Source of the DNA: Geobacillus icigianus
GTDB lineage: Bacteria > Bacillota > Bacilli > Bacillales > Anoxybacillaceae
NCBI RefSeq assembly: GCF_000750005.1
Contig: NZ_JPYA01000118.1
Location: forward strand, 1 to 34,659
Length of the DNA stretch: 34,659 nucleotides
Direction of reading: 5' to 3'
Positions 1 to 34,659 of this stretch are shown here, one piece after another; position 1 is the stretch's first letter, and every line of letters starts with the position of its first letter. Position numbers and translations under genes: made by a program. The notes under the pieces were generated by a model, which did not search any database, was not told the DNA's origin, and worked only from the letters and a program-made list of their open reading frames with translations.

Positions 1-189
1 CTCTTTTCACCTAAACGTCGGCATTTATCATTTGTTGCCAACGTTTAATATACTTATTCTCGATTACTCACCATATCCCTCTTTTTTTCACCTTAATGCA
101 TCCACTTATTATTATATGCCGACAATAAGTAAAATTCTTACCGTTATTTGCGAGGCTGCCCTATCATTCGGACAGCCCCGCTTTCTTGC

Positions 190-1176
190 TTACTCCCCAT
201 TCACCAACTTCAACTTCTCCTTTGACGGCGTTTCGTAGCGGATGTGCGTGTCGATGTCGGTCACGTAATACCCGCCGCCGACCGCGTACTGTCCTCCGAA
301 GCGCGCGTCATACCCGTAGACGCGGTATACTTCCCCAGGCTGTAAGATGCGGACGAACACAAGGCGCCCATCCTTCGTCCGTTTCCATAGATTGATCGGC
401 TTTTGCACCGTCAAGCGGCCGATTTGCCCTTTTTTCAGCTCCACGCCGTCCCAGTAGACTTTTTTCACGTGCCCCCGAGGAGGGGTTGGCTTTTCCGGCT
501 GCTTTGGCGGATTGGGCTTTTCTTCCTTCCAAAGCGGCAAGGCAAACTCATATTGGGCAAATCCGCTTGGCAAGTTGGCGACATAGCGGATGCTGCCGTC
601 TGGCGGCAAGTATTTTTGCGCTTCCGGCGACGATTCAAAAGAAACGGTCACCGGTTGTTTCCCTTTCACCGGCGCAAAGGTCCAGTTGCCATCCGCCAAC
701 GGGTTGATCGTTCCGTTTTCCCGAATGTAATCGATGATGACTTGCCGGTTTTCATCCGGCGCGGCCAAAATCGTGTTTTTCCCGCCCGGATTGATGATCC
801 GGTTCGTCGTCGCCCGGTAGTTGTTCGTCGCAACGATAAACTCCATGTTCGGCGTCACCGGCTTGCCTTGGAATCGCAAATTTTTAATGCGGTTCGCGTT
901 CGGGTTGATCACATTTTGGTTTTTGTCGTATTTCGCCGGCTCGGTGATATCGATCTCGTACGTCACGCCATCAATAATGTCGAAGTTGTACGTCGGAAAG
1001 TCGTTGTTCACAAGCGGCTGAACGTCTGTCTTGTTCGGGTCGATTTGGTTGAATTGCCCTGCCGACCACTCAAGCCATTCTTTCAACTCGGCTCCCGTAA
1101 TTTTGAGCGCATACACGGTAGAGTCAGTCAAGACTTTGTGGAGAACATTTTTTCGGTCTACTACGGGCGTTGTCAA
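190..1176 (-). pseudogene. 3' remnant of a CpdB/YfkN-like 2',3'-cyclic-nucleotide phosphodiesterase / 3'-nucleotidase
   Basis: This reading frame of 328 residues matches only the C-terminal part of the secreted bifunctional nucleotidase family. The stretch ALKITGAELKEWLEWSAGQF, followed by NQIDP, corresponds to the conserved helix and substrate-binding region of the C-terminal 5'-nucleotidase domain, and a proline-rich linker and a basic tail domain follow. Family members usually exceed 600 residues with a signal peptide and an N-terminal metallophosphoesterase domain; both are missing. The apparent start is a TTG preceded directly by an in-frame TGA. The first ~17 residues do not look like the family, so true homology probably begins near 1125. 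The gene is cut on its 5' side by foreign DNA and the IS at 1225-2698, and no 5' half is seen beyond the IS. An imperfect hairpin at 154-177 lies downstream but lacks a clear T run. Expression is unlikely. Confidence 0.8.
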
Positions 1177-1199
1177 TCACCCGTTGGTAGACCATTTTT
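1155..1199 (+). repeat. strong inverted repeat with following T run (terminator-like) next to the IS
   Basis: GGTCTAC (1155-1161) pairs with GTAGACC (1187-1193), and inside it ACGGG pairs with CCCGT. The plus-strand right arm is followed by ATTTTT. It could act as a rho-independent terminator on the plus strand or be the end of an earlier mobile element. It sits in the foreign segment between the nucleotidase remnant and the IS. Confidence 0.5.
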
Positions 1200-1270
1200 A
1201 GGAATTGATATCGTAAGCGCTTTCGGACTCTCATCCCTCATCTAGAGATGGGTTTTTTCTATCCATTTTT

Positions 1271-2635
1271 TTACACCCATCCACCATCCCGGAGCGCCGA
1301 CAATGCTTGGTAGATCGGCGTCCCCGATGACTGTTGAAGATACGGGATGTTCTGGCGCATCACCTCCGCCAACAACCGCCCTGCCTTCCGTTTGGCCTGT
1401 TTGATCCGCTCCAGCTTCGTCGGGGCCGAGGCTGCCCTCTGGGGCTCTTCCTCCTCCAACTGCCCTGTTCTCCACCCGATTCCGTCGATTTGGGCCACCA
1501 TCGCCTTCAGAAACGCCCCAAGTCCTTGGTCCTTCCAGCTGCGGCGGGATTTCACCCGGTACGCGAACCGGCTCATCACGCTCTCGGCGTGGCCCATCGG
1601 ACGCATGCCGGCCGTCTCCACCCCTTGCGCCGACAGCCACTCCCGGTAGTCCCGGATGCATCCCGGCATCGACTCGATCCGGCGGATCATTTCGGCCAAC
1701 TGCTCTTCTTTGGCTTCGTCCCCCAACGTACCGACGGCGCTGTTCAGTTCCACCAAAAGTCCTTCCTCGTCTTGCTTCGCCAGCTTCTTCCGCACCTCCC
1801 GCCAACGCGGGTGGCCGGACAGACACTGACGAAGCTCCCGCGCCACATGGAACCGATCCAACTGAAAGCACGCCCGCTTTCCGAAATACTCCCGGCAGGC
1901 GGTAATCCAAGATGCCGCGTCGCCGTTGATGACCAACAGGTCCCGGCACGGGTCATAGGCATATTCCTTCATCAGCCACGCTTCGAACCCTTCCCACACG
2001 TCCCCCGCCCCTTCATGGAGGTAGTGGCGCCGGTTCACGAGCTCCAGTTGCGAGCCGTTCCGTCTCCATCCCTCGTGAACCGCCAAGATTTTCTGCTCTT
2101 TCGCCCGTTTCCCTTTCCCTTGGCGGGAGATGAACAGTCCATCCGCTTCCACCAATAGCACCCGGCCATGCCGTTGGGAAACAGGGTGGTGCAGCGAGAT
2201 GGGGGCCGCCAACACCAGCTGACGAATCGCCTCATGGCTGAGGACCGCATACCCCACGATCGCCTCCAACGTGCGAGCGGCTTTGCGGTAGGAAGAGCAC
2301 TCTACAGCCAACTCGACTGCCGTTTCCTCGAGGCAAGGACGGATCGATTGGGCTCCATCAAAGCCCAGTTCGGCATCCAACAAGAAGGTATACACCCCTG
2401 CCTGCCGATCATAGTAGTAGTTCCGTCGAAACGTCACTTCTCCAAACAGCGTTTGGAGGGTGGTCGGCCGTTTGTCTTTCAGCTGATCGCGGCGCTTGTC
2501 CCTTGCTTCCGCCAGTTGTTGATCGATTTCCTCCAAAAGGGACGCCAACAAGGTGGCAAACACGTTTTGAAGGGTTCTCAACAATGGTTCCTCCAGCTCT
2601 TTTCATAAAGGCCATTCTGTGGTAAGATGTTTCAT
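1271..2635 (-). pseudogene. ISLre2-family (UPF0236-type) transposase with early in-frame stop
   Basis: The open part (437 codons from a TTG at 2584) shows the N-terminal pattern of this transposase family: TLFGEVTFRRNYYYDR, then a long acidic/aromatic core including VINGDAASWI and RFHVARELRQCL. The natural start appears to be the ATG at 2635, because it follows an AGGAGG Shine-Dalgarno and reads in frame MKHLTTEWPL, then a TGA at 2605-2603, then KELEEPLLRTLQNVF without a shift. The gene is therefore probably interrupted at codon 11, although internal initiation at TTG 2584 could still give a slightly shortened protein. The upstream inverted repeat at 2636-2698 could mask the ribosome binding site. 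Family call is confident; whether the protein is active is not. Confidence 0.8.
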
Positions 2636-2698
2636 GGACTCTCTCCCTCCTGTTTTCGGTTGATGTGGACAATCACTATCATAGCAGGGAGAGAGTCC
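2636..2698. repeat. inverted repeat between IS end and transposase start
   Basis: GGACTCTCTCCCT (2636-2648) is perfectly repeated in inverted form as AGGGAGAGAGTCC (2686-2698), 37 nt apart. The inner copy touches the transposase start codon (2635) and overlaps its Shine-Dalgarno. A transcript entering from outside the element could fold this arm pair and hide the start. Confidence 0.75.
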
Positions 2699-2743
2699 TT
2701 TTTGCATGAGATCCGCTTTTTCCTACCGCGCTTCGCTTGGTGG

Positions 2744-2787
2744 CCCCGACGAGCGTCGCGAACAAAAGTTCGCAACCCTCGTCGGGG
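2744..2787. repeat. 44-nt imperfect palindrome
   Basis: The outer arms CCCCGACGAG (2744-2753) and CTCGTCGGGG (2778-2787) are perfect complements. They are separated by 4-nt unpaired stretches on each side from an inner stem GCGAAC (2758-2763) / GTTCGC (2768-2773), with an AAAA loop. No T run follows on either strand, so it does not look like a simple terminator. It lies just outside the right IS end in DNA without a recognised gene. Confidence 0.7.
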
Positions 2788-2820
2788 ATCCTTCCTGAAC
2801 GTCACCCACAAATATTTTAC

Positions 2821-3189
2821 TCACACTGCAGGTGTAGTTGTATCTACAACGTTATTTCCCGAAAGAACCTCAAGTGAGATAGGTTTGCTTAGGTCAGTTA
2901 CAGGTGTTGTAAATGTAATATTAAGAGATTTTGTAGTTGCATCATATGTTAGACCTGAAACAGTTTTCTCGACTCCATCAACAAGAACCTTAAAGTCAGG
3001 CGTAGTATCTTCAAGATTTGCTTCTATATACATGCAACATGAAGAGTTAACCTCTCCGTTATCCTGTACTGTACACCCTAAGCGCTGCATCATTTCCTCC
3101 AAAGATCTTGTAGGCTCAACCTGCAGGCTGAGCCATGGGGGAGGAAGTTCGTTGCAGGAGAAGTCAAATGTTAATTTTTCAATGAGCAT
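2821..3189 (-). CDS. doubtful fragment, possibly of a surface protein
   Basis: A 122-codon frame that I do not recognise. The C-terminal half (around KVLVDGVEKTVSGLTYDATT, ending TTTPAV) has the Thr/Val-rich beta-strand look of an extracellular Ig-like or S-layer-type domain and stops abruptly. The N-terminal half contains four cysteines and looks different. No ribosome binding site precedes the ATG at 3189, the DNA is AT-rich compared with the surroundings, and the segment is bounded by mobile-element debris. It is most likely a decayed piece of a larger gene; it may not be expressed. Between it and the next gene (3190-3429) I see only AT-rich DNA with no supported feature. Confidence 0.25.
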   Translation of the reverse strand: MLIEKLTFDFSCNELPPPWLSLQVEPTRSLEEMMQRLGCTVQDNGEVNSSCCMYIEANLEDTTPDFKVLVDGVEKTVSGLTYDATTKSLNITFTTPVTDLSKPISLEVLSGNNVVDTTTPAV

Positions 3190-3429
3190 GTATATAAATA
3201 CTTATGATTAGAATCAAATCCTTGATAGGCCTAGTTTTTTGCTATGTTGAACAGTTTACTGGACTCATTTTTCTTGTGGATTTAATGACAAAAGTAAGCA
3301 AGTAAAATGCCAATTTGACTCACAACTTCCGTAATTAAAATAAAAACGACCAACTTACTAATTTCGGTTTTTCGACACCTGTCCAACTAAAATTAGCTTC
3401 TCAAAAATTATCAAGAAACTTTAAAGTAC

Positions 3430-3461
3430 AAAAAATAACCCTTTCTGAAAGAGAAAGGATT
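3430..3461 (-). terminator. rho-independent terminator of mazEF
   Basis: On the minus strand AATCCTTTC pairs with GAAAGGGTT (one T-G pair; plus coordinates 3453-3461 and 3437-3445). It is followed by a run of Ts (plus-strand As 3431-3435) a few bases after the mazF stop codon. Confidence 0.75.
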
Positions 3462-3464
3462 ATG

Positions 3465-3851
3465 TCAAGTCAGATATGTTTCTATTTTCGCTAGGCATTC
3501 ATCAATGATTTTATCTATTTCTTCAATTTGTGCATCTTCTGGATTATACTTCTTTAAAATTTTTAGATTACGAGCTTTCCAATCCAATGATTTAATTTGA
3601 TCAGTTAAAACTACCCCTGTTATTGGATAGCCATCGCCATCAAGGGATATTCCTTCTTTTGGTAAATCCACTTCGAAAGGATAACCCTTCTTTTGATTGG
3701 TAATCGGACAAACAGCTATAAATCCTGTTGCTTGATTGAATTCTTTAGGCGATAAAACAATAGCATTCCTTCTCCCAGCCTGCTCATGACCAGCTTGTGG
3801 ATTGAAGTTTAAAACAACGAAATCGCCTCTCTCTGGTACGTCTGCTGGCAT
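3465..3851 (-). CDS. mazF: MazF/PemK-type toxin, sequence-specific endoribonuclease
   Basis: 128 residues, a little longer than classical MazF (about 110). The fold signature is clear: RGDFVVLNFNPQAGHEQAGR near the N-terminus (the early beta strands and the flexible loop), RRNAIVLSP (strand with the conserved arginine), AVCPITNQ (conserved threonine strand) and GVVLTDQIKSLDW (conserved strand before the last helix). Proteins of this family cleave mRNA in the cytoplasm when not bound by their antitoxin. The start ATG at 3851 overlaps the stop of the antitoxin gene as TAATG, so the two are translationally coupled. The AT-rich codon use differs from the neighbouring core genes and fits acquisition with the mobile-element zone. 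Confidence 0.88.
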   Translation of the reverse strand: MPADVPERGDFVVLNFNPQAGHEQAGRRNAIVLSPKEFNQATGFIAVCPITNQKKGYPFEVDLPKEGISLDGDGYPITGVVLTDQIKSLDWKARNLKILKKYNPEDAQIEEIDKIIDECLAKIETYLT

Positions 3852-4102
3852 TAAATCAATTCACGCCCTTCTATCCCGAAATCAATTTCCTCGTGTCGAT
3901 TTTCAGGTGTAATCTGTGATATTAGTTCTTCCAGTGTGTATTTCTTCCGTGTTCTTTTTGGCTTTAATGTGATGATACCTTCATTTCCAATCACATTTAA
4001 TTCTATTTCGGAACCTTGTTTAATCCCTATTTTATCAGCAACATCTTTTGGGATACGAATGCCCAAACTGTTTCCCCATTTTTGAGCAACAACTGTAGAC
4101 AT
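3851..4102 (-). CDS. mazE: MazE/AbrB-fold antitoxin
   Basis: 83 residues from ATG 4102, chosen because AAAGGAGGGG lies a few bases upstream; a longer in-frame extension to 4237 lacks this site. The N-terminus VVAQKWGNSLGIRIPKDVAD is the swapped-hairpin AbrB DNA-binding domain typical of MazE/PemI. The middle GSEIELNVIGNEGIITLKPK completes it, and the acidic C-terminus (TPENRHEEIDFGIEGREL) is the part that normally wraps the toxin. It neutralises MazF and, with it, represses its own promoter; the palindrome at 4179-4203 is the likely operator. Partner gene mazF follows with a one-base overlap. Confidence 0.88.
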   Translation of the reverse strand: MSTVVAQKWGNSLGIRIPKDVADKIGIKQGSEIELNVIGNEGIITLKPKRTRKKYTLEELISQITPENRHEEIDFGIEGRELI

Positions 4103-4178
4103 GTAGTCCCCTCCTTTACTTTGGTTTATTTTGCTTTCTAAATGTTCCTTTGAGTTCATTATATCACCCCCAACCCAA

Positions 4179-4203
4179 AATGTATATACATAGTATATAC
4201 ATT
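4179..4203. promoter_or_regulatory. operator-like perfect palindrome upstream of mazEF
   Basis: AATGTATATAC (4179-4189) and GTATATACATT (4193-4203) are perfect inverted arms around ATA. On the minus strand it lies just upstream of a TATAAT-like -10 (plus 4159-4164), so a bound MazE dimer would block the -35 region. This position is as expected for autoregulated toxin-antitoxin operons; binding itself is inferred. Confidence 0.65.
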
Positions 4204-4320
4204 CTTCCAAAAAATGATACCCCTGATTTTTCGACAAACAAATATTCTCGTCGCAAAAGCAATCATTTGAATCGATTACTGTAGATGAGTAAATTCGCTA
4301 ACATAAACTAAACAAAAAAG

Positions 4321-4391
4321 GAGACATGAACCCAGCCCCTTGAGTAAAATAGATGTGCTCAAACCCATTCACACAAGGAGGTTCATGTCTC
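4321..4391. repeat. inverted repeat in front of decayed transposase
   Basis: GAGACATGAACC (4321-4332) is perfectly repeated in inverted form as GGTTCATGTCTC (4380-4391), immediately before the ATG at 4392 and overlapping its AAGGAGG ribosome binding site. This is the same architecture as in the ISLre2-like element at 2636-2698 although the sequences differ. Confidence 0.7.
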
Positions 4392-4885
4392 ATGAATAGA
4401 TTAGCACACCATCAAGGAATCCACAAGTTTTTCATGACGTTGGGGTTGGCGCTTTATTTCTCGAAACCGGTCATCAAGCATCTCGTTCATCTTGTCGACG
4501 CCTTGGACCAAGGGATGTTCGGGGACATTGACCGATGTCCATCACTGGAGTTTTCATCCGAATCATCGAACGACACTGAGCCACTTTTTCACGAAAAGCC
4601 CTTGGAACGAGGAAAACCTGCTTGAGAAGCTGCAAGAATGGATCCTTCGCCAGATCGAACGCCTGGCCAAACGGGAGAATCAACCCCTTTTTGTTTCGAT
4701 GGATGATCCCATTTGCCAAAAAACGAAGCCTTCGTCACGGGCTGTTCGCGCCATTCAAGGGTGTGATTGGCACTACTCGCACAATGATCATCCATCCGTC
4801 TGAGGGCATTCGCTCGTTTGGCTGATGGTGTACACCTTCACGGAAGCGTTTTGTCTCTATGATAAGGCGACGAGAAGAAGCAAAA
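4392..4885 (+). pseudogene. decayed DDE transposase of a second insertion sequence (IS4/IS701-like)
   Basis: Frame one begins MNRLAHHQGIHKFF after AAGGAGG and runs to about 4490. The sense then continues in another frame (SGTLTDVHHWSFHPNHRTTL, then KLQEWILRQIERLAK). LFVSMDDPICQKTKPSSRA resembles the first catalytic aspartate region of DDE transposases. In that frame a TGA (4801-4803) sits where GHSLVWLMVYTF continues directly, so it is a nonsense mutation. The sense fades after YDKATRRSK near 4885. At least one frameshift, one stop and loss of the C-terminal half make it non-functional. The family placement is from memory of similar Geobacillus elements and is moderate. Confidence 0.7.
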
Positions 4886-4887
4886 GA

Positions 4888-5052
4888 GTGTCAGTGTATC
4901 TTTCGTCATCGCAGCGGAATCCGCCACGTCAATGGATCTTGGCTTACTTCAGCTGTTCATGGACACGGGAGAGCCCCTCGGGATTCCACGTTTTGTCCGG
5001 CACATTGCCGTTGTGCCCATCGCCGTAAAACGGGATGCCGTCTTCCTCTTAT
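4888..5052 (+). pseudogene. 3' end of an unidentified gene cut by the decayed IS
   Basis: Directly after the transposase sense ends, another frame gives about 54 residues ending at a TGA (5050-5052). It includes SFVIAAESATSMDLGLLQLF, then MDTGEPLGIPRFVRHIAVVP, then a short basic/hydrophobic tail. It reads like the C-terminus of a normal globular protein, but I do not recognise the family. It has no start codon context of its own. It may be what remains of the gene into which the second IS inserted. Confidence 0.3.
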
Positions 5053-5107
5053 GAATTTCTCTTAAATTTGCCGCGAATCATTCATATACGCCTTTTCTCT
5101 TTTCTTG

Positions 5108-5113
5108 TATAAT
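5108..5113 (+). promoter_or_regulatory. -10 box of the probable jet operon promoter
   Basis: TATAAT at 5108-5113 lies 36 bp before the chosen jetD start. A matching -35 is not evident at 17 bp (the hexamer there is TATACG), so the promoter is either weak or helped by an activator. Confidence 0.4.
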
Positions 5114-5149
5114 AAAAAAAAGAATCCAGTTTGTGGGAGTGACGCGACG

Positions 5150-6166
5150 TTGGAACAAATCGAAAAGCGGCTGGCGGCGTTTCCAAAGCGGACGATTTCG
5201 CTTGTGGAGCTTGAGAAGCTCATCGAGCCTTTTGCACGCACGTATGAGGAGTTTGCCGAAATCGTGCTCGGGCTCGAGGCGGACGGGACGCTTGAGATGA
5301 TAAAGGCAAGAGGGCGAACGACGCGGACGCCGTCGCTTGCGTTTCAATATCGAATTCATAAACATCGCTTGATGGAAGATTATTACCGCGAGCTGCAGCG
5401 CTGGCAAAATCGGCTTCATCCGGCGATTCAGCTTGACGCATATTACGGCAAAGACCCGTCTGTTTGGGAGCGGGACAAACCGTTTATTGTGCAAATCGAC
5501 GACTATTTGAACACGCATTCGCTTCCTCACGAGGCCGTGGCCGCGCCGGAGCGGAGCATGGAGCTGGTCGGCGATGAGAAATGGATTACGGAAGGCGGCG
5601 GGAGGGAGGTGCTTGAGCGCATCGGCCTTTTCGATCGCCTCCGCATCATCCCCGTTTCCGATCCGCTCATGTTCGCCGTCCATCCAGGGAACATGGCGCA
5701 AGCGGTGCAGCTTCATCTCATTGTCGAAAATAAAACGACGTACCAAGCGCTGTTGCCCGCGCTTTTGGACACCGTGTTTTCGACGCTCATTTACGGGAAA
5801 GGAAAAACCGTCATCAGCAGCATCGCTCAATTCTCGCTGCAATATCCGGTGAAAGCCGACCATCGCTTTTATTATTTCGGGGACATCGACCGCGAAGGGG
5901 TGGCGATTTGGCATTCGCTGTTTCAAAAGAAGCCGGCTTTGCCCGCGCTTCCGTTTTATCGGGCATGCTTGCAAAAAGAACCGGCGCGCGGCAAAGAGTA
6001 TCAAATAGAGCGGACGGAGGCGCTTGCTTCGTTTCTTTCCTATTTTGCGCCCGATGAGCGAGAGCGGCTTTGCGAGCTGCTCGCCTCCGGCCTGTATTAT
6101 CCGCAAGAGACGCTTAAAACGCGGGAATTGCAGCACATTTGGAGGGAATGGCAGTGGACAAGCTAG
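5150..6166 (+). CDS. jetD: JetD: Toprim-domain nuclease subunit of a Wadjet system
   Basis: 338 residues from TTG 5150, chosen because GGGAG lies 8 bp upstream. The open frame extends back to 5105, but that stretch carries the -10 box. The N-terminal third is helical and winged-helix-like. ERSMELVGDEKW (from residue 134) is the conserved central motif of the DUF2220/JetD family. The C-terminal part holds a Toprim fold: the acidic residue of IVENKTT (E193) and the DxD of FGDIDREG (D245, D247). In characterised Wadjet systems JetD is the topoisomerase-VI-A-like nuclease that cuts circular DNA after the JetABC motor has extruded it. It is first in the operon here, before jetA, with which it overlaps by 13 nt. 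All acidic residues expected for metal binding are present, so it looks active. Confidence 0.88.
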   Translation: MEQIEKRLAAFPKRTISLVELEKLIEPFARTYEEFAEIVLGLEADGTLEMIKARGRTTRTPSLAFQYRIHKHRLMEDYYRELQRWQNRLHPAIQLDAYYGKDPSVWERDKPFIVQIDDYLNTHSLPHEAVAAPERSMELVGDEKWITEGGGREVLERIGLFDRLRIIPVSDPLMFAVHPGNMAQAVQLHLIVENKTTYQALLPALLDTVFSTLIYGKGKTVISSIAQFSLQYPVKADHRFYYFGDIDREGVAIWHSLFQKKPALPALPFYRACLQKEPARGKEYQIERTEALASFLSYFAPDERERLCELLASGLYYPQETLKTRELQHIWREWQWTS

Positions 6167-7650
6167 AATTGGCAGGGGTCACAGACGGCTATCGCGAGCG
6201 CATGAGGCGGCTGGCGCTTTTTAGCCCGCTTTTGGACCTTGAACGAATGCGCTCTGCCGACCTCGGCGGGCAGCCGATTGACATGAAAGGGCTCGGGCTG
6301 TTGACGCTCCTCTTTTTCTTCGAACAAAAGCTGATGCGGCAGTATAAAGCAGGAGTTAAGCAGCTCGCGGCGTTTTTAAAACAATTGACGGAAAACGTGT
6401 ACGCATTGGATGACGAAGCGTGCGAACATTTGGCGCGGACGATTATTCAAACGTTCCGCCCGACATCGGGAAAAAAGCGGAGCTATCCGTTTTACGATTG
6501 GGAACGGCGCGAAGAGAGCGCGATCGAATATTCACTTTTAAAAGCGCACGGTTTTGATGCGAAAACGAACACGCAATATTATACGCTCGATGAAGACGGG
6601 TTGGAGCTTGTGTTTGCGACGAAAGAGTTTTACAGCGAGTTTCAGTTGTCGATCAACCAGCTCATGTTGCGCAAGCAGCTGGAAAAAGGGGAGTTCGCCG
6701 CGGCGTTGAAACAAATCAACGAAATGCGCATCGACGTTGAAACGCTCGAAGATCGCATGACGCGGCTGAAGCATGAAATTCAGCGAAGCATTATTTCCGA
6801 AGAAACATTTGAGCGGTACAAGCAGCTTTTGGACGACATTTACAGCCGGCTTGCGCGCGAGGACGAGGAGTTTAAGGAGCTGCGCGAATTCGTGAACGAC
6901 ACGAGAGAGCGCCTATATGCCCGGGATATTCACCAAAAAGAAGGGAAGACGTATGAGCTTGTGCTCAAAATTGCCAGAGAGTTAGAATCGGTGCATTACG
7001 CGCATTCGGCGCTCCTAGATAAGGCGCTTTCGTTAAAAAATACGACGCTTGTGACGGCGCAGGAATCGCTTTATTATACGGGGCTCCATTCGTTTAATTT
7101 CGACCAAGACATCGTGTCGCGCATCGTTTCGGCTCCGCTCCCGCTTGAGGCGATGAAAGGGGTGCTTCATCCATTTTTAAAGGTGGAAGAAAACAAGGTT
7201 TGGTCGCCGATGGCGATTTTCGCCGAGCAAAACATTACCGAAGAGCGCAAAGAAAAGGCGGGGCCGCGTTTTTTAGAAGCGGAAGAGGCCGAAGGGGGCG
7301 ATCGGTATCGCGCATGGCTCATAGCGAAATATAGAGAGTTGATGCAACTGTTTTTAAAGGCGCACGAGCAGGAGCGCGCGGGCACGCTCGCCGCGTTTTT
7401 CGATTATTTGGACGACATCGGGCAGTCGCATTTGTATGAACAGCGCTCGTTTTACGATTTTTGGATCTTGATGCACCAGCGCTCTCCCGTCGAGCAAGGC
7501 ATGGAAGGGGAAGAAGGAAGCGCGCTTCTCGGCGAGGCGCTCGCTTTGCTTGGCGGGCGCGTGCTCGAGGTGCAAGAAGCGGATCGCATCATCCGCCGAT
7601 GCGAGCGGTTTTCGATTCAAGACATGATTATAACGGTGAGGGAACGATGA
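6154..7650 (+). CDS. jetA: JetA: kleisin-like subunit of Wadjet
   Basis: About 498 residues from GTG 6154, which has GGAGGG 7 bp upstream; TTG 6139 and ATG 6148 are also in frame but badly spaced. The N-terminus (LALFSPLLDLERMRSADLGG then a helical segment) looks like the winged-helix start of MukF/MksF-like kleisins. Residues roughly 180-260 form a charged coiled coil (VETLEDRMTRLKHEIQRSII and onwards). The C-terminal region (SFYDFWILMHQRSPVEQ) is probably the cap-side domain. I place it in the JetA family by context and general pattern; it does not look like the DUF3375 version of type I. It would bridge the JetC heads. It overlaps jetD upstream and jetB downstream (ATGA). Confidence 0.8.
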   Translation: MDKLELAGVTDGYRERMRRLALFSPLLDLERMRSADLGGQPIDMKGLGLLTLLFFFEQKLMRQYKAGVKQLAAFLKQLTENVYALDDEACEHLARTIIQTFRPTSGKKRSYPFYDWERREESAIEYSLLKAHGFDAKTNTQYYTLDEDGLELVFATKEFYSEFQLSINQLMLRKQLEKGEFAAALKQINEMRIDVETLEDRMTRLKHEIQRSIISEETFERYKQLLDDIYSRLAREDEEFKELREFVNDTRERLYARDIHQKEGKTYELVLKIARELESVHYAHSALLDKALSLKNTTLVTAQESLYYTGLHSFNFDQDIVSRIVSAPLPLEAMKGVLHPFLKVEENKVWSPMAIFAEQNITEERKEKAGPRFLEAEEAEGGDRYRAWLIAKYRELMQLFLKAHEQERAGTLAAFFDYLDDIGQSHLYEQRSFYDFWILMHQRSPVEQGMEGEEGSALLGEALALLGGRVLEVQEADRIIRRCERFSIQDMIITVRER

Positions 7651-8393
7651 GAAACTATCCAGAACAAAAAGTCATGCAGGCGTTTCAATTGTATACGGCA
7701 CTTGCGCGGCAAGGAGTGGCAGGCGCGCAGGCGGTGCAGCTTTATAAGAGCGATGATGAAATCCGCGCGCTGTTGGATGCGTTCAGCCGCGAAGTCGACT
7801 GCGTCATCGTGTTGACGAGCGAACGGTTGTTTCTCGTGCCGCGCACGAAACTGTCGCCGTTTCATGTAAGCAACGATTGGATCAAGCGCCATTATCTTCG
7901 CGCCGGCGCCACCAACGGCGATTTGTATTTGCTTTATTTTGCCGTTCTCGTGTTGTTCGGCAGCTTTTACGACACGTATCAAAGCCCAGAGCCGACGCGG
8001 AACTTTTTGGCGATGGACGAATGGGTGCGCCTTGTGCAAGAGCGCATCGACCAATTGAAGCGGCACGATCCGGACGAATTGAAACAATTTGAGCAAGAGT
8101 TTTCATACAACTGGAGCCTCATCATTGAAAAATGGGAGGCGATGGACGATGTTAAAGAGACGGCGAAACGGCAAAGCGGCGCAACGATTAGCCGCCTCAG
8201 CTTCCTCGATGTGGCACGGCGCTTTTTAATCGACCAAGAGCTTGTGGTCGACATCGGCAACGATGAAGTCGCTTTGACAGAAAAAGCGAAAACGATCATC
8301 CAGCGCTTTTTCATGGAAGTCGAGTACAACCGCGGGATTTTCGAGTTTATTTACGGATTGGAAAGGGAGAGGGACGATGCCAGCGATCAGTAA
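7647..8393 (+). CDS. jetB: JetB: KITE/MksE-like subunit of Wadjet
   Basis: 248 residues from ATG 7647, which overlaps the jetA stop as ATGA and has GGTGAGGG upstream; a longer frame from 7461 is only readthrough inside jetA. The protein shows two predicted winged-helix-like halves (LYTALARQGVAGAQAVQLYK near the start, FLDVARRFLIDQELVV near residue 190) joined by a hydrophobic helix DLYLLYFAVLVLFGSFYDTY. Such small paired-winged-helix proteins bind the kleisin in MukBEF-like complexes. The assignment rests on its place between jetA and jetC and on size; the type II JetB family was known as a DUF (DUF6063, as I recall). It overlaps jetC by 17 nt. Confidence 0.78.
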   Translation: MRNYPEQKVMQAFQLYTALARQGVAGAQAVQLYKSDDEIRALLDAFSREVDCVIVLTSERLFLVPRTKLSPFHVSNDWIKRHYLRAGATNGDLYLLYFAVLVLFGSFYDTYQSPEPTRNFLAMDEWVRLVQERIDQLKRHDPDELKQFEQEFSYNWSLIIEKWEAMDDVKETAKRQSGATISRLSFLDVARRFLIDQELVVDIGNDEVALTEKAKTIIQRFFMEVEYNRGIFEFIYGLERERDDASDQ

Positions 8394-11300
8394 AATTCGG
8401 CTGACGAACGTCGTATATGAAGAAGGCCGCAAGCGGTACAACGATGAAATGTTCCGATTTGACGGACATAACGGGGCGATTTTGCTGGAAAACGGCGGCG
8501 GCAAAACGGTGTTGATCCAGACGGTGCTGCAAGCGATCTTGCCGCATGTTGATTTAGCGGACCGAAAAATCAAACAGACGCTTCAACTCGAAAACGCGCC
8601 GGCGCATATCGCGATTGAATGGCTGTTGAACGACAAACCGCGCCGGTACGTCGTAACGGCCGTGTCGCTGTTTATGACGAACAACGGACTCGACTCGCTC
8701 CGCTACGTTTACGAATACAACGCGAACGACCCGCACGGCATTGAAGGCATCCCGTTTGTGCGCGAAGGAAAAGGCGGGAAGCGGCCGGCGGAACGGGGCG
8801 AAATGCAAGATTACTATCATGATATGAAAGCGAAATCGATGTTCGCGCGCACGTTTGCGACCATTAAAGAATACAAGGCGTTTCTTGAAGAGCAGTACCA
8901 TATTATTGAGAGCGAATGGGAAAGCGTCGTGAAAATCAACAGCACGGAAGGGGGCGTCGAAGCGTTTTTCGACGAATGCAAAAGCACGAACCAGCTGTTT
9001 GACCGCCTGCTCATTCCGATTGTCGAGAGCGCGATCGTCGGCCATGACGCGAAACTGTTTGCCGACATGTTTGAAAAGCAGCTTGCCAGTTTCAAACATT
9101 ATAAGACATTGAAAGAGACGATTGAAGAAAACAAGCTGATCCAGCAAGAACTCGAGCGATACGTGGAGACGTATGAGGAGTTCCACCATCAAGAGCTCGC
9201 GTATACGAAAGCGAAGCAACGGGCCAAAGGGGTATGGCTGGAGACGCTCCAGCAAAAGCAAGCGGGCGAAAACGAGCTAAACAACAACGCCGCCCAATGG
9301 GAAGAATGGAGGCAAACGGAAGCGGCGCACCGCCAAAAGCGAGCGACGTATGACGTGTTAGTGGAAGAAGCGTGTTTGCGTGAGCTGGAACGCGAATATG
9401 AATGGGCGTTAGCGCAAGAGAAAGAAAAGGAAGAAGAACTTTGGCGCCTTGAGCGCGACTATGATTCGCTGCGGCTTGCCGGATACAAAGAAGCGCGAAA
9501 ACGGCATGAAGAAGCGCTTGCCTATATTGAGGCGGAGATGGCGAAGCGGAAAGACGACGAGACGCTCGCTCGTTGTGAAGAAGAATTGGAAATGGCGCGC
9601 CGCGCGCTTCTTGGTTATTTTATGGAGCAGCTTGAGAAAATCGGCCAAGAGGAGCGAAGTGTGCGCTATGAACTGAATCCGATTCAAACGCAAATCGAAC
9701 AATGGACGAAAGACATCGAAACCCTCAAACGGACGGCGCAAGAGGCGCGCGAGAAGCGGGCTGGCATTCAAAGCGTCATCGATGCAAGAGAAAAAGACAT
9801 GGAGTCTATAAAGCAGCGCCTATTGGCGAATCCGTCGCAGCAGTCGGTCGAGGAAGAAATGGGAAAATGGATCGAGCGCGAACAATGGTTGGACGAAGAA
9901 ATCGTCCGCTTGCGCCAAGAGATGAAGCAATCCAAGCAAGCGGAACGGGCGGCGGAAGCGAACAAAGAGGCGCTTCAAAAGCAATGGGCGAAGCAGCAGG
10001 CGGCGAGCGAGGCGCTGGCGCAGCGGCTCGAAACGCTTGAGAACGAAGAGCAAGCGCTCATTCAGACGCTCGCCTCGCTTCGTCCGCAATGGGCCGCACT
10101 GGATAGCGTCTACATCCAAGAAGAGACGATCCGGATGAGGCTTCAGGAAGAAATCGAAAAAAGAATGAAAGAGCGAGAAGCGCTATTAGTGCAAGAACGG
10201 ATCGTGTCGCGGCTTCACGATGCATACGGCGAACAAGACGTCTTTTTCGCCGACCCGTTTTTAGCAGAGCAGCTTGCTTCATGGAAAAACCAATTTGATT
10301 TCGTCGCGACGGGTGTTGAATATTTGCAGTCGCTTACAGAAGACGAACGCGCGAACAAGCAGGCGTTTCCGCTCTGGCCGGCGGCGCTCATGACGACAGC
10401 GAAAGCAAAAGAGCGGCTCGTGCAAAAAGTGCGGCAAATGAACGACCGCTTGCAGCTGCCGATCGTCGTGCTGTCGACGGATGAGGCGGCGCGCGTGGAA
10501 GAGACGGGCATGCCGCATGAATGGATCGCGCCGCGTTATTGGGAGGAAGCGAGCGATCCGGTCTTGTTTGGCGCTTGGAAAGAACGCATCCGCGAAAGCG
10601 CCCGCGACATGACGCAGCGCCGTCAAGAGAAAGAAGCGGAGCTGAGGCTTTGGCAAGACGCGCAACAAGCATGGCGCGCGTTTTTGGCGGCCCACCCGTA
10701 CGAAGCGGTCGAATCGCTCCGCGCTGAGCACGCCGAACGGTTGCGCAGCATTGAACAATTGACGCTTGCGATCGACAAAGAAAACGCCCGCATCGATGAA
10801 TGCCGCGCCCATCTCGAGCGAGCCGGATCGCTCATCGGCCAATACGAGGAAGAATGGCGCGGATGGCGCGACAAAATCAAGGATGCCGGTCAGTATATGC
10901 AATATAAAAAAGAAGTGCAAGAAGCGCGGAAACAAGCGCAAGCGCTCGACGAGCAACTAGCGGCGCTTGCCAAAGATATCGCCCGTCTCGGCTCCCGGCT
11001 TGAAGAGGCGCGCGCCCAAAAAACAGAATTGAAAGAGCGCCTTCGGTCGTTAGAAGCCCAGCGCCGCGCCGTTGAACAAAACTACGACTATCGGTCGCTC
11101 CGCTCTCTTGCGCCGATTTACTCACGGGAGAGCGAAGAGGTCATTCGCGCGAAAATTGACCAATGGAAGCTGCGAATTCAAGGGATTGAAACGACGTACA
11201 GCGAGTGGCAAACGAAGCGGGAGTTTCGACAAAACGAGATTGACAGGCTGACAAACGAAATCAACAAGCTGAAACAGAAGCGTCCCGACCTTGACGAAAC

Positions 11301-12789
11301 GAGGACGTTTCCAAGCGACGGCGCGCAGCGGCTCGAACGGCTGGAGGAACAAATCGCGTCGGTTCAAGAAACGCTAAAGCGCCTGAAACAAAGGACGCAA
11401 GAGGCTTTAAAACGCAAAGAGCGGCAAAGCGGCGTCGTGCAAACGAAAGAGCAGCAGTTTCGCGAAAAATTCCCGAATGAGGCGCGGTGGCCGTTCGCTG
11501 CGCCGCTTGCCGACATCGCCGCGCAGTTGGAAGCGGAACAAGAAGCGCTCGCAAAGCGGAAAGCGTTTCTCGAACAAGAACGCGAGCGCCTTGCCAAAGA
11601 GATGAAAAGCATCGAGCAGGCGGCGCGTCAGCTGGAAGTAGCGAAAGAGGTGCATCATTTCAACGCGCCGACGATCGCCGCCTTATCGTTGAGCGCGGAA
11701 GAAGCGACGGCATTTTCATACGACCGCCGCGGCTTCATCGAAGGGGTCACGGAAAGCTTAAAGGCGGGAAAACAAGCGGTCGAAGCGGCAAAAGAGCGCG
11801 TCGAGCGCGCCAAACGGTCGTTTCGGGAGTTTTGCCGCACGTCGATTCAAGATATGAAAATGCAACAAATGGCAATTAATGGAATTGAGCATAAAGAAAC
11901 GTACGAAGACATTATCAGCTTTAAGAAACATATGATGAAAAGCGTCGAAAGCGCGACGAACTACGCGAATGAACATATCCGGCAAAAAGACGCCGAGCTG
12001 CAGGCTTTTATCAACCATATCCACACGCATTTGCGCACATTGGTCGAAGAATTGAGGCAAATTCCGAACAAGACGAGAGTCAAAGTCGGGGACGAATGGA
12101 AGCGCATTTTCACGTTTACCATTCCGGAGTGGGAAGAAGAAGTCGGAAAAGCGCGCATCCGCAACCATATTGAATGGATGTTGCATCAGCTTGAGTCTGA
12201 GCGCTTTTTAAACGAACACGGCCAGCAAGATGAAGCGAAAGTGCGGAAGGAAATCGAAATGTGGCTGCAATCGAAGCAACTTCTCCAAATCGTCATGAAC
12301 AACGAAGGCATGAAAGTGAACTGCCGCAAAGTGACGAACGACAACAAAGTGACGACGCGCTCATACTCGTGGGAGCAAAGCAACGTCTGGTCTGGAGGCG
12401 AAAAATGGAGCAAAAACATGACGCTCTTTTTAGGCATCCTCAATTACGTCGCCGAGAAAAAACAGCGCCTCCAACCGACGATGAAGCGCCATCGCACCGT
12501 CATTTTAGACAACCCATTCGGAAAAGCGTCAAGCGACCACGTCTTAAATCCGGTGTTCTTTATCGCCGAACAGCTCGGCTTTCAAATTATCGCGTTGACG
12601 GCGCATGCGGAAGGGAAGTTTCTCCGCGATTATTTCCCGATCATTTACAGCTGCCGCCTGCGCCCGTCGTCCGACCCGAACAAACAAATCATGACGCAGG
12701 AAAAATGGATCCATCATGCCTACTTCCAAGACCACGCCCCGAAATCGCTCGAACGGCTCGGCGAAACGGAGCAGTTGGAGTTGTTTTAG
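8377..12789 (+). CDS. jetC: JetC: SMC/MukB-like ATPase of Wadjet
   Basis: 1470 residues, start ATG 8377 with GGGAGAGGG upstream. Head half one carries the P-loop LLENGGGKT (residues 36-44). Long coiled-coil arms run roughly 235-615 and 745-1120 (heptad-rich E/K/Q segments). A non-coiled hinge-like region lies about 620-745 (around QLPIVVLSTDEAARVEE). The second head half has the ABC signature WSGGEKW (SGGEK at 1339-1343), Walker B TVILDNPFGKASS (D1378) and the switch histidine in LTAHAEG (H1410). It is the DNA-extruding motor of the complex. Unusually for SMC ATPases the residue after the Walker B aspartate is Asn 1379 rather than Glu; this may be typical of the subfamily. Last gene of the operon; no strong terminator was found behind it. 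Confidence 0.9.
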   Translation: MPAISKIRLTNVVYEEGRKRYNDEMFRFDGHNGAILLENGGGKTVLIQTVLQAILPHVDLADRKIKQTLQLENAPAHIAIEWLLNDKPRRYVVTAVSLFMTNNGLDSLRYVYEYNANDPHGIEGIPFVREGKGGKRPAERGEMQDYYHDMKAKSMFARTFATIKEYKAFLEEQYHIIESEWESVVKINSTEGGVEAFFDECKSTNQLFDRLLIPIVESAIVGHDAKLFADMFEKQLASFKHYKTLKETIEENKLIQQELERYVETYEEFHHQELAYTKAKQRAKGVWLETLQQKQAGENELNNNAAQWEEWRQTEAAHRQKRATYDVLVEEACLRELEREYEWALAQEKEKEEELWRLERDYDSLRLAGYKEARKRHEEALAYIEAEMAKRKDDETLARCEEELEMARRALLGYFMEQLEKIGQEERSVRYELNPIQTQIEQWTKDIETLKRTAQEAREKRAGIQSVIDAREKDMESIKQRLLANPSQQSVEEEMGKWIEREQWLDEEIVRLRQEMKQSKQAERAAEANKEALQKQWAKQQAASEALAQRLETLENEEQALIQTLASLRPQWAALDSVYIQEETIRMRLQEEIEKRMKEREALLVQERIVSRLHDAYGEQDVFFADPFLAEQLASWKNQFDFVATGVEYLQSLTEDERANKQAFPLWPAALMTTAKAKERLVQKVRQMNDRLQLPIVVLSTDEAARVEETGMPHEWIAPRYWEEASDPVLFGAWKERIRESARDMTQRRQEKEAELRLWQDAQQAWRAFLAAHPYEAVESLRAEHAERLRSIEQLTLAIDKENARIDECRAHLERAGSLIGQYEEEWRGWRDKIKDAGQYMQYKKEVQEARKQAQALDEQLAALAKDIARLGSRLEEARAQKTELKERLRSLEAQRRAVEQNYDYRSLRSLAPIYSRESEEVIRAKIDQWKLRIQGIETTYSEWQTKREFRQNEIDRLTNEINKLKQKRPDLDETRTFPSDGAQRLERLEEQIASVQETLKRLKQRTQEALKRKERQSGVVQTKEQQFREKFPNEARWPFAAPLADIAAQLEAEQEALAKRKAFLEQERERLAKEMKSIEQAARQLEVAKEVHHFNAPTIAALSLSAEEATAFSYDRRGFIEGVTESLKAGKQAVEAAKERVERAKRSFREFCRTSIQDMKMQQMAINGIEHKETYEDIISFKKHMMKSVESATNYANEHIRQKDAELQAFINHIHTHLRTLVEELRQIPNKTRVKVGDEWKRIFTFTIPEWEEEVGKARIRNHIEWMLHQLESERFLNEHGQQDEAKVRKEIEMWLQSKQLLQIVMNNEGMKVNCRKVTNDNKVTTRSYSWEQSNVWSGGEKWSKNMTLFLGILNYVAEKKQRLQPTMKRHRTVILDNPFGKASSDHVLNPVFFIAEQLGFQIIALTAHAEGKFLRDYFPIIYSCRLRPSSDPNKQIMTQEKWIHHAYFQDHAPKSLERLGETEQLELF

Positions 12790-12893
12790 AGAGACCATTC
12801 CGCAACGGAAAGGGAATATAAGCGTGTGCGGAAAGCTTCTTCTCCCTTCCAACATGAACGAAGCCGAGTTCGACAGGTTTGAAAGGCAATCCT

Positions 12894-12966
12894 AATGTGA
12901 CAAGGCTTTTGTATTGAAAAACGAGGTTGGTAAGCAGCCTGCTCGCTTAAATCACCGATCTCCTAG
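12894..12966 (+). repeat. dispersed ~72-nt repeat, copy A
   Basis: The stretch from ATGTGACAAGGCTTTTGTAT through GAAAAACGAGGTTGGTAAGC to CTCCTAG matches 23370-23441 (copy B) over its whole length with scattered changes, in the same orientation. It lies in the 243-bp space between jetC and yflJ, which otherwise shows only a promoter for yflJ. Confidence 0.7.
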
Positions 12967-12970
12967 GGCG

Positions 12971-12999
12971 TTCTCAACTTTTGTGTAGGCGCATATACA
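12971..12999 (+). promoter_or_regulatory. possible promoter of yflJ
   Basis: TTCTCA (12971-12976) and TATACA (12994-12999) are separated by 17 bp and lie about 33 bp before the start codon of the yflJ-like gene. The -35 is weak. Confidence 0.4.
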
Positions 13000-13032
13000 T
13001 AAAGACAAGCCAAGCAAAAGGAGGGAGCGCCC

Positions 13033-13182
13033 ATGGCGCATGTCGGATCGAAAGGATGGCTTGTCGCCGAACTGAAAAAGGCAGGCATCGCCCGCCATCC
13101 GGTCGGGCGGAAAAAAATCGAGACGTACAAGGCGACGGAATTGTATGGGTTGTACCGAAAATATGCGCAAAAGACGCGCTGA
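13033..13182 (+). CDS. yflJ: YflJ-like small protein (DUF2639 family)
   Basis: A 49-residue gene starting at ATG 13033 behind AAAAGGAGGG. The sequence begins MAHVGSKGWLVAELKKAGI and continues with RHPVGRKKIETYK, the pattern of the short Bacillaceae family that includes B. subtilis YflJ (GSKGWYV..LKK..I..HP). It is basic, soluble and of unknown function. It has its own promoter candidate and a strong terminator starting on its stop codon, so it is a single-gene unit. Confidence 0.75.
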   Translation: MAHVGSKGWLVAELKKAGIARHPVGRKKIETYKATELYGLYRKYAQKTR

Positions 13183-13213
13183 GCCGGACAGAAAGCATCC
13201 GGCTTCTTTTTTT
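13182..13213 (+). terminator. rho-independent terminator of yflJ
   Basis: AGCCGGA (13182-13188) pairs with TCCGGCT (13198-13204), followed by TCTTTTTTT. The stem starts at the last base of the yflJ stop codon. Confidence 0.9.
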
Positions 13214-13286
13214 CGGGCAAAATAACAAAGGAAAGGAGGGAGGCGCACCGGTCGTTTGGCCGGAAAAGGAACGAACGCCGAACGGA

Positions 13287-13490
13287 ATGAAGAAAAAACG
13301 GTTTACCGTAGCGGAAGGGGAAACGATTGCCGCCTGTTTAGAACGGATGAAACGAGAAGGATACCGCCCCATCCGCCGCGTTGAGCTGCCGTTTTTCCGT
13401 CTAAACGAAATGAAGGCAAAAACATCAGCATCTCTCCTTTCAGACATGATCACCTCGTTGTTGGCGAGTGTGCATACAGTTCCACTATAG
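13287..13490 (+). CDS. yebG: YebG-like (NETI-motif) small protein with altered C-terminus
   Basis: The 67-residue frame starts KKKRFTVAEGETIAACLERM then KREGYRPIRRVELPFFR, which is the N-terminal two thirds of the NETI-motif family (B. subtilis YebG; here GETI replaces NETI). Members continue with a conserved segment ending in a CGR..I/VFE-like motif. Here that part is missing and replaced from about residue 40 by a serine/leucine-rich tail (TSASLLSDMITSLLASVH). The ribosome binding site before ATG 13287 is poor; a good AAAGGAGG lies further upstream at about 13231 without a usable start in frame. The gene has probably lost its 3' end to a rearrangement and may be non-functional. Confidence 0.55.
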   Translation: MKKKRFTVAEGETIAACLERMKREGYRPIRRVELPFFRLNEMKAKTSASLLSDMITSLLASVHTVPL

Positions 13491-13541
13491 CACGGCTGTC
13501 CGCTGCCGCCAACGGCGAGGCGGCCGGCTGGGCGCGGAACG

Positions 13542-13570
13542 TTGCAAGGAAAGGGGGCGGCAGTTACAAT
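13542..13570 (+). promoter_or_regulatory. SigA-type promoter of the DUF6501 gene
   Basis: TTGCAA (13542-13547), 17-bp spacer, TACAAT (13565-13570), 39 bp before the start codon. Confidence 0.75.
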
Positions 13571-13609
13571 AGTAGAGGAAGCAGCATAAATGAAAAAGGA
13601 GATGACGCC

Positions 13610-13816
13610 ATGATCCATTACACATGGGCGACCCGGCCGACGATCAAAAAAGTGAAATGCGTCCATACGAATGCGGAAAAATACATGGTCAGCAACGTAT
13701 TGACGCCGGGTAAGGTGTACGAAGTGAAAAACGAAACGGACGAGTTTTATTTTGTCGTGGACAACAGCGGAAAAGTCGGCGGGTTTTACAAAGATTATTT
13801 CGAAGAAGTTCAATGA
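13610..13816 (+). CDS. DUF6501-family small protein
   Basis: 68 residues from ATG 13610, preceded by AAAAAGGAG. The sequence (VKCVHTNAEKYMVSNVLTPG, KVYEVKNETDEFYFVVDNSG, KVGGFYKDYFEEV) reads as a compact all-beta protein typical of a conserved Bacillaceae family. I recall it as DUF6501; function is unknown and the conserved VLTPGK.Y.VKNET core suggests a small SH3-like barrel. It is transcribed alone from the promoter at 13542-13570 and ends before the repeat and terminator at 13842-13962. Confidence 0.75.
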   Translation: MIHYTWATRPTIKKVKCVHTNAEKYMVSNVLTPGKVYEVKNETDEFYFVVDNSGKVGGFYKDYFEEVQ

Positions 13817-13841
13817 TCGCGCCGATGCCGAACAACCAAAC

Positions 13842-13962
13842 GGGGCTGACCGAAAAGGTCGGCTGCCTTCAAGATAGGCGAACATATCGGGTGGAAAAAG
13901 CAGTCAGCGCGTATATAGCAACGAACGAGGGTGTCCGGATTCAGTTGCGACACCCTCGTTTT
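13842..13962 (+). repeat. dispersed ~120-nt terminator-bearing repeat, copy A
   Basis: From GGGGCTGACC to the T run of a terminator, this segment matches 27477-27600 at roughly 80 percent by eye. It has two hairpins: GCTGACC/GGTCGGC near the 5' end and GAGGGTGTC/GACACCCTC at the 3' end. Shared blocks include CCTTCAAGATAGGC and AAGCAGTCAG. Both copies are in the same orientation and follow a gene or operon end. Confidence 0.85.
13927..13962 (+). terminator. rho-independent terminator inside repeat copy A
   Basis: GAGGGTGTC (13927-13935) pairs perfectly with GACACCCTC (13949-13957), followed by GTTTT. It would end the DUF6501 transcript. It faces the convergent kinase gene, for which the T run is on the wrong side. 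Confidence 0.8.
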
Positions 13963-13967
13963 GTCGC

Positions 13968-15260
13968 TCAGCCGGGTGCGTTTCGTTCCGCTGTCGGCGG
14001 CTGCACCCGGCTGGCCGGCAAGGTGATCGTCAGCGTCGTGCCTTTTTGGACGGCGCTTTCAATGTTCCATGTCCCGCCCATTTGTTCGATAATTTTAACC
14101 GCAACCATGGCGCCAAGACCCGTTCCTTTTTCTTTCGTGCTGAAGTATGGTTCGCCGTAACGGCGCACTTGCTCTTTTGTCATGCCAACGCCGTTGTCCG
14201 AAACGGTGATGACGACGGCGGTTCCCCGATGTTCCGCTGTCACGCGGAGCGTTCCACCATTTGGCATCGCTTCGATGCTGTTTTTGAACAGATTCAAAAA
14301 ACATTGTTGGAAATATTGCACGTTCCCGATGACGATGCCATGGTCAAGCGAGGAAGAAAGGCTGACCGAGTGCATATGGGCCATGGGCGCGATCATCTGC
14401 AATACTTTTTGAAGCTGGATGGCGACATCGATCGGTTCCGTTTCTTTTGGCGCCGGCTTGGCAAACGTCAAATAATCGCGAATGATCGCTTCCGCCCGTT
14501 CCAGTTCCTCTAAGGCGATCCGGATGTATCGCTCCTCGGTTTCCCGCGGCAGCGGCCCGGTTTGCAGCAGCTGGATAAACCCTTTGACGACAGTGAGCGG
14601 GTTGCGAATTTCATGGGAAATGCTGGCGGCCAGCTGACTGACAATCTCCATTTTTTCCATTTTCATTAGCTCGGCTCGGGCGAGCTGTGCTTCGTGGAGC
14701 GTTTCCATCAAATAAACCGCAAACATCATCACAAACGGCGGCATCAGAATGAAGTAGATGATATACGGTTTCGTCACTGGGAAATCGGCGATCACGACAG
14801 CAACAAAGGTGGTGAGCACCGCCAACAAAAACGTCAGCCCAAGCGCAGTAAACAGCTTGCTGGGGCGGGGCAGGCGGCGAAACAGCGGCGAGACGATGGC
14901 CGCAGCCGCCAGCATAATGGCGTAAACGATCAATGTCAATGGCTGAAAGCCGTACAAAATCGTGCGCGCCAACATGAGCATAGTCAACAGCACCGCCCCG
15001 ACCGCGCCTCCGCCATAAAGCGTTCCGAGCAAAAACGGAACTTGCCGGAAATCGTGGACGCATGCCGGGTCGATGTAAATCGGGAACTTCATGCATAACA
15101 CCGCCGCCAATGTCAGGCAAGCGCCAAGCAGCACCCGGCTGTAAAGGGGACGGCGCCGGATGGCTGCGCTATGGTCATAAATAAACGAAAAAGCAAAGAC
15201 GCCGACCAAAATATAAAATAAATTGTTCAAAACGTGTTGATTAATATAAAGCCCCGCCAT
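13968..15260 (-). CDS. kinB: KinB-like sporulation sensor histidine kinase
   Basis: 430 residues. The first ~190 are about six membrane segments with the 5TM-5TMR_LYT signature (FRQVPFLLGTLYGGGAVGAV near residues 71-90). The cytoplasmic part has the H box SISHEIRNPLTVVKGFIQLL (H216 phosphorylated), the N box FLNLFKNSIEAMPNGG, the G1 box VSDNGVGM and the F/G2 boxes YFSTKEKGTGLG. This architecture and length fit KinB of Bacillus, which feeds phosphate to Spo0F at the onset of sporulation. The usual partner KbaA is not in the window. Start ATG 15260 has GGGGATCG upstream. The gene is monocistronic and converges with the DUF6501 gene. KinB versus another LytS-like kinase cannot be settled by eye. 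Confidence 0.8.
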   Translation of the reverse strand: MAGLYINQHVLNNLFYILVGVFAFSFIYDHSAAIRRRPLYSRVLLGACLTLAAVLCMKFPIYIDPACVHDFRQVPFLLGTLYGGGAVGAVLLTMLMLARTILYGFQPLTLIVYAIMLAAAAIVSPLFRRLPRPSKLFTALGLTFLLAVLTTFVAVVIADFPVTKPYIIYFILMPPFVMMFAVYLMETLHEAQLARAELMKMEKMEIVSQLAASISHEIRNPLTVVKGFIQLLQTGPLPRETEERYIRIALEELERAEAIIRDYLTFAKPAPKETEPIDVAIQLQKVLQMIAPMAHMHSVSLSSSLDHGIVIGNVQYFQQCFLNLFKNSIEAMPNGGTLRVTAEHRGTAVVITVSDNGVGMTKEQVRRYGEPYFSTKEKGTGLGAMVAVKIIEQMGGTWNIESAVQKGTTLTITLPASRVQPPTAERNAPG

Positions 15261-15341
15261 AGAACGATCCCCTAATCTACTTGAACCTCATTCGGTCTTC
15301 ATTCATAAAGCCGGAAATCGGTTGAAAAGAAAATAGTTTTG

Positions 15342-15674
15342 TCATTTCTCATCGTTCGGCAGCCAGATCGCCAAGGCGAGTCCGGCCATGCCGAGCAAGC
15401 TCGCCGCCATACCAAGCAGCAAAAAACGCGGCGACGGCAGCCGGTCCGTCCAAAAACCGACGACCGGCTGCATGACCGACGACGTCATGTTCAGCGCAAA
15501 CGCAATCCAGCCGATTGCGGTGTACGACAGCTCCATCGTCGAGCGCAAAATCGGAAAGAGCGACGGGATGACCGCCTGCATGGCATCGTTCAAAAAGTGT
15601 CCGAGGCTGATGGCGAACAAAATCGGATAGACCGTCATGTTGGCGGCGCTCGTTCGTTCCGTATGAGCGTTCAT
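15342..15674 (-). pseudogene. truncated MFS transporter (fosmidomycin-resistance Fsr-like)
   Basis: From ATG 15674 (GGGGGAG just upstream) the frame reads 110 residues and stops. It covers only the first three or so of twelve membrane segments: SLGHFLNDAMQAVIPSLFPI, SYTAIGWIAFALNMTSSVMQ, the MFS loop motif VGFWTDRLPSP, then LLLGMAASLLGMAGLALAI. Fsr-type exporters have about 400 residues, so most of the gene is deleted. A promoter remains on the minus strand (-10 TATAAT at plus 15715-15720), but the product cannot transport. The break is near 15345, directly before the kinB upstream region. Confidence 0.75.
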
Positions 15675-16477
15675 CGTTCTCCCCCGTTCCGCAAAATCGG
15701 TCTTAATATGGCTAATTATACTTGATCTTCGCCGGCGGAAAAAGCCCCATTTCCCGGCGCGGGCAAGAGGGCGCTCCGTCTTTGTCTTTTCAATCGCCGG
15801 CGCGAACATTCAGTTTTTCTTTTCCAGATGCGCTGATGGACAGACGAACGCTCACAGACAGCGCGTTTTCAGTTGCGGAGAAATTAGGTTCATCACGGAA
15901 AGATGTACTTGACTTTTTGAAAAAACATGATATAATAAGTCCCGGTTGAATGAAAAATACAAAAAATGGTAATTAATCTTTTTGACGGCTCATCACCACA
16001 ACGTGTACTTGACAGACGATTCACTTCTTCTGCACAAGTATATGCAAAACATGATTGGTTTCCTGTTCTTTCTTGGTTGCATAAGTCAGGTACGTGATGA
16101 AAAAATCAAGTACAACTTTTGGTGAAGAGTCTTTTGACATTCTTATCACGAAAAATTTTTTTGTCAAGTACATTTGGTGGTGAAAATCCAGAATTTGTCG
16201 GTGCGAACGCAAAACAAACAGCAAAACTTCTCAAATCGCACAGGGGCACAATACGAAGAAAGGGCGAACAGCAACGGCACGGTAGCGCCAAAAGTTCTAT
16301 GAAAACTCCACACAGATCATCCCATTGAGCATCGTGGGGTATATAGAGCCCGATTCGCTCTTGAGTAACACCCTCCAGAGATGCGGAAGAGTCGTCAAGG
16401 GCGACGGAGACAAAAAAGAAGGCAATAAGAAAACCGCCCTTGCTTTTAACGAATTTTACCTTTCAAGGGGGCGCGGT
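15675..16477. other. orphan region of about 800 bp without an intact gene
   Basis: No convincing gene. Contents: the promoter of the truncated MFS gene, a four-copy 24-nt repeat cluster (15890-16186) and gene debris. One plus-strand frame ends with SVAEKLGSSRKDVLDFLKKH (HTH or IF2_N-like in look). Three other short frames, one plus and two minus, also read S-P-x-x-VLD through their repeat copy and end in different tails. G+C falls between 15900 and 16250. The region separates two broken genes (MFS and DUF421) and is best read as the remains of one or more mobile or recombining segments. Confidence 0.6.
15890..16186. repeat. cluster of four 24-nt repeats, two direct and two inverted
   Basis: Copies lie at 15890-15913 (+), 15990-16013 (+), 16105-16128 (-) and 16163-16186 (-). 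Read in their own direction all have TC(A/T)TCAC or TTTTCAC at the 5' end and TGTACTTGA(C/T) at the 3' end, with a variable AC-rich middle and identical length. The first two start exactly 100 bp apart. I saw no other copy in the window. Confidence 0.75.
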
Positions 16478-16747
16478 ATAAAGTGGTTTCATCTGACCAT
16501 CGAATTGGTGACCGGCTTGATTCTATTGTTCGCCGTCGTTAAAATCGCTGGCAAAAAGCTGATCAGTCAAATGAGCCGGTTTACGTTTATCTCAGCCCTT
16601 GTCCTTGGCGAGCTGCTCGGCAATGCGCTGTATGACGACCATATTCACCTTTGGTACATATCCTCCTTTGGGGAGCGATGCTGTTTTTCGTTGAGTATGC
16701 GAGCCAAAAGGGGATGGATTGGTTGTGCAGACGTATCAGCCCAATAA
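16478..16747 (+). pseudogene. broken DUF421 (YetF/YdfR-like) membrane protein gene
   Basis: The frame KWFHLTIELVTGLILLFAVV then KIAGKKLISQMSRFTFISAL and VLGELLGNALYDDHIHL is the N-terminal membrane part of the DUF421 family. The sense then moves by one base near 16650 into VHILLWGAMLFFVEYASQKG and MDWLCRRIS, and ends. Family members have over 200 residues with a cytoplasmic domain, absent here. The codon at the expected start (16478-16480), correctly spaced after GGGGG, is ATA, as if an ATG had mutated. Start loss, a 1-nt deletion and 3' loss together make it a pseudogene. Confidence 0.75.
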
Positions 16748-16791
16748 GCTGCAACGGTCAACATAGCGACGGACGGCGCTGGAATGAGAGG

Positions 16792-16820
16792 AAGAAAGAA
16801 TCCCCGGATGCCTCTTTCTT
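16792..16820 (+). terminator. hairpin terminator behind the DUF421 remnant
   Basis: AAGAAAGA (16792-16799) pairs with TCTTTCTT (16813-16820), with an inner ATCC/GGAT stem; TATTTTA follows. It isolates the GntR operon from upstream transcription. Confidence 0.6.
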
Positions 16821-16838
16821 TATTTTATGGAAAAGTGC

Positions 16839-16879
16839 TTGCTCTTTTTTTACTTTGCGTGTACTATTGGTAATAGTAC
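16839..16879 (+). promoter_or_regulatory. promoter with overlapping operator of the GntR-ABC operon
   Basis: TTGCTC (16839-16844), a 17-bp spacer and TACTAT (16862-16867) form a SigA-type promoter. A perfect palindrome GTACTATT-GGT-AATAGTAC (16861-16879) covers the -10 box. YtrA-type GntR proteins bind such short palindromes at their own promoters, so autorepression by the next gene is likely. Confidence 0.75.
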
Positions 16880-16907
16880 GGTAATGACAACGGGAGGAGG
16901 AGGGGAG

Positions 16908-17315
16908 ATGTTTGAGCTTGACTTACGAAGCCGACAGCCGATTTATGAGCAGCTGATGGAAAAAATGAAAGAAATGATCGTTCGCGAACTATGGCAACCG
17001 CACGACCAGCTGCCGTCGGTCAGGGCGATGGCGAAACAGCTGATGGTCAATCCAAACACGATTCAAAAGGCTTACCGTGAACTCGAGCGCGACGGCTGGA
17101 TTTATTCGCTGCCGGGAAAAGGCAGTTTCGTCGCGCCGCGCCCGAAAGAACCGAATGCGGAAGCGGTCGCTGCCGTTTACGAACAGTTTGTCCGCCTTGT
17201 CAAAGAGGCGCGATTTTTAGGAGTGACGAACGAGCAGTTATGGCAATGGATCATAGAAGGGGAGAAAGAGAGGGAGAGCGATGATTCAACTCGCAGACGT
17301 GACGAAAACGTTTGA
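16908..17315 (+). CDS. GntR-family (YtrA-type) transcriptional repressor
   Basis: 135 residues from ATG 16908, behind GGGAGGAGGAGGGG; a longer open frame upstream covers the promoter and is not used. LDLRSRQPIYEQLMEKMKEM starts the winged-helix domain, LPSVRAMAKQLMVNPNTIQK is the recognition helix region, and GWIYSLPGKGSFVA the wing. The short C-terminal helical part (about 60 residues) is typical of the YtrA subfamily, whose members control adjacent ABC transporters and respond to cell-envelope stress or antibiotics. It overlaps the ATPase gene by 35 nt and probably represses the promoter at 16839-16879. Confidence 0.88.
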   Translation: MFELDLRSRQPIYEQLMEKMKEMIVRELWQPHDQLPSVRAMAKQLMVNPNTIQKAYRELERDGWIYSLPGKGSFVAPRPKEPNAEAVAAVYEQFVRLVKEARFLGVTNEQLWQWIIEGEKERESDDSTRRRDENV

Positions 17316-18180
17316 CCGGTTTCCCGCCGTCAACGGGGCGACGATGACCGTGCCGAAAGGGGCGATTTACGGGCTGCTTGGACCGAACGGCGCGGGAAAA
17401 ACGACGCTGTTAAAATTGATGGCCGGTATTCTCCGCCAAGACCGCGGGACGATTACCGTCGACGGTGATGAGGTGTGGGAAAATATAGAAGTCAAGCGGC
17501 GCATTTTGTTTTTGCCGGATTTCGTCTATTTTTTTCCTCAGGCAACGATTCAGCAGATGGCCGATTTTTATGAGCAAGTGTATCCGTCGTTCAGCCGTCA
17601 GCGGTTTACGGAGCTGCGCGCGGCGTTTTCATTGGATGTCAACAAAAAAATCCATCAGTTTTCGAAAGGGATGCAGCGCCAGGCCGCTTTTTGGCTCGCT
17701 TTTTCCGTGCGGCCGGATGTGCTCATTATGGATGAGCCGCTCGATGGGCTCGACGTGTTCGTTCGCCGCCACGTCAAACAATTGTTGATTGATGAGGTGG
17801 TCGAACGGGAGATGACCGTCGTCATCTCATCGCACAATCTGCGCGAGCTCGAAGATTTGTGCAGCATGGTCGGGTTGATGGCGGGCGGTGTCGTGCAGCT
17901 GGAGCGCGATTTGGATGAGCTGCGCGCCGGTGTGCATAAGCTGCAGCTGGCGTTTCGCGATGGATTTCCGGATGAACTGGCCGAACGTCTCGAGATCGTT
18001 CACCGCGAAGTGCGCGGCAGCATCGTGATTTTGGTCGTGCGCGGCGAAAAGCGGCGCGTAGAGGAGACAGTTCGCGCGTTTCATCCCCTGATTTTTGATG
18101 TGCTGTCGCTGTCGCTCGAAGAAATTTTTATGTATGAAATGGGGGGTGCCGCTCATGTCTGCGAAACGGTGGTCGGCTAA
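17281..18180 (+). CDS. ABC transporter ATP-binding protein (YtrB-like)
   Basis: 299 residues from ATG 17281 with GGGAGAG upstream. Walker A is GLLGPNGAGKTTLLKLMAG, the signature region is HQFSKGMQRQAAFWLAFSVR (FSKGMQ instead of LSGGQ, common in this subfamily), Walker B is DVLIMDEPLDGLD and the switch histidine is in VVISSHNLRELEDL. The C-terminal ~90 residues are an accessory domain. The protein energises the membrane partner encoded next, with which it overlaps by 26 nt. The substrate is unknown; the closest known arrangement is the ytr-type antibiotic-responsive exporters under GntR control. Confidence 0.88.
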   Translation: MIQLADVTKTFDRFPAVNGATMTVPKGAIYGLLGPNGAGKTTLLKLMAGILRQDRGTITVDGDEVWENIEVKRRILFLPDFVYFFPQATIQQMADFYEQVYPSFSRQRFTELRAAFSLDVNKKIHQFSKGMQRQAAFWLAFSVRPDVLIMDEPLDGLDVFVRRHVKQLLIDEVVEREMTVVISSHNLRELEDLCSMVGLMAGGVVQLERDLDELRAGVHKLQLAFRDGFPDELAERLEIVHREVRGSIVILVVRGEKRRVEETVRAFHPLIFDVLSLSLEEIFMYEMGGAAHVCETVVG

Positions 18181-19861
18181 CCGCGCTGTATGGACGCAAA
18201 ATCTTCGTCAGATCAGCTGGATTGCCATCATTCATTGGTTGCTATGGATGGCAGCGATCGTGCTGCCGATCGCACTTGCCTATTCGCAATATGACCCGAA
18301 AGTCGGCAACGTGCCGCAGTGGGAAAACGTGTACCACATATCGAATAGATTTGAGACGTTGATCGCTTGGCTCGTTCCGATACTGGCGGCAGCCGGCGTT
18401 CTTCGCTATATGCATGATAAACGATCGGCCGACTTTATTCACAGTTTGCCCATCCGCCGCACCGAACTGCTCACCAGCCAAATCGTGTTCGGTTGGCTCA
18501 TGGTAGCGGTGCCGCTTTTGCTCACTGCGCTTGTTGCCATCGGCTGCTTGGCTGGGTTGGACCTGCCGTGGCCGATCAACGCAGCGGACGTATGGCGCTG
18601 GTTCGGTGAGACGGTAACGGTGGAAACGGTGATTTTTGCTTTTTCCATCGCCGTGGGAGTGCTCGTCGGCCAATCGGTGATTCATGTCGTGTTGACGAAT
18701 ATTCTTCTTGTCTTTCCGGCTGGCATTCTTGTGTTGATTTATACCAATTTATCGCTATTATTGCCGGGATTTCCGAATGATTATTATTTATCGATTGATG
18801 TGGAACGGCTTGTGATTCCGCTGCGCTATGAGATGTTAGGGTATCGATCGATGGAGGCAGGCGAAGCGGGGGGGATGTTGTTGTTGGCGCTTCTCCTCTT
18901 TGGCTTCGCGATTTGGTTGTATGAGCGACGGCCGACCGAGACAGCCGGGCAGGCGATGGCGTTTCCGGCGTTCCGCCCGCTGTTTGTATACGGAGTGGCG
19001 GTGTGTTCATGGCTGCTTGGCGGCTTTTATTTCGGAGGAGTGGAGAGCGAAGCGAGTTGGCTCCTGTTTGGCTACCTAGCGTTTTCGTTGTTGGGCTACG
19101 CGATCGCCTGCATGGTGATCGCCAAAACATGGCGGATTTTCCGGCGGTGGAAAGGGTATGTTGGGTTTGTGGCGATCATGGCGGCGGCGTTATGGTTGAT
19201 TCATTTGGATATATTCGGATACGGCCAGCGCGTTCCTGAATTGTCTGAGATCCAGCAAGTTTACTTCGGTCAGTCGACGACCAACTTCCGCCATTCTGAG
19301 CTAATCGGCCGCTCGTTCGAGGAGTACGATCAGTTTTTGCGCACGAAAGACAATATGAAAGCGGTGCGGGCGTTTCATCAGCAGCTGGTGCACGACAAGC
19401 CGCGCCCATCGCGGTTTGAGCAAACTCAGCCGGTGGTGATCGGCTACGTGCTCAAAGACGGGACGCGTCTCCTTCGCCGTTATGATGTCCCCGTCGAGCC
19501 GTACATGGATCATTTTCGCCGCATCATGGAGTCAAAAGAGTATAAACAGCAATATTGTATATTGCTTCGTCCGAGCGGCTACTCGCCGATCCGGCAAGTG
19601 ACGCTGCGCAACATAAGTACAGGAAACACCGTGCTAGTTTTGGCCGACCCAAAAGAAATTGAATCATTTATTGCAGCGCTGAAGCAAGACTTATGGAATG
19701 AACCGGTCAAAGCGATGCTTGGTGGTGGAAGAGAGGCACAGGGGGAAATCGAACTGTTGCAAAGTGACGGCGACATGTTCTCGACTGCGTTCACCACCGA
19801 TCACACGCACGTTCGTCAATGGCTCGAACAGCGAAACGTATGGCACAAAATCAAACAGTAG
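18155..19861 (+). CDS. ABC transporter permease with large extracytoplasmic C-terminal part (DUF6449-like)
   Basis: 568 residues from ATG 18155, preceded by GGGGGGTG; the upstream extension in the same frame lies inside the ATPase gene. The first ~370 residues contain about eight to ten membrane segments (for example WIAIIHWLLWMAAIVLPIAL and VETVIFAFSIAVGVLVGQSV). After the segment FVAIMAAALWLIHLDIFGYG the remaining ~190 residues are soluble and mixed alpha/beta (VPELSEIQQVYFGQ to the end) and should lie outside the membrane. I recall this part as a DUF6449-type domain found in YtrC-like permeases. It is about 1.7 times the size of YtrC or YtrD. It ends the operon before the terminator at 19869. 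Confidence 0.8.
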   Translation: MSAKRWSANRAVWTQNLRQISWIAIIHWLLWMAAIVLPIALAYSQYDPKVGNVPQWENVYHISNRFETLIAWLVPILAAAGVLRYMHDKRSADFIHSLPIRRTELLTSQIVFGWLMVAVPLLLTALVAIGCLAGLDLPWPINAADVWRWFGETVTVETVIFAFSIAVGVLVGQSVIHVVLTNILLVFPAGILVLIYTNLSLLLPGFPNDYYLSIDVERLVIPLRYEMLGYRSMEAGEAGGMLLLALLLFGFAIWLYERRPTETAGQAMAFPAFRPLFVYGVAVCSWLLGGFYFGGVESEASWLLFGYLAFSLLGYAIACMVIAKTWRIFRRWKGYVGFVAIMAAALWLIHLDIFGYGQRVPELSEIQQVYFGQSTTNFRHSELIGRSFEEYDQFLRTKDNMKAVRAFHQQLVHDKPRPSRFEQTQPVVIGYVLKDGTRLLRRYDVPVEPYMDHFRRIMESKEYKQQYCILLRPSGYSPIRQVTLRNISTGNTVLVLADPKEIESFIAALKQDLWNEPVKAMLGGGREAQGEIELLQSDGDMFSTAFTTDHTHVRQWLEQRNVWHKIKQ

Positions 19862-19868
19862 CGATGAG

Positions 19869-19901
19869 AGCGGGCAAGCGCATGCGCTTGTCCGCTATTT
19901 T
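19869..19901 (+). terminator. rho-independent terminator of the GntR-ABC operon
   Basis: AGCGGGCAAGCGC (19869-19881) folds back on GCGCTTGTCCGCT (19884-19896) with one mismatch, followed by ATTTT. It lies 8 nt after the permease stop and faces the convergent small gene. Confidence 0.8.
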
Positions 19902-19902
19902 G

Positions 19903-20130
19903 TCAAGAGGAAGGTTTTTTTCGCCGCCAAAGCCATACGGTGAGCAAGTCAAGCAGCCAAAAGGCGATGAATAAAAACAAAAGAAACAGCTCCGGCGCTT
20001 CCATCACGCGAAACGGATTGAGCACGTTATGCAGCGATTGTCGCAGCGTTAATCCTAGGAGCCAGTCCATTCCTATTGCCGTTCCACCTAACAGCAGCCA
20101 AAAGGCGAGGGAGAGGAAGACGACTTTCAA
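19903..20130 (-). CDS. small two-helix membrane protein of unknown function
   Basis: 75 residues starting at TTG 20130, with AGGTGG 7 bp upstream. Two hydrophobic helices (KVVFLSLAFWLLLGGTAIGM and ELFLLFLFIAFWLLDLLTVW) flank a short polar segment, and the protein ends WRRKKPSS, so the C-terminus is probably cytoplasmic. I do not recognise the family. It is encoded alone, convergent with the ABC operon and divergent from the germination operon. The codon pattern and ribosome binding site argue for a real gene; the position next to germination genes invites but does not prove a spore role. Confidence 0.55.
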   Translation of the reverse strand: MKVVFLSLAFWLLLGGTAIGMDWLLGLTLRQSLHNVLNPFRVMEAPELFLLFLFIAFWLLDLLTVWLWRRKKPSS

Positions 20131-20192
20131 TGCAAGCCACCTGCCGCTTTTTCGTTTAGTGTTCTCCGGCCAGGGAGAAATGATGCATCCCC

Positions 20193-20221
20193 GTATACAC
20201 GTTTGGCGGATTGCCTATAAT
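20193..20221 (+). promoter_or_regulatory. possible promoter of the germination operon
   Basis: TATAAT (20216-20221) lies 39 bp before the gerKA-like start, with GTATAC (20193-20198) 17 bp upstream. Known ger operons use the forespore factor SigG. The box here is not a clean SigG match, so the factor cannot be decided by eye. Confidence 0.35.
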
Positions 20222-20259
20222 GGAGGATAAACGCGATATGGAGCGAGGAGGAAAGGACT

Positions 20260-21885
20260 ATGCTGTTTCAATGGGGGATGCGTCGGCAAAAGGAGCGGAT
20301 GAACGACGGCGTGCAGCAAGAAGGGGCCGACCATAGCGGCGAAGCGGCGGACGTCCTAGAAGAGCCGCTGTCACCTGAACTGGCCGTGAACATCGACATC
20401 ATTCGGCGGGCGACCGGCGAAAGCAGCGATATCGTCATTCGCCGTTTTTCCCTCGGCCAAGAAACGCAAATGAAAGCGGCCATCGTCTTTGTCGACGGGC
20501 TCGTCGATGAAAAAAACGTATACGAGTTTTTGCTTCTGCCGCTCCTTACGGCGTCGTTTCCGCTCCCGCTCGAGGAAAAGGAGCGGATTCAATGGATTGA
20601 AAAAAAGCTCGCCGCAGTCGGCGGCATCGAGCAAGTCAGTGACTGGAAGCGGCTGTTTTTCAACCTGTTTTCTGGAGCGACGATTCTCTTGCTCGATGGA
20701 GCGGCGTTGGCCATTAGCGCGAGCACAAAAGGCGGGCAATACCGTTCGATTGAAGAACCGCAAACCCAAATCGCCATCCGCGGCCCGCGCGAAGGGTTTA
20801 CCGAGTCGTTGCGCACGAATACGGCGCTGATTCGCCGCCGCATCAAAAACCCGAACCTTTGGCTGGAGACGATGCAAATCGGCACGGTGACGCAAACCGA
20901 TGTCGCCATCATGTATGTGAAAGGAATCGCCAATGACGACATTGTGACCGAAGTGAAGAAGCGTCTTGCCCGCATTGACATTGACGGCGTGCTCGAGTCC
21001 GGCTATATCGAACAGCTGATTGAAGACCAGACGTTTACCACATTTCCCACAGTGTATCATACGGAGCGGCCAGATGTAGTGGCGGCCAATTTGCTGGAAG
21101 GTCGAGTCGCGATTCTTGTGGAAGGAACGCCGTTTGTGCTCGTGGCACCGGCGCTGTTTATTCAATTTTTTCAAGTCGGTGAAGATTATTACGCCCGGTT
21201 TGACATCGCGACGGCCCTTCGTTTTTTGCGCGTGCTCATTTTTTTTATCTCCCTTGTCGCCCCGGCCATTTACATCGCGGCGACGACGTTTCACCAAGAG
21301 ATGATCCCGACCCAGCTCGTCATCGCCATCGCTGCTCAGCGTGAATCCGTACCGTTTCCGGCGTTTGTTGAGGCGCTGGCCATGGAGGTGACGTTTGAGG
21401 TGCTGCGCGAGGCCGGTGTCCGTTTGCCGCGCGCCGTCGGCCAAGCGGTGTCGATCGTCGGGGCGTTAGTCATCGGCCAGGCGGCAGTGGAGGCGGGATT
21501 TGTATCGTCAGCGATGGTGATCGTCGTTTCAGTTACGGCAATTGCCAGCTTTGCCACGCCGTCGTTTGCCATCGCCATCTCGGCGCGGCTGATCCGCTTT
21601 GGCTTGATGTTTTTGGCGGCGATACTTGGATTTTACGGCATTATGATGGGGCTTTTGATTATGGTCATTCATTTATGCAGTTTGCGGTCGTTCGGCGTTC
21701 CGTATATGTCGCCGCTCGCTCCGCTCATTCCTTCGAACACCGGTGACACGTTGTTCCGCGTCCCGACATGGATGTTCCGCGAGCGGCCGCGCTTGATTAA
21801 CCAAAAGAACATTGTCCGCCAATCGGGCGGCCAAAAGCCACAGCCACCGGCGCCATCGCGCCAAGAGAAGGGGGACGAGTCATGA
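20260..21885 (+). CDS. gerKA: GerKA-like spore germinant receptor A subunit
   Basis: 541 residues from ATG 20260 behind AGGAGGAAAGG. The soluble N-terminal half contains the family core (LAVNIDIIRRATGESSDIVI, EPQTQIAIRGPREGFTESLR, NTALIRRRIKNPNLWLE). After residue ~320 five or so membrane segments follow (FLRVLIFFISLVAPAIYIAA, EALAMEVTFEVLREAGVRLP, then several more) and a cytoplasmic basic tail. GerA-type A subunits sit in the spore inner membrane and, with the B and C subunits, sense nutrients. The gene order A-C-B matches the gerK operon rather than gerA or gerB (A-B-C). It overlaps the next gene as ATGA. Which germinant is sensed cannot be read from sequence. Confidence 0.9.
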   Translation: MLFQWGMRRQKERMNDGVQQEGADHSGEAADVLEEPLSPELAVNIDIIRRATGESSDIVIRRFSLGQETQMKAAIVFVDGLVDEKNVYEFLLLPLLTASFPLPLEEKERIQWIEKKLAAVGGIEQVSDWKRLFFNLFSGATILLLDGAALAISASTKGGQYRSIEEPQTQIAIRGPREGFTESLRTNTALIRRRIKNPNLWLETMQIGTVTQTDVAIMYVKGIANDDIVTEVKKRLARIDIDGVLESGYIEQLIEDQTFTTFPTVYHTERPDVVAANLLEGRVAILVEGTPFVLVAPALFIQFFQVGEDYYARFDIATALRFLRVLIFFISLVAPAIYIAATTFHQEMIPTQLVIAIAAQRESVPFPAFVEALAMEVTFEVLREAGVRLPRAVGQAVSIVGALVIGQAAVEAGFVSSAMVIVVSVTAIASFATPSFAIAISARLIRFGLMFLAAILGFYGIMMGLLIMVIHLCSLRSFGVPYMSPLAPLIPSNTGDTLFRVPTWMFRERPRLINQKNIVRQSGGQKPQPPAPSRQEKGDES

Positions 21886-23087
21886 AACGGCCGCTCGCCG
21901 TGTTTTTGCCGTTTGCTGTCTGCGTCTGTTTGCTTTCGGGCTGCTGGAGTAAAAAAGAGCTGACCGATTTGGCGTTTGTCATTGCGGTTGGTTTGGATAA
22001 GACGGAAGACGGCAAGTATCTCGCCTCCTTTCAAGTCGTCAACCCAGGCAACGTCGCTGGAGCGGTGCAGCGCGGCGGCGGGGCAGCCGGAGTGCCGGTG
22101 TCGATTTATACCTCAACCGGGGACAGCTTGGTCGAGGCGAGCCGGAAAGCGTCGGAAAAAGTCTCGCGCCTTTTGTATTACGCCCATACGAACTTGGTCG
22201 TCGTCGGAGAAGAAGTGGCGCGCGAAGGGATGGACGGGGTGTTCGATGCCTTGGAGCGCAATCAGCAGTTTCGAACGACGGCGCGCTTAGTGATCGCCCG
22301 CGGCCATTCGGCGAAAGACACGCTTTCAGTGTTAACGCCGATTGATAAAATTTCCGCCAACAAAATTATTAAAACGCTCGAGTTTTCAGAACTGGCGTGG
22401 GGACAGACGATGAACGCTGATGTATGGTGGGCGATTCGCAGTTTGGCCTCGCCTGGAAGAAATCCGGTCGTTACCGGCGTAGTCATTGAAGGGAACCCGA
22501 AGGAAGGGAAGCGGCAAAAAAACGTGCAGTCATCCGTGCCTGACGCCCGCGTTACATTGAAAGGGTTGGCGCTGTTTAAACATGCTCGCCTGATTGGCTG
22601 GGCTGACGGACCCACGGCAAGAGGCATAATGTGGGTGCTTGACCGTATTCACCAAACGAATCTTACTATTCCGTGGGGAGGAAAACGGGAAGCGATCGGC
22701 TATCGGATCGTACGAGCGAAAACGAATGTGGAAGCCGACGTAAAAAATGGTCAGCCGTCCATTCTCGTTCATATTAAGGCGGAAGGCGACATCAGCGAGG
22801 CGCGCGTTCCGATCAACTTAGCCGACACCGGCGTCCTATTTCGTTTAGAAAAGCAATTCGAACGGGGCGTCAAGCAGGAGGTGGCCAAAGCCATCGAAAC
22901 GGCCCAGCGGGAACGAACCGATGTGTTCGGGTTTGGCGAAGCGGTTCATCGCGCTGACCCGCGTTTATGGAAAAAGATTGAGAAAGAGTGGCACGACCGC
23001 TATTTTCCCGAACTGGACGTCACCGTCACGGCTGATCTGTACATTCGCCGCACCGGGCTGCGGAATCGACCATATATAGAAGAATAA
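21882..23087 (+). CDS. gerKC: GerKC-like germinant receptor C subunit, lipoprotein
   Basis: 401 residues from ATG 21882 (ATGA overlap with the A gene, ribosome binding site AAGGGGGACG). The signal peptide ends in the lipobox LLSGC (Cys21 lipidated), followed by WSKKELTDLAFVIAVGLDKT, the standard start of Ger(x)C proteins. NQQFRTTARLVIARGHSAKD and GLALFKHARLIGWADGPTAR are further family motifs. The protein is anchored on the outer face of the spore inner membrane and is required for A/B function. It is followed by a 375-bp spacer before the B gene, although ger genes are usually tightly packed. Confidence 0.9.
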   Translation: MKRPLAVFLPFAVCVCLLSGCWSKKELTDLAFVIAVGLDKTEDGKYLASFQVVNPGNVAGAVQRGGGAAGVPVSIYTSTGDSLVEASRKASEKVSRLLYYAHTNLVVVGEEVAREGMDGVFDALERNQQFRTTARLVIARGHSAKDTLSVLTPIDKISANKIIKTLEFSELAWGQTMNADVWWAIRSLASPGRNPVVTGVVIEGNPKEGKRQKNVQSSVPDARVTLKGLALFKHARLIGWADGPTARGIMWVLDRIHQTNLTIPWGGKREAIGYRIVRAKTNVEADVKNGQPSILVHIKAEGDISEARVPINLADTGVLFRLEKQFERGVKQEVAKAIETAQRERTDVFGFGEAVHRADPRLWKKIEKEWHDRYFPELDVTVTADLYIRRTGLRNRPYIEE

Positions 23088-23462
23088 CGGCTGTACGACA
23101 CCTTAAAAGGCCGGTGAAAAACCGCTGTCACACACCAATCGGCGGCATTTTCATTCAGAAAAGATCCATGGACAGTGTGATCTGCCCTCCACCCGGGGAT
23201 GAAAATCTTGCGCCAGTTCAGCATTTTCGTAGAAAAGTTGATTCTGCAAGGCTTCTCTAATTGAGAAATAGGTGGGATCAGCAGCATTTTACCCTAAATC
23301 ACCCGTCATTGAGACGAGCGGTGAAAAACCGTTGTTTTCCTTGATGGACAATCGGTGGAAAACAGCGCCGATGTCACAACGCTTTTCTATTTTTGAGAAA
23401 CGAGGCTGGTAAGCATCCCCCTTCAATTACCGGCCTTCTAGAACAAAGGCGGTGAAAGTCGG
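23088..23462. other. 375-bp repeat-bearing spacer inside the germination operon
   Basis: No gene is seen. The hairpin unit CGGTGAAAAACCG occurs twice (23112-23124 and 23320-23332), each followed some 20 nt later by an AATCGG(C/T)GG block. The 3' end carries dispersed repeat copy B (23370-23441). No T-run terminator is evident, so transcription could pass through to the B gene. The spacer looks like inserted non-coding repeat DNA. Confidence 0.6.
23370..23441 (+). repeat. dispersed ~72-nt repeat, copy B
   Basis: From ATGTCACAACGCTTTTCTAT through GAGAAACGAGGCTGGTAAGC to CTTCTAG it matches copy A at 12894-12966 in the same orientation. It ends about 20 nt before the gerKB-like start and thus supplies part of its translation leader. 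Confidence 0.7.
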
Positions 23463-24566
23463 TTGGAATCCGTCAAAATCAACGCGCGTCAATTGTTTGT
23501 GTTGATTGTATTGTTTGAACATGGCAGCGCCATCGTCATTCCCCTTGGGGTGGATGCGAAACAAGACGTATGGATCGCCATTTTGCTTGGGTTGGTGTTC
23601 GGCCTGCTGTTGTTTTTCGTTTATCGCCGGCTGTTCGAGTACTATCCCGATCAGCCGCTGACCGCTTATTTGCCGCAAATCGTCGGGGCGCCGCTCGGCA
23701 AGCTGTTGGCGGTTGTGTATATTACGTATTTTCTTTATATTGCCGCCCGCGTGCTGCGCGATTTCGGGGAGCTGCTGTTGACGTTCGCTTACCCGGAAAC
23801 GCCGTTGTTTGTGCTGAACGCCATTATGGCGCTCGCTGTCATGTACGGCGTTTATAAAGGAATTGAAGTGTTGGCGCGCACCGGCGAGCTGTTTTTGACG
23901 GTGTTGTACTTGTTGGCGCTCGCTGGCTTTGTTCTTGTGTTTGTTTCAGGGTTGGTCGATGTGACTCAGTTGCAGCCGGTGTTGGAGGAAGGTTGGGGGC
24001 GGGTGTGGAAGACGGTCTGGACCGAAACGCTGTACGTTCCGTTCGGTGAAATGATCGTCTTTACGATGTTGTTTCCGTATATGAACAATCCGGTCAAAGT
24101 GAAGCGCGTGGGCTTAGGGGGAATGGTGCTAAGCGGCATCAATTTGGCGATCATTATGGCCATCAATATCGCTGTCCTCGGTCCTGATGCGGTGTCGCGT
24201 TCATCGTTTCCGCTCTTGGACACGATCCGCCGCGTGCAAGTGGCTCATTTTTTAGAGCGGCTTGACGTGTTGTTTATGATCGCGCTCATCATCGGCGGGT
24301 TTTTTAAAATCTCCGTCTTTTTTTATGCCGGAGTGGTTGGGGCGGCTCACTTGTTTGGGGTTTCAAGCCATCAGCGGCTCGTCTATCCGCTCGGGCTGCT
24401 CGTCCTATTGTTGTCGGTCGCTATTGCCAACAATTATATTGAGCACATTCATGAAGGATTGAAAATCGTCACGTTTTATTTGCATGTTCCGCTGCAAGTC
24501 ATCATTCCGGTGTCGCTGCTTGTCATCGCCACGATTCGTCGACGATTCAGCCAGCCGACAAAATAA
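23463..24566 (+). CDS. gerKB: GerKB-like germinant receptor B subunit
   Basis: 367 residues from TTG 23463; AAGGCGGTG lies 8 bp upstream and no better start is present. About ten membrane segments fill the protein (QLFVLIVLFEHGSAIVIPLG, LAVVYITYFLYIAARVLRDF, LYLLALAGFVLVFVSGLVDV and others), as expected for the amino-acid-permease-like B subunit family, and the residue count is normal. The LFEHGSA segment in helix one and VWTETLYVPFGEMIVFTMLF in the middle are typical family positions. It forms the membrane core that binds the germinant. It is the last gene of the A-C-B operon. Confidence 0.9.
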   Translation: MESVKINARQLFVLIVLFEHGSAIVIPLGVDAKQDVWIAILLGLVFGLLLFFVYRRLFEYYPDQPLTAYLPQIVGAPLGKLLAVVYITYFLYIAARVLRDFGELLLTFAYPETPLFVLNAIMALAVMYGVYKGIEVLARTGELFLTVLYLLALAGFVLVFVSGLVDVTQLQPVLEEGWGRVWKTVWTETLYVPFGEMIVFTMLFPYMNNPVKVKRVGLGGMVLSGINLAIIMAINIAVLGPDAVSRSSFPLLDTIRRVQVAHFLERLDVLFMIALIIGGFFKISVFFYAGVVGAAHLFGVSSHQRLVYPLGLLVLLLSVAIANNYIEHIHEGLKIVTFYLHVPLQVIIPVSLLVIATIRRRFSQPTK

Positions 24567-24609
24567 GACAAACGGACTAAATGATTTTTGGAAACGGAAG
24601 CAGGAAAAG

Positions 24610-24672
24610 AGCCGCTTATAGCGAATAGGGAACAATAGCGCTATTGTTCCTGACCGGAACAATGAGGCGGCT
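24610..24672. repeat. nested inverted repeats behind gerKB
   Basis: GGAACAATAGC followed directly by GCTATTGTTCC (24629-24650) is a perfect palindrome. It lies between AGCCGC (from 24611) and GCGGCT (to 24672), which also pair; another GGAACAAT follows at 24656-24663. No T run follows. The role may be transcription end by a structured RNA or an operator. The rest of the 216-bp gap to the next gene shows nothing supported. Confidence 0.6.
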
Positions 24673-24782
24673 GCGCCGTGCGATCAAGGGAGGAAGTCCG
24701 GCGCCGCGGCGCGCTTTGTTTCGCGAAGCTGGGGTCAGCTGAGGGCGACAGACTGATTATGAAGAAAAAGGGTTGAACGACA

Positions 24783-26222
24783 GTGAAGGTGAACGTACAG
24801 GCGATCGATCAGCAAGATGCGGGGCAGTTGAATCAAGGCATTGTCATCACCAGTTCCCAATGTTTGATTTTGGCGGTCAGTGAGCGGGTAGCTGCACGTC
24901 TTGAGTTTTCCAAAGATGAGTTAATCGGCCGGCCGGTTGCCAGTTTATTTTCCGCCGGATGGTCGGCCGCTCGGTTTGACGATATCATCCGCCGCGTGCG
25001 GCAAGAGGGCTGTTGGCAAGGAGAAGCGCGTCATATGACAAAAAGCGGGCGGATCTATACGAGTTGGATGCGCGTTTCGCTGCTGTGGAGCCGCGATGGG
25101 GAATGGCTTCTTTGGCAGTTTGTGGAGCGTGCTGCTGTGTCGCCGGTTGACGTCCTCCAGCCAGCTGATGTGTTGCACGCCGTTTACGCGTCCGCGCCGT
25201 TTGCCGTTGTCTTGCTGGCTCGGGATGGAACTGTGCAAGATTGGGGACAAGGAGCGGAGCGGCTGTTCGGGTGGCGGCGGGAAGACGCGGTTGGTCGTCC
25301 GGTTTGGACGCTGTTTCGTGGCGGCGAAACGTTGCTTCCGTTTCCGTCCGCCGGACCGCAATGCGGCGAGGGAGTGGCGCAGCGCCGTGATGGTGTGCCG
25401 ATTGCTGTTTCGTATACGATCATTCCTGTTTCCAGTTTTCATGGGTACGTCATGGTGGCGGAAGATGTGACGAGGCGGAAGCAAAAAGAGACCGAGCATC
25501 GCCGGCAAATCGAATTGGCGAAACGCATTCAACAAAACTTATTGACGCCGCTCATCCAAAACGAGACGGTGACGATGGAGGCCGTTTATATCCCATCCGA
25601 CGATTTGTCGGGCGATATTTACGCTTGCTATCAAATTGATTTATACCGCTATGGCGTCATTGTCATTGATGTCATGGGTCATGGCATTTCGTCGGCTTTG
25701 GTGAGCATGCTGCTTCGCTCGCTGCTGCGCGGGTTGATCGTTCGCGTCGTTGATCCGGTTTTGGTGGCGAGCGAGCTCGAGAAGCACGTGCAATCCTTGT
25801 TTCCGGAGGAAGTGTATGACATTCGCTACTTGTTCTCGATGATTTATTTGGTGATTGACACAAAAGAGCGCAAAATTGAATATACAAACGCCGGTCACCC
25901 AGCGGGCTTGCTCGTTTTTGAGGACGGAAGCATCCATGAGTTAGACAAAGGCGGTTTGGCGATCGGCAGCCCGTTTTCTTTGCCGTTTGAAAAAGGGGTC
26001 GTTCATTATGACAAGCAGGCTCGCCTGCTTTTGTACACCGATGGCATTTTAGAAGAAATTCAGCCGTCCATTTTGCAAAGCATGGAAACGATCCGCACTT
26101 GCACGCAAATGTGCCGCCACTTGCCGGATAAACGCTTCCTTGAACGGCTGATGAATGAAGGTCCCCCGCTCGCCGCTCCGGCGGACGACATTTGCTTGTT
26201 GTCGATTACGCTCCGCGGGTGA
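24783..26222 (+). CDS. PAS-PAS-PP2C serine phosphatase (RsbP/RsbU-like)
   Basis: 479 residues from GTG 24783 with AAAGGG upstream. Two PAS domains come first: roughly 15-115 (FSKDELIGRPVASLFSAGWS) and 130-230 (GWRREDAVGRPVWTLF, ending VMVAEDVTRRK). A short helical linker KRIQQNLLTPLI leads to the SpoIIE-type PP2C domain with metal-binding aspartates in DDLSGDIYACYQID and VIVIDVMGHGISSALVSMLL, the YTNAGHPAGLLV motif, LLLYTDGILEE and DDICLLSITL. Such enzymes dephosphorylate STAS antagonists and so free a sigma factor or other target. The kinase and STAS genes follow directly. The PAS domains would sense an internal signal, as in RsbP. Confidence 0.88.
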   Translation: MKVNVQAIDQQDAGQLNQGIVITSSQCLILAVSERVAARLEFSKDELIGRPVASLFSAGWSAARFDDIIRRVRQEGCWQGEARHMTKSGRIYTSWMRVSLLWSRDGEWLLWQFVERAAVSPVDVLQPADVLHAVYASAPFAVVLLARDGTVQDWGQGAERLFGWRREDAVGRPVWTLFRGGETLLPFPSAGPQCGEGVAQRRDGVPIAVSYTIIPVSSFHGYVMVAEDVTRRKQKETEHRRQIELAKRIQQNLLTPLIQNETVTMEAVYIPSDDLSGDIYACYQIDLYRYGVIVIDVMGHGISSALVSMLLRSLLRGLIVRVVDPVLVASELEKHVQSLFPEEVYDIRYLFSMIYLVIDTKERKIEYTNAGHPAGLLVFEDGSIHELDKGGLAIGSPFSLPFEKGVVHYDKQARLLLYTDGILEEIQPSILQSMETIRTCTQMCRHLPDKRFLERLMNEGPPLAAPADDICLLSITLRG

Positions 26223-26235
26223 GGCGGGAGCGGAC

Positions 26236-26679
26236 GTGTGGCTGAGTTGGGTTGTGTCTTGCCAAGCGGGCGAAGAGGCGGTTGAGTGGTTCGATTTCAT
26301 CGCTAAACAAGCTGCGCGCCTCTTGGCCGTCCGCGATGCCGATCTGTTTGTGCTGGCGGTGCATGAAGCGGTGGTCAATGCGGTGAAGGAGGCCAAGCGG
26401 GCAGGGGGCGGCTCCCGAACGATTTCGCTTTCCTTTTTTGTCACTGCTGACGATGTGACAGTGATGGTGGAAGATGAAGGCGACGGCATCTCATTGGAGA
26501 CGATTGAGCGGCTTGCTAGCATGACGCTCGCTGATGTGCTGCTCGCTGAATCGGGGCGCGGCCTGCTGTTGATCCGCGAGGCGATGGACGCGATGGCGTG
26601 GATGGAGCGGCCGGATGGCCGCCGGGTGCTCGTGATGGCCATGAAGCGAAAGGCGGGCTGGGAGGGCGGCGATGGATGA
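26236..26679 (+). CDS. RsbW-like anti-sigma factor / serine kinase (HATPase_c)
   Basis: 147 residues from GTG 26236, with GGCGGGAG upstream; the open frame upstream lies in the phosphatase gene. The N box VLAVHEAVVNAVKEAK, the G1 box VEDEGDGISLETIERL and the G2-like SGRGLLLIREAMD show an ATP-binding GHKL domain of the RsbW/SpoIIAB class. This class phosphorylates a STAS protein and otherwise holds a sigma factor. It is encoded 13 nt after the phosphatase and before the STAS gene. No sigma factor gene is in the window, so the final target is unknown. Confidence 0.85.
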   Translation: MWLSWVVSCQAGEEAVEWFDFIAKQAARLLAVRDADLFVLAVHEAVVNAVKEAKRAGGGSRTISLSFFVTADDVTVMVEDEGDGISLETIERLASMTLADVLLAESGRGLLLIREAMDAMAWMERPDGRRVLVMAMKRKAGWEGGDG

Positions 26680-26842
26680 AAACACGCGGCGGGCAACCGG
26701 CCTGTTTTTTCATCGGAAAGGGCGCCCGAACGCGCTAGGTGCCTCCTTGCGCTGTTTGATGGGAAAGGCAAAGGGGTTCACTGATGTTTGGCGGGCGGAT
26801 GGCGCGGACGGAAGGAGACTGGCCAACGATAGGGGGATATGA
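26672..26842 (+). CDS. possible 56-codon gene between the RsbW-like and STAS genes
   Basis: A short frame starts at ATG 26672, 6 bp after GGGAGGG, inside the last codons of the kinase gene. It runs without a stop to TGA 26840-26842, which overlaps the STAS start as ATGA. It thus fills the whole 159-bp interval with coupling at both ends. The product is basic and has no recognised motif (begins MDENTRRATGLFFHRKGR). The layout favours translation at least as a coupling device; low similarity to anything I know means it may simply be chance. Confidence 0.3.
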   Translation: MDENTRRATGLFFHRKGRPNALGASLRCLMGKAKGFTDVWRADGADGRRLANDRGI

Positions 26843-27288
26843 TGGAACAGCATCGATTTTTGTTTGAACTGGAACGGATTGCAAAACCTGCATACGATTG
26901 TGTCGTGCTCACCGGGCGGCTTGCCTATCATACGCAGCTCGCTGCGGAACAAAAATTGGCGGCGGCGGCCGCCGCCGTTGAACATCCGCTAGTCATCGTC
27001 GATACAAGCGGACTCCAATTTTTGGACAGCACCGGGCTGGCGCTTCTTGTCCGCTTTTTTAAACGAGTGGTTAGCGCCGGTCGCGCCATGGCTATTGTTG
27101 TCCGGGAAAACGCCATGATCGAAAAAATTTTGCTCATCGCCAAATTGGATCGGCTGCTCCCGATTGCTGCCGATGAACAGCAAGTGCTCGCTCTCGCGCC
27201 GCTGTCTTCCCCCGGACCGATCGAGCAGGCGGTGTTGCTAGAGGCGTGGCAACAGCGGCGGGCGGAAGGCAGAGATGGAAGCGGCTGA
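26839..27288 (+). CDS. STAS-domain anti-anti-sigma factor (RsbV/SpoIIAA-like)
   Basis: 149 residues from ATG 26839 (or the next ATG, 26842), behind AGGGGG. The core VVLTGRLAYHTQLAAEQKL and VIVDTSGLQFLDSTGLALLV is the STAS fold; the serine of LDSTGL is the residue phosphorylated by RsbW-type kinases. A ~45-residue C-terminal extension (after IAADEQQVLALAPL) makes it longer than SpoIIAA or RsbV (about 110). Phosphatase, kinase and STAS gene together give a complete partner-switching module. Confidence 0.85.
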   Translation: MMEQHRFLFELERIAKPAYDCVVLTGRLAYHTQLAAEQKLAAAAAAVEHPLVIVDTSGLQFLDSTGLALLVRFFKRVVSAGRAMAIVVRENAMIEKILLIAKLDRLLPIAADEQQVLALAPLSSPGPIEQAVLLEAWQQRRAEGRDGSG

Positions 27289-27476
27289 TCTCAGAGCCGC
27301 GCGCGTTCCGGTCGTTTTCAAGGAAACAGGGCGGTAAACAGGGGAGGCTAGCGTGCGGGGAACACGGAAGATCCGCGCCGGTGTGCGAGAAGCATGGAAG
27401 ACCCACTCCGATAGGATGGGGACGGAAGCAGCTTGTGGCGCGTTATCGCGGCGCCGTCCATCGTGCTTGATGTCAA

Positions 27477-27600
27477 GGGGCTGACCCAAAAGGTCGCCTT
27501 CCTTCAAGATAGGCACAACATATAGTGCGGCAGAAGCAGTCAGTACGTATATATAGCGATGAAAGAGGGCGTCCCGGTCCAGTTGGGACACCCTCTTTTT
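27477..27600 (+). repeat. dispersed ~120-nt terminator-bearing repeat, copy B
   Basis: It matches 13842-13962 along its whole length: GGGGCTGACC start, GACC/GGTC hairpin, CCTTCAAGATAGGC, AAGCAGTCAG, TACGTATATA-like block, final terminator hairpin. In the first hairpin changes in the two copies still allow pairing, partly with a bulge. Confidence 0.85.
27565..27600 (+). terminator. rho-independent terminator inside repeat copy B
   Basis: GAGGGCGTCCC (27565-27575) pairs with GGGACACCCTC (27585-27595) with one mismatch, followed by TTTTT. It would end the phosphatase-kinase-STAS transcript about 280 nt after the last gene. Confidence 0.8.
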
Positions 27601-27781
27601 CCGTGCCGTTGGCCGTCGGGTCACCATGGGGGGAACGAAGGCCATCCGCCTTGATCGGTCGCCGTTCCTTTTTCCGCGCACGTCTTCGTTGTCAAAACAA
27701 TATTTCGGGTTTAGAATAAAATCAAGGGCGAGAAATCAATGGCGGTTCGGCGCCGCGAAGTGGAGAGGAGAGTGGCACAAC

Positions 27782-29518
27782 ATGCGGCAGGTGCTTGTTT
27801 ATTTGCGCCCGCACAGGAAATGGATGGCGTTGGCTTGGCTGTTGATGTTGACGGAGTTGGTCATCGAGCTGTGGCAGCCGCTCTTGATGGGCAAAATCAT
27901 TGATGAGGGCGTGATGAACCGGGATTTGACCGCCATCGCTACGTGGGGAAGCGTGATGCTGGGCGCATCGTTTTTAGCGTTTGCCGCGGGCATCGCCAAC
28001 TCGTTTGCCGCTGCCTATGTCGGCCAGGAATATGGGTTTGCGCTGCGCACGACGTTGTTTGCGAAAATCCAATCGCTGTCACTGGCGCGGATCGAACAGC
28101 TGTCGACGGCCTCGTTGATTACCCGCATGACCAATGATGTCACTCAAGTGCAAAACATGCTGTTTATGAGCTTGCGCATTGCCTTGCGTGCGCCGCTGCT
28201 TGTCATTTTCGGCGTCGGGATGGCGTTTGTCGTTCAGGCCCGGCTTGCTTTCGTGCTGGCGGTGGCTGTTCCGCTGTCAGCAGCGTTTTTATTGTGGGTG
28301 ATGAAAAAGGCGGGCGCGTCGTTTTCTGCCGTTCAGCGGGCGCTTGACCGGGTGAACGGCGTGATGCGCGAAAATTTGGCCGGCATGCGCCTCATTAAAG
28401 CCTGGGTGAGAAACGAGTATGAACAAGGGCGGTTTCTAGGGGCGAACGATGCGCTGATGGAGCGAACGATCAGCGTGTTTCGCCTAGTGGAAACGATCAC
28501 CCCGGTCTTGTTGTTTGTCATGAATGCGGCCATCGTCGCGGTGCTGTTTTTTGGCCGTCATGACGTTGAGGCGGGAACGGCGAGCGCCGGGCAAGTCGTC
28601 GCGGTGGTCAACTATGCTACGCGGGCGACGGCGGCGCTCTCGATGTTCACGTTTATTACGATGGCGTGGTCGCGGGCGCGCGCGTCCGCCGCTCGTTTGG
28701 CGGAACTGCTTGACGCGCCAAGCGAGCCGGACGGCGGCCATACCGTCGAGCCCCCTGCCGCCAAGCGCGGGGAGATTCGCTTTGAACACGTGTCGTTTCG
28801 CTATCCGGGCAGCGGGCGCGATGCGCTTTCCGGCGTGTCGTTTGTCGTTCGCCCGCAAGAGACGGTCGCCATTTTAGGGGCGACAGGAGCGGGGAAATCG
28901 ACGCTTCTTCAGCTGATCCCGCGGCTGTATGAGCCGAGTGCCGGACGGGTGCTGATCGACGGCGTCGACGTGCGCGAGTGGCCGGCGAAGCAGCTGCGCG
29001 AGGCGGTTCGCTTCGTTCCGCAAGAGGTGCTGCTCTTTTCCGGCACCGTCGCCGATAATCTTCGCTTTGGCAAGACAGAGGCGACTATGGAAGAGCTGGT
29101 CGAGGCGGCAAGCGCCGCTCAAATTCACGAAACGATCGCCACGTTTCCCGATGGGTACGAGACGGTCGTGGGCCAAAAAGGCGTCAATTTGTCGGGCGGG
29201 CAAAAGCAGCGCTTGGCCATCGCCCGCGCGCTTGTCGGCCGGCCGCAGATTCTGTTGCTTGATGATAGCACGAGCGCGCTCGATGCCGCGACGGAGGCGA
29301 AGCTGCTGGCCGCGCTTCGCCGCTATGCTTGTACGATGGTCATCGTGACGCAGAAGGTGAGCACGGCGATGATGGCGGATACGATTTTGTTGTTGGAAGA
29401 CGGCCGTCTCACCGCACAAGGAAGCCATGAACAGCTGCTGGCGGCGAGCGAGCTGTACCGGCGGATCGTTGCCACGCAGGAAGGAAAGAAGGGACAAAGC
29501 CATGTCACTACGGCATAG
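27782..29518 (+). CDS. ABC exporter half, degenerate-site subunit (YfiB/BmrC-like)
   Basis: 578 residues from ATG 27782 with GGAGAGGAGAG upstream; the frame extends back without a usable start signal. Six membrane helices (first MALAWLLMLTELVIELWQPL) are followed by an ATPase domain: Walker A ILGATGAGKSTLLQL, signature NLSGGQKQRLAIARAL, Walker B QILLLDDSTSALD. The catalytic glutamate after Walker B is replaced by Asp (DD), and the switch histidine is Gln (VIVTQKVSTAM), both marks of the degenerate-site half of heterodimeric exporters such as BmrC. The second half is encoded next with a 17-nt overlap. Likely a multidrug or lipid exporter of the cytoplasmic membrane; substrate unknown. Confidence 0.88.
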   Translation: MRQVLVYLRPHRKWMALAWLLMLTELVIELWQPLLMGKIIDEGVMNRDLTAIATWGSVMLGASFLAFAAGIANSFAAAYVGQEYGFALRTTLFAKIQSLSLARIEQLSTASLITRMTNDVTQVQNMLFMSLRIALRAPLLVIFGVGMAFVVQARLAFVLAVAVPLSAAFLLWVMKKAGASFSAVQRALDRVNGVMRENLAGMRLIKAWVRNEYEQGRFLGANDALMERTISVFRLVETITPVLLFVMNAAIVAVLFFGRHDVEAGTASAGQVVAVVNYATRATAALSMFTFITMAWSRARASAARLAELLDAPSEPDGGHTVEPPAAKRGEIRFEHVSFRYPGSGRDALSGVSFVVRPQETVAILGATGAGKSTLLQLIPRLYEPSAGRVLIDGVDVREWPAKQLREAVRFVPQEVLLFSGTVADNLRFGKTEATMEELVEAASAAQIHETIATFPDGYETVVGQKGVNLSGGQKQRLAIARALVGRPQILLLDDSTSALDAATEAKLLAALRRYACTMVIVTQKVSTAMMADTILLLEDGRLTAQGSHEQLLAASELYRRIVATQEGKKGQSHVTTA

Positions 29519-31301
29519 CCCCCATGGGGCGCGGCAGCCGGGGCGTCAGCGAGCCAAAAGCAGCATGGGCACGCTGCGTCGCCTTTGGACGTTTATCGCT
29601 CCGCAAAAGCGAAAGCTGCTTGCTGCGTTGGGGATGGTGGTCGCCAGCACGGCGCTGGCGCTGGCCGGACCGTATGTCATCGGTTCGACGATTGATGTGT
29701 ATATTGTTGAGAGGAAAACGGACGGCTTCCTCACAACGCTTTTGTTTCTGCTGGCGATTTATGCCGCTTTGGGGGCGGCGACGTTTTTACAAAACTATTG
29801 GATGATCGCCGTCGGCCAACGGACGGTGCACGCGATTCGCGCCAGCTTGTTCCGCCACTTCCATGAGCTGCCGATTTCCTTTTTTGACCGCCGCCAGCAA
29901 GGCGAGCTGATGAGCCGAATTACGAATGACATCGACAATATGAGCCAGACGTTCAACAGCACGGTTATTCAAGTCGTTTCGAGCACATTGACGCTCGTGG
30001 GCGCCATCGCCGTCATGGTGTTCAAAAGCCTCGTTTTGACCGCGGTGACGTTGGTCGTTGTGCCGCTCATGTACGCCGGCATGCGTTGGATTACGCGGCG
30101 GACGCAAGTGCGCTTTCGCGAGCAGCAGCGCGCCCTTGGCGAGATGAATGGATTGATTGAAGAAGCTTTGTCGGGGCAAAAAGTGGTGAAGCTGTTTTCC
30201 CAAGAAGAGCGGATGACAGCGGAAGTGGTGCGCAAAAATATCGAGCTGAAACAGGCGGGATTTTGGGCGCAGACGTATTCCGGCTTGATCCCGAAGCTGA
30301 TGAACTTTTTAAACAACCTTAGCTTCGCCTTGATCGCCGGCGTCGGCGGATGGCTGGCGGTCAAAGGGATGATCTCGGTTGGCACCATTGTCGTGTTTGT
30401 CGAATACGCCCGACAGTTTACCCGCCCGCTCAACGATTTGGCGAACCAGTGGAATACGCTTCTGTCAGCATTGGCCGGCGCCGAACGGGTGTTGGAAATT
30501 TTCGATTTGCCAAAAGAAGAGGAAGATGAGGGGGAAGCGGAAGAGATCGATCGGCTTCACGGGCGCATCGAGTTTCGCGATGTGGTATTTTCCTATGACA
30601 AGCAGCGCCCCGCGCTTCGCGGCGTGAACTTCTCCGTTTCTCCGGGAGAAACCGTTGCGCTCATCGGTCCGACGGGAGCAGGCAAAACGACCGTCCTTCA
30701 GCTGTTAGCCCGCTTTTATGATCCGGATGCGGGGACTGTTGTCATTGACGGGCGCGACAGCCGGACGATCAAACGGGCGAGCTTGCGCCGCCATATGGCG
30801 TTTGTGCTTCAAGATACGTTTTTGTTCGCGGGAACGATTCGCGACAATATCCGTTACGGCCGGCTCGAGGCGACGGATGAGGAAGTGGAGGAAGCAGCGC
30901 GCAAAGCGAACGCCCATTCCTTCATCACGAAATTACCGAACGGCTATGATACGGTTTTGACGGCGGACGGCGGCGGAATCAGCCAAGGACAGCGGCAGCT
31001 GCTGGCCATCGCCCGGGCGATGATCGCCGATCCGGCCGTGTTGATTTTGGATGAGGCAACGAGCAATATCGATACGGTGACGGAAGTGCGCATTCAAGAA
31101 GCGCTCGCGCGGCTGATGGCCGGCCGAACGTGCTTCGTCATCGCCCACCGGTTGAACACGGTGCAAAACGCCGATCGCATTCTCGTATTGAATGAAGGAA
31201 AAGTCGTGGAGCAAGGGACGCACGAGGAGTTGCTTGAGGCCAAAGGATTTTACTTCGAATTGTACCGCCGCTATTGGGAGCGCGGCAGGCAGCGGGCGTA
31301 G
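29502..31301 (+). CDS. ABC exporter half, canonical-Walker-B subunit (YfiC/BmrD-like)
   Basis: 599 residues from ATG 29502, behind GGAAAGAAGGG, within the end of the previous gene. A basic N-terminal tail of about 30 residues comes before six membrane helices (KLLAALGMVVASTALALAGP onwards). The ATPase domain has Walker A LIGPTGAGKTTVLQL, a changed signature GISQGQRQLLAIARAM, Walker B VLILDEATSNIDTVTE with the glutamate present, and the switch histidine in FVIAHRLNT. Its altered signature pairs with the altered Walker B of the first subunit, while its own good Walker B pairs with the normal LSGGQ of the first. So the dimer should have one working and one degenerate ATP site. Confidence 0.88.
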   Translation: MSLRHSPHGARQPGRQRAKSSMGTLRRLWTFIAPQKRKLLAALGMVVASTALALAGPYVIGSTIDVYIVERKTDGFLTTLLFLLAIYAALGAATFLQNYWMIAVGQRTVHAIRASLFRHFHELPISFFDRRQQGELMSRITNDIDNMSQTFNSTVIQVVSSTLTLVGAIAVMVFKSLVLTAVTLVVVPLMYAGMRWITRRTQVRFREQQRALGEMNGLIEEALSGQKVVKLFSQEERMTAEVVRKNIELKQAGFWAQTYSGLIPKLMNFLNNLSFALIAGVGGWLAVKGMISVGTIVVFVEYARQFTRPLNDLANQWNTLLSALAGAERVLEIFDLPKEEEDEGEAEEIDRLHGRIEFRDVVFSYDKQRPALRGVNFSVSPGETVALIGPTGAGKTTVLQLLARFYDPDAGTVVIDGRDSRTIKRASLRRHMAFVLQDTFLFAGTIRDNIRYGRLEATDEEVEEAARKANAHSFITKLPNGYDTVLTADGGGISQGQRQLLAIARAMIADPAVLILDEATSNIDTVTEVRIQEALARLMAGRTCFVIAHRLNTVQNADRILVLNEGKVVEQGTHEELLEAKGFYFELYRRYWERGRQRA

Positions 31302-31359
31302 CGAAACGAATCGGTCGGCAGATAGAACCGAACGGCGCAGGCGGATGAAGGAGGCATTG

Positions 31360-31392
31360 GGCGCAGGCCGCGCGCAGCGGGCGGTCTGCGCC
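31360..31392. repeat. hairpin between convergent genes
   Basis: GGCGCAG (31360-31366) pairs with CTGCGCC (31386-31392), with an inner CCG/CGG. It sits between the ABC exporter and the convergent MOSC gene and could slow transcription from both sides, although no T run is present. Confidence 0.4.
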
Positions 31393-31404
31393 AGCGGAAA
31401 GGGG

Positions 31405-32052
31405 TTACGGCTCCGTCTGAGCGGCGAGACGGTGAAGAAACGCTTCCCGCCAGCTTGCCGACAGTGCCGGATGATAGGCAAGCTGTTCCATGGCGGTGAC
31501 ATTGTCCCGCTCATGATAGTAAATGCGGTTGATGTAGGCGATCGACAACGCCCCTTGGCCGCGCTCAACAAGGAGCAACGTTGCCCCCGGCTCGACGACG
31601 CCTTCGTTCAGCACCCGCAGGTAAAATCCGCTTTTCCCTGTCTGAATGACGGCTTTCGGCAATCCCGGAAGCTGATGGAACAAAGCGAGTTTCGAACACG
31701 GTTGGCGCGGCTGTGACACTTGCACGAGCGCCGTGCCGGCCGCATAAATGTCGCCCAGACACGCCTCGTCCTCGGTCAAACCGGCAAGCGTCCAGTTCTC
31801 CCCGAATGCCCCGGCCGCAAACGGCCGGCCGTAGTGCCGCTCCCAGTAGGCGAAATGTTCCGATGGGTAGGCGCAAATCGCTTTGTCTTCGCCGCCGTGA
31901 TGAACAAGATCGGCTTGGCCGTCTCCGGCTAAATGGCGTTTGCCGACGGCCACCGGCCCGGCGACCGGGGTTTTGTCAATGCCGCTCACGAGCGGCTGGC
32001 CGTTGATGTCGAGCGTTTTCGGTGTTCCGACATTAATAGAAACGATCCGCAT
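31405..32052 (-). CDS. MOSC-domain protein (YiiM-like)
   Basis: 215 residues from ATG 32052. GDGQADLVHHGGEDKAICAY and GAFGENWTLAGLTEDEACLG are typical MOSC motifs, and QPRQPCSKLALF contains the conserved cysteine thought to handle sulfur bound to molybdenum cofactor. The closest known group is YiiM, which reduces N-hydroxylated compounds with the cofactor, and B. subtilis YflK. The gene starts 4 nt after the stop of the oxidoreductase gene, so both form an operon on the minus strand. Role in detoxification is an inference from the family. Confidence 0.85.
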   Translation of the reverse strand: MRIVSINVGTPKTLDINGQPLVSGIDKTPVAGPVAVGKRHLAGDGQADLVHHGGEDKAICAYPSEHFAYWERHYGRPFAAGAFGENWTLAGLTEDEACLGDIYAAGTALVQVSQPRQPCSKLALFHQLPGLPKAVIQTGKSGFYLRVLNEGVVEPGATLLLVERGQGALSIAYINRIYYHERDNVTAMEQLAYHPALSASWREAFLHRLAAQTEP

Positions 32053-32056
32053 CGGT

Positions 32057-33067
32057 TCACCCCCCTATCGCTTCGGCGATCAGCCGAAACGAAGTGAGTT
32101 TGTCGTGGAAATCATATGTAATCGTAACAAGCATGATTTCGTCTGTTTCATACGCTTCGCTTAGCCGGTAGAGCTCGTCTTTGACGCGCGCCGGACTGCC
32201 GACGATCATCCGCCTCCGGTTGTCCGCCACCCGTTGGCGTTCGTACGGGCTGTATCGATACGCTGCTGCTTGCTCCGGCGCGGGAATGCCGTTGACCGCC
32301 ATCCCTTGCTCAATCATCAGCAGCGTCAAGTCGAGGCTGCCGGCGATCCATTCCGCCTTTTCCTCGCTTTCTGCACAAACGGCAAAGACAGCGACCATCG
32401 ACCGGGGCTTGTCCAGATACGAGGACGGCGCAAACCGCTCGCGATACAAGCGCATCGCCGCTTCGCCGCCGTCGCCGTTAATAAATTGGGCAAATACATA
32501 CGGCAGCCCTTTTTCCGCCGCCAGCTTCGCCGTTTCCGAGCTTGAGCCGAGCAACCATACGTCCGGAGGGGACTGCACGATTGGCGCGGCTTTGACGCCA
32601 TAAAGCGGATGCACGGGCGGGAGTGCATCATGCAGGTAGCCAAGCAGCTCGTCAATTTGTTCTGGATAGCGGTTGATCGGCCGTTGCTTTCCGTCATGAA
32701 GCGCCATCGTCGCTCGCGGCATGCCGCCGGGCGCCCGCCCGACGCCTAAGTCGACGCGCCCGGGCGCCAAGCCGGCCAACACGTGGAAGTTTTCCGCCAC
32801 TTTATAGGTGCTGTAATGCGGCAGCATCACCCCGCCGGAGCCGATGCGGATGCGCGATGTTTTCGCTCCGATGTAGCCAAGCAGCACTTCTGGCGACGAG
32901 CCGGCGAGGCTGTTCGTGTCATGATGTTCGGACACCCAAAAGCGCTTGTAGCCGAGTTCTTCGACGAACTGGGCGAGCCGGACGGTGTTGGCAAGCGCCT
33001 CCTCGGCCGTTGTGCCTTCCGCGATCGGCGATTGGTCAAGGACGCTGAGTTCGAGCGGCATCATCAT
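32057..33067 (-). CDS. luciferase-like (LLM class) flavin-dependent oxidoreductase
   Basis: 336 residues. Three ATGs in a row (33067, 33064, 33061) follow AGAGGGGGA; the third has the best spacing, so the exact start is open by two residues. LELSVLDQSPIAEGTTAEEA, KRFWVSEHHDTNSLAGSSPE, RIGSGGVMLPHYSTYKVAEN and GRVDLGVGRAPG are classic motifs of the bacterial-luciferase-like TIM barrel family (AEHH-type histidines, GxGGxxL, DLGxGRAPG). These enzymes use reduced flavin from a partner reductase; the substrate here is unknown. The gene is first in an operon with the MOSC gene, suggesting a shared redox or detoxification task. Confidence 0.87.
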   Translation of the reverse strand: MMMPLELSVLDQSPIAEGTTAEEALANTVRLAQFVEELGYKRFWVSEHHDTNSLAGSSPEVLLGYIGAKTSRIRIGSGGVMLPHYSTYKVAENFHVLAGLAPGRVDLGVGRAPGGMPRATMALHDGKQRPINRYPEQIDELLGYLHDALPPVHPLYGVKAAPIVQSPPDVWLLGSSSETAKLAAEKGLPYVFAQFINGDGGEAAMRLYRERFAPSSYLDKPRSMVAVFAVCAESEEKAEWIAGSLDLTLLMIEQGMAVNGIPAPEQAAAYRYSPYERQRVADNRRRMIVGSPARVKDELYRLSEAYETDEIMLVTITYDFHDKLTSFRLIAEAIGG

Positions 33068-33104
33068 TCCCCCTCTGTTTGTCAGCTGAAAATGGTTAGT
33101 TCTT

Positions 33105-33134
33105 ATTATGCTCCCGTTCGCTGTGTTTTGTCCA
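33105..33134 (-). promoter_or_regulatory. promoter of the oxidoreductase-MOSC operon
   Basis: On the minus strand TGGACA (plus 33129-33134) and CATAAT (plus 33105-33110) are 18 bp apart and about 38 bp before the start codons. Confidence 0.6.
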
Positions 33135-33214
33135 TCGATTTGCCCGGCGCGGCGAGTCAGAAAGCGATCCTGCCGGGCCACCAAGCGATGAAAGATGCAT
33201 GCTGAGCGGTTCTT

Positions 33215-33223
33215 TGGTATAAT
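33215..33223 (+). promoter_or_regulatory. extended -10 promoter of the thioredoxin-like gene
   Basis: TGGTATAAT (33215-33223) is an extended -10 element; the -35 region is weak, which this promoter type tolerates. It is divergent from the oxidoreductase promoter, about 80 bp away. Confidence 0.65.
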
Positions 33224-33256
33224 GAGGAAGAAAACAGGAGAGAGAGGGTGGTCATC

Positions 33257-33820
33257 ATGCCAGCTGTCGAGTCGAACATGTTCCCGCTCGGCAAACAAGC
33301 GCCGCCGTTCGCCTTGACCAACGTCGTTGACGGCCGGCTTGTCCGCCTAGATGACGTCAAGTCGGATGTGGCGACCGTCATTATGTTTATTTGTAACCAT
33401 TGTCCGTTTGTCAAACATGTCCAGCACGAGCTTGTCCGCCTAGCCAACGATTATATGCCCAAAGGGGTGGCGTTTGTCGCCATCAATTCGAACGATGTTG
33501 AACAATATCCGGACGACTCGCCGGAAAACATGAAAAAGGTGGCCGAAGAGCTCGGCTATCCGTTCCCGTATTTATACGATGAGACGCAGGAAGTGGCAAG
33601 AGCGTACGATGCGGCTTGCACGCCCGATTTTTACATTTTTGATCGCGAACTGAAATGCGTCTACCGCGGCCAGCTTGATGATTCGCGCCCAAGCAACGGC
33701 ATTCCGGTGACCGGGGAATCGATTCGTGCCGCGCTGGACGCTTTGTTGGCGGGTCGTCCGGTGCCGGAACACCAAAAGCCGAGCATCGGCTGCAGCATTA
33801 AATGGAAACCATCGTCGTAA
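33257..33820 (+). CDS. thioredoxin-fold protein (AhpC/TSA or DsbE-like family)
   Basis: 187 residues from ATG 33257; a GTG at 33248, 7 bp after AGGAG, is an equally possible start. The pattern FPLGKQAPPFALTNVVDGRL, then VIMFICNHCPFVKHVQHEL with the redox motif CNHC, AINSNDVEQYPDDSPENMKK and TPDFYIFDRELKCVYRGQLD with the cis-proline (CTP) is that of a thioredoxin-like family common in Bacillaceae. No signal peptide or membrane anchor, so it is cytoplasmic. It probably acts as a peroxidase or thiol-disulfide protein; a precise substrate is not evident. Single-gene unit. Confidence 0.85.
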   Translation: MPAVESNMFPLGKQAPPFALTNVVDGRLVRLDDVKSDVATVIMFICNHCPFVKHVQHELVRLANDYMPKGVAFVAINSNDVEQYPDDSPENMKKVAEELGYPFPYLYDETQEVARAYDAACTPDFYIFDRELKCVYRGQLDDSRPSNGIPVTGESIRAALDALLAGRPVPEHQKPSIGCSIKWKPSS

Positions 33821-33827
33821 AAAATGA

Positions 33828-33856
33828 TTGACATTTCATACTCAAACAGGTATGCT
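33828..33856 (+). promoter_or_regulatory. strong SigA-type promoter with no coding gene directly behind it
   Basis: TTGACA (33828-33833), 17-bp spacer, TATGCT (33851-33856). Expected start near 33863; a terminator follows at 33894-33935. Confidence 0.7.
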
Positions 33857-33862
33857 AAGAAA

Positions 33863-33935
33863 AGCGCCATTCGTTCGTTACGAAATTGTCACCGCCGTGT
33901 CGTTGCTCAGCGGATGCAGCCGACACGGCTTTTTT
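33863..33935 (+). ncRNA. candidate ~73-nt small RNA or terminated leader
   Basis: The interval between the promoter at 33828-33856 and the T run at 33930-33935 has no start codon with ribosome binding site and ends in a rho-independent terminator. It would produce a short RNA, or a leader of the gene at 34077 that is cut off unless antitermination occurs. I do not recognise a known RNA family. Confidence 0.4.
33894..33935 (+). terminator. rho-independent terminator of the candidate small RNA
   Basis: GCCGTGTCG (33894-33902) pairs perfectly with CGACACGGC (33921-33929), followed by six Ts. Confidence 0.85.
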
Positions 33936-34037
33936 GCGCCGCCAATCGCTCAACAAATTCACACTGGCGCCGCTACGGAGCGGCAAGGATGGATGAGAGG
34001 TAGGGCTTCCATTGTTTTTGTTTCATCCTTTGAGTTT

Positions 34038-34054
34038 TCATAATAATTATTATG
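34038..34054. promoter_or_regulatory. PerR/Fur-like operator upstream of the cyclotransferase gene
   Basis: CATAATAATTATTATG (34039-34054) is a perfect palindrome. The 15 bases from 34038 contain ATAAT-A-ATTAT, the core of the PerR and Fur boxes (7-1-7 type), with 12 of 14 defined positions of the PerR consensus. It lies 23 bp before the start of the next gene, where a repressor could act. Similar boxes serve other metal regulators. Confidence 0.5.
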
Positions 34055-34076
34055 TAAACAAAAGGGGGGCGAGAAG

Positions 34077-34466
34077 ATGGCGGAACGACGATATCGGGTG
34101 TTTGTGTACGGAACATTGCTGACGGGTGAGGACAATCACCCTATCGCGGCGCCGTACGTTCGCGACGTACGCCCAGGAAAAGTCAAGGGCCGTTTATACA
34201 ACGTCGGGTTGTACCCCGCACTTGTGCTCGGAGAAGAGGGGGAGGTAGAGGGGGAATGGCTGACGGTGACGGAAGAGGGGCTCAAGGCGATGGATGAGCT
34301 TGAAGACTACGGAGAAGGACGGGACGACAATGAATACGAACGAGTATGGGTTCGCGATGTCTGTCAACCGCTCGAAGGATATGTGTACGTTTATCGGCCG
34401 GAAAAAGCGGTCGGTTTGCCGCTCATCCCGTCCGGATCATGGCGACGCCGCAAGGAGAACATGTAA
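34077..34466 (+). CDS. gamma-glutamylcyclotransferase-like protein (AIG2/YtfP family)
   Basis: 129 residues from ATG 34077 behind AAAGGGGGG. VFVYGTLLTGEDNHPI is the substrate-binding loop signature (YGTL..G..N) and the glutamate in AMDELEDYGEG is the usual catalytic position; DNEYERVWVRDV and YVYVYR complete the small beta-barrel fold. Members release 5-oxoproline from gamma-glutamyl amines or peptides, but many of this group have unknown substrates. A palindrome resembling a PerR/Fur box lies just upstream. Single-gene unit with its own terminator. Confidence 0.82.
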   Translation: MAERRYRVFVYGTLLTGEDNHPIAAPYVRDVRPGKVKGRLYNVGLYPALVLGEEGEVEGEWLTVTEEGLKAMDELEDYGEGRDDNEYERVWVRDVCQPLEGYVYVYRPEKAVGLPLIPSGSWRRRKENM

Positions 34467-34488
34467 CATTGATGGCGGATGACAAAGG

Positions 34489-34532
34489 ACAGCTTGCAGG
34501 AAACATCGTTTCGCAAGCTGTTTCGTTTTTTT
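34489..34532 (+). terminator. rho-independent terminator of the cyclotransferase gene
   Basis: ACAGCTTGC (34489-34497) pairs with GCAAGCTGT (34513-34521), followed by TTCG and a run of Ts. Confidence 0.88.
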
Positions 34533-34618
34533 GTATAAACATCCGCGTTTTTGCGTTTTGTTTTGCAAACGGTTCCAAAAAACGTTATAAAAATACAGAA
34601 AAATTAATGAAAAAAGGG

Positions 34619-34647
34619 TTGCCAAACGGCGGCTCTTTTTCTATAAT
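34619..34647 (+). promoter_or_regulatory. strong promoter for a gene beyond the window
   Basis: TTGCCA (34619-34624), 17-bp spacer, TATAAT (34642-34647). The window ends 12 bases later. Confidence 0.75.
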
Positions 34648-34659
34648 AAAATCATGTTA

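Follow-up and report, generated by a model that had tools for sequence, protein, structure and literature searches.

The JetC motor of a Wadjet operon in Geobacillus icigianus carries asparagine at the position of the catalytic Walker B glutamate, and we find the same substitution in every type III Wadjet JetC that we read. The operon lies in a 34,659-nucleotide stretch of DNA (the window) and, judged by homology, is probably a complete and working type III Wadjet, with a sensor and a JetD nuclease. For each of its four proteins the best PADLOC profile was a type III model matched over nearly its full length: JetD3 (PDLC00592, 390.5 bits), JetA3 (PDLC00566, 784.7 bits), JetB3 (PDLC00575, 420.6 bits) and JetC3 (PDLC00582, 2133.5 bits), where the JetA profile scan began at 6139 and the PADLOC and Pfam scans of JetB began at 7650. 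Pfam matches were JetD_C for JetD and DUF6063 (314.4 bits) for JetB. These matches place the locus in the least-studied class of Wadjet. A preliminary description of this DNA had proposed a complete, intact Wadjet operon led by jetD, and the four profile matches and open frames bear this out; the two points it had named for checking came out in its favor, since Wadjet profiles recognize both JetA and JetB and no break interrupts the jetC frame.

The four frames overlap on the plus strand in the order jetD-jetA-jetB-jetC and contain no internal stops (Table 1); jetD and jetA share 19 bases, jetA and jetB share ATGA, and jetB and jetC share 17 bases. Most likely, jetD starts at the TTG at 5150 and not at the TTG at 5105, because the longer frame crosses the TATAAT listed in Table 1 and because relatives of 338 residues (P0001 and P0002) align over 100% of a query begun at 5150. 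GGGAG stands ten bases 5' of this codon, and the residue numbering of the preliminary description (E193) agrees with a count from it. The sequence TTGTATAATAA upstream of jetD was found too in Anoxybacillus tengchongensis (locus L010). A consensus promoter scan found no promoter at the TATAAT, and a terminator scan 3' of jetC returned only two overlapping minus-strand sites near 13080-13096. Across 80 fetched loci, the D-A-B-C order on a single strand held in all 79 with the four genes, the remaining one being interrupted by a contig end. Clustering of the flanking frames gave no conserved fifth gene, since the broadest cluster covered 11 of the 80 loci, with neither the distance to the operon nor the strand constant; by our own reading, its members are ABC transporter-like.

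Table 1. Features of the window and the type II operon of the same genome (positions are those of the window unless a contig is given).
Feature	Position	Strand	Description and evidence
UPF0236 gene	1274-2584	-	569.7 bits
MazF/PemK-like toxin and MazE-like antitoxin	3465-4237	-	Adjoins the Wadjet operon; Pfam
Broken coding region	4353-5050		Directly upstream of jetD; two longest frames without Pfam match
TATAAT	5108-5113	+	Candidate -10 element for jetD
jetD	5150-6166	+	Toprim nuclease, 338 aa, TTG start
JetD E193	5726-5728	+	Toprim Glu
JetD D245	5882-5884	+	First Asp of DxD
JetD D247	5888-5890	+	Second Asp of DxD
jetA	6148-7650	+	Kleisin-like, 500 aa; JetA3 PDLC00566, AF2 model, Foldseek
jetB	7647-8393	+	248 aa, DUF6063, presumed KITE subunit
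jetC	8377-12789	+	SMC motor, 1470 aa; JetC3 PDLC00582 over 1-1470, 74-sequence alignment
JetC Walker A, E38-N-G-G-G-K43-T44	8488-8508	+	Invariant in 74/74
JetC ABC signature, S1339-G-G-E1342	12391-12402	+	Invariant in 74/74
JetC Walker B, D1378-N1379 (GACAAC)	12508-12513	+	Asp-Asn replaces Asp-Glu; alignments
JetC N1379 codon (AAC)	12511-12513	+
Host type II operon, A-B-C-D	contig C205, L157:1352-9339	-	PADLOC profiles

The predicted JetA model (AF2, pLDDT 80.8) resembles MukF, with MukBEF or MukE-MukF entries filling the top seven Foldseek rows; together with the JetA3 match, this agrees with the kleisin-like protein of the preliminary description. JetB is identified by its JetB3 and DUF6063 profile matches and is presumed to be the KITE (tandem winged-helix) subunit. 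Sequence searches of the PDB, run with single protein sequences as well as with profiles of JetD, the JetC C-lobe and JetB, gave either no match or chance matches only.

In SMC proteins, the residue following the Walker B aspartate is a glutamate that activates water for ATP hydrolysis. The JetC of the window has the Walker A and ABC signature motifs of an SMC head, as had been described for this 1470-residue protein, and asparagine at 1379 where Wadjet types I and II have the catalytic glutamate. We aligned 74 full-length JetC sequences including that of the window, excluding the 7 of 81 frames of 1400 residues or fewer (L014, L023, L046, L060, L071, L073 and L075). D1378 and N1379 are invariant in all 74, as are H1388, E1412 and the ENGGGKT and SGGE motifs; six of the seven short frames also read Asp-Asn, and L075 stops before the motif. 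When C-lobe profiles of types III and II were aligned, N1379 fell opposite the type II glutamate, with modest statistics (probability 44.6%), and the D-loop aspartate came opposite S1385; the nearby D1387 is Asp in 67 of 74. With asparagine at this position, the water-activating residue is missing in every type III JetC read. The absence is no argument against membership in type III, as the asparagine is common to all members read. Two histidines were considered and set aside. The switch histidine previously noted, H1410, is present in the window and in 65 of the 74 sequences, with Leu in the other 9, so that it is not kept and was rejected as a diagnostic residue; H1388, invariant in the 74, was rejected as a general substitute base since it is absent in L202, which reads SNNVL.

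In a search of 398 genomes from the phylum, a C-lobe profile found matches in 37, at 38 places, 29 of which were fetched besides the window. All 29 loci have the asparagine, the 8 close ones (E of 5e-85 or lower) as well as the 21 distant ones, and the 10 distant loci run through PADLOC were all JetC3. Because the C-lobe profile itself contains the motif, a second retrieval was made with the JetA3 profile, which matched 36 of 396 genomes; we chose and fetched 11 loci from 11 of these, 6 of the 11 genomes being absent from the C-lobe matches. With 2 C-lobe places the set came to 13 loci, one of which (L205) ends before the C-lobe. In this set, obtained mostly by way of JetA, all 12 readable loci have Asp-Asn, as do 5 of 5 readable loci without a prior C-lobe profile match. 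The sets of 74, 29 and 12 may overlap in a few species (L154 and L209 denote one and the same locus), and the loci of the 6 of 396 genomes matched by a second JetC3 model, PDLC00588, enter none of these counts. The only plasmid-borne type III copy likewise reads Asp-Asn. The Walker B asparagine is thus a class-wide feature of type III in all JetC read; it goes unmentioned in the open literature that we searched, preprints and most subscription journals lying outside that search.

Other motifs vary within the class. Walker A is GKG and not GKS/T in 6 of 12 loci (L202, L203, L208, L209, L210 and L212, all Bacillota), and the signature is altered to SGAQ, SEGQ or STGQ in other type III subfamilies. 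The Walker A Ser/Thr missing in GKG is the usual Mg-binding residue. Four of these loci (L202, L208, L210 and L212) have a frame of 370-404 residues 3' of jetC, noted by open-frame size alone, so the jetD-first order may hold for only part of type III.

In type II, by comparison, the Walker B glutamate is present in 19 of 19 JetC (19 genes from 19 genomes); 18 of 20 loci were read first, and the remaining pair are fragments of a single broken gene from one genome, also Asp-Glu. The host genome's own Smc has the glutamate as well (LDEVEAALD). A search for type I JetC in 120 genomes found none with one model, whose control was likewise silent. In C. glutamicum MksB, the Walker B substitution E1042Q impairs the ATPase, according to excerpts of PMC10123090.

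Excerpts of PMC10586767 describe, from type I work, the detection of circular DNA by JetABC and its cleavage by JetD, with ATP and a working JetC ATPase required, and an excerpt of PMC12647877 reports that a type II complex likewise cuts naked circles. How circles are sensed and cut is known from types I and II, and applying this to type III, whose motor differs in the catalytic position of its active site, is an extrapolation. The two ends of the chain are retained in type III, as the subunit make-up and the JetD chemistry are conserved; the step between them, extrusion driven by ATP, may or may not be. By extension, JetA (kleisin), JetB (presumed KITE) and JetC (SMC ATPase) would form a sensor of DNA shape and size on small circular DNA, JetD would cut upon the signal of this sensor through its Toprim nuclease, and we infer that the operon restricts plasmids. 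Most likely, the locus is a Wadjet directed against plasmids, with a motor that hydrolyses ATP slowly, via another base, or not at all. With the ATP-binding and signature residues kept and the hydrolysis residue altered, the motifs are compatible with hydrolysis that is slow or unusual and equally with a clamp locked by ATP; the type III motor probably retains some ATP hydrolysis.

The strongest competing explanation is a fully canonical loop extruder, in which the glutamate is functionally replaced by the asparagine or by some other residue and type III extrudes DNA in the manner of type I. The invariance of K43/T44 of Walker A and of SGGE in all 74 sequences is what a retained ATP cycle predicts, and H1388 and E1412 are equally constant. 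Type II JetC, however, retained the glutamate throughout, H1388 is not universal in type III, and the altered signature and Walker A Ser/Thr of other subfamilies argue against a strictly kept hydrolysis cycle. We place the chance of a canonical extruder somewhat short of even. A broader proposal, which we consider less likely than not, is that canonical ATP hydrolysis has been lost throughout type III and that these Wadjets are not loop-extruding motors but ATP-locked SMC clamps that capture small circles topologically or geometrically and then release JetD, a solution that Lamassu LmuB would have reached independently. If this is true, SMC sensing of plasmid size and shape needs no extruding motor.

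Loop extrusion driven by ATP is the explanation given for how Wadjet senses plasmids, and most work on these systems has been done on type I. A class in which the ATP-binding motifs are intact, as in this clade, and the catalytic glutamate is gone is a natural experiment on the extrusion model: either type III hydrolyses ATP in a new way or it senses plasmids without extrusion. An operon from a thermophile may be a handy source of protein, and the type II system with a normal active site in the same host makes a side-by-side comparison of both types possible.

Plasmid and viral records were searched with the type III profiles. JetA3 matched 1 of 72,556 plasmid records, a circle of 898 kb, and type II JetA matched 15, of which the ten listed are all at least 149 kb. 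The plasmid-size limit of Wadjet is put at about 100 kb in the review PMC10586767. These counts fit a system that destroys small circles, for which the large size of the lone type III record is expected, a single record being thin evidence. No type III JetA was found in phage records and no type III JetB in viral contigs. On the 898-kb plasmid, from Pontibacillus sp. ALD_SL1, the type III operon spans L215:9083-14200, with a JetC of 1705 residues against the usual 1470.

The catalytic residues of JetD bear on a further possibility, that the locus encodes a chromosome-organizing, MksBEF-like complex and not a defense system. The MksBEF of P. aeruginosa is a relative of JetABCD that has probably lost JetD (PMC10586767, excerpt), which lends this possibility some plausibility. 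In our JetD alignment of the window and 41 sequences selected from the 120 matches listed, all 42 sequences have E193, D245 and D247, and the predicted model resembles solved JetD/MksG nucleases. The window JetD thus has the Toprim glutamate and the DxD motif on a JetD-like fold, by alignment and by model, as expected from the E193 and DID motif first noted. With these residues constant, JetD beside the other three genes in 79 of 80 loci, a Smc already encoded by the host genome, and a JetB3 distribution that is patchy (4 of the 41 family genomes and 1 of the 14 genus genomes), unlike that of a housekeeping condensin, a role in chromosome organization is very improbable. A search of the protein collection gave 580 relatives of JetB. 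Several JetB are named 'non-ribosomal peptide synthetase module' by their sources, and many of the type III JetA listed 'replicative DNA helicase'; both look like misnamings.

The operon appears to lie, together with the MazEF-like pair, the UPF0236 gene and the broken coding region upstream of it, in a variable segment whose right end is shortly beyond jetC, because in a comparison with 18-kb stretches from three genomes of the genus the window aligns only from position 12967 onward (matches of at least 60 bases) and part of the DNA left of that point in those genomes is on contig C90 in the host, whose genome assembly comprises 3.46 Mb in 206 contigs. UPF0236 genes are often found in insertion sequences. 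The broken region upstream of jetD may be a degraded transposase, to judge by its resemblance to one. A decayed, non-functional copy might be suspected beside the UPF0236 gene, the toxin-antitoxin pair and this degraded region, but all four frames are open, the motifs are conserved, and the asparagine is no local mutation, being fixed across the type III JetC read, which leaves decay very improbable. A stretch of about 120 bases, present in the window at approximately 13840-13960 and 27477-27600, occurs in some 20 copies on many host contigs and also in relatives within the genus. One search of the host genome for a Rep_1 plasmid replicon gave no match, and its control was also silent.

The preliminary assignment to type II, to which the long MukB-like jetC and the presence of a type II operon in the host genome (on a different contig) might be thought to point, is scarcely credible and was rejected at the level of profile classification, as the best-scoring profile of each protein is a type III model, neither JetA2 nor JetB2 appears among the profiles listed for the locus proteins, JetD2 scores only 23.1 bits against 390.5 for JetD3, the JetC2 model appears just as a 15.7-bit match of JetA, and the window JetC reads LDNPFGKASS where type II JetC reads LDEAFAGVD. 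The host's own type II operon served as a positive control for the type II profiles (JetA2, 812.8 bits; JetB2, 527.7 bits; JetC2, 1732.4 bits; JetD2, 490.5 bits). Near it, the frame L157:435-929 repeats SIPHRYDKN and looks like a CRISPR array read through. A pairing of types II and III has also been reported in Weizmannia coagulans XZL9 (PMC8954581, excerpts). Among 120 genomes drawn from the order, type II JetC was found in 19 and type III in 23, and both in 4 against 3.6 expected, which indicates no association of the two types, and their linkage was rejected. The four genomes are G000 (the host), G047, G062 and G099, counted on the assumption that the two draws held identical genomes; the type II match of G099 is broken by stops and the type III match of G062 is weak (E 6.3e-11).

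Among known systems, the closest is PADLOC Wadjet type III, with which the locus shares the D-A-B-C order and near-full-length profile matches; nothing separates it from its clade, and in itself it is ordinary, one type III Wadjet among many. Wadjet type II, as in Neobacillus vireti (structures 9qe0 and 9qe1), is built from other families, JetA2 (DUF2397) and JetB2 (DUF2398) with JetC2 and JetD2, which the window locus lacks. Its order is A-B-C-D, and its JetC has about 1370 residues with an Asp-Glu Walker B in the genes read, compared with 1470 residues and Asp-Asn here. For type I and MksBEFG (P. aeruginosa PA14 and C. glutamicum), JetC profiles span about 1100-1144 positions, and MksB keeps the Walker B glutamate as E1042 (PMC10123090, excerpt), whereas the window JetC has asparagine. 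The nearest likeness in the active site is Lamassu LmuB, an SMC/Rad50-like protein whose Walker B glutamate is also replaced, there by glutamine. LmuB belongs to a separate family, has about 650 residues and works with other effectors; low or no ATP hydrolysis has been suggested for it (all from excerpts of PMC10586767), making it a precedent for the altered Walker B of type III.
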